Position numbers and translations under genes: made by a program. Shown here one piece after another: positions 1 through 64,000 of a DNA stretch of 64,000 nucleotides; within the stretch, counting starts at the first letter, position 1; each line of letters opens with the position of its first letter. Origin of the DNA: Pirellulales bacterium (lineage in GTDB: Bacteria; Planctomycetota; Planctomycetia; Pirellulales; Lacipirellulaceae); assembly GCA_019636345.1 (NCBI GenBank), contig JAHBXQ010000002.1:868001-932000 (forward strand). Direction: 5' to 3'. The notes beneath the pieces are model-generated. The model searched no databases. It saw nothing but the letters and a program-made list of their open reading frames with translations, and was not told the origin of the DNA.

Positions 1-3596
<3,596 letters not shown>

Positions 3597-4096
3597 GGCG
3601 AGACGCCTCTAGTAAGAAGTACTCGAAAAAATGCCTGTTCCGTAGGTGGGAGCCGAAATTCGCAGTGAGCGTCCCATGACGCGACGCATCCGATCGACGT
3701 TACGGGGCGAGCGATCAGCGGCCAAGCGCCAGGAGAATCGCCGCAAACCCATAATTGCCCATCTGTTGAGAGTAGTCACCCTCGAAAAGACCGTCAAATC
3801 TTTCGTAAACCGGCGATCTGGACTTTTGGACTTGTCTCGGATCGGGAATCTGGCCGTTGGCGCCATTCCTTCCCCTAATCGGGAGGGACAGGCTTCCCGC
3901 GCCTGTCTGGCGCGAGCAGTCGTGACATGGGTCCGGGCCATTCCGCCTTATCACCGGCCGATTTCAACCCCAAAACGCACGCCGCGGGTCTGCGAAACTG
4001 TTCGGATTATTCCGAAAACCCTGATTATCCGGTTGGCGACGGGCCGATACCCAACTCCAAGCGGGCACTAGGTCCGCTTCGCAGGGCTGCATCCAG

Positions 4097-4124
4097 CGCG
4101 ACCCGAGCCAGAAAGCTCGGGTCG
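4097..4124. repeat. 10-bp perfect inverted repeat (hairpin)
   Basis: The arms GCGACCCGAG and CTCGGGTCGC flank an 8-nt loop. The right arm is followed by CTAGCCGCC, which is also part of the inverted-repeat element near 28.6 kb. It may therefore be a relic of the same dispersed family, or a leader hairpin of the downstream barrel gene. Confidence 0.55.
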
Positions 4125-4155
4125 CTAGCCGCCTCGGCGGGGGGCTCGGCGAGAT

Positions 4156-4173
4156 CGCGCGGTGAACCGCGCG
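4156..4173. repeat. 7-bp perfect inverted repeat upstream of BBP7 gene
   Basis: CGCGCGG-TGAA-CCGCGCG, 30 nt upstream of the chosen start codon. It could form a hairpin in the mRNA leader; function unknown. Confidence 0.45.
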
Positions 4174-4203
4174 AGGCACGTCATACCGGGGGGGATTTTA
4201 GGG

Positions 4204-5415
4204 ATGAACCGGCTCATCTTTTCGCTTTCGGCGGCAGTGGTCGCGCAAGCGACACTTGTGGCAACACCCAGCGGTGCGCAATCGACGCGTATCCCTGATC
4301 CCTTCAGTTCGGGGGCGCCCGCGGCGATGCCCGCCTCCCCGCTTGCGGGGGGGATGCCGGCGACCGCCGGGGGATCCTATATGGACGTCTACGGCAACCC
4401 CATTGTGTTGCCCGCCCAATACTGCGCCCCGGATCAGGCTTACGGCGCTTGCCAGCCTGGAGCCGGCGATGGGCTCTACGCCGACTTCGGCGGATACAGT
4501 ATGCCCGATCAGGTCGGGCCTCATTACTTCGACGTCTCCGCCGAGGCCGTCTTCCTGCGGCCCGATGGGTTGCTCGACGGAATTGGACCGCTGTCGACGA
4601 TCGGCCTGGGCAACACGGACGACACGCTCCCCTCTCCAGCTACGGGTTTGAACGACTACGAGGCGGGATGGCGAATCGCCCTGCGGTACGACTTGGGGCC
4701 GCTGTCAGTGCTCGAAGCGACCTACACGGGACTGTACGACATCGGCTTCACTTCCAGCGTGACCGCCGAGAACAATGACTTGTTCTCGGCGTTTTCGAAC
4801 TTCGGCCTCAATAACACGTTTCTCGAACTCGACAACGCTTCGGTTCATCGGTTTTCCTACGATTCCGACCTCCAGAGCACTGAGTTCACCTACCGGCGAT
4901 ACTGGGTCGGGGCCAATCCGCGGATCAGCGGAACCTTGCTCACGGGCTTTCGTTATGTGCGGATGACCGAGCAGATGGCGTTCTTCGGCAGCGGCCTGAA
5001 CGGATCCGGAACAATCGCCCTGAACTCGGAGAACGACCTGCTCGGCGGCCAATTTGGCGGTGACGGTTGGATCGGCCTGCGTCAAGGCTTGCGTTTTGGC
5101 GTCGAAGGAAAAGCGGGGGTTTACAACAATCGCTTCAAGCTGGCCAAGACTGGCGTGTTCTCGGCTGCGACCCCCGACTTCGTCGCCGCGGCCGAGGGCA
5201 ATCAGGTCGCCTTCGTCGGCGAGTCGCGGGCCCTGCTCGTGGCCGATATCCTGCCAAGCTGGTCGCTCCGCGGCGGTTACGAGGTGCTCTACATCAGCAG
5301 CCTCGCCACCGTCGGCTCGAATCTGTCGACGACCGCCCCCAGTTCGATCCTGGTCAACTCGCAGGGAGACGCTCTCTACCACGGCTTCACGGCGGGATTT
5401 GAGTACGTCTGGTAA
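4204..5415 (+). CDS. BBP7 family outer-membrane beta-barrel protein
   Basis: A 403-residue predicted outer-membrane barrel of the planctomycete-specific BBP7 family. The ATG at 4204 gives a clean signal peptide (MNRLIFSLSAAVVAQA, cleavage probably after PSGAQS); an in-frame ATG at 4162 would add 14 residues and spoil it. A purine-rich GGGG..AGGG stretch precedes the start. The mature part alternates aromatic and glycine residues typical of antiparallel strands (YFDVSAEAVFLRP, GWRIALRYDLGPLSVLEATY, FRYVRMTEQMAFFGSG) and ends in the aromatic-terminated strand GFEYVW, as expected for BAM-assembled barrels. The family's role is unknown; it is a structural or porin candidate. It stands alone, divergent from the protease. 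Confidence 0.85.
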   Translation: MNRLIFSLSAAVVAQATLVATPSGAQSTRIPDPFSSGAPAAMPASPLAGGMPATAGGSYMDVYGNPIVLPAQYCAPDQAYGACQPGAGDGLYADFGGYSMPDQVGPHYFDVSAEAVFLRPDGLLDGIGPLSTIGLGNTDDTLPSPATGLNDYEAGWRIALRYDLGPLSVLEATYTGLYDIGFTSSVTAENNDLFSAFSNFGLNNTFLELDNASVHRFSYDSDLQSTEFTYRRYWVGANPRISGTLLTGFRYVRMTEQMAFFGSGLNGSGTIALNSENDLLGGQFGGDGWIGLRQGLRFGVEGKAGVYNNRFKLAKTGVFSAATPDFVAAAEGNQVAFVGESRALLVADILPSWSLRGGYEVLYISSLATVGSNLSTTAPSSILVNSQGDALYHGFTAGFEYVW

Positions 5416-5427
5416 ACAAGGACAAAT

Positions 5428-5447
5428 CGCGGGATTTGGAACCCGCG
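5428..5447 (+). terminator. Possible terminator hairpin after BBP7 gene
   Basis: CGCGGG-8 nt-CCCGCG stem 12 nt after the BBP7 stop. No T-tract follows, so this is weak evidence for termination. Confidence 0.3.
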
Positions 5448-5600
5448 GTATAGCTCCCGGGCGAGGCAGGCTATAATTGGGATAAGCAGTGCGAACCTTG
5501 CGGGGCCGATTCGGCTCCTCGCGAGGACGTACGCGGCTCGGCGCTCTCGCGCCGAACGCTGCTGAACAAAAAGCCTCGTCCTTGGAGCACGCCCCCGGCC

Positions 5601-6956
5601 TTGAGCATTCCCGATCGCAACCACAGCGTCGACAGCGAGTCCGCCGTCTTGGTGGGCGTCAAGCTGTCGGGACAAGACAACTTTGACGAAGAGCTCGACG
5701 AGCTGACCGGCCTAGCCGAAACCGCCGGGGCGGTCGTTGTCGGCAAGGCGACCCAGCGCCGGCAGGCGCCCGATCCGGCGACCTACGTCGGGCACGGCAA
5801 GGTCGACGAGCTCAAGCTGCTGGTCGACGCCACCGAGGCCGACGTCGTCATCTTCGACAACGATCTCGCCCCCGGGCAGGGGCGCAATCTCGAACAGGCC
5901 CTCGGCGTGAAGGTCCTCGACCGCACCGAGGTCATTCTCGACATCTTCTCGACGCGGGCCCAGACCCACGAGTCGCGCTTGGCCGTCGAACTGGCCCAGC
6001 TCGAGTACTCGCTCCCGCGGCTCAAGCGGATGTGGACCCACCTCTCGCGGCTCAAGATGGGGGTCGGCATGCGCGGCCCGGGCGAGAAGCAACTCGAAAC
6101 CGACCGCCGGCTTGTCGAGCGCCGCATCGTCGAACTGCGCCGCGACCTCGACAAGGTGCTCAAGCGCAAAGAGCGCGAGGTCGCCGCCCGGCACGATCGG
6201 ATGACCGTCTCGCTGGTCGGCTACACGAACGCGGGCAAGAGCACGCTGCTCAACAAACTGACCGACTCGGACGTGCTGGCCGAGGACAAGCTGTTCGCCA
6301 CGCTCGACACGCGGACCCGCCGGTGGATGCTTCCCGGCTGGGGGCCGGTGCTGCTGTCCGACACGGTCGGATTCATCCGCGACCTGCCGCATCAACTCAT
6401 TGCCAGCTTCAAGGCGACGCTCGAGGAGGCCCGGCAGGCTGATCTGCTGCTCCATGTGGCCGATGCGGCCAACCCCGCGGCGCTCGAGCAGATCAAGTCG
6501 GTCTACGGCGTGCTCCACGAACTGGGGATCGAGGAGAAGGACACGGTGTTGGTGCTCAACAAGGTTGATCGGGTCGACGACCCGGGCCGGCTCGAGGCGC
6601 TCCGCAACCGGTATCCCAACGCCGTGCCGATCAGCGCTAAGAGCGGCGACGGCCTCCACCGGCTGGCCGCGGCGGTCAGCGACGCCCTCAGCCACGACTT
6701 CCTCGACCTGGAGATAAGCTTCCCCGCGGGCAACGGCAAGCTGCTGGCCGTGCTTGCCCAGTTCGGCGACGTGCTCAGTCGCACGTACGCCGAGGACCGT
6801 GTCGCGGTCCACGTCCGTCTCGCCCGCAAGTACCTGGGGCGAATCCACGAACACCCTGACGCCGAGATCAAACCGCATCGCAACGGGCAGAGCAATTCGT
6901 CGTCGACCGCCCGCCCGGCGAGCGACCGCGCCGCGGACATCGGCGACGTGGCGTAG
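5601..6956 (+). CDS. hflX: GTPase HflX
   Basis: Ribosome-associated GTPase that splits stalled 70S ribosomes under stress. 451 residues, in the usual range for HflX. The N-terminal HflX domain is recognisable (DPATYVGHGKVDEL about 58-71; ATEADVVIFDNDL). The linker helix contains the family signature RMGPGEKQLETDRR-like block (GMRGPGEKQLETDRRL, about 155-170). The G domain shows G1 GYTNAGKST (about 211), G3 DTVGFIRDLP, G4 NKVD and G5-like SAKSG. The start is TTG at 5601 (protein begins MSIPDRNHSVDSESAVLVG); no ATG fits as well. A short Ser/Ala-rich C-terminal tail is not conserved. It converges on the PAS-sensor gene with only 21 nt between stops. Confidence 0.95.
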   Translation: MSIPDRNHSVDSESAVLVGVKLSGQDNFDEELDELTGLAETAGAVVVGKATQRRQAPDPATYVGHGKVDELKLLVDATEADVVIFDNDLAPGQGRNLEQALGVKVLDRTEVILDIFSTRAQTHESRLAVELAQLEYSLPRLKRMWTHLSRLKMGVGMRGPGEKQLETDRRLVERRIVELRRDLDKVLKRKEREVAARHDRMTVSLVGYTNAGKSTLLNKLTDSDVLAEDKLFATLDTRTRRWMLPGWGPVLLSDTVGFIRDLPHQLIASFKATLEEARQADLLLHVADAANPAALEQIKSVYGVLHELGIEEKDTVLVLNKVDRVDDPGRLEALRNRYPNAVPISAKSGDGLHRLAAAVSDALSHDFLDLEISFPAGNGKLLAVLAQFGDVLSRTYAEDRVAVHVRLARKYLGRIHEHPDAEIKPHRNGQSNSSSTARPASDRAADIGDVA

Positions 6957-6977
6957 CGAGGCTTCCGGCCTGTCGCT

Positions 6978-8111
6978 TCACGAACTGGGACCCTCGATTG
7001 CCGAGGCTTTGCCGCCGGCTTCGGATTGCCGATACTGCTGGAGTTGCGATTCGAGCGCTTTGCGATCGCTCACGTCGGTGAACGTGCCGAGAAGCCCCTT
7101 GAGTTCGCCCGTCGGCGCCGAAAGCGTGGTCCGGCTGGCGACCACCGTCCGGGCGCCGGCAGGAAGCCGATGGACCTCTTCGGCGACCAGCGGCTCCGTG
7201 GCGCACAGCACGTGCGCTACGTGGCGCGGATCCCGCCCCGGATAGTCTTCGTCCCACGGCAGATCGCGATCGGTTCGGCCGACGATCTCGCGCGGGTCGT
7301 CGAACCCGACGTGGCGCGCGAACGCCTCGTTGCAGCCTTCGTACACCCCGTCGACGTTCTGCCAGTAGACGGGCGTCGGCAAGGCGGCCAGCACCGAGTC
7401 GAGGTGGGCCTGCTTCTCGCGGGTTTCGGCCGTTCGCTGGGCGACGCGAATTTCGAGCAGGCTGCACTCCCGCTGCAGCGAAACCTGCAGGATCGCAAGC
7501 GACCGCAGATGACGCTGGCTCTGCGCGACCCCCCACAGCAGAAACGCCGTCTCGAACAACACCCACGCGGAGTGTTCCATCGTCCGCCACGGCGCCGCGG
7601 CCAGCACGCCGAAGACCGATTCCGGCCAGAACAGCCCGCGAACCAAATGATCGATCGCCACCAGCGCGACGGCAGGCAGAAAGACCCACCGATCACGATA
7701 GAACGCCAGGATCGCCAGCGAACCGAACACGTGAAAATGGGTCTCGATCCGCCCCCCCGTCAGGTGGATCAGCAGCGCCGAGTACATGACCTGGGCTGAG
7801 CTCACGACGAATCGCGTCAACCAACGGTCGTTGGCGTAACGCACCAGCGCCGCCGGCCAGACGGTCAGCAGACCTCCCAAGGCCACCGCGGCGAAGACAT
7901 GGATGTGGACGCGGTGCTCGACGCCGCTCCACGCCAACGGCGAAATCCAGATCGCCAGCGCGACGGCCAGCGCCCATTCGCAGGCCAATAGCCGGACGAG
8001 GACGACGTTCGTGTGCTGGCGCAGCGTGTCCAGTTCCGAGTGATACACTCGGTCGGCCATCGCCGTCTCGTCCGGCGTCAAGGCGTGTTGCTTCTGGGAG
8101 TCGAGCAGCAT
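6978..8111 (-). CDS. Membrane PAS-domain sensor protein without output domain
   Basis: 377 residues: an N-terminal membrane sensor region with about five or six hydrophobic helices (residues about 35-190), a short coiled coil (QRECSLLEIRVAQRTAETREKQ, about 210-232), then a single PAS domain (about 235-355; PTPVYWQNVDGVYEGCNEAF, GRTDRDLPW) with a PAC-like end (LLGTFTDVSDRKALE). The membrane block contains the GGRIETHFHVFGSL-type motif seen in sensors with kinase, GGDEF or cyclase outputs. Here the protein stops 20 residues after the PAC region, so no kinase or cyclase is present. It starts 4 nt after the stop of the RedB-like gene, so the two form an operon. Either a stand-alone sensor acting through partner proteins or a gene that has lost its output module. 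Confidence 0.75.
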   Translation of the reverse strand: MLLDSQKQHALTPDETAMADRVYHSELDTLRQHTNVVLVRLLACEWALAVALAIWISPLAWSGVEHRVHIHVFAAVALGGLLTVWPAALVRYANDRWLTRFVVSSAQVMYSALLIHLTGGRIETHFHVFGSLAILAFYRDRWVFLPAVALVAIDHLVRGLFWPESVFGVLAAAPWRTMEHSAWVLFETAFLLWGVAQSQRHLRSLAILQVSLQRECSLLEIRVAQRTAETREKQAHLDSVLAALPTPVYWQNVDGVYEGCNEAFARHVGFDDPREIVGRTDRDLPWDEDYPGRDPRHVAHVLCATEPLVAEEVHRLPAGARTVVASRTTLSAPTGELKGLLGTFTDVSDRKALESQLQQYRQSEAGGKASAIEGPSS

Positions 8112-8115
8112 GATG

Positions 8116-8787
8116 TTACAGTTCTGCCGAAGGGTTCATATCAAGGCTGCAGCCATAGACGGGAGCGGTCGAGACGGGGACGCGACGTCCTTGCACTGCC
8201 GCGAGTACGGCGTCGGCCCCGGTGCAGTCCCCTTCATGACCTCGCGACGGCGTGATGCCGCCGCTGAACAGGGGAACTCCGTCGGGGCCGTACAGCACTG
8301 TCGCCCCCGAGGTGCATAACCCCAGTCGTGCCGCGATCTGGCCGTTGTCGTCGACGATCAGTTGAGCGTTTGCGACGCTCTGCGCCCGAGCCGCCAGCGG
8401 CGTGCGTTCCCAGTCTGCGGGCGCCCGACTCGGGCGATACGCCAGCATCGTGACGGACATTTGCGACCCGGTCCGCGCGAGCAGCCGTTCCAGTTGCCGG
8501 ACCGACGCCGTCGAGCAGGGACATTTCGGATGGACCGCCATCACCAAACGATAGGGCGCCAGATCCTCACGGTCAGGGAGCCCGGAGTCCTGTTCGTGAC
8601 ACGCGAATTGCATGGCGCCGGGAGCTTGCTTGTAGATCATCAGCGCGGCGAGCGTGCCCAGGCAGAGCACGGCCCACGCCAGCGTGACGAGCGTCAACGG
8701 CTTCAGCGCCAGGCTGTGGCGCCCGGGTGCAGGCGCAACGGTCCCGACGCCGCCTAGCGATTGATCTGGGGGAGATGCGTCGTTCAT
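8116..8787 (-). CDS. RedB-like membrane-anchored thioredoxin-fold protein
   Basis: 223 residues. One N-terminal transmembrane helix (about 28-47, LTLVTLAWAVLCLGTLAALM) is followed by an extracytoplasmic domain. That domain contains a CPC motif in HPKCPCSTASVRQLERLL (about 90-107), and then a region like the end of a thioredoxin fold (LCTSGATVLYGPDGVPLFSGGIT). It resembles the RedB family that recurs in planctomycetes next to sensor genes. The start is the ATG at 8787; longer upstream extensions are Arg-rich and look non-coding. The 4-nt gap to the PAS sensor gene indicates co-transcription, suggesting a redox or signal-relay role for the pair (inference). Confidence 0.7.
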   Translation of the reverse strand: MNDASPPDQSLGGVGTVAPAPGRHSLALKPLTLVTLAWAVLCLGTLAALMIYKQAPGAMQFACHEQDSGLPDREDLAPYRLVMAVHPKCPCSTASVRQLERLLARTGSQMSVTMLAYRPSRAPADWERTPLAARAQSVANAQLIVDDNGQIAARLGLCTSGATVLYGPDGVPLFSGGITPSRGHEGDCTGADAVLAAVQGRRVPVSTAPVYGCSLDMNPSAEL

Positions 8788-9214
8788 AAGAGTTCGTCCG
8801 CCCGTTCGACCGACCGGATTCGCGAAATGCGCAATTCTCCGGGCAGGTCGTTCAACTCTAGGACCGCCTCGGCGAAACTCGGCACGTTCTGCGGTTGTTC
8901 GCATCACGAGCCTCCGCACGGCAGGGGCGACAGTCCGCACAACCCGACGAATGTGCACGATCGAAACGACCCTGCAGAGGGGGCTGAGGCGCCGGCGAGG
9001 GGAGCGACCCCCGGTCGGGGGACTGCGAGCCCTGTTTCTCGTGCGGCCGCGAGCGCCCGGCGCCGAGTGCCGGAAACGTGGAGGTATGCGGCAGGACGCG
9101 GATCGCCGGATCGTCGGCAACCCCGCAGGACCTTTTGACTCGCAACGCCTGCGGGCGGATACTTTTCCTGGTCCGCCGGGAACTGCCAGCCACCAGTCGC
9201 CAACCGCCCTCCCC

Positions 9215-12200
9215 ATGCTCACCCACACGCTTGCCTTCGACAGCCCGGGCTACTTGCTGCTCCTGGCGTTGATCCCCGCGCTGTGGTGGTGGGGGTATCG
9301 CAGCCTCGCGGGGCTGGGGCGATGGCGGCGATTGACGGCGCTCTCGCTGCGGTCGCTCGTGCTGGCGGCGATCGTGCTTGCCCTGGCCGACGTCCAGTAC
9401 CAGCGGAAGAACGAGCAGCTTTCGGTCGTCTATCTGCTCGACCAGTCCCTGTCGATTCCCGGAGAACTCCGGCAGCAGATGATGGAGTACGTCAAGGACT
9501 CGATCCAGACGAACCGCAAGGCTGAGCGGGGGGATCGATACGCCGTCATCGTGTTCGGTCGCGACGCGGAGATCGAGATCCCGCTGGTCGAGTCGGAACT
9601 GGCCCTCCACTCGCGGGTCGAGAGTCTCCTCGACCCCGAGTACACCGACCTCGGGACGGCCATCCAGCGGGCCAAGGCGATCTTCCCGCACGACGCGGCC
9701 CGGCGGATCGTGCTGGTGACCGACGGCAACCAGAACCTGGGCAACGCGTACCGCGAGGCCCGCGCGGCCGCCGATGCGGGAGTGAGTCTCGACGTCGTGC
9801 CGGTGCATCTCAAGCCGCGGACCGAGGTCTCGGTCGAAAAGGTCGACCTGCCGGCCGGAGTCCGCCGGGGGCAGCCGTTCGAGCTGCGGGTGGTGCTGAA
9901 CAACGAGGCCCCGACGGACTCGAAGGCCTCGGCCCGCGGCACGCTGCGGATCATCCGCAAGACGGGGGACAACCAGCAGACGGTCGCCGAGCAGGAGGTG
10001 ACGCTTCCGCCGGGGAAGCGGGTGTTCACGATCCCCGAGGAGATCGATCAGGCCGACTTCTACACGTACGAGGCCCGCTTCAGCCCGGCGACGCCGGAGG
10101 CGGACGGGACAGCCCAGAACAACACGGCCAGCGCGTTCACGCACATCCGCGGCCGAGGGCAGGTGCTCGTGATTGAGAACTTCGACGCGCCGGGCGAGTT
10201 CGACGAACTGGTCGACCGGCTGCGGACCGAAGGGCTCGAAACGACGGTCCGGACCACCGGCGAGCTGTTCAACTCGCTTGCCGAGCTGCAGCGATACGAC
10301 TGCATCGTGCTGGGGAACGTGCCTCGCTCCAGCGGCGACGATGCGGAGAACGTGGCGAACTTCAGCGACGCCCAGATCGACTTGCTCGTGCGGAATACGA
10401 GCGAACTGGGCTGCGGACTGGTGATGCTCGGCGGGCCCGAAACGTTCGGCGCCGGGGGGTGGGCGAATACGAAGCTCGAGGAAGCGATGCCAGTCGACTT
10501 CCAAATCAAGAGCGCGAAGGTCGCCGCCGTCGGGGCGCTCGCCCTGGTGATCGACCGCTCCGGCTCGATGAGCGGACCCAAGCTCAGCATGAGCCGGGCG
10601 GCCGCGATCGCCGCGGTGAAGTCGCTCGGCTCGCGCGATTACGTCTCGGTCACCGCGTTCGATCAGGCGCCGTACAAGATCGTGCCGTTGCAGCGGGTCG
10701 GCGACTATCGGCGGGTCGCGTCGCGGATCGAGCGGATCACCGAGGGGGGAGGAACCGACCTCTTCCCTGCCATGGAAGAAGCCTTCCGGCAGCTGAAGCG
10801 AGCCGAGGCCTCGGTCAAGCACATGATCGTCCTGACCGACGGCCAAACGCCCGACGCCGAGTTCGCCCGACTGGTGCGGCAGATGAGCGACGCGAAGATC
10901 ACCGTCACGGGGGTCGCCGTGGGGACCGACGCGAACGTCGATCTGCTGCGCAAGATCTCGACCGCCGGGGGCGGGAAGTTCTATTTCGTTCGCGAGCCGC
11001 GCGCCTTGCCGCGGATCTTCATGAGCGAGGTCCGCCGCGTCGCCCGTCCGCTGGTCTACGAACCGGCCGCCCCGGTGACTCCGCACATTCTGCAATCGCA
11101 CGAGATTCTGACGGGCCTCGAGGCCGGCGTCCCGCCGATCCGCGGGTTCGTGCTCACCGACGTCAAGAAAAACCCGCTCGTGCAGGTCCTGCTGCAAAGC
11201 CCCTTGCCGGCGACCCCCGACAACGCGACGGTGCTGGCCGTCTGGAACTACGGCGCCGGCAAGACCGCGGCTCTTACGACCGACGCGGGAGCTCGCTGGG
11301 CCGACGCCTGGAAGGAATGGGACGGGTACGACAAGTTCTTCAGCCAACTGGTCCGCTGGGCCATGCGGCCCGTCGACGGCGCCGAGGGGGATTACACCGT
11401 CGCCACGAACGTCCGCGACGGACGAACCGAGATCGTCGTGACCGCCCTCGACGCCGCGGGCGAGTTCGTCAACGGACTGCCGATCAACGTCGCCGTCGTC
11501 CCCCCGCGGACGCCGGGAGGAGGCGCAAGCGCGGCGACGCTTGCGGTGTCGCTGGAGCAAACCGCCCCGGGGCGCTACGTGGGATCGTTCGCCTCCGAGA
11601 CGCCGGGAGCCTACATGCTGGTGACGAGCCCCGCGCCCGGCGCGGCGCCGATCGTCACCGGGGTCAACGTCGCCTACTCGCCCGAGTACCGCTCGATCGA
11701 GACGAACATCCCATTGTTGCGGTCGCTTGCCGAGTTGCCCGCCGGCGCGGGCCCGGCGGGAGAATTTGCCGAGGCGGGGCTTCAATCGCTGCTGACCGAC
11801 GCCGAGGAGAGCCGCCGATTCAATCCGTTCCGCGACGACTTGCCGTGGGCGGTCTCCGCGCAGTCGATCTGGCCGTGGGTCGTCGTCGTCGGTTCCGTGT
11901 TGTTCTGGAGCGACGTGTTCGTCCGCCGCGTCCAGCTTGACGGGGCGTGGATCGGCGCAAAACTGGCCGCCGCGTGGGGCGCCGTGATCGGCCGGAAAGG
12001 GCAGCCCGCCGTGCCGGAGACGATGGCTCGGCTGCGGCATCGCAAGGAGCAGATTGCCCGCCAATATCGCGGAGGGCGAGACGCGTCCCTGGCGCTGCCG
12101 GACCCGCCCCTTGCCGACGCGGCCCGGGGGCCGTCGCCGGTCGCCGCGGCGACCGCCGCGCGCCCCGAGCCCCCTTCGCCGCCTGCGCCCGACGCCACGG

Positions 12201-12280
12201 CCTCGCCGACCGCGGGGGACGCCGAGGAGGACAGCTACACCCAGCGCTTGCTGCGAGCGAAGAAGAAGGTGTGGGAGTGA
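9215..12280 (+). CDS. Large membrane protein with two VWA domains and a glutamine-amidotransferase-like domain
   Basis: 1021 residues from ATG 9215 (MLTHTLAFDSPGYLLL). It opens with two hydrophobic helices (about 10-25 and 35-60), as in BatA/BatB-type proteins. The first VWA-like domain has VVYLLDQSLSIPGE (DxSxS MIDAS) and VTDGNQNLGN. Next comes a CARDB/Ig-like segment, then a GATase1-like domain (QVLVIENFDAPGEFDEL, VMLGGPETFGAGGW). A second, canonical VWA domain follows (LVIDRSGSMSGPK, LTDGQTPDAEF). The C-terminal part has another beta region, one transmembrane helix (IWPWVVVVGSVLFWSDVF) and a charged cytoplasmic tail. Many planctomycetes carry such proteins near MoxR and DUF58 genes; here those partners are absent and SDR and RluA genes follow. 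Function unknown; probably an envelope assembly or metal-dependent adhesion scaffold. Confidence 0.85.
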   Translation: MLTHTLAFDSPGYLLLLALIPALWWWGYRSLAGLGRWRRLTALSLRSLVLAAIVLALADVQYQRKNEQLSVVYLLDQSLSIPGELRQQMMEYVKDSIQTNRKAERGDRYAVIVFGRDAEIEIPLVESELALHSRVESLLDPEYTDLGTAIQRAKAIFPHDAARRIVLVTDGNQNLGNAYREARAAADAGVSLDVVPVHLKPRTEVSVEKVDLPAGVRRGQPFELRVVLNNEAPTDSKASARGTLRIIRKTGDNQQTVAEQEVTLPPGKRVFTIPEEIDQADFYTYEARFSPATPEADGTAQNNTASAFTHIRGRGQVLVIENFDAPGEFDELVDRLRTEGLETTVRTTGELFNSLAELQRYDCIVLGNVPRSSGDDAENVANFSDAQIDLLVRNTSELGCGLVMLGGPETFGAGGWANTKLEEAMPVDFQIKSAKVAAVGALALVIDRSGSMSGPKLSMSRAAAIAAVKSLGSRDYVSVTAFDQAPYKIVPLQRVGDYRRVASRIERITEGGGTDLFPAMEEAFRQLKRAEASVKHMIVLTDGQTPDAEFARLVRQMSDAKITVTGVAVGTDANVDLLRKISTAGGGKFYFVREPRALPRIFMSEVRRVARPLVYEPAAPVTPHILQSHEILTGLEAGVPPIRGFVLTDVKKNPLVQVLLQSPLPATPDNATVLAVWNYGAGKTAALTTDAGARWADAWKEWDGYDKFFSQLVRWAMRPVDGAEGDYTVATNVRDGRTEIVVTALDAAGEFVNGLPINVAVVPPRTPGGGASAATLAVSLEQTAPGRYVGSFASETPGAYMLVTSPAPGAAPIVTGVNVAYSPEYRSIETNIPLLRSLAELPAGAGPAGEFAEAGLQSLLTDAEESRRFNPFRDDLPWAVSAQSIWPWVVVVGSVLFWSDVFVRRVQLDGAWIGAKLAAAWGAVIGRKGQPAVPETMARLRHRKEQIARQYRGGRDASLALPDPPLADAARGPSPVAAATAARPEPPSPPAPDATASPTAGDAEEDSYTQRLLRAKKKVWE

Positions 12281-12350
12281 CTCAGGGGGGGCGAGCATCC
12301 GGTCGCGGCGGCCCATGGACTCCGACCGCGTCGTCCTTCATAGTGGCGCC

Positions 12351-13145
12351 ATGACGCGCCGGGTGCTCCGAGATCGACGAACCGTGGTGACCGGCGCCTC
12401 GCGCGGGATCGGTCGGGAACTGGCCCTCGCCCTGGCGCGGCGGCACACGCGCATGGTGCTCGTCGCTCGCAGCGCCGAGCCGCTCGAACGGACCGTCGCC
12501 GAGTGCCGCGACCTGGGGGCCGCCGTCGAGTCGGTCGTCGGCGACGTGACTGATCCCTGGACGCGCGACGCGATCCGATTTGCGGTCCAGGAGCGGTGGG
12601 GGGGGCTCGATCTGCTGGTGAATAACGCCGGGGTGAGCGCCCACGGGGCCTTCGCCGGCGGCGACGAGGCGACTTTTCGCCGCGTCATGGACGTGAACCT
12701 GTTCGCACCCGCCGAGCTGACCCGGCTGCTGCTGCCGCTCATGGGCCCGGGAGGGGCGATCGTGAACGTCAGCTCGATCTTGGGACATCGGGCGGCGCCG
12801 TTCAACAGCGAGTACTCGGCCAGCAAGTTCGCCCTGCGCGGCTGGAGCGAGGCGTTGCGAGCCGAGTTGTCCGGCCGGCAGATTGACGTGCTGCTGGCCA
12901 GCCCTGGCACGACCGACACCGAGTTTTTCAACCACTTGGTGGCCAAGCGGGCCGAAATGCCGTGGAAGCAATCCAAAGGGCTCCCCCCCGCGGTCGTCGC
13001 CGAGCAAATCATCCGCGGCGTCGAACGGGGCCGCCGCGAAGTCTTCCCCAACTGGCGCGGCGGTGCGCTGGTCTTCGCCAATCGCCTGTTTCCTGGCGCA
13101 GTCGACCGCTGGATGCGGCGGTATGGGGGCGGAGCAGGGGGCTGA
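12351..13145 (+). CDS. Short-chain dehydrogenase/reductase
   Basis: NAD(P)-dependent oxidoreductase of the classical SDR family, 264 residues from ATG 12351. An in-frame ATG at 12315 would add 12 residues. Visible motifs: TGASRGIG (cofactor binding, about 14-21), NNAG (about 90), catalytic Ser in NVSSILGH, and YSASK (Tyr/Lys pair). An arginine just after strand 2 (VARSAEP) hints at NADP preference. The tail (RANRLFP-like segment) resembles SDRs annotated as acyl or ketone reductases, but the substrate cannot be told. It lies 70 nt after the VWA gene and 97 nt before the RluA gene on the same strand. Confidence 0.88.
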   Translation: MTRRVLRDRRTVVTGASRGIGRELALALARRHTRMVLVARSAEPLERTVAECRDLGAAVESVVGDVTDPWTRDAIRFAVQERWGGLDLLVNNAGVSAHGAFAGGDEATFRRVMDVNLFAPAELTRLLLPLMGPGGAIVNVSSILGHRAAPFNSEYSASKFALRGWSEALRAELSGRQIDVLLASPGTTDTEFFNHLVAKRAEMPWKQSKGLPPAVVAEQIIRGVERGRREVFPNWRGGALVFANRLFPGAVDRWMRRYGGGAGG

Positions 13146-13242
13146 CGCTGGCGGGAGAATTCGGATTCCGGATTTCTGATTTCCGACGGGCAATGCGGAC
13201 GCTTGTCTCTAGCGACGATTCACCAAACGCCATTCACTCCCC

Positions 13243-13980
13243 ATGCCCCTCGACGTCCTGTACGACAACGGCCCCTGTCTGGTCGTCAACAAGCGGGCCG
13301 GGCTCCTGACCCAGGCGCCCGCGGGGATCGACAGTTTGGAAATCCAGGTGAAGGACTTCTACCGCCGCCGCGAGGAGAAGCCGGACGACGCGACGATTTA
13401 TCTGGGACTCCCCCATCGACTCGATCGGCCCGTGTCGGGGGCGATCGTCTTTGCACGCCATGTTCGTGCGGCGCGGAATCTTTCCAAACAGTTCGAGAAC
13501 CGCACGATCGGCAAGAGCTACTGGGCCCTCGTCGAGGGGCTCGTCGAGCCGGCCGAGGGGACGTGGCGCGATTTCCTCCACAAGCGCCACGGCATGGCCC
13601 AGGCCGAGGTCGTCGCTGAGGATCACCCCGCGGCAAAGCACGCGGTGCTCCACTACCGCGTGTTGTGGCACGGCGCGACCGCCGATGGCGCCGAGGCGAC
13701 GTTGCTCGAGATCGAACTCGAGACCGGGCGCACGCACCAGATTCGCATCCAAGCCGGCAGCCGCGGCTGGCCCGTGCGAGGCGACTCCCAATACGGTGCG
13801 ACGCAATCGTTCGGCGATCCCGATCTTGACGAGCGCGATCGTCCCATCGCGCTCCACGCGCGGCAGTTGTCGTTCACCCACCCGATGACGCGCGAGCCGG
13901 TCGACGTCGTCGCCCCGTTGCCGCCGACGTGGCGCGAGCTGGGGCTGCCGACTGCCGTCGCGGGAGATTCAACGGCGTGA
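13243..13980 (+). CDS. RluA-family RNA pseudouridine synthase (no S4 domain)
   Basis: 245-residue enzyme that isomerises uridine to pseudouridine in rRNA or tRNA. The catalytic Asp is in PHRLDRPVSG (about residue 62-66), matching the HRLDRxTSG consensus with Thr replaced by Val. The second signature ETGRTHQIRI is at about 162-171. It begins almost directly with the catalytic fold (LYDNGPCLVVNKRAGLLTQAP), so it lacks the N-terminal S4 RNA-binding domain found in RluC/RluD. The specific target is unpredictable. Its 3' end overlaps the convergent peroxidase gene by 12 nt. Confidence 0.9.
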   Translation: MPLDVLYDNGPCLVVNKRAGLLTQAPAGIDSLEIQVKDFYRRREEKPDDATIYLGLPHRLDRPVSGAIVFARHVRAARNLSKQFENRTIGKSYWALVEGLVEPAEGTWRDFLHKRHGMAQAEVVAEDHPAAKHAVLHYRVLWHGATADGAEATLLEIELETGRTHQIRIQAGSRGWPVRGDSQYGATQSFGDPDLDERDRPIALHARQLSFTHPMTREPVDVVAPLPPTWRELGLPTAVAGDSTA

Positions 13981-15726
13981 GCGCCGCCGCTGCGCGACCC
14001 GCCCCAGGCCGATCCCTAGGCCCGCCAGCAGCCAAGTCGCCGGCTCCGGCACGGCCAGAAACACGTTGGCAGGCAGGTCGGTCATGCCGGTGTTCCAACA
14101 AATGAGCTGTGACAACGTCAGGCTCCCCAGGTCGATGACCGCGTCGATGGCCGGGTTGTCCGTCAACTCCGGATCGCCGAGATAGAAGTAACGATCGCCG
14201 TCCCGGAGACGCGTGAACTGGTCGACGAGCCCCGCGGCGATCAGCTCTCCGACCGCCGCCCCGGGAAGGTGGTCTTCGGCCAAGGCGCCGATCCACACGT
14301 CCATGTCGTCGGGCGTGCCGAACAGGTTCTCCAGCGTCGACTTCAGCGTTGAGTTCGCGGTGACGTCGGCGAACGTCGCCGCGGAGTCGAGCCCATAGGC
14401 GGCGCGCACGGCGTTGTATCCCGGCAGGCCATGGTCGCGACCACGCTGGATGTTGAGCGAAGCGAGGTCCATCCCCCCGGCGCCAGGAGGGCCGAACAGA
14501 AAGTTGCGAACGTCCTCGACGATCATCGTGTCGACTTGCATGGCCGTCTGCAGCGAGATGCCTTTGAGCAATTGAGCGATTCGATCCGTGGCGCCTGTCG
14601 CGTCGCCGGCGAAGAAGTCCGTCACGAAGAACGCGTCCCGAAGCGCCACGTCGCCGGCGGGGTGCGAACCGACGGACGCCAGCGGCAGGTGCGACGGCAG
14701 CAAGCTGTGGCCGAAGCGGAACAGCGCCGTCGCGAACTCGTTGGCCACGCCGGCGTTGATCGTGCTGTCGTAGTTGTACGCCGCCGCCGGAGGCGCCGCC
14801 GCTCCGAGCACCGTCGGCAGAAATTCGTTGTAGGTGACGACTTGCATTTCGGCCCCGACGATCTTTCGCGCCGTTTGATACAACTGGTCGCCGGTCCACG
14901 ACGGATTGCCGGCAGCCAACAAGTCGACCAGTCGGTTGTGCTCGCGGACGAATAGCGTGTGAATCGCGGTCAGGCCGAACTGTTCGTTGGCCCGCACGTC
15001 GCCGGCCAGGAAGAGCTGGGTCGGATCCTGCCCCGGGTTCGACCCGTTGGGGAGGCCGAACGTGTTGAGCGGCATCAGGGCGCCGGCGCTTGTTTTCAAC
15101 TTGCCGCCGCTGTCGCGAAGGGCCGCTTCGCGCACGGCGTTCGAGCCGTAGACATGCGAAGCGTCGATGTACGCGGTCAGGCTGTTGACCTGCTGCCGCG
15201 GGTTGGCGGCGCTGGTTCCCGTGCCGGGGGCGAAGACCGAGCGGCTGAACGGGATGCCCGGAGCCAGCAAATCGCCGCCGGCGACGGCGATCAGGCTCGT
15301 CTCCGCGACGTTGGTTTCGACGAGAGTGAAATCGTGATCAATGAATTGCCCCCATTGATAGACCATGCCGCTCATTTGCAGGGCGTTGGGGGGCGAGCCC
15401 GGAGCGCCGGCGACGGCGTTGCTGACGGCGCGCGGATTGGCGACGATTGCGGCGCTGCCGGGCCCGCCGCGAAACACGTCCCCGCTTCCCCCGTCAGGAT
15501 AATGGGCGCCCGTTGAGGAACCGGTTTGGCTGATGCGCAACAAGGGCGCTCCCGCCGCTCCCCAGTCCCAAGCGCCGAGGTTGTTGCCCGTGCCGTCGAT
15601 CGACCGCGGGTCCGCGACCGGACGCGGAAGTCCGCCGCGCGCGGGAACGGCGTGGAGCGAAGCGACCAATAAAAAAAGGGCGGTTCCCGCCACTGGCGGG
15701 AACGCCCCAATATGTAGAGTGCTCAT
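13969..15726 (-). CDS. Animal-type haem peroxidase with PEP-CTERM sorting signal
   Basis: Secreted peroxidase of the peroxidase-cyclooxygenase superfamily, 585 residues from ATG 15726 (MSTLHIGAFPPVAGTALFLL signal peptide). The distal His is H131 in WGQFIDHDF, the hallmark motif; the proximal His is H340 in RFGHSLLPSH. Other family blocks are REHNRLVDLLA, AEMQVVTYNEFLP, LNIQRGRDHGLPGYN and the late DGDRYFY. The C-terminus is VPEPATWLLAGLGIGLG followed by RRR, a PEP-CTERM exosortase signal, so the enzyme is probably cell-surface processed. Activity could be H2O2-dependent oxidation of halide or phenolics (family knowledge). The signal-peptide codons contain a terminator-like hairpin, listed separately. 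It converges on rluA-type gene with a 12-nt overlap. Confidence 0.88.
   Translation of the reverse strand: MSTLHIGAFPPVAGTALFLLVASLHAVPARGGLPRPVADPRSIDGTGNNLGAWDWGAAGAPLLRISQTGSSTGAHYPDGGSGDVFRGGPGSAAIVANPRAVSNAVAGAPGSPPNALQMSGMVYQWGQFIDHDFTLVETNVAETSLIAVAGGDLLAPGIPFSRSVFAPGTGTSAANPRQQVNSLTAYIDASHVYGSNAVREAALRDSGGKLKTSAGALMPLNTFGLPNGSNPGQDPTQLFLAGDVRANEQFGLTAIHTLFVREHNRLVDLLAAGNPSWTGDQLYQTARKIVGAEMQVVTYNEFLPTVLGAAAPPAAAYNYDSTINAGVANEFATALFRFGHSLLPSHLPLASVGSHPAGDVALRDAFFVTDFFAGDATGATDRIAQLLKGISLQTAMQVDTMIVEDVRNFLFGPPGAGGMDLASLNIQRGRDHGLPGYNAVRAAYGLDSAATFADVTANSTLKSTLENLFGTPDDMDVWIGALAEDHLPGAAVGELIAAGLVDQFTRLRDGDRYFYLGDPELTDNPAIDAVIDLGSLTLSQLICWNTGMTDLPANVFLAVPEPATWLLAGLGIGLGRVAQRRRSRR
15671..15708 (-). 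terminator. Intrinsic-terminator-like hairpin inside the peroxidase signal-peptide codons
   Basis: On the minus strand, a GC-rich stem (GGCGTTCCCGCC / GGCGGGAACCGCC, one bulged C, 3-nt loop) is directly followed by seven T residues. It spans about codons 7-19 of the peroxidase gene, where the T-run also encodes part of the hydrophobic signal core. The shape is right for factor-independent termination, but position inside a reading frame makes its role uncertain. Confidence 0.45.
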
Positions 15727-15866
15727 TAGGTGCTGCGTCAAAGAGTGAACGAGTGATGAAACCAGCATGACCGCTGGCGTCGATGCCTTGTCAGCAAGGC
15801 TTGGTCGAGGCTTAGTCGACGCGGAGGCGATCTGCCAGCAGCTTAATCGCCGTTGCGGGACCACGC

Positions 15867-15890
15867 AACAAATCGACCTTACGATTTGTT
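15867..15890 (-). terminator. Hairpin after the GT39-like gene
   Basis: AACAAATCG-6 nt-CGATTTGTT, a 9-bp perfect stem located 17 nt beyond the stop of the membrane glycosyltransferase-like gene. No T-tract; a possible transcription end or mRNA-stabilising hairpin. Confidence 0.4.
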
Positions 15891-15907
15891 CATCTGGAAG
15901 AGGCGAG

Positions 15908-17434
15908 TCAACGGACCTGCTCGACGAGCCATGGCATGACCCACGGATTCCACGTCGGATAGCTCGCCGACAAGACGGAAATCGCCAGCAACGTCGCGCC
16001 GAACGCCTGAGCTGTGCGGCTACGACACAGCCGATCGGCCGCGGGGATCATCGCCCACAGCCACAGCGGCGAGAACCAGAACATCCACCGCAGCCCGCTC
16101 GTCATGCCGCCGTAGTTGCGGTCTCCCAGCGGGCGCGATATGTAGAACGCCAGGCAAACGAGCGTAAGGAGCATGATCGCGGCGGCCGCAGCTCGGCCGA
16201 ACCGGTCGTCGCCGCGCAGCCACAAAGCCAAGCCGAACATGCTCAGCAGCCAGACGGGGGTGAGCGAAAACACGCCATGATGGCCGACGAGGCAATGAAA
16301 CGCGTACGCGGCGCGACTCGGCTCGCCGCGGTCGATCCCCTGCGGGTTCCGCCAGTAACTGTCGATCGTCCGGCCTTCGAGTTCGTAGCTGTAGTCGTAC
16401 CAGTTGTCCTCGGGATCGGTCACGCTACGGTGGGCGTAGGGGGGGCGCCAACTGGCGTGGGCCGCGTAGTTGGTCCCGAAGAACGCCGCCGCGACGACGA
16501 CCGCCGCCGGGGCGAATCCCTGCAGCGTCGCCCGCGGGTTCAGCCACAGCAGCCCGACGCCGACGACCGCCGTGAGCGACAGCGCGGGCAACTCATGAGC
16601 CGCGGTCAGCGCCGCCGCCGCGCCGGCAAGCGCAAACCATCGCAAACGCTCGTCGCCGTCGGCGACGATCCGCACGACTGCGTACAGCGCAATCGCCGCG
16701 AACAGCGCCCCGTGAAGATGGTTGTTCAACACGACGACGAACGCCGAGTGCATCGTCCCGAGCGCCGCCGCGGCGACGACGAACATCCGTCCCCAGTCGG
16801 TGGCCCCGAACCGCTCGGCCAGCGCCGCCGCAACGCCGATCAACAGCATGAGCGGAACCACGTTCACGATGGCGACGACCAGTCGAACCACGGCGTGCGG
16901 CTCGTCTGCGAGCGTCCAGCCGGCGGCATGCTTGACGAGCCAATAGACCCCGGCCGTCGGCAGATACGACAGGGGCGGTTTGCTGGAATAGAGATGCAGC
17001 TCGCCGTCGCGACCGCGGTGCTGGACCATGTCGATCGTGTTCCACACGCGACGATCCAACAGCGGGTCGATCTCGAACTGTCCATGATCGACCAGCGCGC
17101 GGATCGCCAGCCAGCGGCTGCGGTCGTTCGCGCTGAGAAACGGCCGCATGAGCCGCTCCTCGCGCTCGACTTCGGGACGCTTGCGTTCCAGTTCCGCAGC
17201 GACTTCGTCGGGGGCGAGGCCGTCGGCGGCGAGCTTCCTGGCCAGCGAGTCGAGTCGCACCGAAACGGCGCGCTTTTCGGCTTCGGCCCGATTCACGGAA
17301 TCGACGGCCAGCAACCGGCCGACGGCGTTGCCCAGCGACAACGCGGCCAGCAGCAGATAGACGCCGCGGCGCAGGGCGCGGCGGGCGTCGGTCTCCCCCT
17401 GGTCGGCGCCGCTGCCGCGGGGTTCAACGCTCAT
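15908..17434 (-). CDS. Multi-pass membrane protein, GT39/GT83-type glycosyltransferase-like
   Basis: 508 residues from ATG 17434, with about ten or eleven hydrophobic helices and a large extracytoplasmic first loop carrying charged helices (VNRAEAEKRAVSVRLDSLA). The helices and loops (DMVQHRGRDGELHLYSSKPP, YLPTAGVYWLVKHAAGW, HLHGALFAAIALYAVVRI) resemble polyprenyl-phosphate-sugar-dependent GT-C enzymes, but I see no unambiguous DE or DD catalytic pair, so the enzymatic call is tentative. The start overlaps the stop of the upstream GT2 gene (ATGA). The pair probably builds and uses a polyprenyl-linked sugar: GT2 makes the donor, GT-C transfers it. Confidence 0.65.
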   Translation of the reverse strand: MSVEPRGSGADQGETDARRALRRGVYLLLAALSLGNAVGRLLAVDSVNRAEAEKRAVSVRLDSLARKLAADGLAPDEVAAELERKRPEVEREERLMRPFLSANDRSRWLAIRALVDHGQFEIDPLLDRRVWNTIDMVQHRGRDGELHLYSSKPPLSYLPTAGVYWLVKHAAGWTLADEPHAVVRLVVAIVNVVPLMLLIGVAAALAERFGATDWGRMFVVAAAALGTMHSAFVVVLNNHLHGALFAAIALYAVVRIVADGDERLRWFALAGAAAALTAAHELPALSLTAVVGVGLLWLNPRATLQGFAPAAVVVAAAFFGTNYAAHASWRPPYAHRSVTDPEDNWYDYSYELEGRTIDSYWRNPQGIDRGEPSRAAYAFHCLVGHHGVFSLTPVWLLSMFGLALWLRGDDRFGRAAAAAIMLLTLVCLAFYISRPLGDRNYGGMTSGLRWMFWFSPLWLWAMIPAADRLCRSRTAQAFGATLLAISVLSASYPTWNPWVMPWLVEQVR

Positions 17435-18450
17435 CGCGGCTCTCGCTGAGACGGAGCGGGAGAGAAGGGGGACTTCGGCGCCGGAACGCCCCCGACCCGT
17501 TCGGTCGGGCCGGCGTGCTCGGCGATCGAGAACTCGTCGCGATCGCGCGAGACGAGGGCCGCGATCATCTCGGCCACGAACCCGATCGCCAGGAACTGTC
17601 CCCCCAGCAGCACGGCAACGAGCGAGTAGTACAGCGCGGCCGTCTCGTGGAGATGGACCGGCTGGTCGCCGAACAGCCGCGACGTGCACCAGACGACGGC
17701 CAAGTAAATCATGCCGGCGATCCCCAGCAGCAGCGACGCCAGCCCGATCGTTCCCAGCCAGTGCTGCGGCCGATGGCCGAAGCGAGTGATGAACTGGACC
17801 GTGAGAATGTCGAGCAGCCCCTTGGGAATCCGCGACCAGCCGTACTTCGAAACGCCGAACTCGCGAGGCCGATGCGCCACCGGCGTTTCGCCGACGCGAA
17901 ACCCGCGCGCCGCGGCCAGCACGGGGATGAATCGATGGAGCTCGCCGTACAGACGGATCTCGTGAATCACGTCGCGGCGGCAGCACTTCAGGCCGCAGTT
18001 GTGGTCGTGCAGCCGCACGCCGGTCAGCCGACCGACGATCGAGTTGAACGCCTTCGAGGGCCAGCGCTTGTGCCACGGGTCGTGCCGCACTTGCTTCCAA
18101 CCGCTGACGACGTCGTAGCCTTCGTCGAGCTTGGCGAGCAACTTGGGAAGTTCCGCGGGGCTGTCCTGCAGGTCGGCGTCCATGGTGACGATTACCTCGC
18201 CCGCCGCGACGTCGAACCCCGCCGAGAGCGCCGCGGCCTTGCCGAAGTTGCGCCGCAGCCGGATCCCTTCGACCCGCGGATCGCGTTCGGCGAGGGCCTG
18301 AATGATCCGCCAGGAGCCGTCGGTCGAGCCGTCGTCGACCAGCACGATTTGCAGCGCGTACCCGTGGCGCTCGGCGACGTCGACCAACTCGCGGTGGAGT
18401 TGTTCAAGAGTCGCCGCTTCGTCGAGCAGCGGGATGACGACGCTAATCAC
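17431..18450 (-). CDS. GT2 family glycosyltransferase (polyprenyl-phosphate sugar synthase type)
   Basis: 339-residue GT-A enzyme like dolichol-phosphate mannose synthase/ArnC/GtrB. The N-terminus begins at once with MISVVIPLLDEAATLEQLH; nucleotide-sugar motifs DDGSTDGS (about 40-47) and MDADLQD (about 91-97) are intact. FGKAAALSAGFDVA is typical of this subgroup. Two transmembrane helices follow (about 233-255 and 268-292). The protein likely transfers a hexose from a nucleotide sugar to a membrane polyprenyl phosphate on the cytoplasmic face. A 4-nt overlap couples it to the downstream GT-C-like gene. Confidence 0.85.
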   Translation of the reverse strand: MISVVIPLLDEAATLEQLHRELVDVAERHGYALQIVLVDDGSTDGSWRIIQALAERDPRVEGIRLRRNFGKAAALSAGFDVAAGEVIVTMDADLQDSPAELPKLLAKLDEGYDVVSGWKQVRHDPWHKRWPSKAFNSIVGRLTGVRLHDHNCGLKCCRRDVIHEIRLYGELHRFIPVLAAARGFRVGETPVAHRPREFGVSKYGWSRIPKGLLDILTVQFITRFGHRPQHWLGTIGLASLLLGIAGMIYLAVVWCTSRLFGDQPVHLHETAALYYSLVAVLLGGQFLAIGFVAEMIAALVSRDRDEFSIAEHAGPTERVGGVPAPKSPFSPAPSQREPR

Positions 18451-19024
18451 GACGGATTCGTCAGCACGGGGAGCAGGGGCGCTAGCGGGGGACGGGAGTC
18501 GGCTTTCTCGATGCCATGTCGAACGGATGCCGTCTCGCTGGAAAAACGACTTCCGTCCCCTCTAGCCAGCATACCCATGAAGGCCCGCGAACGCACCCGC
18601 GGCGTCCCGTCCCCGGGCGAGGCGGCGAGACAAGCCGCCGGCAGCGGTTCCGATTACGCGGGTCGTAGCGAGCGTCCGCCGCCGCTGACGCTCGCTCCGG
18701 GGGAACAATCTGGCGCCCAGGCGTAGAGCCGCACAGCGAGATGCTCAGCGCATGCCCTCGAAGTTCCGCCGATTCTTCGTCGGCGGACAGGGGTGCAGGG
18801 CGATCACCAGTCATGGCGTCTTTGCCAAGCGGGTTAGCGCTTCGGCGCGAGGGGTCGCCTTGGCGGCCCAGCCTTCGCGTCTTTGCACGAGGAGTCGTTG
18901 AATGGATCCAGCGATGGAAGGGGATGCGGTTGCTCGGAGGATCTCGCCGCGCGGCGCTTCGTTCCCGGGCGGAATCGCGTACACTGGCGGCCGGTTTCCG
19001 TCCTGGTCGCCTGGAGGGCTCGCC
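18451..19024. other. Intergenic region between divergent GT2 and AI-2E transporter genes
   Basis: No gene supported. Short frames here are Arg/Ser/Pro-rich by-products of GC content. An in-frame ATG at 18902 could extend the transporter by 41 residues, but that stretch (RRISPRGASFPGG) looks non-coding. A TACACT hexamer near 18977 might be a -10 element. Confidence 0.45.
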
Positions 19025-20305
19025 GTGCCGCGCGTCGTCTCTTTCATCGTCCTGCTTGGCATCTTGCTGCTCATCGGCACGATGTTCTTCCAAGTGATGA
19101 TCAACTTCGTCGTTCCGCTGTTCGTGGCGGCGGTGCTGGTAGTAGTGTTCAAACCGCTCCACCTGTGGGTCCAGGAAAAACTGCCCGACCGGCCCCGCGC
19201 TTCGGCGATGGCGACGACGCTGTTGATCGTGCTGGTCGTGCTTTTGCCGACCGTGCTGTTGGGGTGGCGGGCGTACGTCGAGAGCCACGACAAGGTCGCC
19301 TCGTTCCTGTCCGACAAGGAGAAAACCGCCCAACTGGTCCACGAGATCAACGACAAGGCGAGCGGACTCCTGGAATGGTACGAAGAGACGTTTAAGACCG
19401 AACTGAACGTCCGGTCGATCGTCGAAAACGCGGGGAAGCGAATCACCGCGATCGTCCTCAGCGGGGTGAAGGCGATCTTCGGCCTGCTGGTCGGACTGGC
19501 GATCATGACGTTCGCGCTCTACTACTTCCTCGCCGACGGGCCGGCGATGATCGACACCCTCATGCGACTCTCGCCCCTGGACGACGCGTACGAGCGGGAA
19601 CTGCTCGACAAGTTCGCCAACGTCAGCCGGGCCGTCGTCGTCGCCTCGCTGTTGTCCGCCTTGGCTCAAGGCGTGTTGGCGGGGGCGGGTTACTTCGTGG
19701 CGTTCAGCGTCGGCGAGCCGGCGATCGCCGATCAGGCGTTCTCGGCCGAACCTGCCGCGGCAGCCGCGGACGCTCAGGGGGCGCCGATCGCCTTGCTCAC
19801 GATGTTGACGATCGTCCTGGCCCTGGTCCCCTTCGTCGGCGGCGCGGCGGTGTGGATTCCGGTCGTCGCGTGGATCTACTTCGTCCAAGGGCGACCTGTC
19901 GCGGCGATCGGCCTGGGCGTCTATTGCGCAGTCGTCGTGTCGTCCATCGACAATCTCATCAAGCCGTACATCCTGCACGGGCAATCGAATCTCCATCCGC
20001 TGTTGGCACTGATCAGCGTGTTGGGGGGCGTGCAGGTGCTGGGCCCCGTCGGCATCCTTGTGGGACCGATGCTGGTGGCGTTTCTGCAGGCGATTCTCAA
20101 CATGGTTCACAAGGAACTCCACCTGCTGGGGCGCCCCGACGCGATCCGCGCGGCGGCTCTCGCCGGGGGCGATGACGCGGTGCGCGTCCAGGCCGAGGGG
20201 CTTGCCGGCGTCGAGCCCGCTGCGCCCCATCCCGCGCCGCGCCCAGCCGCGCCGCCGCAGTCCTCTAAGTCGTCCCCCAAACGCCGTGGCAAACGCGGCC
20301 GGTGA
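19025..20305 (+). CDS. AI-2E family transporter (PerM-like)
   Basis: 426-residue integral membrane protein. GTG 19025 is chosen as start because GGAGGG lies 6 nt upstream. Hydrophobic helices at the N-terminus (VVSFIVLLGILLLIGTMFF; FVVPLFVAAVLVVVF) are followed by a charged extracytoplasmic loop (about 75-150). The conserved C-terminal block has VLALVPFVGGAAVWIPVVAWIYF and SSIDNLIKPYILHG, then VLGPVGILVGPMLVAFL: the DNxxxP..G and GxxGxxxGP family signatures. A Pro/Ala/Lys-rich cytoplasmic tail follows. Family members include the E. coli autoinducer-2 exporter TqsA and Na+/H+ antiporters, so the true substrate is unknown. Confidence 0.85.
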   Translation: MPRVVSFIVLLGILLLIGTMFFQVMINFVVPLFVAAVLVVVFKPLHLWVQEKLPDRPRASAMATTLLIVLVVLLPTVLLGWRAYVESHDKVASFLSDKEKTAQLVHEINDKASGLLEWYEETFKTELNVRSIVENAGKRITAIVLSGVKAIFGLLVGLAIMTFALYYFLADGPAMIDTLMRLSPLDDAYERELLDKFANVSRAVVVASLLSALAQGVLAGAGYFVAFSVGEPAIADQAFSAEPAAAAADAQGAPIALLTMLTIVLALVPFVGGAAVWIPVVAWIYFVQGRPVAAIGLGVYCAVVVSSIDNLIKPYILHGQSNLHPLLALISVLGGVQVLGPVGILVGPMLVAFLQAILNMVHKELHLLGRPDAIRAAALAGGDDAVRVQAEGLAGVEPAAPHPAPRPAAPPQSSKSSPKRRGKRGR

Positions 20306-20524
20306 CGAGCCGGACGCTACCGCGGAGAACGCAGCGTGCTCGGGCCTGCCCTTCGTGGCGAATCCTGTCGCCTGTCGCACCGCGATTCTCCCCCCAGAAG
20401 TTGGGGGGCTTGGGAGGGAGCTCTCCTGGTGCGGGCGAGCTGCCGCAATTCTGCGGGCGACGAGCCGATAAGGAACGGTGGTCCCCCTTGCCAGCGCCGA
20501 TCGGGCCGCCTATCTTTGACGTAA

Positions 20525-20552
20525 CGAGAATGAGACGGAGTCTCAATAATCT
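20525..20552 (+). promoter_or_regulatory. Putative Fur-family operator upstream of feoAB
   Basis: Perfect 6-bp dyad TGAGAC-GGA-GTCTCA at 20531-20545, flanked by outer GAGA...TCTC symmetry, 58 nt upstream of feoA. The half-site resembles the TGAGA core of Fur boxes. Iron-responsive repression of feoAB is inferred, not shown. Confidence 0.5.
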
Positions 20553-20602
20553 CGCGGCCCGTTGGGCCGCATCCCCCTCACTGCGGAACGGGACGCAACG
20601 AC

Positions 20603-20878
20603 ATGGTCACCCGGGCTTACCACGCGAGAGTTCCTGAGGAACCGGGCGTCGCGCTGACGATGCTCGCTCCGGGAACGACCGGCCGTGTCACCGCGGTCGC
20701 CGGCGAGCATGGCGAGTCGACCCGGCTGAAGGCCTTGGGGCTGTGCGCTGGTCGGCACGTGCAGGTCGCCTCCGCGGGGGACCCGCTCATCGTGCGAGTG
20801 CTCGGGACGCGCGTCGGCGTCGCGGCGCGGCTGGCCGAGCAGGTGACCGTCGTCCCCGACGCTTCTTCGGGCTGCTGA
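20603..20878 (+). CDS. feoA: Ferrous iron transport protein FeoA
   Basis: 91-residue SH3-like FeoA. The core runs LTMLAPGTTGRVTAVAGEH, RLKALGLCAGRHVQVASAGDP and VRVLGTRVGVAARLAEQVTV, matching the G-x-LGL-x-G-x-x-V-x-V architecture. It is cytoplasmic and thought to modulate FeoB. It starts 13 nt before the FeoB start region and shares the dyad operator; the two form an operon. Confidence 0.9.
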   Translation: MVTRAYHARVPEEPGVALTMLAPGTTGRVTAVAGEHGESTRLKALGLCAGRHVQVASAGDPLIVRVLGTRVGVAARLAEQVTVVPDASSGC

Positions 20879-20891
20879 GCCGTCGCCCGTC

Positions 20892-22904
20892 ATGTCTTCC
20901 GCAGCGCTGCCGATCGTCACGCCCGCCCAGGGGATTCCGCCCGCGGTCGTGGCCCTGGTCGGCAACCCCAACGCCGGCAAGACCTCGGTCTTCAACCGGC
21001 TGACCGGCCTGCGGGCCAAAACGGCGAACTTTCCCGGCACGACCGTCGAGCATCGTCGCGGCACCATCAAGCTGGGGGGAGATGCAGTCACGCTGATCGA
21101 CCTGCCCGGGCTGTACACGCTCGACGCCGTGACGCTCGACGAGCAGGTCGCCCGCGACGCCCTCGCCGGGACTCTGTCGGGGAGCCCCGCGCCGACCGCG
21201 GCGATGATCGTCATCGACGCCACGAACATCGAACGCTCGTTGTTCCTCGTTGCGCAAGTGCTGGAGTTGCGGGTCCCGACGCTCGTGGCGCTCAATATGA
21301 TCGACGACGCCCAGAAGCAGGGGGTGGCCGTCGATTGCGCAGAACTCGAGTCCCGCATTGGCTGCCGCGTCGTGCCGGTCTCGGCCCGCACGGGGCAGGG
21401 GTTCGCCGAGCTGACCGCCGCGCTCGCCGCGACGGTTTCCCAAGCGACGCGCGTCGAGACCCCGCCGGCCCTTGTCGAGTGCGGAGCGTGCAGCGGATGC
21501 CAGTACTCCGCCCGGTACGATTGGGCTCGTTCGGTTGCGTCCGCAACAGTTCGCGGCGAGCCGGTCGTCCGCAGCCGCCGGACCGAGGCGATCGACCGCG
21601 TGCTGACCCACCGGGTCGTGGGGCTGGCGTGCTTTGCGGGCGTGATGGCGCTGGTGTTCATGCTGATTTTTTGGGTCGCTCAGTTCCCGATGGAGTGGAT
21701 CGACGGCCTGTTCGCCGTGGCGAGCCAGACGGTCGGCCGCTGGCTCCCCGCAGGCGATCTGCAAAGCTTTCTGACCGACGGCGTCGTCGCCGGCTTGGGG
21801 GGAATGCTGATCTTCCTGCCGCAGATCTGCCTGCTGTTTTTCGCGCTGTCGCTGCTGGAGGATTCAGGCTACCTCGCCCGGGCCGCGTTCGTGATGGACC
21901 GGCTCATGCATCGGGTGGGGCTGCCCGGCAAGGCGTTCATTCCGCTGTTGTCGGCCCACGCGTGCGCGATTCCCGCAATTATGTCGACCCGCGTCATCGA
22001 GGACCGTCGCGATCGGCTGGCGACGATCATGGTCATCCCGCTCATGACCTGCTCGGCCCGCGTGCCGGTGTACGCGATGGTGCTGGCGCTGTTGTTTCCC
22101 AATCGTCCGGCGACGGCGTCGCTGGTGTTCGTGGGGGCGTACGCGCTGGGGATCGTCGCGGCGCTGGCGATGGCTTGGGTCTTCAAGCATTCGCTGCTCA
22201 AGGGACGTACCAAGCCGTTGGTGATCGAGCTGCCGAACTACCGGATGCCCTCGCTTCGCAACGCAGTGCTGACGACCTACGACCGGGCCTGCGCGTTCGT
22301 CAAGAACGCCGGGACGATCATCATGGCGATCGCGCTGGTGATGTGGGCCCTGGCCACGTACCCGAAGCTCGACGAGGCCGACGTGCCCGACCGGTACCAG
22401 TCGCAGATCGCCGCGGCCGAAGCGTCGGGCGACGACGGCGAGGCCGAACGGCTGCTGGCTCAGGCCCAGCTTGAACATTCGCTCGCCGGGCGCGTGGGTC
22501 GCGGGATCGAGCCGGCCTTCGCCCCGTTGGGCTTCGATTGGAAAATGAGCATCGGCGTGGTCAGCTCGTTCGCGGCCCGCGAGGTGATCGTTTCGACCCT
22601 GGCGGTCCTCTACGGCATTTCCGAGGACGAGGCGACCGACGACGAGACGGGGGCGTCGAAATCGCTGCTGGCCAAGCTGCAGTCGAGCCGCCGCTCGGAC
22701 GGCAGCCCCGTCTTCACTACCGCGACGTGCCTCAGCCTGCTGGTGTTCTACGTGCTGGCGATGCAATGCCTGCCGACCCAGGCGGTGACCCGCCGCGAGA
22801 CCGGCTCGTGGAAGTGGCCCCTGGTGCAGTTCGTCTCGATGACAGCCCTGGCGTACGTCGCCGCCCTGACGACCTATCAGGTCGCTGCCGCGGCGGGCCT
22901 GTAA
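20892..22904 (+). CDS. feoB: Ferrous iron transporter FeoB
   Basis: 670-residue Fe(II) transporter. N-terminal G domain: GNPNAGKTS (G1), NFPGTTVE (G2), DLPGLYTL (G3), NMID (G4). Membrane domain: Gate motifs SAHACAIPAIMSTR (about 355) and the second half VSSFAAREVIVSTLAVLYG, with about eight to ten helices. Between the G domain and the first helix lies an unusual C197-x2-C200-x2-C203 cluster (ECGACSGCQYSARYDWA), which could bind metal or an Fe-S cluster. FeoC is not seen. The stop codon lies inside a short tandem duplication. Confidence 0.95.
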   Translation: MSSAALPIVTPAQGIPPAVVALVGNPNAGKTSVFNRLTGLRAKTANFPGTTVEHRRGTIKLGGDAVTLIDLPGLYTLDAVTLDEQVARDALAGTLSGSPAPTAAMIVIDATNIERSLFLVAQVLELRVPTLVALNMIDDAQKQGVAVDCAELESRIGCRVVPVSARTGQGFAELTAALAATVSQATRVETPPALVECGACSGCQYSARYDWARSVASATVRGEPVVRSRRTEAIDRVLTHRVVGLACFAGVMALVFMLIFWVAQFPMEWIDGLFAVASQTVGRWLPAGDLQSFLTDGVVAGLGGMLIFLPQICLLFFALSLLEDSGYLARAAFVMDRLMHRVGLPGKAFIPLLSAHACAIPAIMSTRVIEDRRDRLATIMVIPLMTCSARVPVYAMVLALLFPNRPATASLVFVGAYALGIVAALAMAWVFKHSLLKGRTKPLVIELPNYRMPSLRNAVLTTYDRACAFVKNAGTIIMAIALVMWALATYPKLDEADVPDRYQSQIAAAEASGDDGEAERLLAQAQLEHSLAGRVGRGIEPAFAPLGFDWKMSIGVVSSFAAREVIVSTLAVLYGISEDEATDDETGASKSLLAKLQSSRRSDGSPVFTTATCLSLLVFYVLAMQCLPTQAVTRRETGSWKWPLVQFVSMTALAYVAALTTYQVAAAAGL

Positions 22905-22948
22905 CCCGTTAGTAGCGCCCGGGACCTGTAACCCATTTGAGCGCCCGG
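22898..22948 (+). repeat. Imperfect tandem duplication at the feoB 3' end
   Basis: Two units, 22898-22922 and 22925-22948, share CCTGTAACCC and AGCGCCCGG with a few changes between. The first unit contains the feoB stop codon. Likely a slippage or recombination product, or a fragment of a dispersed element. Confidence 0.5.
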
Positions 22949-23092
22949 AAAATAGCCGCGAGTTCCCAACTCGCCGGCAACCCCAACATTGACGCCCCGC
23001 GGACGCCGCGTCAAAATGTCGGGCTCGGGTCCGAGCGGCTGCTTGGACCGATTCACCTCGAACTTTCACCACCTCATACCGGAACTCAGTCC

Positions 23093-23284
23093 ATGGCAGG
23101 CAGCGAACGCGGTCGGGAACTTCGTCGGCGTCGGGCACGGCGGGCGAAGTTGACTCTCATCAAGAAGAGCCTTCCCAAGGCGACCCAGTCCGAAAAAATC
23201 GAAATCGCCCGCAAGTTGCGCGAAATGACCCCCGGCGCCGAGCAACTGATCGCCAATTGGAAGCTCGTCGAGGCGGATCGCTAG
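23093..23284 (+). CDS. Small basic protein, DUF6800-like
   Basis: 63 residues, strongly basic N-terminal half (GRELRRRRARRAKLTLIKK) followed by ATQSEKIEIARKLREMTPGAEQLIANW. This pattern (RGRE-RRRR, SEK, TPGAE-I-W) recurs in a family of small planctomycete proteins of unknown function that I believe is DUF6800. The basic helix suggests nucleic-acid or ribosome contact (inference). It converges on ilvD, 25 nt apart. Confidence 0.7.
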   Translation: MAGSERGRELRRRRARRAKLTLIKKSLPKATQSEKIEIARKLREMTPGAEQLIANWKLVEADR

Positions 23285-23309
23285 ATCAGGCTGGCAAGCC
23301 TGACCGACG

Positions 23310-24995
23310 TCACTCGTCCGTCACGCATCCTTCGCTCGCGCTCTTCACGTTCTTGATGTACTTGTAGAGCGTCCCGCGGGTCGCTTTGTACGCCGGGGCT
23401 TTCCATGCGGCCTTCCGGCTCGCGAGTTCGACGTCGCTGACGTCGATCGTGATCGTGTTCGCTTCGGCGTCCAGCGTGATCTTGTCGCCGTTGTTGACCA
23501 GGGCGATCGGGCCGCCGACTTGGGCCTCGGGGGTGACGTGGCCGACGATAAACCCGTGGCTGCCGCCGCTGAATCGGCCATCGGTGATCAGGGCGACGTC
23601 GCTCCCCAGCCCCGCGCCCATGATCGCGCTGGTGGGGGTGAGCATCTCGGGCATGCCCGGGCCTCCCTGCGGGCCTTCATAGCGGATGATCACCACGTCC
23701 CCCTTGGCGATCTGCTTCGCTTCGAGCGCGTGGAGCATGTCTTCCTCGCTGTCGAAACAGTTGGCCCTGCCGGTGAACACAAGGCCCTCTTTGCCCGTGA
23801 TCTTGGCCACGGCGCCGTCGGGACACAGATTGCCGCGCATGATGCGGATGTGGCCGGTCGCCTTGAGCGGTTTGTCGAGCGGGCGAACGATCTCTTGCCC
23901 CGGCTTCAGCCCCGGCAGGTCGGCCAAGTTCTCGGCGATCGTCTTGCCGGTCACCGTCAGGCACGAGCCGTCGATGAGCCCCGCTTCCAGCAGCATCTTC
24001 ATCACGGCCGGCGTGCCGCCGACTTCGTGCAGTTCCTCCTGCACGTACTTGCCGCTCGGCTTGAGGTCGGCCAAATAAGGGGTTCGGTCGCTGACCGCTT
24101 GGAAGTCGTCGATCGACAGCGGCACGTCGACCGCCCGGGCCATCGCCAGCAGGTGCAGCACGGCGTTGGTGCTCCCCCCGACGGCCATGATGACGACCAT
24201 GGCGTTTTCAAACGCGGCCCGGGTCATGACGTCGCGCGGCTTGAGGTCGCGTTCGAGCAGGTTGCGGATCGCGGCGCCGGCGGCCAGGCACTCGGCCAAC
24301 TTGGCGGGATGCTCGGCCGGGATGCTGCTGGAGTAGGGGAGGGTCATCCCCATCGCCTCGATCGCCGAGGCCATCGTGTTGGCCGTGTACATGCCGCCGC
24401 ACGCGCCGGCGCCGGGACAACTGTTGCGAACGATGCCCTGGCGCTCCTCCTCGGTGATCCGACCGGCGAGGAACTCGCCGTAACACTGGAAGGCGCTGAC
24501 GATGTCGCGTTTCTCCGGTCCGCCGGCGGCCGTCTTGGTGAACCCCGGTTTGATCGTGCCGCCGTAGATCATCAGCCCCGGTCGATTGAGCCGCCCCATC
24601 GCCATCAGACAGCCCGGCATGTTCTTGTCGCAGCCCGGAATCGTGATCACCGCGTCGTACCACTGGGCCTCGACGACGGTCTCGACGCTGTCGGCGATGA
24701 TGTCGCGGCTTTGCAGCGAGTAGCTCATGCCGCTCGTGCCCATCGAGATGCCGTCGCTGACCCCGATCGTATTGAATCGCAGCCCTACCAGATCCGCGGC
24801 CTGCACCCCTTCCTTCGCCTTGGCGGCAAGGTCCAACAGGTGCATGTTGCACGTGTTCCCCTCGTACCACACGCTGGCGATGCCGACCTGCGGCTTGTTC
24901 ATGTCGGCTTCGGAGAGCCCGCAACCGTAGAGCATCGCCTGACTGGCGCCTTGGGACTTGGGCTGCGTGACGTGGGAGGAGTACTTGTTGAGCAT
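23310..24995 (-). CDS. ilvD: Dihydroxy-acid dehydratase
   Basis: 561-residue Fe-S enzyme of branched-chain amino-acid synthesis; converts 2,3-dihydroxy-3-methyl acids to 2-oxo acids. Cluster and active-site blocks are all visible: [45 protein letters not shown], and C-terminal [17 protein letters not shown]. The absence of the long N-terminal extension and the sequence CNMHLLDLA fit the shorter IlvD type common in planctomycetes. Monocistronic here; no other ilv or leu gene is nearby. Confidence 0.96.
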
Positions 24996-25296
24996 GGGAG
25001 CCAGGGCGCGATCGGGGGTGAAAGGTCGGGGGGAGGTCAGCGCGTGCAGGCCGTCGGTCGCAACCGTCCGCGGTCCTCGGCCAAAGCGCGAACGGGCTAT
25101 TCTACCGCACGTTCGTCCGCGGCGTCAGGACCGCGATTCGGGGGCAGCGATACCATGTGCTCCCGTGGAAGGGTGGCTGGGGTCGCAGCGCAGCGGAGCC
25201 CCCAGGGGATCTTCTGGGGGCGCACTTCGTTCGACCCCACCACCCATCACTGTGGCACATGGCATCACTGCCGATTTGGGCCGGTCGTCGGCCGAA
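24996..25296. other. Intergenic region with dispersed repeat
   Basis: Upstream of ilvD and downstream of the convergent-side acetyltransferase gene (both minus). Contains the 60-nt dispersed repeat at 25166-25225 and no supportable gene. Confidence 0.5.
25166..25225 (+). repeat. 60-nt dispersed repeat, copy 1
   Basis: Starts TGGAAGGGTGGCTGGGGTCG and ends GGGGGCGCAC. It matches 44471-44530 at 55 of 60 positions, with all differences in the last third. Internal CTGGGG...CCCCAG arms allow a stem. Both copies are intergenic and in the same orientation. Confidence 0.85.
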
Positions 25297-25815
25297 TCAC
25301 TCGACCAGCCGTTGCATGAACACGACGTCGAGCCAGCGATCGAACTTGCGGCCGATTTGGGGGAAGCGGCCGATCTCGCGGTAGCCGTGCTTGGCGTGAA
25401 TCGTGATGCTCGCCGCTTGCTCGGCGTCGATCACGGCGATGATCGCCCGCAATCCGGCGACGCGGGCCCGTTCGATTTGGTCCGCGAGAATCGCCGAGCC
25501 GATCCCGCATCGCAGCCGATCGGGCGCCACGTACACCGAGTTCTCGACGGTGAAGCGATACGCGCTTCGCGTCCGAAACGGATGAAGCGAACCCCACCCC
25601 GCAACGACCTCGGCGTCGGTGTTCGCGTCGTGCTCGACGACGACGGTCACGGGATGGCAGTCGGCGCGCCCTTCGAACCACTGTCGGCGCTCGGCCATCG
25701 TGGTCGGGGCGACGTCGTAGGTGGTCGTCGACTCGGGGACGTAGTGGTTGTAGATCCGGTTGATCGCGTCGAGATCGTCGACGGTCGCCAGGCGGAGACG
25801 GCGGGGGGTGGGCAT
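25297..25815 (-). CDS. GNAT acetyltransferase, phosphinothricin-acetyltransferase-like
   Basis: 172 residues from ATG 25815 (MPTPRRLRLATVDDLDAINRIYNHYV). Fold markers of the Pat/Bar subgroup: the opening A-x-x-D-x-x-x-I-x-x-I-Y-N-x-Y-V, TTYDVAPTTMAERRQWF, the acetyl-CoA loop RCGIGSAILADQIERA, and the ending HGYREIGRFPQIGRKFDRW. It likely acetylates a small amine such as an amino-acid analogue or methionine sulfoximine; substrate uncertain. Divergent from the sulfatase-like gene, 190 nt apart. Confidence 0.85.
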   Translation of the reverse strand: MPTPRRLRLATVDDLDAINRIYNHYVPESTTTYDVAPTTMAERRQWFEGRADCHPVTVVVEHDANTDAEVVAGWGSLHPFRTRSAYRFTVENSVYVAPDRLRCGIGSAILADQIERARVAGLRAIIAVIDAEQAASITIHAKHGYREIGRFPQIGRKFDRWLDVVFMQRLVE

Positions 25816-26005
25816 AGTCTTCGAGAAACGGTCGTTCGTGGCAGGCCGACGGTGACGCCGAGGACGAGCGTCTGCGGAACGTTTCACGTTGCCGGCTGCC
25901 GCATTCGGGCGGCGCGGCCGGCTGCGTGGCGTATGTTCCGTTATACCCGGCGGCGGGACCCGCTGGGAAAGGGGCAATGTCGGGTCGGCTGGAGTCGGGA
26001 TCAGG

Positions 26006-27364
26006 ATGCTGCGGGTCGCATGGGTTGTTTCGGTCGCAGCAGCGCTGGCGACTCTGGTCCTTGACGAAGCGGCGGCCGCCCCCCTCAAACGGGGCGACAG
26101 TCGGCCGAACGTCGTCTACATCCTGCTCGACGACGCTGGGTACGGCGACTTCGGGGCGACGGGTTCGCCGTACGTCGCGACCCCCGGGTTCGATCGGCTC
26201 TGCCGCGAGGGGACCCGCTTCACGCATCACTACAACGGGTCGGCCCTCTGCGGCGACGCGCGCTGCACGCTGTTGACCGGGTTCGACATGGGCCGCCGCT
26301 TGCACGGCGCCCCCTCGGCGGGCGCCGGTCTCCGTGAGAATCCCTGCTCCCACGGCTGGACGACCCTCCGCGACGAGGACGTGACGATCGCCGAGGCGCT
26401 CAGCCACGTCGGCTACGCGACCTGCGGCGTCGGCTACTGGACGCTGGGCGACGCCGGCAGCGCGGGGGCCCCCGAGTTGCAGGGGTTCGACCGCTGGTAC
26501 GGCTTCCTGGGCGCCGAGCGCGCTCATCAGCATTACGCCGAGTGGTTGTGGGACGGGGGACGCCGCGTCGAACTTCGCCGCAATCGCGAGGGGGGCCGCG
26601 AGCTGTACGTCCCCAACTTGCTGGAACGCGAAGCCCTGCGCTTCATCCGCGAGAACTCCGACCGGCCGTTCTTTCTGTTCCTGGCTTGCACGCTGCCCCA
26701 CGCCCCTTACGAAATCCCCGAACGCGACCCCGCAGCCCTTGCGTACCGAGACAAGCCCTGGCCGCCGGAGGTTCGCAACTACGCGGCGATGCTCTCGCGC
26801 GCCGATCGCACGGCAACGAACATTCTCGAGCTCCTCGACGAGTTGGATCTCACCGACCAGACGCTCGTCTTCTACACCGCGGACAACGGAGCAGACCCGC
26901 AGATCGCCGCGACGCTGGCCAGCGACAGCGGACTGCGCGGCGGGCGGGGGGACCTTTACGAAGGGGGCATTCGCACCCCCATGGCGGTTCGCTGGCCGGG
27001 ACGGATCGCCCCGGGCGCCACGAGCGACCGCCCGTGGTCGACGGCCGACGTGCTCCCCACGTTGTGCAAGCTGGCCGGTGCGGCGGTCCCGGCCGGACTG
27101 AGCGGCGTCGACGTGACCGCGACGCTCATGCAGGAGGCGGCGCCTCCTCACCCCCCGATGTACTGGGAACTCGTCGATCCGCCGCAGCAGGCGGTGCGGT
27201 GGGGACGTTGGAAAGGGATCTGCCGCGGCGACGCGGACGCGATCGAGGTTTACGACCTGCAGGAAGACCCGAGCGAGACGCGCGACCTGGCGTCCGAGCG
27301 GCCCCGCGAGGCGCGGCTGCTCCGCGAGGCGATCGCACAGGCTCGCGCCGAAATCGGCGATTGA
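26006..27364 (+). CDS. Sulfatase-like protein with altered active-site residues
   Basis: 452 residues from ATG 26006 with a signal peptide (MLRVAWVVSVAAALATLVLD). The alkaline-phosphatase/sulfatase fold is clear: NVVYILLDDAGYGDFG (metal Asp pair 42-43), LPHAPYEIP, and YTADNGADP. However, key catalytic motifs are altered. The formylglycine site is C82-G-D-A-R86, with Asp where CxPSR has Pro and Ala for Ser. The GKWHLG motif has become GYWTLG: Lys is Tyr144 and His is Thr146. The C-terminal part keeps the S1 family end (DLQEDPSETRDLA). So it is probably not an ordinary sulfatase: either a pseudoenzyme, a binding protein or an esterase with other chemistry. No anaerobic maturase is nearby. Confidence 0.85.
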   Translation: MLRVAWVVSVAAALATLVLDEAAAAPLKRGDSRPNVVYILLDDAGYGDFGATGSPYVATPGFDRLCREGTRFTHHYNGSALCGDARCTLLTGFDMGRRLHGAPSAGAGLRENPCSHGWTTLRDEDVTIAEALSHVGYATCGVGYWTLGDAGSAGAPELQGFDRWYGFLGAERAHQHYAEWLWDGGRRVELRRNREGGRELYVPNLLEREALRFIRENSDRPFFLFLACTLPHAPYEIPERDPAALAYRDKPWPPEVRNYAAMLSRADRTATNILELLDELDLTDQTLVFYTADNGADPQIAATLASDSGLRGGRGDLYEGGIRTPMAVRWPGRIAPGATSDRPWSTADVLPTLCKLAGAAVPAGLSGVDVTATLMQEAAPPHPPMYWELVDPPQQAVRWGRWKGICRGDADAIEVYDLQEDPSETRDLASERPREARLLREAIAQARAEIGD

Positions 27365-27591
27365 GCAGGCAGAGCGCCGCCGCCGTTGTGAAACCGAGGA
27401 TCCTTCCCCCGCCCCTCCGCGGCAAGCCGAACACCCCCGACGACGCGCCCGCACAGTCCGCAGAACCGCCAGGACCCGGGACGTGCCGCCCGGCGCCGGG
27501 CGCGACCAATCGCGGGCGTGACCTATGCTTTTGCGGCGGAGTCCATCCCGTTGCCAGGCGCCCCGCACGGCGGGCGAGAATCGGTTCGAAC

Positions 27592-28596
27592 ATGTTAGCG
27601 ATCTATCCTCTCCCCCAAGCCGAGCCCGAAGTCCAGCCCGAGGCCGCGCCGCAACCGGCGCCGACGGCCTTCGCACCGCCGCGCGAAGTCATGCTCGCCG
27701 ACGGCACGCTGGCCATGCTCGAAGGCCTGCCGGCCGAGACGCTCCACGAGCTGCAGTTCGACCAGGAACAGCGCTTCGCCCGGGCGATTCAATCGTTTCC
27801 GTCCCGTTCGCGCGAACGGTCGCTCGTTACGGCTCAGGCCTACGACACGGTCTGCGCCTTGCTGTCCGCTCAGCGAGCCGCGGCGACCGGCGTCGACGGG
27901 CCGCTGGTCATGGGATTTGACCGCCGTTACGCAAGCCTCGTGCTCAATCTGCTGGAGCGCCAAGTCGCCCGCGGGATCGATCACCCGCGACTGTTCGAGA
28001 TCGGCTACGGCAGCGGCGCGCTGCTGAACGAAGTCCGCGGCTACGGGTTTCCCGTCGGGGGGATCGAGGTCTCGACCACCATGCGCGAGCAGGCGGTCGC
28101 CATCCTGGGGCGTCGCCATGCCGAGGGACTCATGCTGGGCGACTTCCTCGACGTTCAAGTCGACGACCTTCCCGGCCGACCGAGCGTCATCTACTGGAAC
28201 GACGTGCTCGAGCACGTCGCCCCCGACGAGGCGCTCGACTACGTCGCGCACGCCCGCACGCTGCTCGCCCCTGGGGGGACCCTGGTGACGATCACCCCCA
28301 ACTGGCTCATGCGACCGTCCGACGTGACCGGCGACTTCCGCCCCGCACGCAGCGAAGCGTGCGGGCTGCACCTCAAGGAGTATCGACTCGCAGAGGTCGT
28401 GGCCCTGCTGAAGCGGGCCGGCTTCCGCCGCGTGGCGACGCCGCTGTTCGCGACCCGGCGCCAAATGTCCGTGGTGGCCGACGGCTTCTGCTGGCCGAAG
28501 CGAATGGCCGAACCCCTGCTCGACCGCCTGCCGGTCAAGCTGGCCCGGCTGTTGTGCCGCGGCTGGGCGATGAGCTGCACCCTCGCAACCAAGTAA
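27592..28596 (+). CDS. Class I SAM-dependent methyltransferase
   Basis: 334 residues from ATG 27592. A Pro/Ala/Glu-rich N-terminus (about 1-30) is followed by a helical region, then the Rossmann core: motif I FEIGYGSGALLNEV (about 142-155), motif II GIEVSTTMREQAV, motif IV IYWNDVLEHVAPDEALDY, and post-motif LAPGGTLVTITPNW. The late block with LHLKEYRLAEVVALLKRAGF is typical of Methyltransf_11/23-like enzymes. The acceptor is unknown. It is followed immediately by a large inverted repeat separating it from the convergent DUF2071 gene. Confidence 0.82.
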   Translation: MLAIYPLPQAEPEVQPEAAPQPAPTAFAPPREVMLADGTLAMLEGLPAETLHELQFDQEQRFARAIQSFPSRSRERSLVTAQAYDTVCALLSAQRAAATGVDGPLVMGFDRRYASLVLNLLERQVARGIDHPRLFEIGYGSGALLNEVRGYGFPVGGIEVSTTMREQAVAILGRRHAEGLMLGDFLDVQVDDLPGRPSVIYWNDVLEHVAPDEALDYVAHARTLLAPGGTLVTITPNWLMRPSDVTGDFRPARSEACGLHLKEYRLAEVVALLKRAGFRRVATPLFATRRQMSVVADGFCWPKRMAEPLLDRLPVKLARLLCRGWAMSCTLATK

Positions 28597-28599
28597 CCC

Positions 28600-28693
28600 G
28601 ATGAGCGGACGGCGCTAGCCGCCGATGAATCAAGCCGTCGGCTTGCCCGACGTCCAACCGCACCGCATCGGCGGCTAGCGCCGTCCGCTCATC
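28600..28693. repeat. Perfect 28-bp inverted repeat with 38-nt loop between convergent genes
   Basis: Left arm 28600-28627 begins GATGAGCGGACGGCGCTAGC; right arm 28666-28693 is its exact reverse complement. The loop contains a second small hairpin, CAAGCC-GTC-GGCTTG (28630-28644). The right arm includes the stop codon of the DUF2071 gene. A related single arm occurs at 29597-29620. It could act as a bidirectional terminator or be a REP/MITE-like element. Confidence 0.9.
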
Positions 28694-29468
28694 CAAGCCG
28701 CACGCCCGGATAGACGCGCACCGCAGAACCGTCGGCCCAGAACGCCGACGCGGGGGGCGCCGAGAGCGCTGCCGCAAATTGCGGGCCGTAGAGCGCGGCG
28801 ACGTTGGCCTCCAGCGTCGCCGTGAGCGCCGCCGCGACGTGCCACGACGGGTGGGCGACCTCGTACTCCTTCGTGCCGCCGTCGCGCTGCCGGGTATAGC
28901 CCCAGTAGTGCTCGGCGATGAACTCCTCCAGCGACCCGGGCGTCAGCGGCCGGGCGACGTCGGCGGGCTCGATCGCCGCGCGGCACGGCCGTCCCCGCCA
29001 CCGCCACGTATACTCCGCCGACCGCGGCGGCGCGTGCGGCGATTCGCGCAATTCGATCCGGCTCGCCAGCGGGGCGACCGAGTAGGGCTCGTTGTAGAGG
29101 ACGCGAGCCGCCCATGCGATCGCTCGCCGCGGCACGAGCTCGCGAACGAACACGACCCCCCGTCGCACCCCGTCGGGCGCCCGCCTCCGCACGTAGAACC
29201 GCAGGTTCACCTCGTCAAAGTCGCGATGCCCGGGAATCGCCATTCCCCAGACGCGCGTCCGCAAGAAGCGGAATCCTACGATCGACGCGTACGTCGTCCC
29301 GTCGAAGTCGTCCAACTCGACCCCCGCGGGCACGAAGGGCGCGAGCAACTCGGGGTCGACGGCATAGTTCAGCATGACCAAATGCCGCCACTCGGCCGTC
29401 AAGAACGTCCGCCGCCGCGGCCAAGCGTACGGCATGGGCGCGTCCGCCCCGGATGCCTCCTCGGTCAT
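28689..29468 (-). CDS. DUF2071 (YqjF-like) family protein
   Basis: 259 residues from ATG 29468; an ATG 18 nt upstream (29486) is equally in frame. Family blocks: RTFLTAEWRHLVMLNYAVDP at the N-terminus, PFVPAGVELDDFDGTTYASIVGF, the RDFDEVNLRFYVRR block, GVVFVRELVPRRAIAWAARVLYNEPY, and HYWGYTRQRDGGTKEYEVAHP. The fold is thought to be acetoacetate-decarboxylase-like, but no function is established. Its 3' end lies in the inverted repeat. Confidence 0.85.
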   Translation of the reverse strand: MTEEASGADAPMPYAWPRRRTFLTAEWRHLVMLNYAVDPELLAPFVPAGVELDDFDGTTYASIVGFRFLRTRVWGMAIPGHRDFDEVNLRFYVRRRAPDGVRRGVVFVRELVPRRAIAWAARVLYNEPYSVAPLASRIELRESPHAPPRSAEYTWRWRGRPCRAAIEPADVARPLTPGSLEEFIAEHYWGYTRQRDGGTKEYEVAHPSWHVAAALTATLEANVAALYGPQFAAALSAPPASAFWADGSAVRVYPGVRLG

Positions 29469-29568
29469 AGTCGAACCCTCAGCCATGCGATGGCGTCCCC
29501 CCCAGCGAACTGCGCGAACGCGCCATTGTCGTTCCACAGATCTTGAACCGCAATAAACGCGGAAGCCA

Positions 29569-29895
29569 TCACAAAAACCGAGACGCCGCCCCATCCTGAG
29601 CGGACGACGCTAGCCGCCGAAGAACCACGCGACGAGCCAGCAGAAACCAACCTCGCGCCATTCGCTCAGGGCCGATCAGTTTTTCGTAATGCCCGAGGAA
29701 GCGCAAGAGTTTCCGGGGTTGGTAAGCGAAGTCGCGGAGCGTGGGGGCGATTTCTTGGAACCCGGCGAGCCGCAAGAGCGAGAGGGCGGCGTTGCGGAAG
29801 GCGGCGAGGTCCTGCGGGGCTCAGCCGGTTCGTACGCGGCAGCGGTCTTCGCCGAGGGTGACGTCGCGGACCCAGTGGAGCCGGTTCTCGATGCC
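29569..29895 (-). pseudogene. ISAs1-like transposase C-terminal remnant with in-frame stop
   Basis: The translated remnant reads GIENRLHWVRDVTLGEDRCR then VRTG, a TGA stop at 29821-29823, then APQDLAAFRNAALSLLRLAG in the same frame, continuing to PRKLLRFLGHYEKL. This matches the C-terminal part of ISAs1-family DDE transposases (HWGIENxLHWVLDVTFxED...RxGNAPxNLAxLRxxALNLLR). The N-terminal DDE core is missing, and the stop interrupts the tail, so it is not functional. It is fused in frame, at a shared His-Trp, to the start of an integron-type integrase. Confidence 0.8.
29597..29620 (+). repeat. Solitary arm of the 28-bp inverted-repeat element
   Basis: 24 nt starting TGAGCGGACGACGCTAGC, one mismatch to the left arm at 28602-28625. 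It lies at the distal edge of the transposase remnant, about 1 kb from the complete element, so the element may mark one boundary of the inserted segment. Confidence 0.75.
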
Positions 29896-29991
29896 CCAGT
29901 GGACGTACGCCTGTTCGGTCCGCCAAGAGGAGTGCTTGGCCCGTAGGCCGAGCCGCATCCGGTCGAGCAACCTAGGCGGCTCGGGGTGCAT
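29896..29991 (-). pseudogene. Truncated integron-type tyrosine recombinase (N-terminal 32 codons)
   Basis: ATG at 29991 opens MHPEPPRLLDRMRLGLRAKH followed by SSWRTEQAYVHW. This is the start of the SAM-like DNA-binding domain of IntI/XerC-type recombinases (PxLLDxVRxxxRxxHYSxRTExAYVxWIRRFI). The homology stops at the HW where IRRFI should follow and the ISAs1 tail takes over. The catalytic domain is gone. It points away from two gene cassettes, the standard intI orientation. Confidence 0.7.
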
Positions 29992-30192
29992 TCGGTAATT
30001 GGCGGAGTTTGCGGCAAGGAATAGAATGAGGCCATGACGGCCGCTCCGTATGCCGAACAAGCGACACGGTACGCCTGGATACGTTCCCGCGGGCGACCTG
30101 TCAACCTGCATGCCGAAGGTCCTCTTCAATAGGCAGGGCTTACTGAAGAAGTTTCGGTCTAATAACAAGTTATCAGGACCAGGTGAACTTGC
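29992..30192 (+). other. Presumed attI region and leader of cassette 1
   Basis: 200 nt between the truncated integrase and the first cassette gene, where attI is expected. The recombination point is inferred at G^TT in GTTATCAGG (30169-30177), because CCTGATAAC at 31235-31243, the R'' box of the same cassette's attC, is its exact reverse complement. GC falls noticeably from here to about 31.7 kb. A promoter for the cassettes may lie in this stretch, but none is obvious. Confidence 0.6.
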
Positions 30193-31230
30193 ATGAAGTG
30201 GCAGAGAAAGAACCAAACCGCTAACCAAGGCGTCCTGTACGTTAAGGGAGTAGTGAACGCCCACGGTTCAATTTTCCGCCCGATCCATCAAGAAGACGAT
30301 GTGGGCGTCGATGGCCACATCGAACTTGTCGATGCCGAAAACGCCACCGGCAAGTTGGTTGCCGTGCAGATCAAATCTGGTGAATCCTACGTATCCGCCA
30401 GTGACGAACAATTTGTAGTCAACGTTTCACAAGAGCATCTTGACTATTGGGACTCGTACCTGATTCCCGTCATGATGGTGTGTTATTCGCCATCGCGAAA
30501 TCTAGCCGCGTGGACCCCGATTTTAGAGTACATTCGCAACGAAACGTATTGCGGCCGCACACCCGTCACTCAAATCAAGATTCCATTTTGTGACGTTTTT
30601 GATGCTGGCTCACTCAACGATGGCGTCGGCGGTCTGGCAAGCGCTGGTGCTGACCGAAAAATCTTGATTGAATGTGTCGATCATTGCTTGGCCGGTGATC
30701 ATCGCCAACGCCTACAAGGTCTACAAATCTTGTCTGACCACCCCGACTCACGCGACTCACGGACAACCGCTTTCATCGCACGGCGTCTGTTGTTTGACCA
30801 GAATGAGGTCGTCGCCGAAGCTGCGATCCGAACGCTGTCGTACCATGTTGGCCGTTTTCGTTGGTCACGGAATCCGAACAACAAAGACGAGAAACAACTG
30901 ATGGCATACGCGTCACAGTTGTGCCGCGATCTCACGATGGAAGAATGCACGCGTCTGATTGAGCGTCTAGATGAAGAATGGTTCGGTGGTCCACAGGCAC
31001 TTGGTGAACGAGTTTTCGACATATTGGTTTGTTGCGACGAGTCGGAACGCGTGATGGAAGATATGGCGGCAGACAAGTCACTTCCGATGCAACGACGAGT
31101 TAATGCGCTGTACATGCTGTACGGGTGCGACGATGGCGAATTGCTGATGGACGATGTGTTGCCCGACAGCGACGGCTATGGGGATGTCTTCCGAACGATG
31201 TTTCCGGATCACGGCAAAACCGAGTCATAA
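30193..31230 (+). CDS. Cassette 1 gene: DUF4365-like PD-(D/E)xK protein with helical C-terminal region
   Basis: 345 residues from ATG 30193. The N-terminal domain (about 1-150) carries DDVGVDGHIELVD (about 35-47) and KLVAVQIKSGESY (about 54-66). The D...(Q)xK pattern matches the DUF4365 branch of the PD-(D/E)xK nuclease-like fold (family knowledge: DYGIDGEIE...VQLKS). The rest (about 155-340) is mainly helical, with an ARRLLFDQNEVVAEAAIRTL segment suggestive of HEAT-like repeats. GC and codon use differ from the surrounding genes, and attC-type features delimit it (30170-31322), so it was acquired as an integron cassette. Role unknown; DUF4365 proteins are often found with mobile or defence genes. 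Confidence 0.72.
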   Translation: MKWQRKNQTANQGVLYVKGVVNAHGSIFRPIHQEDDVGVDGHIELVDAENATGKLVAVQIKSGESYVSASDEQFVVNVSQEHLDYWDSYLIPVMMVCYSPSRNLAAWTPILEYIRNETYCGRTPVTQIKIPFCDVFDAGSLNDGVGGLASAGADRKILIECVDHCLAGDHRQRLQGLQILSDHPDSRDSRTTAFIARRLLFDQNEVVAEAAIRTLSYHVGRFRWSRNPNNKDEKQLMAYASQLCRDLTMEECTRLIERLDEEWFGGPQALGERVFDILVCCDESERVMEDMAADKSLPMQRRVNALYMLYGCDDGELLMDDVLPDSDGYGDVFRTMFPDHGKTES

Positions 31231-31234
31231 AAGT

Positions 31235-31328
31235 CCTGATAACAATCGCATGCAACGGAGCCGGCGGTCGGGTCGGTTTAGAAATCAACACGTATCGCGC
31301 CGGCCCGCTGAACGTCGGTCCGTTAGAT
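31235..31328 (+). repeat. attC-like recombination site of cassette 1
   Basis: Imperfect palindrome beginning 5 nt after the cassette 1 stop. R'' box CCTGATAAC (31235-31243); R' box GTTAGAT (31322-31328), a perfect GTTRRRY. The inner stem pairs CGG-A-GCCGGCG with CGCCGGC-CCG, leaving one extrahelical A on the left arm, the kind of asymmetry integrases use to choose the strand. Length 94 nt, within the attC range. R'' is the exact complement of the cassette's own first bases. Confidence 0.75.
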
Positions 31329-31340
31329 AAAAGTGCAGCA

Positions 31341-31730
31341 GTGCGTAAATCCGAATTTGATCTTGTGCGAATCAAGGTCGTGCATCCGTACGCGTGGCTA
31401 TGGGAGCCATTAGAATCAGACGCATCGTTTGAGCTTCGTGCAATGTTTGGAGCGAAGGCGGTATATCTCAAGGGCAGATTGACGTTTTGTTTCATGGCCA
31501 AAGCTGAGCCGTGGCGAGGCGTGCTTGTGGCCACCGATCGGGACCATCACGCATCATTGATGGCTGATTTCCCGGCTCTATCGCCGCACCCAGTGCTGCG
31601 GAAATGGCTCTATCTCCCCGAGTCATCGGAGGCGTTTGAGCCGGTCGCCGAGGATCTTGTTCGGCTGGCTCGGCAGTATGATTCTCGAATTGGCGTCAAT
31701 CCTCGGCCAAAAAAGCGCAAACGCGGCTAA
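31341..31730 (+). CDS. Cassette 2 gene: uncharacterised 129-residue protein
   Basis: Starts at GTG 31341, 12 nt after the preceding R' box; an earlier start would lie inside the attC site. The protein begins VRKSEFDLVRIKVVHPYAWL and contains ELRAMFGAKAVYLKGRLTFC, EPWRGVLVATDRDHHASLMA and RKWLYLPESSEAFEPVAEDL; it ends in the basic tail PRPKKRKRG. I recall similar orphan proteins in planctomycetes, but no function. The AMFGAKAVYLKGRL block is faintly like TfoX_N/YjbR-type small domains. The stop codon lies inside the R'' box of the next attC, as is usual for compact cassettes. Confidence 0.65.
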   Translation: MRKSEFDLVRIKVVHPYAWLWEPLESDASFELRAMFGAKAVYLKGRLTFCFMAKAEPWRGVLVATDRDHHASLMADFPALSPHPVLRKWLYLPESSEAFEPVAEDLVRLARQYDSRIGVNPRPKKRKRG

Positions 31731-31806
31731 CAAGGGCGCTGCAGCCAACCCGCGCCTCGTCGGTCAGTTTGCAGGAGGGGTCGGCGGTCGTCCGGCGACG
31801 TTAGCG
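31725..31806 (+). repeat. attC-like recombination site of cassette 2
   Basis: R'' GGCTAAC (31725-31731) and R' GTTAGCG (31800-31806) pair at six of seven positions. The inner arms GCCAACCC and GGGTCGGC pair with one mismatch. The start CTAACAAGGGCGCTGCAGCC closely resembles common cassette attC left ends. It overlaps the cassette 2 stop. Length 82 nt. Confidence 0.65.
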
Positions 31807-32090
31807 TACTCTCTGGTCTGTAAAAGTCCCTGCAGGGGCCGCGTTGGTGCGGGCGGGAACCGAGGCGCCCCGGGACTTGCCGGTTGGATCCCGCCGGCGC
31901 GTTGTCGGATTCGTCGTTGAAATTGGGCCGCCGCTTCGCGTACAACCAAATTGCGCTGCCCAAGCCGTGCCGAGCCGGGGGCGCCGCAGGGGGTGATCGA
32001 GCAGCTGAGCCCGGTTTGGCTCCCAGGGCTTCGGTCTCGCACAGGACGGACGTTCGTCGAGCCAAGACGACGACGGAAGATCGCCATTTT

Positions 32091-32143
32091 GCTCGCCGGG
32101 CCGGAGTTTTGCCGGCAAAACTCGGCGGCGGACCCCGGCGAGC
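32091..32143. repeat. Nested palindrome
   Basis: Outer arms GCTCGCCGGG (32091-32100) and CCCGGCGAGC (32134-32143) enclose a 20-bp perfect palindrome, GAGTTTTGCCGGCAAAACTC, at 32104-32123. A cruciform or long mRNA hairpin is possible. Confidence 0.8.
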
Positions 32144-32295
32144 GCACGCCTAAGTCACTGGCTTGTCATCGGTTAGGGCCACGGTCGGCGGCGCCGCCCG
32201 CGGGGTTTTGCACGAAGGACGCGTGGGGTTTTGCTCGACGGAAGGGCCGATCCGTTGTTCCAACGGACGTGCGGCCATGGTTTCCCGACACGTCT

Positions 32296-32321
32296 CCATG
32301 CCCACGCGGACGTGGGCATGG
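32296..32321. repeat. 11-bp perfect inverted repeat, tetraloop spacing
   Basis: CCATGCCCACG-CGGA-CGTGGGCATGG. An 11-bp stem with a 4-nt loop; resembles small dispersed hairpins common in planctomycete intergenic DNA (from memory, not checked). Confidence 0.75.
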
Positions 32322-32653
32322 CACACGGGGGAAAATTGATCGGCCTTGGCGACGATCGTGTCGCTATCGACGGCCGAGGGGTCGATCGCACGAGCCGCGC
32401 GTCCCGCGTGCCGGGCATGCTGGCGCCGGCGTCGCGGCTGCTGAAATCGCCGCCGATGCCGAATCAAGCTGGTACGTCCGTCGGGGCGGCAACGGGCGGC
32501 GTGGGCGTGCGGCGTCCCGCCGGCGGCACTCTAACGGAAACGTCATTCACGGCTGGCATTGTCGCCGTTTCGGCCGGGTGATATCACCCTCTCGCTCTTT
32601 CGTCAAAGCCGGCCTCGACTGGCCGCGCGACCGCTGTTGCAAGGCGCCCGTCT

Positions 32654-35110
32654 ATGGCCTCGATCGTTTCCGCATCGGAGACGCCGCGCTGCGGCTCTCG
32701 CCCCAGCGTGTCGTTGGTGCTGCCGGCGTGGAACGAGGCCGAGGCGATCGCCCGAGCGGTGCTCGAGGCGGAGGCCGCGCTCGCCCTTGTCGCCGAGCGC
32801 TACGAAGTGATCGTCGTCGACGACGGCAGCAGCGACGCGACCTCGCAGATCGTCGCCGAACTCGCGGCTGAGCGCCCTGCGGTCAGGCTGGTGCGTCACG
32901 AGGTCAATCGCGGTTACGGCGCTGCGCTGCAAACCGGGTTCGCCGCGGCGACGGGGGATCTGGTGGCGTTCACCGACGCCGACTCGCAGTTCGATCTGAC
33001 CGAGCTCGACCGCTTCGTGCTGCTGGCCCGCAGTTATCCGATCGTGTGCGGCTATCGGATCGACCGGCAGGACTCGAAGCTCCGTTGTCTGTACTCGCGC
33101 GTCTACAACCAGTTGGTGCGACTGCTGTTGGGGACGCAAGTGCGCGACGTCGATTGCGCGCTCAAGATGTTTCACCGCGACGTGCTGCCGAAACTGCCGA
33201 TCACGACGGGCGGGTTTCTGATCAACGCCGAGATGCTCGCGCAGGCGCGGCAGCAGGGGATTCCCGTGGTCGAGGTGGGAGCGACCCATCGGCCGCGCAC
33301 CGAGGGACAAAGCACCGTCTCGATCCGCCACATCCCGGTCGTGTTTGCGGCGCTGTTGCGATTCTGGTGGAACCGCGTTCAATTTCCCGGCGAGTCGGCC
33401 GCGCCGAGGCGGATTGCCGGCGAGGCCGAGACTCGTCGCGAGCGGCGGCTGCTGTGGGGCCAGTGGGCCGTGCTGGCGGCGGCCGCCGTCTTGCTGTTCG
33501 CCCGGTTGGACTATCCGCTGATCGAGCGCGACGAGGCCCGCTACGGCGAGATCCCGCGCGAAATGGTCGAGTCGGGCAACTGGGTGTTGCCGCAACTCAA
33601 CTACGAACCGTACTACGACAAGCCGGCGCTGTTGTACTGGTTGTGCGCCATCAGTTACGAGCTGTTCGGCGTGTCGTCGTGGTCGGCGCGGCTGGTGGCG
33701 CCGCTGGCCGGGGCGGGGACCGTCGCCGCGACGATGTGGTTCGGCAGCCGCATGTTCGGGCGCATGACGGGACTTCTGGGGGGCGTCATTCTGCTGGCTT
33801 CGGCGGGGTTCCTCGGGGCGAGTCGATTTCTGCTGATCGACGGCGTGCTGGCGACGCTGACCACCGTGGCGATGTTCGCGGCCTTTGAAGCGGTCCGCGA
33901 TGCGCGGTTGCGTTGGGGATGGTGGCTGGCGGCTTCGGCGGCGACGGGGCTGGCCTTCATGGCCAAGGGACCGATCGCGGTGGTGCTGCTGGCGCCGCCG
34001 GTCGCGGCGTTCGCATGGTTGACGCAGGACGCCGTCCGGCTGCGGCTTCGTCACTGGGCGATCATGGGAGCCGTCGTCGCGGCGATCGCGGCGCCGTGGT
34101 TCGTCGCCGTGACCCGCCAGGCGCCGGAGTTTCTCTACGAGTTTTTCTATCGGCACAACATGCAGCGTTTCGCGGGAGCTTATCATACGCAGCCCGCGTG
34201 GTATTTCGTTCCGGTGCTGATGCTGGCGGGCCATCCGTGGACGTTCCTGACGGCGCCGATTCTCACCTATCTGGCGACCCGGCAGGGGACGGTGCGCAGT
34301 TTGCGAACGCCGGCCTTGGGGTTCCTGGCGCTGTGGGCCGGGTGGTGCTTCGCCTTTTTCTCGGCGTCGAAGTGCAAGCTGCCGAGTTACATCCTGCCGG
34401 CGGCGCCGGCGTTTGCGTTGATGGCGGCCCATTACTTTCAGCACGGCGTCTTCACGACGCGCCAGGCGCCGTGGCGCGAGTACGCCCGGCGGATGGCGCC
34501 TTGGCTGTCGACGGCGGCGACATGCGTGGGCGGGATCGGCGTCGCGGTGTTCGCCGTCATCGCCGGCGCGGAACTGCCGCTGGCGGCGGGTCTGACGATG
34601 GCGTTCTGGGCCGTGCTGCTCGCGGCCGCACTTGCGGCGAGCCGGCAGGGATTCGAGCCGGGCGCGGCGTGGGGAATGTGCTTGGCGACGACGGTCGTGT
34701 TCGGGTCGCAGATCATCCACCGGACCATGCCCCGTTACGCGATGGCGCGCACCGTGTTCGGCGAGGGTTCGCCGCTCATGACGCAACATCCGCTCGACTC
34801 GACGGCGATCGCCACGTTCGATCACGAATGGTCGCACATCGCCTTTGAACTGCAGCGCAACGACATTCACAACTTCGTCGTGGCCGAGGCTCCGCAATTC
34901 CGCGAATTCGCCCAGCGCGAGGGTCGCGTGATGATCGTCATGCGCAAGAGGCAGGACCTAGACGTGCTGCGTGCGCAGCTTCCTCCGCAGACGAAACTGG
35001 ATACGGTCGCGGTGCGCGGATCGGCGCGGATCCTCGTCGCGACCGTGCCGGAGTACGAACGACAGGTCGCTCGCCGACGAGCGGACGACAGGTCGCGGCA
35101 AACGCGCTAG
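32654..35110 (+). CDS. Fused GT2 glycosyltransferase and GT39/ArnT-like membrane glycosyltransferase
   Basis: 818 residues in one frame. The N-terminal third (about 15-240) is a GT-A enzyme of the polyprenyl-phosphate sugar synthase group: VSLVLPAWNEAEAIARAV, VVDDGSSDAT, FTDADSQFD, INAEMLAQARQQGIPVVE. The rest (about 270-640) is a GT-C membrane enzyme: DYPLIERDEARYGEIPREMV contains the acidic (D/E)-E catalytic loop of ArnT/PMT proteins, followed by YDKPALLYWLCAISYELFG and about eleven helices. A soluble tail ends the protein. Fusion of donor synthase and transferase suggests direct hand-over of a polyprenyl-phosphate sugar. The stop shares CTAG with the convergent gene. Confidence 0.88.
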   Translation: MASIVSASETPRCGSRPSVSLVLPAWNEAEAIARAVLEAEAALALVAERYEVIVVDDGSSDATSQIVAELAAERPAVRLVRHEVNRGYGAALQTGFAAATGDLVAFTDADSQFDLTELDRFVLLARSYPIVCGYRIDRQDSKLRCLYSRVYNQLVRLLLGTQVRDVDCALKMFHRDVLPKLPITTGGFLINAEMLAQARQQGIPVVEVGATHRPRTEGQSTVSIRHIPVVFAALLRFWWNRVQFPGESAAPRRIAGEAETRRERRLLWGQWAVLAAAAVLLFARLDYPLIERDEARYGEIPREMVESGNWVLPQLNYEPYYDKPALLYWLCAISYELFGVSSWSARLVAPLAGAGTVAATMWFGSRMFGRMTGLLGGVILLASAGFLGASRFLLIDGVLATLTTVAMFAAFEAVRDARLRWGWWLAASAATGLAFMAKGPIAVVLLAPPVAAFAWLTQDAVRLRLRHWAIMGAVVAAIAAPWFVAVTRQAPEFLYEFFYRHNMQRFAGAYHTQPAWYFVPVLMLAGHPWTFLTAPILTYLATRQGTVRSLRTPALGFLALWAGWCFAFFSASKCKLPSYILPAAPAFALMAAHYFQHGVFTTRQAPWREYARRMAPWLSTAATCVGGIGVAVFAVIAGAELPLAAGLTMAFWAVLLAAALAASRQGFEPGAAWGMCLATTVVFGSQIIHRTMPRYAMARTVFGEGSPLMTQHPLDSTAIATFDHEWSHIAFELQRNDIHNFVVAEAPQFREFAQREGRVMIVMRKRQDLDVLRAQLPPQTKLDTVAVRGSARILVATVPEYERQVARRRADDRSRQTR

Positions 35111-37704
35111 CGGCGGCGAAATCGGCGGCGAGCGACGGCGGCGAGGGACGCGGCCGCGACGGACAGAGCAACACTCGCCGGCTCGGGGACCGACGCGGCG
35201 ACTGCGACGGCAGGGACGATCAGTTGTTGCCCGTACTGGGCGGCCCACTGCGACAGCAGCGCGGGATTGTCGCGCTGCAGCAGCAGGTAGTCGCCGCCGT
35301 CGACCACGCCGTTGCCGTCGAGGTCGACGTTGGCCACGACGCTCAGTTCGCCGGTCGCCGTCAGGTCGGAGACGTTCCACGCCAGCCCCGCGGCCAGCGA
35401 CGGCAGCATAAACGAGTCGAACGAGCCATCGGCCGTCGCAAAGTCGAACAACTGGTAGGAGTCGCCGAGTTGCGGCGCCGGCGCTCCCGCGGCGAGGGCG
35501 ACGCTCAACATCCCGCCGGCGGCCAGATTGCCGGCGACGGTCAGCCGATCGACGCTCGTCGGGCCGAAGAGGTCGAACTCGAGGATCGAGCCCGGGTTCA
35601 GCGTGACGTCGCCCTGAACGGTCGTGGCGTGACCGCCGGAGGGGGCTTTCTTCACAAGCTGGAAGTTGTCGATCGTGATGCTCGCAGTCGTTGCGTCGTC
35701 GAACGACATGCCGACGAAGTTGACGTCGTTGACGCTGACGTTGACCGTCTTCGGACCATTGGAGAGCGAGACGAAGCCCGCTCCCTGGTCGAGTTGAAAA
35801 TCGGCGGTGAAGTTCGCGCCCGTCCCGGTCGTGTCGATGACGATCTTGAGCGTGTTGGAGCGGTTGAAATTGATCGCCGCATTCGTGTCGGCGATCGAGT
35901 TGGCGGTGCGCAGTCCGCCGAACAGCTCGATGCTCTGAGCCGGGTTGGACGTTTGGTTGCGATAGAGCATCCAGGCGATCCCCTCGGTCTCGTTGGCGAA
36001 CCGATCGGTCAGGCTGTCGACCCCGGGAGCGACGATCGGATCGCGGGCGAAGCCCAACGCCAACCAGCGGTCGGTCGTGTTGAACACGTCCAGGGTCAAC
36101 TCGTAAACCGAGTTGAGCGACGGAGTGAACGGCAAGAGCGCCGAGCCTTCGACCGTGCCGTCGATTTGGCCGTTGGCGCGGAAGGGAGCGTTGGCGGTCC
36201 AGGTGCCGCCGCGGGCCGCTTCGACCGTGCCGTTGAGCAATGTCGCCGAACCGTTGAAGGCGTCAGAATAGACGACGGTCGTCGGCGCGCCGCCGACTTG
36301 AACGCGGGAGTTGGCGAGCGCCGTGAGATTGCCCCCGATCGTCCCGGCGGCGGAGACGGTCGAGCCGGCCCCGGCGAAGACGGAGCCGAGCACATTGGCG
36401 CCGGATTCGATCATCAGCAACTGGCCGTTTCCCGCGGTGAATCCGCTCAGGGCGGAGACGTCGAGGAGGGCGCCGGAGCGAACCTCGACGGCGCGCGCCG
36501 TGCTGAGGTTCCCCCGCCCGGTTACGGCGAGCGTGCCGCCGCTGACGACGACGCTGCCCGACCCGGTCATCGAGGATCCGAGAGTCAGTCTGCCCTGGGC
36601 GACTTCCAAGACGCCGTTGTTTGCGACGGCGGCGCCCAGCAGGTTGAGCGTGTTGGCGCTGCTCTTGCGCAGCACGGCTCCCGGCTGGATGCGGACCCAA
36701 TTGCCGGTCGTCATGCTCCAGTCGACAGTCCCGGCGAGCGTGCTCTTGCCGGCCAGCGCGCTGACGTAGCGCACCGTGCCCGCGGTCGCGCCGTTCTGCT
36801 GCAGCGTGCCCCCGGCAAGATACGCGGCATGCTCGCCGAGATCTCGGCCGGCGACGTTCTCCGACTCGCCCGTGCGCAGCGCCCCGATGTAGGCGTGCGA
36901 CATGGGGGTGGGAGTGGCCGGCGTCCCGCTGTAGAGCCGGGCGTCGCTGAACCAGTGGTACCACGCATACCCGGCGACGTGATTGCGCGACTCCAGCCCC
37001 GGGATGACGATGTCGAGGAACTGGCGGTTCGCCTCGGTGATTTCTTCGTCGGTGTAGGCGCCCCCCCAGTCGTGAATCGCGAACTCGGTGATGAACACCG
37101 GCTTGCCGTACGAGTTGAAATACGAATCGACCCGACTCAGAAACGAACTGGCCGCGCCGGCGGGGTTGTTGGGATTGCTGACGCCGTACCAGTGGAAGGC
37201 GACGGCGTCGACCTGCAACCCGGCGGCGTTGGCCTGAGTCATGAAGCTGGCGAGCCACGCCTGCCCGCCGTCGGCGCCACCTGTGTCGGCGACCGCGGGG
37301 CTGACGAGTTTGATCCCCGAGCCGGCCAGTCCGTTGGAGATCGTCGTCCAGGACGCAATCGCCTGGGCGACCGTCATATTCGCCTGATCGGGGCGTTCCG
37401 GTTCGTTGAACCCGAGGACGTACTCGGGGTTGGCGTTTTTGATGTTGTTGAGAGTCGCTTGGCTCGGCGTCCCGCCCCAGATCATCGGATAGTGCTTGGC
37501 GTCGAAGTTGCCCGGCGAGCCGGCGCCGGTCCCCCAGGTATAGTACCAGCCGGCGCCGGTCGCCTGCAGGTTCGTGTAGTTCGCCCCCACGTCGGCGAAG
37601 CCGCGCTTCGACGACAGGATCGCGGCCTGCAATTCGCTCGGGGTCAGCAGCGCGAGCAGAGCCACGACGTGCCAACGAACTCCGAGAATCCGTATTAATG
37701 CCAT
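35107..37704 (-). CDS. Secreted GH128-like glycoside hydrolase with dockerin-like calcium motif and PEP-CTERM
   Basis: 865 residues. Signal peptide at the N-terminus (VVALLALLTPSELQA). The catalytic domain (about 30-260) is of the asl1/GH128 type: GFNEPERPDQ with E101 as likely acid/base, HWYGVSNP, and KPVFITEFAIHDWG with E207 as likely nucleophile (family knowledge: beta-1,3-glucan). Next come autotransporter-like beta repeats (SANTLNLLGAAVANNGVLEV, GGTLAVTGRGN) and a concanavalin-like beta domain (about 480-700). A single dockerin/EF-hand-like motif (NVDLDGNGVVDGGDYLLLQR) and the sorting tail VPEPASVALSVAAASL..RRR complete it. Probably exported, exosortase-processed and acting on laminarin-like polymers. 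Confidence 0.85.
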   Translation of the reverse strand: MALIRILGVRWHVVALLALLTPSELQAAILSSKRGFADVGANYTNLQATGAGWYYTWGTGAGSPGNFDAKHYPMIWGGTPSQATLNNIKNANPEYVLGFNEPERPDQANMTVAQAIASWTTISNGLAGSGIKLVSPAVADTGGADGGQAWLASFMTQANAAGLQVDAVAFHWYGVSNPNNPAGAASSFLSRVDSYFNSYGKPVFITEFAIHDWGGAYTDEEITEANRQFLDIVIPGLESRNHVAGYAWYHWFSDARLYSGTPATPTPMSHAYIGALRTGESENVAGRDLGEHAAYLAGGTLQQNGATAGTVRYVSALAGKSTLAGTVDWSMTTGNWVRIQPGAVLRKSSANTLNLLGAAVANNGVLEVAQGRLTLGSSMTGSGSVVVSGGTLAVTGRGNLSTARAVEVRSGALLDVSALSGFTAGNGQLLMIESGANVLGSVFAGAGSTVSAAGTIGGNLTALANSRVQVGGAPTTVVYSDAFNGSATLLNGTVEAARGGTWTANAPFRANGQIDGTVEGSALLPFTPSLNSVYELTLDVFNTTDRWLALGFARDPIVAPGVDSLTDRFANETEGIAWMLYRNQTSNPAQSIELFGGLRTANSIADTNAAINFNRSNTLKIVIDTTGTGANFTADFQLDQGAGFVSLSNGPKTVNVSVNDVNFVGMSFDDATTASITIDNFQLVKKAPSGGHATTVQGDVTLNPGSILEFDLFGPTSVDRLTVAGNLAAGGMLSVALAAGAPAPQLGDSYQLFDFATADGSFDSFMLPSLAAGLAWNVSDLTATGELSVVANVDLDGNGVVDGGDYLLLQRDNPALLSQWAAQYGQQLIVPAVAVAASVPEPASVALSVAAASLAAVARRRFRRR

Positions 37705-38099
37705 TCCGCCAGTTCCCTTTTCAGCCCCGTCTCAGCACGCCCCGGCGTCGCCTCGCCGCCCTGGGACGCACTTTCTCCTAGGGGGCATGTCGGCCGGCTC
37801 AGGAACCTTACGCAGATTCCGGGCGATTCGGGCGAAATTGGGAGAGCGATCTGTCAACTCGTAGGCGACTGCTCCGGCAAATCGCAGAAATGCCGATTCC
37901 GTGACAGCGCCAATAAGGCGGGATACAATTCTCGCCGCGCGTCCACGGACCCCTCACGGCGCGATTCGCGGCAATGTGGCGTGCAGCGCATCGTCGCCCT
38001 GGGGCCCCGAGCCATGACCGAGCCCTTCAAGACGGAACGTCGCGAGCTCGTCCCGCCTGTCGCTGTTGATGGGAGTCGGCGGCGCCGCAAGCGGTCGCT
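37705..38099. other. Intergenic region upstream of the GH128-like gene
   Basis: No gene supported. Composition is high GC with short Arg-rich frames. The part next to 37704 is the GH leader, containing AAAAGGGAAC as a possible weak ribosome-binding site. No riboswitch class recognised. Confidence 0.4.
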
Positions 38100-40073
38100 T
38101 CAACTTGCCCCGACGGCGGGCTGACTCGAGCTTCGACGGGCAGGGCAGGAGCGTCCGACTCGTATGTACGTTGTCGTCATCAGGGCCAACAGCAGTGCGC
38201 TCGGTTCCGGGACGACTTGATAGCCGAGTCCGCCCCAACTGACGCCGTCGCCGACGGAGTTGTTGGGATCCCAGGCGATGCGAATCGTCTCACCCGCCGG
38301 AAGCCGAACATTGTGCAGCGGCAAGACGCCGTCCATCAGGTCGGAGGCGACGATCAGTCGCGTTGTTCCCCCCAGGGTCAGCACCAATGAATCCTCGGGG
38401 TCAAAGCTGCCGAGCGCCAGTCCCTCGACCAGCAACTCGTGATCGAACGACAGCGCCAGTTCCTCGGGCGCGACGCCGCCCGCGTCGAGCGTAAAGTCGA
38501 TCAGCGCCGGGTTGTTGCCGGGCAGGCTGTCGATTCCGACGGCGCCGGTTTCAAAGTCGGCGCCGAGCGCCGCTTCGATCACGCTGCCGACTCCGCTGCG
38601 GGCAGTCATTTGCCAGTTGCTGCCGACGGGGGTCCCGATGTCCGGATCGGCGGCCACGAACGCCGTGGATGCATTGAACAAGACGTGGTTGACGTCGAGC
38701 ACTGCAATCGGATCGAAGCACAGCGAGCTGGTCGTCGCGACGTAGACGCCTTCGCTGCCGTCGGTGAACTCGGCCCGGAAGGCGAGATTGTATGAGAACT
38801 TCGCGGTCGAAAGGCCGCGGTGACCGAGTTCCAGGTTGCTGATCGTGCGTCCGTCGAGCGTTCCGCCCTGCTTGGCGACCAACTGAATCTGCCCGCAGGA
38901 GACAAGATAGAGCCCGTAGTTGCTGCCGATCGAACTGGTGAACGCCGGTACGATCGAGTTGTCGATCGGAACCGAATTGGCGACGAAGGCGGTCGCCGAG
39001 CCGACTGTCGAGACTCCCTCGAAGTGGCGAAAGTTCGTGCTCGTCGCGGGATTGATCGTCGTCACGTCGGCGATCTTGGCGAGACTCGACCCCGCGTAAC
39101 GGTACACTCCGGCGCGAGCCGGAGACGACGTGATCTCGTCGTAGGCGAACGCCACGGTCGATCCGGCGACGCTGGGCCGCGCCGAACCCGTAGCTCCCGT
39201 CGTCGAGACGTTGTCGAAGCTGGTCGTGTAGAACGAGAAGTTGTCGTCGAACTTGTCGAGCGGAAAGCCCGGGATGGAGACGTTCTTGTCGGCGACGGCG
39301 ACGATCGTATCGGTCGACTTCTGCCAGCGGTAGAGTCCGATACGGATGACGTTCGACGCGTCGGTCCAGCGGGCGAGGAACGCGGCGTACTCGCCGTTGA
39401 AGTCGGGATACTCCTGGTAGCCGAGGGAACCGCCGATCGGGCTGAAGTTCTGGAACTTGGCGCCCCCGCCGCCGGGAACGAAATCGTTGACGTCGAGCAG
39501 CGTGTTGAAAAGCTGCGTGACGTTCAACCCGACGCGATTGGCGGGAAACACGGGCGTCGGCGCAGAGAGCGCCGGGGGGCCCCAGGCGACGCCGTGGTTG
39601 ACGCTGACGTGAGGGGCCGAGTAGACCCAAGCTTGCCCGCGGTAGTTCGTGCCGTCGTAGGCGCTGGGCCTTGCGGCGATCAGCCCGCCGGAGATCGCCG
39701 GGTCGTCGAAGAAGAAGTCGATGTTCCCGAACGGCGGATTCGGGCCGGCCCCGGGATTCGACTTGGCGTACTGCGTCAGGGCGCCGGCGGTCGTGCCGAC
39801 GTCGATCCTCGTGAAGAGCCCCCCTCCGGGCAGGAGGACGCCCGTTTGCTTCGCCCCGAACGCGATCGTCCCCCCCGCAATGGCGGGAATCCCCACGTAC
39901 TCGTACTGGGCGGTCGGCAGTTCCGAGGGGGGAACGGTGATCGCCGTGTTGACGATCCGCTGAAATCCAAACCCGCCGACCGCGCCGGCGGTCGCGGGGA
40001 ACAGGGCCATCGGAACGATTGACGCCAGGCAGCAGGCCGCGGCGCGCAGCGGGCGCTTGAGGAACGAGTTCAT
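38100..40073 (-). CDS. PEP-CTERM secreted protein with beta-propeller-like repeats
   Basis: 657 residues from ATG 40073 (MNSFLKRPLRAAACCLASIV signal peptide). The central part has repeated blocks of the type PAIAGGTIAFGA, PAISGGLIAARPSAYDG, PSVAGSTVAFAYDE and YRWQKSTDTIVAVADKN. These recur about every 60-70 residues and look like beta-propeller blades seen in choice-of-anchor or DUF7453-type proteins. A beta-sandwich follows (about 540-640). The end VPEPSALLLALMTTTYI..RSCPARR is a PEP-CTERM variant with a longer basic tail. No enzymatic motif is visible. Surface or exopolysaccharide-associated role inferred. Confidence 0.72.
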   Translation of the reverse strand: MNSFLKRPLRAAACCLASIVPMALFPATAGAVGGFGFQRIVNTAITVPPSELPTAQYEYVGIPAIAGGTIAFGAKQTGVLLPGGGLFTRIDVGTTAGALTQYAKSNPGAGPNPPFGNIDFFFDDPAISGGLIAARPSAYDGTNYRGQAWVYSAPHVSVNHGVAWGPPALSAPTPVFPANRVGLNVTQLFNTLLDVNDFVPGGGGAKFQNFSPIGGSLGYQEYPDFNGEYAAFLARWTDASNVIRIGLYRWQKSTDTIVAVADKNVSIPGFPLDKFDDNFSFYTTSFDNVSTTGATGSARPSVAGSTVAFAYDEITSSPARAGVYRYAGSSLAKIADVTTINPATSTNFRHFEGVSTVGSATAFVANSVPIDNSIVPAFTSSIGSNYGLYLVSCGQIQLVAKQGGTLDGRTISNLELGHRGLSTAKFSYNLAFRAEFTDGSEGVYVATTSSLCFDPIAVLDVNHVLFNASTAFVAADPDIGTPVGSNWQMTARSGVGSVIEAALGADFETGAVGIDSLPGNNPALIDFTLDAGGVAPEELALSFDHELLVEGLALGSFDPEDSLVLTLGGTTRLIVASDLMDGVLPLHNVRLPAGETIRIAWDPNNSVGDGVSWGGLGYQVVPEPSALLLALMTTTYIRVGRSCPARRSSSQPAVGAS

Positions 40074-40394
40074 GAACGGGAGTCCCGGAAGGGCGTATCG
40101 AGGAGCCGAGCGAGCAGCGACGCCGCGACGGGCGTTCGATCGCCGGGGCGCATCACACGCCGCAGGGCGTTGTAGGCGTTTCCCGCCCAGGGTGCAACTG
40201 ACTGACGGCGTTGCTGGGCAATTCGCGGGGCGAAACGCTCGGAAGCCAAGCAAAGTCCGCGGCAGTGACGACTCGCCGCCACGGCGAACTGCGCCGCGGA
40301 GAAAGCCCTTCACGTTCCTCTCGGCGAGGCGAGTCTCGGCGAGACTTGGGGAAGCCCGGCTTTGAGAGGCTGGTCGCCGGCGGTCGCCGGGAGG
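40074..40394. other. Intergenic leader of the propeller-type PEP-CTERM gene
   Basis: 321 nt between the ABC-F stop and the PEP-CTERM start, both minus strand. Several short GC dyads but no convincing gene, riboswitch or terminator with T-tract. Confidence 0.4.
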
Positions 40395-42236
<1,842 letters not shown>

Positions 42237-42253
42237 GGGCGGACGAGGCGGGG

Positions 42254-44326
42254 CTAGCGGCGTCGGTTGGCTTGTCGGGGACTGGCGCCGGAGTCGCCAG
42301 TCGCGGGGCGCGGGGCGCGACGCTTGCCCGGTTTCGGCTTGTCGACGCGCGGCGCCCGCTCCGCCTGCCCCGTCATCTCGAACAGAAACCGGCTCGGCAC
42401 GGTCTCGCGCGGCTTGCCCCACTTGCGGCGGGTGAGCGCGAACGACAGCGTCAGCGTTTCCTGCGCTCGGGTCACGCCGACGTAGCACAGCCGACGTTCT
42501 TCGTCGATTTGGCTGTCGTCGCTCAGTTCCAGCGTGCGCTTATGGGGCAGGATCCCTTCCTCCATGCCGACCATGTAGACGTGGGGGAACTCGAGCCCCT
42601 TGGCCGAGTGGAGCGTCATGAGCGCGACCGCGTTGCGATCGAGCTGTTTCTCTTTGTCGTCGCCCCGATCGTCCCCCCCCAGGGCGACGTCGTTGAGGAA
42701 CCCGCGAAGGTCCGCGTTTTTGCTCCCTTTCTGATACGCGGCCGCGGCGTTGACGAGCTCCTCGATCGACGCCGTGCGGGCCTCGCGTTCCATCGGGTCC
42801 TGGTACTGCCGCTCCAGGTCCTCGCGGTAGCGGGTGCGGTCGACGACCGCCTCGACCAGTGCGGCGAGCTTCACCCGCTCGGCCATCTCGGCGAAGTCTC
42901 CGATGAGCGTGACGAACTTGTCGACGGCGCCCTTGACTGCGGGGGGAAGACCGCCGGCGGAGCGACGATCCTGCAGCAGGTCCCACACCGGGACGCCGGC
43001 GGCGACGGCTTCCTCGATCAGTCCCTTGATCGTCGAGGCCCCGATGCCGCGGGCCGGGGTGTTGATAATCCGCAGCAAGGCCGACTCGTCGGTCGGGTCC
43101 GCGACGACCTTCAAGTAGGAGAGGATGTCGCGAACCTCCTTGCGGTCGAAAAAACTCATCCCCCCCACCAGCACGTACGGCAGCTTAAGCCGCCGCAGCT
43201 CGGTTTCGAACGCCCGCGGTTGTTCGTTGGTGCGGCAGAGGATGCAGAAGTCTTTCGCTTGGCCGCCCGGTTCCGCCACGCGGCGGGCGATCTCGCCGAC
43301 GACCTTTTCGGCTTCCTCGGTCTCGGTCTGCAGTTGCATGATCTGCGGCCGGGGCCCGTCGCCGCGCGCCGGCCGCAACACCTTGTCGTGCCGGTGGCGG
43401 TTGAATGCGATCAGCGTGTTGGCGAACTTGAGGATCGCCCCGGTCGAGCGGTAATTGTCCTCCAGGCGGATCACCTTCGCCTCGGGCCAGTCGTGCGAGA
43501 ACCGCAGGATGTGTTGCACCTCGGCGCCGCGCCAGGCGTAGATCGACTGGTCGTCGTCCCCCACGACGCACAAGTTCCGATGCGGCGCCGCCAGCGACCG
43601 GACGATGCGGTACTGGCTGCCGTTGGTGTCCTGGTACTCGTCGATCAGAACGTGGTCGAACTGCCGGGCCTCTTCGCGGCAGATCGCCGGGTGCTTGGTC
43701 AGCAGTTCCTCGGTCAGCAGCAGCAGGTCGTCGAAATCGACCGCCCCGCGCGCCTTGAGGTGAGTCTGATACCGCCGATATGCCGCCGCGGCCAGATGCT
43801 CGCGGTCGTTTTCGGCAATCGATGCCGCGTGCCCGGGACGCACCGACCGGCTCTTCCACCCGCTGACGATCGCCAGCATGTCGCCCGGCTTGAGCGAGTC
43901 GTCGGGCACGCGGATCTCGCGCAGCGCGGCGCGCGCGAGCGACTCCTGATCGCCCCGATCGCAAATCGTGAACTTGGACGGGTACCCGAGGTGCGTGATA
44001 TGGCGCCGCAGCACCTGGACGCACAGGGCGTGGAAGGTCGAGATCTGCGGCCGGGGGGGAGGCGCCTTGCCGGACAAGCGGCTCCGCGGCGTGCGCCCCT
44101 TGGCCCCCTTGAGCAACTCGAGGGCCCGCTCCTGCATCTCGCCCGCCGCTTTGCGGGTGAAGGTGACCGCCAGGATCCGCTCGGGCCGCGTGCCATGGCG
44201 GATGAGATTGGCGATCCGGTGGGTCACGACGCGGGTCTTGCCCGTCCCCGCGCCGGCCAGCACGAGCATCGGCCCGCGAAGGGTCTCGACCGCGTCAAGT
44301 TGAGCAGGATTGAGCCCGACGGCCAT
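42254..44326 (-). CDS. UvrD/PcrA/Rep-type superfamily 1A DNA helicase
   Basis: 690 residues from ATG 44326 (MAVGLNPAQLDAVE). ATP-dependent 3'-5' helicase motifs: I GAGTGKTRVVTHRI, Ia AVTFTRKAAGEM, II DEYQDTN, III VGDDDQSIYAWRGAE, IV RLEDNYRSTGAIL, V MTLHSAKGLEFPHVYMVGMEEG, VI EERRLCYVGVTRAQETLTL. The C-terminal tail is short and basic (KPKPGKRRAPRPATG), like PcrA/UvrD. It probably acts in nucleotide-excision or mismatch repair and in clearing RecA. Forms an operon with uup. Confidence 0.93.
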   Translation of the reverse strand: MAVGLNPAQLDAVETLRGPMLVLAGAGTGKTRVVTHRIANLIRHGTRPERILAVTFTRKAAGEMQERALELLKGAKGRTPRSRLSGKAPPPRPQISTFHALCVQVLRRHITHLGYPSKFTICDRGDQESLARAALREIRVPDDSLKPGDMLAIVSGWKSRSVRPGHAASIAENDREHLAAAAYRRYQTHLKARGAVDFDDLLLLTEELLTKHPAICREEARQFDHVLIDEYQDTNGSQYRIVRSLAAPHRNLCVVGDDDQSIYAWRGAEVQHILRFSHDWPEAKVIRLEDNYRSTGAILKFANTLIAFNRHRHDKVLRPARGDGPRPQIMQLQTETEEAEKVVGEIARRVAEPGGQAKDFCILCRTNEQPRAFETELRRLKLPYVLVGGMSFFDRKEVRDILSYLKVVADPTDESALLRIINTPARGIGASTIKGLIEEAVAAGVPVWDLLQDRRSAGGLPPAVKGAVDKFVTLIGDFAEMAERVKLAALVEAVVDRTRYREDLERQYQDPMEREARTASIEELVNAAAAYQKGSKNADLRGFLNDVALGGDDRGDDKEKQLDRNAVALMTLHSAKGLEFPHVYMVGMEEGILPHKRTLELSDDSQIDEERRLCYVGVTRAQETLTLSFALTRRKWGKPRETVPSRFLFEMTGQAERAPRVDKPKPGKRRAPRPATGDSGASPRQANRRR

Positions 44327-44470
44327 GGGACCAGGGGGGAGTTGCGTGACGAAGCGACGACGGGTCGGCAAACCCGCCCCCGCAGCGACCCGCGGGCCCC
44401 GCAGTCTATTGCGCCTCCCCGGCGTTGCGGAAGGAGTTGACAATTCCGGTAGTGAGACCATTTGCGCCCT

Positions 44471-44530
44471 TGGAAGGGTGGCTGGGGTCGCAGCGCAGCG
44501 GAGCCCCCAGGAGATCCCGCGGGGGCGCAC
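44471..44530 (+). repeat. 60-nt dispersed repeat, copy 2
   Basis: Same element as 25166-25225, five differences in 60 nt, same strand. Lies between the helicase start and tRNA-Leu. Confidence 0.85.
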
Positions 44531-44599
44531 AGAATTGCTCCCCCGGAAGGACTGGAAGCAGGCGGCGGATCGTTCTAAACTGTTGCCTCGGAAGTCTTT

Positions 44600-44682
44600 G
44601 CCGGAGTGGCGGAATGGCAGACGCGCTGGACTCAAAATCCAGTGCCCGCAAGGGCGTGTGGGTTCGACTCCCACCTCCGGTA
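44600..44682 (+). tRNA. tRNA-Leu(CAA)
   Basis: 83-nt class II tRNA. Acceptor GCCGGAG pairs with CTCCGGT (G1-U72), D arm GCGGAATGGCAGACGC, anticodon stem CTGGA/TCCAG with loop CTCAAAA, so anticodon CAA at 44633-44635. Long variable arm TGCCCGCAAGGGCG, T arm GTGGGTTCGACTCCCAC. CCA is not encoded. Confidence 0.96.
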
Positions 44683-45168
44683 CTCTCCGTGGCGTAACGA
44701 CTTCGGTCGTATCTGGACGCCGTTGTCCCCCGGTTTGACTGTCTGCAGGGGATGGCTGCAGGCACACGGGCCTGCACTGCCGTCGCGGCGGCGAGTCGCG
44801 GGTTCCCCCGGGCGGGCCTGCCGTGCCGTCGTGAGTGAGCCGGTGCGTTGCTGCACTCCTCGTGCGGCGCCGGCGGCTTGCTTCCGCGGAAGCGGATTCT
44901 TGTGCTTAAACAATGGGCACGGCTGCTTCGGTCCTTGGGTTTGGTGAGCCGCGGCACTCTGAAAGTGGCTCGTTGCGTGCCAGCGCGGGGGCGGGGTGGA
45001 TTCTGCGTGACCACAGTTCGTGCCCGACGTGCCACGCGGTTGATTGGCACGCCGGTTGCGATCCGGCTCGCGTCGCCCCCCTGACGTGCCTGCCGCATCG
45101 CCGATTTGTTGCGAGCAGGGCAGGGGAGCATCCGTCGCTTGCCACTCAACCTTCTCGGAGAACCGATC
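44683..45168 (+). other. Intergenic leader of the nitrate operon
   Basis: About 490 nt without a gene. It contains the sigma-54-type promoter listed separately and several TGC/GCA-rich dyads upstream (for example TGCCCGACGTGCCACG) where activator sites would be expected. Confidence 0.55.
45045..45059 (+). promoter_or_regulatory. Sigma-54-type (RpoN) promoter for the nitrate assimilation operon
   Basis: TGGCACG-CCGG-TTGC matches the -24/-12 consensus TGGCACG-N4-TTGCW except for the last base. The GG and GC doublets have exact 10-nt spacing. The -12 element is 47 nt before the first possible start (45106) and 110 nt before the preferred one. Nitrogen control by RpoN plus an NtrC-type activator is implied. 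Confidence 0.75.
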
Positions 45169-46683
45169 TTGCATCAGCCAATCTCGAAGCCGAACTCGAA
45201 ATTCTGGAGCTGCCTCGGCGGCAAGGCATGGGTGCTGGCGGCCATCGTGCTGACCGGGGGGGCGGGTTGCTCGTCGGAGCCGGCGCTCGATCTGGGAAGT
45301 CTCGATCTTGAGGTCGCCGCGACGGAGGGGAGCAAGACCAAGCCGACGTCGACCGGCGCGCCCGCGGCCGAGGGGGCGACGGTCGAGAAGCCTGCTCGCA
45401 AGCAGTTGCTCGAGGTCGAGAAGTCGAAGCTCAAGCTGGGATTCATCAAGCTCACCGACTGCGCCCCGATCGTCATCGCCAAAGAACAAGGCTTCTTCGC
45501 CGACGAAGGGCTGCAGGTCGAGGTGGTCGCCCAGCCGAACTGGAAGACGCTTCTGGACAACGTCATCAGCGGCGAGCTCGACGGGGCTCACATGCTCAGC
45601 GGGCAACCGATCGCCGCGACGATCGGCATCGGCACGTCTGCCCACGTGGTCACTGCGTTCACGATGGACCTGAACGGCAACGGCATCACCGTCTCGAACT
45701 CGATTTGGGAGCAGATGCAGAAGCACGACCCGCGATTGCGGGATCCCCGGCCGTCGCACCCGATCACGGCCGAGGCGCTCAAGCCGATCGTGGCCGAGAA
45801 GATCGCCGCGGGCGAGAAGCTGCAGATGGCGGTGGTGTTTCCGGTGTCGACCCACAACTACCAATTGCGGTACTGGCTGGCCGCGGCGGGGATTCACCCG
45901 GGGATGTACGCCAAGGCCGACGTCGGGGGCCGGATCGACGCCGAGGTGGAACTGTCGGTGACTCCGCCGCCGATGATGCCGGCGACGCTTGAATCGGGCA
46001 ATATCCAAGGGTACTGCGTCGGCGAGCCGTGGAACCAGCAGGCGGTCGCCAAGGGGATCGGCGTGCCGGTGAGCACGAACTTCGACATCTGGAAGAACGG
46101 CCCCGAGAAGGTCTTCGGCGTGACCAAGACCTGGGCCGACGCGAATCCGCAAACGCACCTGGCGGTGGTGAAGGCGTTGATTCGCGCCGGGAAGTGGCTC
46201 GACGAGACCGACGACAAGGGCGAATACGTGAACCGCGAGGAAGCGGCGCGGATCCTGTCGCGACCTGATTACGTCGGGGCCGACTACGAGGTCATCCGCA
46301 ACTCGATGACGGGCTTCTTCGTCTTCCAGAAGTCCGACAAACGACCGATGCCCGAATTCAACGTGTTCTTCAAATACTTCGCCACGTACCCGTGGTACAG
46401 CGACGGGGTCTGGTTCCTGACGCAGATGCGTCGCTGGGGGCAGATCGACGAACCCAAGTCAGCGGAGTGGTACGCCGAGACGGCCCAGAAGATCTACTTG
46501 CCCGAGGTCTACAAGCAGGCGGCTCGGCTGCTGGTCGACGAGGGGCTTCTTGACGAGCAGGACGTGCCCTGGGAGGTCGACGGATACCGGCCGCCGACCA
46601 GCGACTTCATCGACGGGATCGCCTTCGACGGCAAAGACCCGCTGGGCTACCTCAAGGCCCATCAGGTGGGCAACAAGGACTGA
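45169..46683 (+). CDS. nrtA: Nitrate ABC transporter substrate-binding lipoprotein NrtA
   Basis: 504 residues from TTG 45169, chosen because GGAGA lies 9 nt upstream; another TTG at 45106 is in frame. Lipoprotein signal with lipobox LTGGAGC (about 29-35), then a low-complexity linker (about 37-75). The periplasmic NMT1/NrtA-type domain starts [20 protein letters not shown] and continues with [54 protein letters not shown], and [19 protein letters not shown]. Binds nitrate (and perhaps nitrite) for the NrtBCD importer downstream. First gene of the operon. Confidence 0.92.
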
Positions 46684-46779
46684 CGCGACGCCGTGCGTCG
46701 CTCGCGGCGGCTCGGCGACGGCGTCGGGCCGCGTTGCGAAAGGATTCGGCTGCCAATACTCGCCAGGGCTCGAACGATT

Positions 46780-48384
46780 GTGAAGTACAAATTGCTCAAG
46801 GCGATCGACGTGACGGGACTCACGTTCCTGACGCCGATTGTGCGACTCTGCTACGGCGAAGAACCGCGAAAGCAACTGCGGGAGATCGCCCGCGTGCTGG
46901 GAGCGCCCTTGGCGGCGTTCGCGGCGTTCCTCGTGCTGTGGACGGTGCTGGCCCCGAAGCATCGGACTAAGTCAGGCGAAGTGCCGACCCCCGCGGTCGT
47001 CTGGGACTCTGCAGGGGACATCTGGCAGTTCCACGTCCGCGAGAGCGCCAAGGACCGAGCGTACCGGCTGAGCGGCGCCGAGCGCGAACGCGAGCTGGCG
47101 GTCGCACAAGAGCGGTTGGCGGCGCTCGCCCCGTACGAGTCGGCCGCGGCTGCGAAGGTGGCCGAGGCCCGGGCGGCGCGAGAAGCTCGCGACGCAGAGC
47201 GGCTGGCTCCGCTCGACCAGAAGCGCGAGCGACTGGCGACCAAGCAGGCCGCCGCCGCGACGAAACGCGAGTCGGATCTGAAGACGCAAGCCGCCGCTTT
47301 GGCCGGGGCGACGGTGGCCGAGCGCGAGGCGTACCTCGCTGCGATGACCGCCCACTTGGCTGCGTTGGCGAGCGAACAGCAGCAGTTGCAAGCTCTCGAC
47401 GCCGAGCGAGCCGAGGTCCGGGCCCGCTCCTTCCCGCCGCTGGAGAAGGCGCTGCGAACCCAATCGCAAATCGCCGAGGAGAGGCAGTACCTCGCCAAGA
47501 TGATCGAGCAACTCGGCCGGGCGAACCGCTCAGAGAAGACTTCGTCCCAAGTCGCGGCCCTGCGCGAGAAGCAGCAAGAGTTCCTGGTGGCCGAGGGGGA
47601 CGAGGCGTTCGCGCTCGCCAAGTCGATCGCCGAGACGCGCGGGCGGGTCGAGACGACCGCCGCCTCCGCCTACGCCAAGCCCTATACGCTGCCGATGCAG
47701 ACCGTGCGGAGCGTGCTGTGCGTGTTCGTCGGGTTCGTGATCGGGACGGCCATCGCGGTGCCGATCGGGGTGCTCTGCGGCTTGAGCAAGACGGCGATGG
47801 CGGCGTTGACGCCGTTCATCGCGCTGTTCAAACCGGTGTCGCCGATCGTGTGGCTGCCGCTGGCGTTGATCATCGTGGGGGGCTTCATCCCCGATCCCGA
47901 CAAGCACTGGTTCATTCAATGGCTTGCCGGCTTGCCGTTGTTGGGATGGATGAAGATCAATCCCGCGTTCCTCGCGTCGGCGATCACCGTGGCCCTCTGC
48001 TCGTTGTGGGCGACGATGGTCAACACGGCCCTGGGGGTCGCGTCGATCGACAAAGACCATCTCAACGTCGCCCGCGTGCTGCGGCTGGGGTTCTGGGATC
48101 GGCTGGTGAAGATCGTCGTTCCGTCGGCTTTGCCGCTGATGTTCGCCGGCTTGCGGATCTCGCTGGGGGTCGGGTGGATGGTCCTCATCGCGGCGGAGTT
48201 GCTCAGTTCGTCCGAGGGGATCGGCAAGTTCGTCTGGGACCAATTCAACAACGGCGCCTCGGATTCCTTCGCCAAGATGATCGTCGTCGTGTTCGTGGTC
48301 GGGGCGATCGGACTGGCGCTCGACCGGATCATGGTCGTGCTGCAACGCTTGGTCAGTTTTGAGGGGTCGGTCGCCACGGTGTGA
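46780..48384 (+). CDS. nrtB: Nitrate ABC transporter permease NrtB with large coiled-coil insertion
   Basis: 534 residues from GTG 46780; typical NrtB is about 280-330. TM1 (about 42-58) and the conserved [18 protein letters not shown] block are normal. Then about 210 residues (90-300) of Glu/Arg/Ala heptad-rich helix ([40 protein letters not shown]) are inserted before the usual TM2 region ([20 protein letters not shown]). The EAA-type cytoplasmic loop [20 protein letters not shown] and the final helices are intact. By topology the insertion is in the first periplasmic loop, where it could reach NrtA or the cell wall. Confidence 0.9.
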
Positions 48385-48476
48385 GCCGTTGGATCGCGGC
48401 CCGCGCTTGGTCCCGGACCTCCCCCGTCGCCCTGCTTGGTTCATCCCGCCTTCACTTGCTGTCGAGTCGTCTCGCT

Positions 48477-49337
48477 ATGCCGCTGTTGGAACTGGATGAC
48501 GTGACCTTCGGATACGGCTCGGGAACCGAGCGGTACGAGGTGTTGCGCGGGGCGAACCTGGCGATTCGGAAGAACGAGTTCGTCGCCGTGATCGGCTTCT
48601 CGGGGAGCGGCAAGAGCACGCTCGTGTCGTTGCTTGCCGGGCTGTTGACGCCCGACGCCGGCGAGGTGCGGCTTCACGGCCGCCCTCAGTCGAGCCCCGG
48701 CCCGGACCGCGGGGTCGTGTTTCAAAACTATTCGCTTCTGCCGTGGTTGTCGGCGGCCGGCAACATCGAACTGGCCGTGCGGAAGGTCTTTCCCGAAATG
48801 ACTCGGGCCGCACGGCGGGAGTACGTGCAGCGGTACGTCGATCTGGTGACTCTGACGGGCGCCGAGTCGCGAAAACCCCATGAGTTGTCGGGAGGAATGC
48901 GGCAGCGGCTTGCCCTGGCCCGCACGTTGGCGATGCAGCCGGAGGTGCTGCTGCTGGACGAACCGCTCAGTGCGCTTGACGCCCTGACGCGAGCCGTGCT
49001 GCAGGACGAGATCATTCGGCTGTGGGAAGAGGACAAGCGGACGGTCGTCATGATCACCAACGACGTCGACGAGGCGGTGTTGATGGCCGACCGGATCGTG
49101 CCGCTCACGCCCGGACCCGGGGCGCACTTCGGGCGCGAGTTCGCCGTGACGCTGCCGCGGCCCCGCGATCGAGCCACGCTCAATTTCAATCCGCAGTTCA
49201 AGCAACTTCGCAACGACGTCACCAAGTACATGTTGTCGATCAACGCGGAGAACCGGCAATGGGACGCCGACGCGACCTATCCGCTCCCGGACGTGCAGCC
49301 CGTCCTGCCGCAGCGGCGTCAAACGGTCGTGGCTTAG
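48477..49337 (+). CDS. Nitrate ABC transporter ATP-binding protein (NrtC/NrtD-like, first copy)
   Basis: 286 residues from ATG 48477. Walker [10 protein letters not shown] (about 43-51), Q-loop [13 protein letters not shown], signature [13 protein letters not shown], Walker [14 protein letters not shown], switch region [14 protein letters not shown] with Asn in place of the usual switch His (ITHDVDEA is common). Lacks the NrtA-like C-terminal domain of cyanobacterial NrtC. It pairs with the next gene to drive import. Confidence 0.88.
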
Positions 49338-49376
49338 CCTCCGCGGATTCGCACACTCCCTAGGATACCCAAGCTG

Positions 49377-50351
49377 ATGACGGGCCCCGACGAACGATTC
49401 GTGGAGATCTTTCGCCTGATCAAGGCGTACCCCAATCCGTACGGCGAGGCCGCGGTGGTCGTCGACGGCTTCAGCCTCATCATGCGGCGGGGCGAGGCGG
49501 TGAGCGTCATCGGCCATTCGGGCTGCGGCAAGAGCACCGTACTGACGATGGTCGCGGGCCTCAATCCGATCACCCGCGGCAGCGTCGCAGTCGCGGGCCG
49601 CGAGATCGACGGCCCCGGGCCCGATCGGGCCGTCGTGTTTCAGTCGCCCTGCCTCCTTCCCTGGATGACGGCGTATCAGAACGTGCTGCTCGGCGTGAAT
49701 CAGGTCTATCCGCACGCCACGAAGGCCGAACGCCGCCAGATCTGCGAGCACTATCTGCACGCCGTCGGGCTGGCTTCGTCGATGCATCGCTATCCCCGCG
49801 AACTGTCGGGGGGGATGCAACAGCGGGTCGGCATCGCCCGGGCGATCGCGCTGAAGCCCCGGCTGTTGTTGCTTGACGAACCGTTCGGACGCCTCGATTC
49901 GCTCACCCGGATGGAACTCCAGGACGTCGTGCTGCGGATCCTCGACCGTGAGCGGATCACCACGATGATCATCACGCACGACGTCGACGAAGCGCTCTAC
50001 ATGTCGGACCGCGTCTGCATGATGACGACCGGCCCGAACGCCCGAGTGGGGCAGTTGCTCGACCTGCCGTTCGCCCGACCGCGGGTGCGGACCGAGGTGC
50101 TCGAGGACCCGCTGTACTACGACCTGCGCGGATGTCTGGTTTCGTTCCTGGAGCAGCAAGACAAGCGGAAGTCGCACGCGTCTCCCCCGGCCGAAGCGGT
50201 CGCGGCGTCGATCGACGCCGCGGACGAACCGCACGCCGCGATCCGCGGTTGGAGCCCCGCGGGGGGCGCCCGTCGGGCCGGCTCGGCGGCGACCGTCGTT
50301 CTGGGAAGCCAGCTCGCCGAATCCGCCGCCGTGTTGACGACCAACTCCTGA
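49377..50351 (+). CDS. nrtD: Nitrate ABC transporter ATP-binding protein (NrtD-like, second copy)
   Basis: 324 residues. Walker [11 protein letters not shown]-loop [13 protein letters not shown], signature [15 protein letters not shown], Walker [14 protein letters not shown], switch [15 protein letters not shown] with the catalytic His present. A Ser/Ala/Gly-rich C-terminal tail of about 50 residues has no known domain. Because copy one lacks the switch His, this subunit may be the main hydrolytic site of a heterodimer. Confidence 0.9.
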
Positions 50352-50367
50352 TTGCCTTGAGAATCCT

Positions 50368-51348
50368 ATGACGCTGACTGTCGCCGAACATGACGTCGAC
50401 TCATCTCGCCCGTTGGCGGGACTGTTGCGGGCCGTCGAGACCTGGACCCTCGACGACCAGGGCGAGCGGCTCACATGGCGTTCTGGCGCCTACGGCGAAC
50501 TGGACGCGTTTCGCGCGGCGAGCGTCGACGAATCGTTCGCCTGCGGCGAGGGGCTCCCCGGCGCCGCGTGGGAGACCCGCGGGCCGGTGGTGATGCACCA
50601 TCTTTCGGCCGGCGTGTTCAAGCGAGCCGCCGCGGCTCGCGAGGCGGGACTGGCGGCCGGGATCGCGCTTCCCTGCTTCCGCGGCGACCAACTGCAGGGA
50701 GTGGTCGTTTTCCTGTGCGACGACGGCGCGAACGCCCAAGGGGCCTTCGAGGTCTGGAGCCGCAATCACCGCGAGGAGTTGGGACTGACGGACAGCTATT
50801 ACGCCAATCTGGAACGATTCGGCGTGATCAGCCAGCACGTCAAGTTCCCGCGCGGCTCGGGCTTGCCGGGCGAAACATGGGAGTCGCACTTCCCGTTGTT
50901 GGTCTCGAACCTGGGCCGCTCCAAGGCGTTCATGCGGGCCGCCGGGGCCAAGGCGGACGGGCTCGCGACGGGGCTCGGCGTTCCGGTCATGCGAACGGCG
51001 CTCGAACTCGACTCGGTGGTCGTGCTGCTGTCGTCGGCCCGCACGCCGCTGGCCCGCGCCATCGAAGTGTGGGGTCGCGACGCCGAGCAGGACGAGCTGC
51101 GCATCTGCCAAGCCGATTACGGTTCGCTCAGCGAACTGGCGGACGCTTCGCGAAGTTTGCGGTGCGCTTCCGGCGAAGGGCTTGCCGGCCGCGCGTGGCA
51201 GTCGGGGGCGCCCGAAGCGACCGAGTCGGCCGAGGAATTCGAGTCGGCCCGCGCCCATTTGCTCGTTCAGCACGGCTTGACGACGGCCGTCTCCGTTCCC
51301 GCTTACGTCGGTTCCGAAATGACGTCGGTTGTCGTGATGTACTTGTGA
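50368..51348 (+). CDS. Triple GAF-like domain protein of the nitrate operon
   Basis: 326 residues with three internal repeats about 100 residues apart. Each is centred on G-x-GLxGxxW (GEGLPGAAWE 60-69, GSGLPGETWES 163-173, GEGLAGRAWQSG 259-270) and followed by a GLxxGxxxPxxxxxxxxxVVVxL strand pair. This is a GAF-type ligand pocket pattern. There is no kinase, HTH or cyclase. It sits between transporter genes and reductase genes, 17 nt after the ATPase. By analogy with NreA, a GAF-type nitrate receptor in staphylococci, it may sense nitrate, nitrite or NO and act on a partner (inference). Confidence 0.75.
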   Translation: MTLTVAEHDVDSSRPLAGLLRAVETWTLDDQGERLTWRSGAYGELDAFRAASVDESFACGEGLPGAAWETRGPVVMHHLSAGVFKRAAAAREAGLAAGIALPCFRGDQLQGVVVFLCDDGANAQGAFEVWSRNHREELGLTDSYYANLERFGVISQHVKFPRGSGLPGETWESHFPLLVSNLGRSKAFMRAAGAKADGLATGLGVPVMRTALELDSVVVLLSSARTPLARAIEVWGRDAEQDELRICQADYGSLSELADASRSLRCASGEGLAGRAWQSGAPEATESAEEFESARAHLLVQHGLTTAVSVPAYVGSEMTSVVVMYL

Positions 51349-51428
51349 GGCGGCCGAGGCCGCCCCGCGCTTTCTGACGCCCAATTTGCCTGTCCGCCGC
51401 GACGACGACCTGCCGACGTGCAAACAGT

Positions 51429-53150
51429 ATGGTGATCGCCGAACCACTTATGCCGATGGAGAAGCCTCGCGCCGCGTCGCGAGCGCTGACGCTCGACGAG
51501 CTCGTCGAGCGGTCGCTGGCCGAGCAGCGCGACCTGTCGGCCGTCGAGCGATTCTCGCAATGGCACGAAGGTCGCTACGGCGAGCCGCTGCAGGCGCGCC
51601 ACTACCACTCGTTGCTGCCGGCGGCGCCGCAGGTCGGCGAGCAGTACGCGTTCGAGGTCGATCTCGACGCCTGCTCGGGCTGCAAGTCGTGCGTCGTCGC
51701 GTGCCACGCCCTCAACGGACTCGACGAGCACGAGAGTTGGCGGGACGTGGGGCTGTTGCTTGCGCCGGCGGAGTCTTCCGTTCCGGCCTCGGTCCACGTG
51801 ACGACCGCGTGCCACCACTGCGTCGAACCGGCATGCGCCAGCGCGTGCCCCGTGAACGCCTACGAGAAGGATCGCACGACCGGCGTCGTCCGGCATCTTG
51901 ACGACCAGTGCATCGGTTGCCAGTACTGCACGCTCGCGTGCCCGTACGACGTGCCGAAGTATCACGCCGGCAAAGGGATCGTCCGCAAGTGCGACATGTG
52001 CACCAACCGGCTGGCTGCGGGCGAGGCGCCGGCGTGCGTCCAGTCGTGCCCCAATCAGGCGATCCGCATCACGGTGGTACGGCAGGACGAGATCGCGGCC
52101 CGCGCGAGCGCCGGGACGCTTGTGCCGGGGGCGGTCGGCTCCGACTTCACGCGGCCGACGACGCAGTTTCGCACGGCGCGGCGCGAGTTGAACGCGCTGC
52201 TCCCCGCCGATGGGCGGCGAGCGACGCCGCAGCACGCACATGCGGCGCTAGTGGCGATGCTTGTGCTGACGCAAGGAGCGGTCGGCACGCTGGTGATGCT
52301 GGCTGTTTGGCTCCTCGGAGACCAAGGGGAGTTGAACTCGTTCGGCGTTGCGGCGAGCGGCGCCAGCTTCGTCACGGCGATGACAACCCTCGCAGGCGTC
52401 CTGGCCGTGGCCGGCGTCACGGCGAGCACCTTCCATCTGGGGCGGCCGCTGTACGCCTTTCGGGCCGTGTTGGGGGTCGGGCACTCCTGGCTGAGCCGCG
52501 AGATTCTCGGGTTCGGGGCGATGCTGCCGCTCGCAGCGGGGGCGTGCTTCGCCGCCTGGGGGGGTGAACGCTGGTCCTGGGCTCGGCCGGCGCTGGCGCC
52601 GCTGGTCCTGAGCGCCGCCGCCGCGGGGATCGTTGCGGCGGTCTGCTCAGCGAAGATCTACCAATTCACTCGTCGTCCATTTTGGATTGGCGTCCAGACG
52701 GGGGTGAAGTTCGCCCTGTGCGCTGTTGGGGTCGGGGCCGTCGCCGCGTGGCTGTCGGCCGTCGCCGTGGAACTCCCCGATCGCAGCGCCGCGGCGTTCG
52801 CCGTTCTGTTCGTGGCGTCGCTGGTCGCCAAACTGGCGTTTGAGGCCCGGCAGCTCGCCTGGCCCGAGCAGCAGCAAGGTCCGGCCCCCGGAGCGACGTT
52901 GGCCAAGAGCGCGGCGCTATTGCGCAACGAGCTGCGCCGCACCGCCGCGGCGCGCTTTGTCTGCGGAGCGGGGGGAGTCTGCGTTGCGCTGTTGTCGCTG
53001 GCGCTGAGCGGATTCGATCTCGCGCCTGCCGTGCACATTGCACTGGCTGCTGCGGCTGCGTGCTTATGTCTGGCCGGGGAACTGCTGGAACGCACCTTGT
53101 TCTTTCAAGCGGTCGTCCCTCACAAGATGCCGGGGGGGATTGGCCGATGA
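51429..53150 (+). CDS. Fused DmsB-like ferredoxin and DmsC-like quinol-oxidising membrane anchor
   Basis: 573 residues. The N-terminal half is a four-[4Fe-4S] electron-transfer subunit: [37 protein letters not shown] and CDMCTNR...CVQSCP. The second half (about 270-565) has about eight helices of the DmsC type ([54 protein letters not shown]). DMSO reductases normally encode these separately. Its stop overlaps the nitrate reductase start (ATGA), so the fusion is the likely electron donor from quinol to NasA. The ferredoxin part has no export signal, so it should face the cytoplasm. Confidence 0.88.
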
Positions 53151-55393
53151 GCGCTACCGTTGCCGCCCGCCCGCGCCGGTTGTTGGCCGAGGCCTCGTCG
53201 CTGCTGCATCAGCGCGAGGGGCGGCTCACGCGCGAGTTGCTGCTGGAGCCGGGCCGGTTCGGGCTGGGAATGGTCCCCGCGACGGCCGCCCCCACGGCGA
53301 CGACGACCGCGGTCTGCGGATACTGCTCGACGGGGTGCGGGCTCAATCTTCATCTCCGCGACGGGGAAGCGGTCGGCCTCACTCCCGCGACCGAGTACCC
53401 GGTCAACCTCGGCATGGCCTGTCCCAAGGGATGGGAGGCGCTTGCCGTGCTCGATTCGCCCGATCGCGCAACGACCCCGTTGCTGCGGAGCGCCGACGGG
53501 AATCTGCAGCCGATCGACTGGCCGACGGCCCTGGCGACGTTTTGCTCGCGAATGAAGGCGATTCAGGCCGAGCACGGCCCGCAGTCGGTTGCGTTCTTGA
53601 GCACAGGTCAAATCCCCACCGAGGAAATGATGCTGCTGGGCGCCCTCGCCAAGTTCGGCATGGGGATGATCCACGGCGACGGCAACACGCGCCAGTGCAT
53701 GGCGACCGCGGCCACGGCGTACAAGGAGTCGTTCGGATTCGACGCCCCGCCGTTCACCTACGCGGACTTTGAGAAGTCGGACCTGATTGTTTTGATCGGC
53801 GCCAACCTGTGCGTGGGGCACCCCATTCTGTGGGAGCGGGTGCTGCAGAATCGTCGGGGGGGGAAAGTGGTCGTCGTCGATCCGCGCGCCACCGAGACGG
53901 CGCAAGCCGCGTGGCGGCATCTGGCGATTCGCCCCAAATCGGACCTGGCGTTGCTGTACGGCATTGCCCACGTTCTGGTGCGCGAGGGGTGGCTTGACGA
54001 CAACTTTATCGCCGCCCACACGCGCGGGTTCGAGGAGTTCGCCCGACACGTTGAGCCGTTCACCCCCCAGCGCGCAGCGGCGGCGACCGGGCTCGACCCA
54101 CAGCAGATTTGCGACATGGCGAAGCTCATCCACGAGCATCCGCGGGTGTCGTTCTGGTGGACCATGGGGGTCAACCAAAGCTACGAAGGGACCCGCACGG
54201 CCCAGGCGATCATCAACCTCGCGCTGATGACCGGCAACATCGGTCGACCCGGCACGGGGGCCAATTCGATCACCGGGCAGTGCAACGCGATGGGATCGCG
54301 GATCTTCAGCAACACGACCAACCTGTTCGGAGGGCGGAAATTCGAGAGCGAATCCGATCGACGCGAGGCGGCGACGGCGCTGGGCGTCCCCGTCGAGCGG
54401 ATTCCGGACGAGCCAAGCTGGCCGTACGACCGCATCGTCGAAGGGATCCGCCGGGGCGAGATCCGCGGGTTGTGGGTCGTCGCCACGAACCCCGCCCACT
54501 CGTGGATTCACCAAGGGGATATGCGCGAGTTGCTCGGTCGACTCGACTTTCTGGTGGTTCAGGACATGTACCGCACGACCGAGACCGCCCAAATGGCCGA
54601 CCTCGTCCTCCCCGCGGCGGGGTGGGGAGAGAAGGAGGGGACGTTCATCAACAGCGAACGCCGCATCGGCCTCTTGAAGAAGGTGCGCCGCGCCCCGGGC
54701 GAGGCTTTGGCCGACTTCACGATCTTCAAGTTGCTGGCCGCCGCCTGGGGGTGCGAGGAGTTGTTCGCCGCTTGGGGGACGCCCGAGGACGTGTTCCAGA
54801 CGATGAAGCGGCTGTCGCGCGGCCGGCCGTGCGACGTCTCGGGAATTCGCGATTACCGCATGCTCGACGCCGCGGGAGGCGTGCAGTGGCCCTGCCCCCT
54901 GGAACTCGAGAACCCGGAACCCGAACGGCGGCTGTTCGACGACGGGCGCTTTTTCCACGAAGACGGTCGGGCCCGGTTCGTGTTCGACGCCCCGCAGTCG
55001 ATGCCCGAACCCCCGGACGACGAGTATCCGCTGGTGCTGCTGACGGGACGGGGGAGCGTATCGCAATGGCATACGCAAACGCGGACCGCCCAAAGCGCCG
55101 TGTTGCGCAAGCTCTACCCGCAATCGCTCCATGTCGAGCTCCACCCGACCGACGCCGACCGGCTGGGCATCGTCGCCGGCGACGAGGTGACGATCGAGTC
55201 GCGTCGCGGGGCCCTGCAGGCGGTCGTCCAGGTGACCGCCGTCGTGCAGCCCGGGCAGGCGTTCCTGCCGATGCACGACGCGGCGACGAACCGACTCACG
55301 CTTGCTCACTTCGATCCGCATTCTCGGCAGCCGTCGTACAAGGACTGCGCCGTTCGCATTCGCAAACACGCTTGCCAGCGAGGACAATCATGA
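53147..55393 (+). CDS. nasA: Assimilatory nitrate reductase, molybdopterin catalytic subunit
   Basis: 748 residues. [4Fe-4S] ligands C57-x2-C60-x3-C64 ... C92. The Mo-ligand Cys is probably C184 in [10 protein letters not shown], followed by [11 protein letters not shown] as in nitrate reductases. Further MGD-binding blocks: ESDLIVLIG-like region, [63 protein letters not shown]. The C-terminal domain has [17 protein letters not shown]. No Tat signal, so cytoplasmic. Lacks the extra FAD or BFD domain of some NasA. Overlaps both neighbours by 4 nt (ATGA). Confidence 0.95.
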
Positions 55394-57267
55394 TCGACCT
55401 GGCCGATGGCTGCGTCTTGGCGGCTGAACCAGAATCGACGCACGGCGCCGCCCCCTTCACGGCGGAGCAGCAGAGCTACTTGCAGGGTTTCGCCCTGGGC
55501 GCCGACGTGGCCCGCAAAGTGCAGGGGCTGCCGATCCTCGCCGGGAGCGCTGGGCCGAAAGGAGCGACGATCACGCTGGGAGGCGCCGCCGTCGCGGTCC
55601 CGTCCGGCCCGCCGCGACCGGAGCAAATTCACTACGACGCCCAAGACCGGCAACTCGCCGCGGGCGGGAAGCTGTGCGCGGAGGAGCAAGCCAAGCGCGC
55701 CGTCAACCCGCTCGACATGCGGGACCTTCTGCAGGCCCGCGCCGTCGCGGGCGAGTTTCCCAAGGGGACCGACGTCTTTCTCACGAAGTACCACGGCATG
55801 TTCTACGTGGCGCCGGCCCAGGACGCCTTTATGTGCCGGCTGCGAATCCCGGGGGGGCACCTTTCTAGTCGCCAACTCGATGGGCTCGCCGATCTCGCCG
55901 AGAAATACGCCGGAGGGTACGCCGACGTCACGACCCGAGCGAATTTTCAGCTTCGCGAGATCGCCGCAAGCGATCCGATCCATGTGCTCATGGGCCTGCA
56001 TGATCTTGGGCTCACGAGCCTCGGCGCCGGGGCGGATAACATCCGCAACGTCACCGCCAGTCCCGCCAGCGGCGTCGATCCGCAGGAGTTGATCGAGACG
56101 TTGCCCCTGGCCCGCGCGATGCACCACCACATCCTCCATCACCGCGAGATGTACGGCCTGCCGCGGAAGTTCAACATCGCGTTTGACGGCGGGGGGGCGA
56201 TCGCCGCGCTCGAAGACACCAACGACGTCGGTTTCGCCGCAGTTCGCGTCCCGGACGAGTTCGCCGACGCCGACTGCCCCGCGGGGACGTACTTCCAATT
56301 GACGCTGGGGGGAATCACCGGCCACTGCGACTTTGCCCGCCCGACGGGAGTGCTCGTTCGCCCGGACGAGTGCGTCGCGGTCGCCACGGCGATTGTCCGC
56401 GTGTTCAGCGAATTTGGCGACCGGACCGATCGCAAGCGGGCCCGGCTGAAGTACGTGCTCGACGAGCGCGGGTTCGAGTGGTATCTGGCCGAGGTGCAGA
56501 AGCACTTGCCGTTTGCGCTGCGTTACGTCGCGGCCGAGCGATTGGCCCCGCGACCTGCGGACAACCGGTGGGGGCACGTCGGGTTCCATCCCCAGAAGCA
56601 GTCGGGCCGGCAGTACGTCGGGTTGTCGCTCCCTGTCGGCCGATTGACCGTCGTGCAGCTTCGCGGGATCGCGCGCATCGCCGAGCGCTTCGGCAGCGGC
56701 ACGATTCGGCTCACTGTGTGGCAGAACGTGCTCGTCACCGACGTCGCCGACGCCGACGTCGAAGCCGTGAAGAGCGAGATCGAGGCGCTCGGGCTCGACT
56801 GGCGGGCGAGCAGCGTCCGGGCCGGGCTCGTAGCCTGCACGGGCGCTGCCGGCTGCAAGTACGCCGGCGCCGACACGAAGCGTCACGCCTTGCTGATCGC
56901 CGACTACGTCGAAGAGCGGCTTGAACTCGACCAGCCGGTGAACATCCACCTGACCGGCTGCCACCACTCGTGCGCCCAGCACTACATCGGAGACATCGGA
57001 CTGATCGCCACCGCGGTCGAAGACGGCGACGACATGGTCGAGGGCTATCACCTGCTCGTGGGCGGGGGGTACGGCGAGCGGCAGTGCCTCGGTCGTGAAC
57101 TGTGCCCCTCGCTCCGTTTTGATCAAGTCCCTGCAGTCGTCGCTCGGTTGTTGGAGGGGTATCTCGCCCGGCGCCGCGACCCGCAGGAGTCCTTTCATGA
57201 ATTCGCCGCCCGTCACGAGATTCCCGCGCTTCGCGAATTGTGCGAAGCCCAGCTCACGGCGGCTTGA
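55390..57267 (+). CDS. nirA: Assimilatory nitrite reductase, sirohaem [4Fe-4S] type
   Basis: 625 residues, longer than usual because of an N-terminal extension of about 90. Reduces nitrite to ammonium with six electrons. Cluster/sirohaem ligands C483-TGAAG-C489 and C524-HHS-C528. Two ferredoxin-like NIR/SIR halves: [20 protein letters not shown] and [16 protein letters not shown]; then GVGHIGFHPQKQ-like [17 protein letters not shown] and [15 protein letters not shown]. The extension opens [19 protein letters not shown], a pattern repeated at the start of the next protein. Start overlaps nasA stop. Confidence 0.93.
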
Positions 57268-57301
57268 GCCGACGGCCCCCTTGTTTCCGCCCTGAACCGC
57301 C

Positions 57302-58888
57302 ATGTCACTTTCGCTCATTCCCGACAGCGCCCCTTTCTCGCCCGAGCAGCGCGCCTGGCTCAACGGGTTTCTCTCGGGCTGGCTTGGCGTCAACGGCGAG
57401 CAGCCGGGCGGGCTCAACGGCAACGGCGTCGCGCTCGGACTGCTTGGCGACGGCGACCAGGGACGGACGCCAACCCAGGCGGAGGAGGAGTTCCCCTGGC
57501 ACGATCCTGGGCTGCCGATCGTCGAGCGGCTCGACCTCGCCGCGGAAAAGCCGCTGCCGCGGCGCCTGATGGCGGCGATGGCGCAGCTCGACTGCGGCGC
57601 CTGCGGCTACCAGTGTCAGACCTACGCCGAGGCGATCGCCGCAGGCGAAGAAAAGTGCCTGACCTTGTGCGCCCCCGGCGGCGGCGAGACGGCCAAGGCC
57701 GTCAAGGCGATCCTGAAAGAGCAGGGAGCCGCGCCTGCCGCGGCGCCGACCATGAACGGGGCGAGTCGCCCGGCGCCTGCGGGGACGAGACAAAACCCCG
57801 CCGTCGCGCGAGTCAAGGCGATTCGCAATCTCAACGGTCCCGGTTCGGCAAAGCACACGGCGCATGTGGAGATCGATCTGGCCGACTGCGGCGTCGCGTA
57901 CAAGGTCGGGGACGCCTTGGGGGTGTTTCCTGCCAACTGTCCCGAACTTGTCGAGGCGATCATCGACGCCTTGGGCGCCAAAGGCGACGAGCTTGTCGAG
58001 TCGCCTGCCGGACGCGAACTGCCGCTCCGCGAGGCGTTGAGGTTGGATTGCGACCTGGCGACGGTCGACGACGCCTTGGTCGAGTTGCTGCAAAACGGGG
58101 GAGACCCCGCCGAGGCTGCCGTGGTGCGGCGCGCCGAGGAGTCCGACTCGCTGTGCGAGTACGACGTGCTCGATCTATTGCAGTTGGCGCCCAGTCGTCG
58201 CCCGACGCCGGCCGAATTGGCTGAGGCGTTGGGCCGGTTGCAGCCGCGGTTGTACTCGATCGCCAGCTCGCCCCTTGCGCACCCCGGGGAGGTCCACCTC
58301 ACGGTCGGACGCGTCGAGACGGAACTGCGGGGGCGGCGTCGCAAAGGGGTGGCGTCGACGATGTTCGCCGACCGCCTGCAACCGGGCGACGAGGTGCGAG
58401 TCTTCGTCCACGCGGCGCACGGGTTCACCGTTCCGGCCGATCCTGCAGCGCCGATGATTATGGTCGGCCCCGGGACGGGGATTGCGCCGTTTCGGGCGTT
58501 TCTCGAGGAGCGCATCGCCACGGGGGCGTCGGGGCCGAACTGGCTCTTCTTCGGCGATCAACGGCGAGCGACCGATTTCCTCTATCAGGAGGAACTGGAG
58601 CCGCTGGTCGCGGCTGACCGTCTGCGACTCGACCTGGCGTTCAGCCGCGACCAGGACGAAAAAATTTACGTCCAGACCCGCATGCTCGCCGCAGGCGAGG
58701 AATTGTTCCGCTGGCTCGAGGATGGGGGATGCTTCTTTGTCTGCGGCGACGCCAAGCGGATGGCCGTCGACGTGGACCGAGCCTTGTGCGAGATCGTCGC
58801 ACGGCACGGCGGGTTGTCGCCCGAAGCCGCAGCGAAGTACGTCAACGACCTGCGCCGCAGCGGCCGCTACGTCCGCGACGTCTATTAG
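57302..58888 (+). CDS. NADPH-dependent reductase: Fe-S domain fused to CysJ-like FAD/NADPH module
   Basis: 528 residues. N-terminal motif PFSPEQRAWLNGFLSGWLGV (11-30). Then an Fe-S domain like that of RnfB/CO-dehydrogenase corrinoid proteins: C98-GA-C101-GYQ-C105 ... C119, C123 with APGGGE. The C-terminal 370 residues match the FAD- and NADPH-binding part of sulfite reductase alpha: RLYSIASSPLAHPGEVHLTV, KGVASTMFADRL, MVGPGTGIAPFRAFLEER, FFGDQRRATDFLYQEEL, YVQTRMLAAGEELFRWLEDG, and the final YVRDVY. The flavodoxin (FMN) domain of CysJ is absent; the Fe-S cluster takes its place. Probable electron donor to NirA. Confidence 0.88.
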   Translation: MSLSLIPDSAPFSPEQRAWLNGFLSGWLGVNGEQPGGLNGNGVALGLLGDGDQGRTPTQAEEEFPWHDPGLPIVERLDLAAEKPLPRRLMAAMAQLDCGACGYQCQTYAEAIAAGEEKCLTLCAPGGGETAKAVKAILKEQGAAPAAAPTMNGASRPAPAGTRQNPAVARVKAIRNLNGPGSAKHTAHVEIDLADCGVAYKVGDALGVFPANCPELVEAIIDALGAKGDELVESPAGRELPLREALRLDCDLATVDDALVELLQNGGDPAEAAVVRRAEESDSLCEYDVLDLLQLAPSRRPTPAELAEALGRLQPRLYSIASSPLAHPGEVHLTVGRVETELRGRRRKGVASTMFADRLQPGDEVRVFVHAAHGFTVPADPAAPMIMVGPGTGIAPFRAFLEERIATGASGPNWLFFGDQRRATDFLYQEELEPLVAADRLRLDLAFSRDQDEKIYVQTRMLAAGEELFRWLEDGGCFFVCGDAKRMAVDVDRALCEIVARHGGLSPEAAAKYVNDLRRSGRYVRDVY

Positions 58889-58932
58889 GCCTCTCGCGCA
58901 TGCCCCGCAATTGCTCGTGGTTTCTCGCCGAC

Positions 58933-58960
58933 GAGCGGGGGCGGTTGTGCGCCCCCGCTC
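58933..58960. terminator. Strong hairpin between convergent genes
   Basis: GAGCGGGGGCG-6 nt-CGCCCCCGCTC, an 11-bp perfect stem between the reductase stop and the barrel-gene stop. No T-tract, but position and stability suit a bidirectional transcription end for the nitrate operon. Confidence 0.55.
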
Positions 58961-58996
58961 GCCTTGAGAATTGTCGTCCTTCTGCCGTTCAATTCG

Positions 58997-60406
58997 TCAG
59001 AAGTTGAGCGTGTACTCGCTGTACAAGAAGTCGGCGTCGGTCGTCTCGAGGATCTTGCTGCCGCGCCACAGGTGCGAGTAGCCGACCAAGATGCTCGACC
59101 GCGGGCCGATGCCGAACTTGGCGATGAGATCCAATTCGTCGCCGTAGTCTTTGCTGGCGAGACTCTGGGTCGGCGTGCCGCCGATCGCGGGAATAATGTC
59201 GGTGTCCTGGTTTGCCATGAAGTGCCAGTACCATAACAGCAGCGTGCACTTGGGAGTCGGGCTGGCGGTGATCAGGACGTTCGGGGCCTCGACGTTCGAG
59301 CGTTGCACCGCATCGATGAACCCGAAGTACTTGTGAGCCAGCGGAAACAACTGGTTGAATCGGTTGAAACTCCCGCCGAGGTTGTTCCCCGAGGCGTAGT
59401 CGTAGTACAGCCACGCGGTCGGCGACCAAGGGAGCACGTCGCCCAGCTTGCGGCCGATGCCGCACGTGGCGAACATGGCCTTGTGGTCGAGTCCCAAGCC
59501 GCTCTGTCGGCCGAACTGCGGGCCCCCCTCCATGTCGAACAGCCAGTTCTCGGTGAGGGCGCCGTTGACCCGCATGCCGACCGTGTGAATGGAGAAGTCC
59601 TGATTGCCGTTCGCTGGGCCCTCGTTCTCGTTGTCGTAGCCGATGTAGTAGGCGTCGACGGTGAAGGCCTCGAAGCCGGAATAGGTTCCGTAGCAGCCGT
59701 AGAACGTCTGCTGATAATCCGCTTCGTCCAGATTGTTGAAGTCGACCGGGACGTAATGGGTGTAGAACGCGTCGCCGGTCCAGTCGCCGTCGGCGTACAG
59801 CAGCCGCGCGCCCTCGAAGGTCCGGCGGGTGTTCGCCCAGTCGAGGGGGGAGATCAACCGCTCGGCCCCGAACAGCAACTCCTGCCGACCGACGCGCAGG
59901 GTCAGCGAATCGGTCAGCCCCGCGTCGATGAACAGGTTGAGAAAATCGCCGCGGTTGACGTCGATCGGCCGCGGGGTGTAGAGCCCGTTGTCGGTCGAGG
60001 TGTCGGCGTAGATCCCTTCAGCGAACACGCGTACGTTTTCCGTAGCCTGCCAGTTGGCGTAGGTCCGGAGGCGGGTGAGCCAAAAATTGGTCGTCGTGTC
60101 CTCGAACCGGCCGGCGCCTTGCGACTGCCCCATGCCGACTTCGTGGTGGTAACGTTCGCGGAATTGCCCGCCGACGTCGAGCGTGCCGAACATCCCGTCG
60201 GCGATCGACAGCTGCTTAAGCGAATCGCCCAGGCAGTTGCCGTCGTAGTCGGGTTTCGACAGGTAGCTGAAATCGTTGAGGTAGAACAGTCCCTTGTGCG
60301 AGGCGGCACAAGGGTTCGGCGCCGGGGGCGCGGCGAGTGCGTGCGGAGTTGCCGCAGCGAGGGCCGCGCACGCCAACGGCGTCCGAAGCATCTTGAAGAA
60401 TCCCAT
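58997..60406 (-). CDS. Alginate-export family (AlgE-like) outer-membrane protein
   Basis: 469 residues from ATG 60406 with signal peptide (MGFFKMLRTPLACAALAAAT, cleavage near ALA). The barrel shows strand-like repeats and family blocks FREYRHHE-like QFRERYHHEVG, FWLTRLRTYANWQATENVRV, LRVGRQELLFGAERLISPLD, WANTRRTFEGARL, YDYASGNN, FNQLFPLAHKYFGFID. It ends YSEYTLNF with the terminal Phe needed for BAM recognition. Despite the name, members are general porins for polysaccharides or anions; next to nitrate and nitrite genes it might admit nitrogen oxyanions (inference). Confidence 0.85.
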   Translation of the reverse strand: MGFFKMLRTPLACAALAAATPHALAAPPAPNPCAASHKGLFYLNDFSYLSKPDYDGNCLGDSLKQLSIADGMFGTLDVGGQFRERYHHEVGMGQSQGAGRFEDTTTNFWLTRLRTYANWQATENVRVFAEGIYADTSTDNGLYTPRPIDVNRGDFLNLFIDAGLTDSLTLRVGRQELLFGAERLISPLDWANTRRTFEGARLLYADGDWTGDAFYTHYVPVDFNNLDEADYQQTFYGCYGTYSGFEAFTVDAYYIGYDNENEGPANGNQDFSIHTVGMRVNGALTENWLFDMEGGPQFGRQSGLGLDHKAMFATCGIGRKLGDVLPWSPTAWLYYDYASGNNLGGSFNRFNQLFPLAHKYFGFIDAVQRSNVEAPNVLITASPTPKCTLLLWYWHFMANQDTDIIPAIGGTPTQSLASKDYGDELDLIAKFGIGPRSSILVGYSHLWRGSKILETTDADFLYSEYTLNF

Positions 60407-61063
60407 ATCGCATCGACTCCGTTCGTGAGCGATTCGCAGGACGGAGGCGCAATGGCCTCCCCCGGCGATGTCAGGGGGGAAAGGAACGCTGCCGGCGGCC
60501 GCAATTGTGCCTCGCAATTGCCAGTTGGCCGCTGGAGCCCGTTGTCGCAGTCTTCGGCACGGCGAAAGCGGAAGAATCGGGTTGATTCGTCGGGCCCGCA
60601 GCCCTTGCCCCACCGGCATGACAGGACCGCCTCCGTTGCGGTTTTCCCCTGATTTCGCCGGGCAACTGGGCAGCTTCTGCCGGAAAAGTGAGCAACGACG
60701 CTGGCATTTTTACATCGCGGGTCGCCGTATGCCTCACGGCGATATTCTGCTTCCCCCGGCGGGCAGGCGACGAAGGGGGGTGATGCTGCGATGCCGATGG
60801 CCGCTCGTCCGGCCGGCAAAGCTCGATCGAAGCGAGCCCTAATCGGTGCTCCCGAGATCTTCGTTGCGCTAGAACCCTAGCCGCCCTCCCGAAGGCGCAA
60901 GCGGGGTCACGGTCAGCGATTCCCCTCGTCGAGCCCGCACGAAGAGGTTGAAGGGGGCGCCGGGCCTGATTGCCGGGCGGCTCGGTATGGAATCTGCACT
61001 GCCGCCTAGTTGGTCTTTCCCGCCTGGGCCCTTGCCATCCTCGCCCGCCGCTGCGACCCCGCC
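60407..61063. other. Divergent promoter region between barrel gene and NtrC-like regulator
   Basis: About 650 nt without a supportable gene. It contains CAATTG-rich dyads near 60500-60525. No sigma-54 match as good as that at 45045. A TTG at 61010 could extend the regulator by 18 residues. Confidence 0.45.
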
Positions 61064-62461
61064 GTGACCGCTCCCCCCCCGCAAATCCTGGCCGTCATTG
61101 ACGACGATCCGGCGGTGGCGCGCCTGCTTCGCGGCATGCTCGACCCGCAATCCGCCGTCGTTTGTTCGGCCAACACGGGCGCCGCGGGGCTCGACTTGGT
61201 TCGCTCGCGACGGCCCGGGGCCGTGCTGCTCGACGCGATCCTTCCCGACCTCCGCGGGGTCGACGTGCTGCGGCACATTGCCGATGTCGACCCGTTGGTT
61301 CCGGTGTTGTTCGTCCAAGCCCGCACAAGCGGCGCGATGACGATCGAGGCTGCAAAATCCGGGGCGTTCGACTTTCTCACCAAACCGTTGGACCGCGACA
61401 TCGTCCGCGCGGCGGTCGCCCGGGCGTTTCAGTATCGCGACAACGCCTCGCCCGAGGAGGACCGCGCCGAGGCCCCGTGGAGCGACTCGGGCGACGAGGC
61501 GCTCGTGGGGCAGTCGGCGGCGATGCTTGAGGCCTTCAAATCGATCGGTCGCTTCGCCGGACACGATGATCCCGTGCTGATTCAAGGCGAGCCAGGAACT
61601 GGCAAGGAAGCTTTCGCTCGCGCCCTGCATGAACATCGCGCGGCCCCTGGCGGCGAGTTTCTCACGCTCCACTGTCCGGCCTATGCGGAGGAGCGGTTGC
61701 ACGAAGAACTTTTCGGCCGCGACGGCGAAGGGGGGCTATGGCGCCAGGGGCAGGGGGGCACTCTGGTGATCCAGGAAGTCGGCTCGTTGCCATTGTCGAT
61801 TCAGACGGCCGTGGTCGATCGCCTGCAAGCCAAATCAAGGATCGACGCCTCCGACGTACCTCCGCGGATCGTCGCGACGGCGAGCGTCTCGCTCGACCCG
61901 CTAGTGCCGCAGGGAGCATTTCGCTCGGATCTGTATTACCAACTTGCCGCGTGCATGGTGCGTTTGCCCGCGCTGCGCGACCGGGTCGTCGATCTGGAGG
62001 CCCTGGCCCGATCGTTCCTTGCCGAGTCGGCGACGAGCGAGGGGGCCGACTTCGTACTGGCCGGGGACGCCGTAGAACTGCTGCGCGGCGAGCCGTGGCC
62101 CGGCAATCTTGACGAACTGCGAAGCGTGCTGCGGCGCGCTGTCGCGGAGGCGCCGGGGCGAGTGCTCGACGCCGAGGTCGTCCGCGCCGCACTGTGCGTC
62201 CGACCCCGAACCGCAGCCGCCCTGTCGCGAGACTCCGACGAGTCGTTCGTCACGAATTGGCGTCGCTTCGTCGACGAACGGCTCTCGCTCGGCACCGCGG
62301 AGCTCCACTCCGAGTGCCTCGCCGAAGCCGAGCGCAAGCTTCTCGCTCGGTTGCTGGAGCACACGAGCGGCAACCAGGCGCAAGCGGCGCGCGTGCTTGG
62401 CATCTCGCGGGCGAGCTTGCGGAAGAAGATCCGGGCGCTCGGCGTGCCGCTCCCCGGTTAA
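61064..62461 (+). CDS. NtrC-like response regulator lacking GAFTGA and Walker B Asp
   Basis: 465 residues from GTG 61064. The receiver domain is intact: acidic pocket IDDDPAV (12-18), phospho-acceptor D57, K107 in FLTKPLD. The AAA+ domain has Walker A GEPGTGKEAF (175-184). Walker B reads GGTLVIQEVG (231-240) with Gln237 where GGTLFLDEI has Asp. Between ELFGRD (215-220) and Walker B, the L1 loop with GAFTGA, which contacts sigma-54, is missing. The C-terminal Fis-type HTH is intact (HTSGNQAQAARVLGISRASL). It therefore probably binds DNA and senses phosphorylation but cannot remodel sigma-54. Stop codon overlaps that of convergent nrfA (TTAA). Confidence 0.85.
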   Translation: MTAPPPQILAVIDDDPAVARLLRGMLDPQSAVVCSANTGAAGLDLVRSRRPGAVLLDAILPDLRGVDVLRHIADVDPLVPVLFVQARTSGAMTIEAAKSGAFDFLTKPLDRDIVRAAVARAFQYRDNASPEEDRAEAPWSDSGDEALVGQSAAMLEAFKSIGRFAGHDDPVLIQGEPGTGKEAFARALHEHRAAPGGEFLTLHCPAYAEERLHEELFGRDGEGGLWRQGQGGTLVIQEVGSLPLSIQTAVVDRLQAKSRIDASDVPPRIVATASVSLDPLVPQGAFRSDLYYQLAACMVRLPALRDRVVDLEALARSFLAESATSEGADFVLAGDAVELLRGEPWPGNLDELRSVLRRAVAEAPGRVLDAEVVRAALCVRPRTAAALSRDSDESFVTNWRRFVDERLSLGTAELHSECLAEAERKLLARLLEHTSGNQAQAARVLGISRASLRKKIRALGVPLPG

Positions 62462-63972
62462 CCCCCGCCGACCGCGATCGCTGGCGAGTCCGTCGGCCGA
62501 ATCGCGGCCGACTTGGTCGGCGAGTCGGCCTTCGCATCGGCCGCCTCGTCCCCTGCCGGCGATTTTTCGGGGGCGTCGTTGTCGCCGGGCTTCGCGACTT
62601 CCAGCCACCGCTTCTTGAGGGAGTTCTGACCCATGCGCGAGTAGTTGATCGAGTCCGCCAGGATCCGCGCCGCTTCCTGACCCGCGTGGAACCCGGAGGA
62701 GTTCTCGGCCTCGACGTAGTCGACGTAGAAACTGGCCCGCCGCTGCCATTGCCGGGCCTCGGCGAGCTGGTCGTCCTCGAAGCCGGCCTCCTTGGCGGCC
62801 TTGATCTCGTCGATGAGTTCCACGAGGGCGTCCAGTGCGTGTTCCACGCTCCGACGATGGCGACCTTGAATCGATTCGGCGCGAGCGACGAGCTCCTCAT
62901 CGCTGAGCTTATGACACGTGCCGCAGGAATTGTTGGGATTGATCAGCGGGCTGCGGACGTGGTGATCGCTGACCTTGGTGGCGCCGACCCGTTTGTAAGG
63001 CATGTGGCAGTCGGCGCAGGTCACGCCCGACCGGGCGTGAATTCCCTGCGACCAGAGTTCAAACTCGGGATGCTGGGCTTTGAGCATCGGCGCCCCGGTC
63101 TCGGCGTGGACCCAGTCGGTGAAGCCCTCGTCTTCGTAGTACTCATACGCCCCGTCGACCGTCAGCCCGTTCGCCCACGGATAGGTCAGCCGCTTCTTGT
63201 CCCCTTTGAAGTAATACTCGACGTGGCACTGGGCGCAGACGTAGGTGCGCATCTCTTGCCGCGAGGCCATTGTGTTCACGTCGTAATTGTCGATCCCTTC
63301 GTGCTTCTTCGCTGCGGCGATCCCTTCCATGAACGCGGGCCGGGTGATGCGCAAGGCCATCGTCTCGGCGTCGTGGCAGTCGATGCAGCCCACCGGATGC
63401 GAGACGTGCTCTTTCGCGTCGGAGTAGGGGAGCGAGTTCAGTTTGTCGAACCCGGCGAGAAGGTCCCCCTCGCCAAGCGTCTTCATGGCCGTGTAAGTGG
63501 AAGCGTGGCAGTTGACGCAGGCCCCCGGCTGGCCGACTTTTTGACGCTCGGTGTAGAGCTGGTCTTCGAGCATGTAGGCGTGGCCGCGCTCCTCGCGAAA
63601 ATCCTTGCTGAAGGCGTACCCGGCCCACATTCGTCGCAGTTGCGGGATGGCGTCGAGCTTGCTCGCCGAGACGACGCGGCGCGGGTCGGCCTCGGTCGGG
63701 ACGCGGGGGATCGCCTCGCTGCCTCCGTAGGTCGTGTGGACCATGTCGGCGGTCTTGCGGTAGTCGTCGTACTGCTGCGGGAAGTTCCGGCCCCAAAGTT
63801 CCGGATCGTCGTCGTCGTCGGTGATCTCGACGACCCGCACGACCGGGGTGCGAGCCTCCTGCTTGTGTTCGAAGATCGTCGTCAGCACGTAGGCGATGAG
63901 GAAGCACGCCGCCCCGGACAGGGCCGCGACCGCGGCGAGCAGCCAGACTGAACGCGAACGCTGAGTGGACAT
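62458..63972 (-). CDS. nrfA: Cytochrome c nitrite reductase (ammonia-forming), CxxCH-type NrfA
   Basis: 504-residue pentahaem periplasmic enzyme with an N-terminal membrane anchor or uncleaved signal (about 9-32). Haem motifs: CVNCH (152), CIDCH (196), CAQCH (246), CADCH (309) and CGTCH (340). The first, active-site haem has CxxCH instead of the CxxCK of E. coli NrfA. Catalytic residues are present: Arg in ERGHAYML (about 129), Tyr in CAQCHVEYY (about 253), His291 in KAQHPEFELW. Reduces nitrite to ammonium with electrons from a quinol dehydrogenase. The Ala/Asp/Pro-rich tail (about 460-504) is unusual. nrfH or a similar gene may lie beyond the right edge. Confidence 0.93.
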   Translation of the reverse strand: MSTQRSRSVWLLAAVAALSGAACFLIAYVLTTIFEHKQEARTPVVRVVEITDDDDDPELWGRNFPQQYDDYRKTADMVHTTYGGSEAIPRVPTEADPRRVVSASKLDAIPQLRRMWAGYAFSKDFREERGHAYMLEDQLYTERQKVGQPGACVNCHASTYTAMKTLGEGDLLAGFDKLNSLPYSDAKEHVSHPVGCIDCHDAETMALRITRPAFMEGIAAAKKHEGIDNYDVNTMASRQEMRTYVCAQCHVEYYFKGDKKRLTYPWANGLTVDGAYEYYEDEGFTDWVHAETGAPMLKAQHPEFELWSQGIHARSGVTCADCHMPYKRVGATKVSDHHVRSPLINPNNSCGTCHKLSDEELVARAESIQGRHRRSVEHALDALVELIDEIKAAKEAGFEDDQLAEARQWQRRASFYVDYVEAENSSGFHAGQEAARILADSINYSRMGQNSLKKRWLEVAKPGDNDAPEKSPAGDEAADAKADSPTKSAAIRPTDSPAIAVGGG

Positions 63973-64000
63973 GTGAGTCGATTCCGAGCAGGTCAGTGGA

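Follow-up and report, generated by a model that had tools for sequence, protein, structure and literature searches.

A degenerate integron in a Lacipirellulaceae genome with an attI site from a dispersed family

The window analyzed here, a stretch of 64,000 nucleotides of a Lacipirellulaceae genome, harbors at positions 29896–31806 a degenerate integron, i.e., an element of a known type. The locus is very probably explained as a whole by the decay of a Lacipirellulaceae integron whose attI site is one of a family of dispersed sites served in trans. A distributed integron typical of this family, with one integrase and up to ten scattered promoter–attI platforms, of which the window would retain a relic in an integrase-less species, is also considered probable. 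As far as we can tell, the family-wide arrangement of dispersed platforms represents a new variant of the integron.

Structure and Decay of the Locus

From left to right, the region comprises the C-terminus of an ISAs1-family transposase and the N-terminal part of intI (both on the minus strand), the attI site, and two low-G+C genes on the plus strand; with the transposase tail included, it spans 29770–31806. The integron layout (an integrase, attI, and two plus-strand genes) had been proposed in an earlier note made from the sequence alone, and it is retained here along with the low G+C content of the cassettes, over which the value drops from ~0.68 to 0.52. The features are as follows:

29770..29901, minus strand: ISAs1-family transposase remnant (C-terminus), forming an in-frame fusion with the intI remnant (NF033564, E = 5.3e-10)
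29896..30035, minus strand: intI pseudogene retaining the first ~47 codons; it begins with the ATG at 30035, is frameshifted ahead of codon 19, reads intact over residues 19–47, and is truncated thereafter
30103..30172, plus strand: attI core, comprising ~67 nt before the exchange point and the GTT; 78–82% DNA identity to other loci
30170..31322, plus strand: cassette 1, 1,153 bp; R'/R'' complementarity, attC model match at its end, homology break at its start
30193..31230, plus strand: gene of cassette 1, encoding 345 aa with DUF4365 at the N-terminus (PF14280, E = 5.5e-25)
31235..31328, plus strand: attC1, with R'' at 31235–31243 and R' at 31322–31328; models R2 and R3
31323..31800, plus strand: cassette 2, provisional limits; the start is the attC1 R' (GTTAGAT), the end is inferred from the weak attC2
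31341..31730, plus strand: cassette 2 gene, ~129 aa from GTG; stop codon inside the R'' of attC2
31725..31806, plus strand: attC2, degenerate; left half (R'', L'') recognizable, right half poor

The product of the minus-strand open reading frame 29896–29982, EPPRLLDRMRLGLRAKHSSWRTEQAYVHW, shows 86% identity to residues 19–47 of the intact IntI of Lacipirellula limnantheis (tblastn; EPPRLLDRM...AYVHW in the window) and matches PRK15417 with E = 1.2e-4, in agreement with the claim that the N-terminus of an IntI-type recombinase is encoded here. The original start codon, ATG 30035 (MASFYSLPQ...), is in a frame different from that of residues 19–47; hence, the gene has undergone a frameshift besides its truncation. 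The frame of residues 19–47 continues into the ISAs1 transposase C-terminus, so the integrase said to be destroyed is in fact an intI/IS chimera with a frameshift. Since the gene next to attI, which in an integron should code for an integrase, is readable only at residues 19–47, frameshifted, and fused to ISAs1, the integron is termed degenerate.

The ISAs1 tail is ~44 residues long and matches the full-length ISAs1 present elsewhere in this genome (tblastx); in the search of the genome for ISAs1, the tail appeared as a lone C-terminal fragment (C2:897773–897904, one stop), and an intact ISAs1 element is absent at the window locus. A 64-bp stretch adjoining the ISAs1 remnant (29667–29730) recurs with 98% identity in the same genome (G000:C2:756835–756898). 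The Rfam scan of the region gave no relevant match. Among 147 relatives, none has either cassette gene conserved at this position, which speaks against the conserved synteny that the earlier note had named as a refutation of the integron. An empty site could not be displayed in the relatives: the close homologues of the two flanking chromosomal genes are far apart there or on separate contigs.

In the proposed course of events, the window IntI would have been an integron integrase, transcribed away from attI and inserting circular cassettes into attI at the G30169/T30170 junction, where the exchange cut presumably falls. Because circular cassettes would be inserted at G|TT, each cassette starts with the latter half of its own attC. 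Subsequently, the frameshift in intI and its truncation into an ISAs1-type remnant would have fixed the cassettes in place.

The window's genome yielded neither a match above the TIGR02249 cut-off nor one to NF011946 at E ≤ 1e-25; it keeps intI fragments at its attI loci and at C1:504944. It is possible but unlikely that an intact intI was missed in this 95.9%-complete assembly. With no intact intI detected in this genome, the array looks frozen, as had been suggested, the attI platforms of this genome look like relics, and recombination activity appears to have been lost in this species.

The attI Site and Its Copies in the Same Genome

The presumed attI is supported by its homology to three other strong copies in the same genome (C4:317748–318027, C4:426353–426592, and C4:254869–254935; n = 4 with the window), along with a weak attI-like match at C3:21449–21488 inside a large attC array. 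Among these loci and those of relatives, the homology always stops at GTTA, i.e., at G|TT 30169/30170, and beyond it the own-genome loci carry unrelated cassettes. This break, common to the four loci, gives the attI its defined exchange point. The comparison with planctomycete attI regions advised in the earlier note thus revealed homologous sites in relatives that end in the same way. At the same time, the view of the locus as a single integron has to be given up: although there is an integron at this position, the genome has several attI platforms and attC arrays, of which this is one.

Cassettes and attC Sites

The claim that each of the two genes ends in an attC holds for the first gene and in part for the second. 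The attC1 site was found with a covariance model (R2) built without the window sequence, from other loci only (alignment A1, where 13 of 18 pairs show compensatory changes on both sides). The model matched 31234–31329 with 41.8 bits (E = 3.5e-9), which was the only match in the 64 kb, nothing else scoring below E = 5; hence, the absence of an attC match, which would have spoken against the integron, was not observed. The model of a second attC class (R3, compensatory changes in 11 of 14 pairs) also recognized attC1 (26.5 bits, E = 8e-5), and cassette 1 accordingly ends in a foldable conserved attC, as expected of an integron. With filters off, attC2 scored 7.9 bits with R3 and 3.7 bits with R2. 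The left half of this site, CTAACAAGGGCGCTGCAGCCAACC, agrees with the consensus of class-2 attC sites, with one match in the window against 0.01 expected by chance, the pattern having been composed after attC2 had been seen.

The complementarity between the start of cassette 1 and the R'' box at its far end was also seen and extends over 11 nt from G30169 to the R'' ending at 31243 (GTTATCAGGAC/GTCCTGATAAC). It is the longest among the 881 GTT starts of the window, but the statement that it could arise only from the opening of a circular cassette was too strong, since five other starts reach 10 nt by chance; taken alone, the complementarity is suggestive. Across 24 attI loci of this genome and its relatives, complementarity of at least 8 nt between the cassette start and the first R'' was found in 16, versus 21 of 552 controls in which the starts were exchanged between loci. 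For cassette 2, the R'/R'' complementarity of 6 nt is not beyond chance. Of the two R' cores, GTTAGAT (cassette 2) fits GTTRRRY and GTTATCA (cassette 1) departs from RRRY, while GTTCNNN is found at many sites of the family. When single sequences were folded, neither window attC surpassed its shuffled versions at z < -2, whereas z = -2.9 and -4.9 were obtained for members of the family; folding by itself therefore does not settle the matter.

The protein of cassette 1 matches over residues 3–111 the PADLOC model REase-PNTD (E = 1e-22), and its N-terminal part is similar to nuclease domains that PADLOC links to Argonaute systems; by this resemblance, its DUF4365 domain is a putative PD-(D/E)xK-type nuclease domain. 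The protein of cassette 2 has no match in NCBIfam, Pfam, or PADLOC. The search for the cassettes in other genomes, advised in the earlier note, gave homologues of the cassette 2 gene (42–46% identity) on Paraburkholderia/Caballeronia replicons, the gene itself being missing from the 147 relatives; for the cassette 1 protein, the relatives display only a weak similarity at the level of DUF4365.

Dispersed attI Platforms in Lacipirellulaceae

An attI model built from 24 sites (R1, alignment A2, primary sequence only) matched 17 of the 43 genomes of the family, many of them several times. The ~67-nt core is thus multi-copy in Lacipirellulaceae, the sites sharing 80–94% identity. A degenerate attI pattern run over 84,980 species matched planctomycete records only; those with names belong to Lacipirellula, Aeoliella, and Bythopirellula, the remainder being Planctomycetota or Pirellulales MAGs. 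The core occurs in two classes: one adjoins intI or what remains of it, as in the window, and the other is without intI and has a predicted outward promoter of its own.

The arrangement is best seen in the finished chromosome (6,777,282 bp) of L. limnantheis I41 (G027), which has ten attI matches, all with E ≤ 8e-18, at 0.79, 1.03, 1.09, 3.02, 3.54, 4.62, 6.05, 6.09, 6.30, and 6.67 Mb. Its single intI adjoins the attI at 1.03 Mb and codes for a true integron integrase (TIGR02249, 438.7 bits at a cut-off of 265), and the search of the nine other sites with the L. limnantheis IntI (tblastn) retrieved no trace of intI. Nine of the ten platforms are followed by an attC, the tenth (L153) being devoid of an attC model match in the stretch examined; at three of the ten, the complementarity is below 8 nt or only a distant match exists. 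Such a combination of an intact cognate intI and many lone attI sites was encountered in I41 only. In another genome (G003, L155:12614–14150), the attI beside an intact intI is of a different kind (GTTAGCTGT, which is complementary to the R'' that follows); hence, two integron lineages coexist there.

At least eight of the nine lone sites of I41 share an upstream module of varying length (~100–190 nt), which is unlike the upstream region of the intI type. In six of them, it includes TTGAAG-N18-TAGAAT or a close variant with equal spacing, and TTGAGA-N18-TAGAAT occupies the corresponding place in related genomes. Scored from sequence only, -35/-10 pairs, mostly with an 18-nt spacer, reached at least 9 of 12 in 13 of 26 loci, many of them related copies, versus ~1% of 3,300 random places. 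The motif looks like a sigma70-like Pc promoter on each platform, and the intI-less class is accordingly predicted to have an outward promoter ~75–100 nt before the cassette.

Two cases of cassette sharing were revealed in I41. The first cassettes of the lone platforms at 6.09 and 6.67 Mb, 0.58 Mb apart, are identical in 512 of 512 bases; identity falls to 87% in the adjoining attI regions, and the sequences past the cassette are unrelated. The first cassette at 0.79 Mb and an inner cassette of the intI array (~1.036 Mb) share 900 bp at 99.56% identity, bounded on either side by G|TT. The simplest reading of these cases is recent movement between platforms by the single IntI, and most likely the one intact IntI of L. 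limnantheis serves all the platforms in trans, moving cassettes between them.

Alternative Explanations

Since recombination in trans is deduced from the shared cassettes, segmental duplication or gene conversion limited to the cassette may formally account for them instead. A different history would derive the lone attI sites from duplicated whole integrons, each served by its neighboring integrase, which later lost intI, with nothing happening in trans. The intI N-terminal remnants at three of the four attI loci in the window's genome would be in line with it, as would the loci L086 and L093, where the intI-type upstream region is retained with a broken intI. At the same time, this history does not sit well with the nine I41 sites lacking an intI trace, or with the different upstream module and its sigma70-like promoter at constant spacing in at least eight of them. 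Moreover, identical 512-bp cassettes are located amid diverged flanks; hence, a recombinase active after the separation of the sites is needed. Such duplication is therefore regarded as unlikely, and service of the dispersed platforms in trans is preferred.

The lone sites could also represent ordinary clusters of attC sites lacking integron integrases (CALINs), formed by off-target insertion of cassettes at attG and resembling attI by chance. Off-target insertion and attG are well established (PMC12901181, PMC10127599), and attC clusters without a strong attI core do exist in the window's genome (on C5, C8, and C12), but ~67 nt common to the sites at 80–94% identity plus a promoter module go far past the attG consensus, which makes this origin highly improbable. 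As to the window itself, one could imagine no integron at all, only two unrelated low-G+C genes with chance palindromes and a recombinase fragment. The chance occurrence of 10-nt complementarity and the unremarkable folding of both attC sites leave some room for such a coincidence, but the exact break of attI homology in four loci, the E-value of attC1, and the similarity of the intI remnant to a true IntI are together taken to refute it, so its probability is close to nil. The decayed integron with a dispersed attI remains the preferred explanation.

Relation to Known Systems and Significance

Integrons normally possess a single attI beside intI, and the Pc promoter expresses just the first few cassettes of one array. 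The locus shares with sedentary chromosomal integrons (intI, Pc, attI, and an attC array) the IntI family, the attI cut at G|TT, the R''/L''/L'/R' organization of attC, and the self-complementary cassette ends. It differs from them in that the window intI is destroyed and the attI of Lacipirellulaceae is dispersed in up to ten copies, i.e., ten in L. limnantheis with one intI and four in the window's genome, while attI has been described as immediately adjacent to intI (PMC9668308).

Clusters of attC without intI (CALINs), arising from decay or off-target insertion, have been described (PMC9668308, PMC8618304), the loss of intI being one of their proposed origins (PMC8618304). The window resembles a CALIN as a cassette array without a functional intI; against the two or more attC sites with no integrase nearby that define a CALIN, it has one certain and one weak attC. 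Unlike a CALIN, it retains a recognizable attI and an intI remnant, and the lone platforms of relatives carry a conserved promoter–attI module that is apparently still in use. The attG sites are divergent relative to attI, and the delta-attI cassettes contain short stretches of attI within mobile integron arrays (PMC12901181). They have in common with the present case the recombination of cassettes outside the canonical intI–attI locus, whereas here ~67 nt of conserved attI and a promoter are repeated over one chromosome. The ISAs1 family is represented by the transposase C-terminus fused to the intI remnant, only its tail being present at the window locus. No description of several, lone, or secondary attI sites or promoter–attI platforms per genome was found in the literature surveyed, which included few subscription journals and preprints.

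If the arrangement proposed is true, several cassettes would be first in line for expression simultaneously and could be moved between loci; with one integrase working many promoter–attI sites, the scaling of cassette expression and shuffling would be changed. Arrays lacking intI would then have a third origin besides decay and attG insertion. The idea of dispersed platforms is directly testable, as there is a cultured isolate with a finished chromosome. The window itself is a clear example of integron death through IS insertion and frameshift, with the captured genes left behind.

Other Loci of the Family

Further loci with attC sites were noted. The window's genome contains an array of at least eight attC sites (G000:C3:12730–21887; L162, L163), inside which lies the weak attI-like stretch 21449–21488, and small CALIN-like clusters of attC without a strong attI core at C5:422886–423563, C8:32202–33790, and C12:54282–55851 (L164–L166). 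At L018:4945–6635 (G000:C1:504944 onward), a fragment resembling IntI residues 225–294 (41% identity) is followed by two weak attC matches, probably a second, unrelated dead integron. In two other members of the family (L160:6472–9945 and L161:3530–5459), intI is co-directional with the attC array located downstream of it, and the attI core of the Lacipirellulaceae family was not found at these two loci.

Insertions of other kinds were observed as well. At another attI locus of the window's genome (L035:2243–2353), an insertion with inverted repeats, AGTGCTTTG...CAAAGCACT, splits the intI remnant, which represents a different mode of breakage. A 128-bp element with the ends GGGACAGGTCC...GGACCTGTCCC, a MITE- or REP-like insertion, is present in two copies of 94.5% identity (L019:8387–8503 and L035:5280–5395), located within an attC and within a cassette region.
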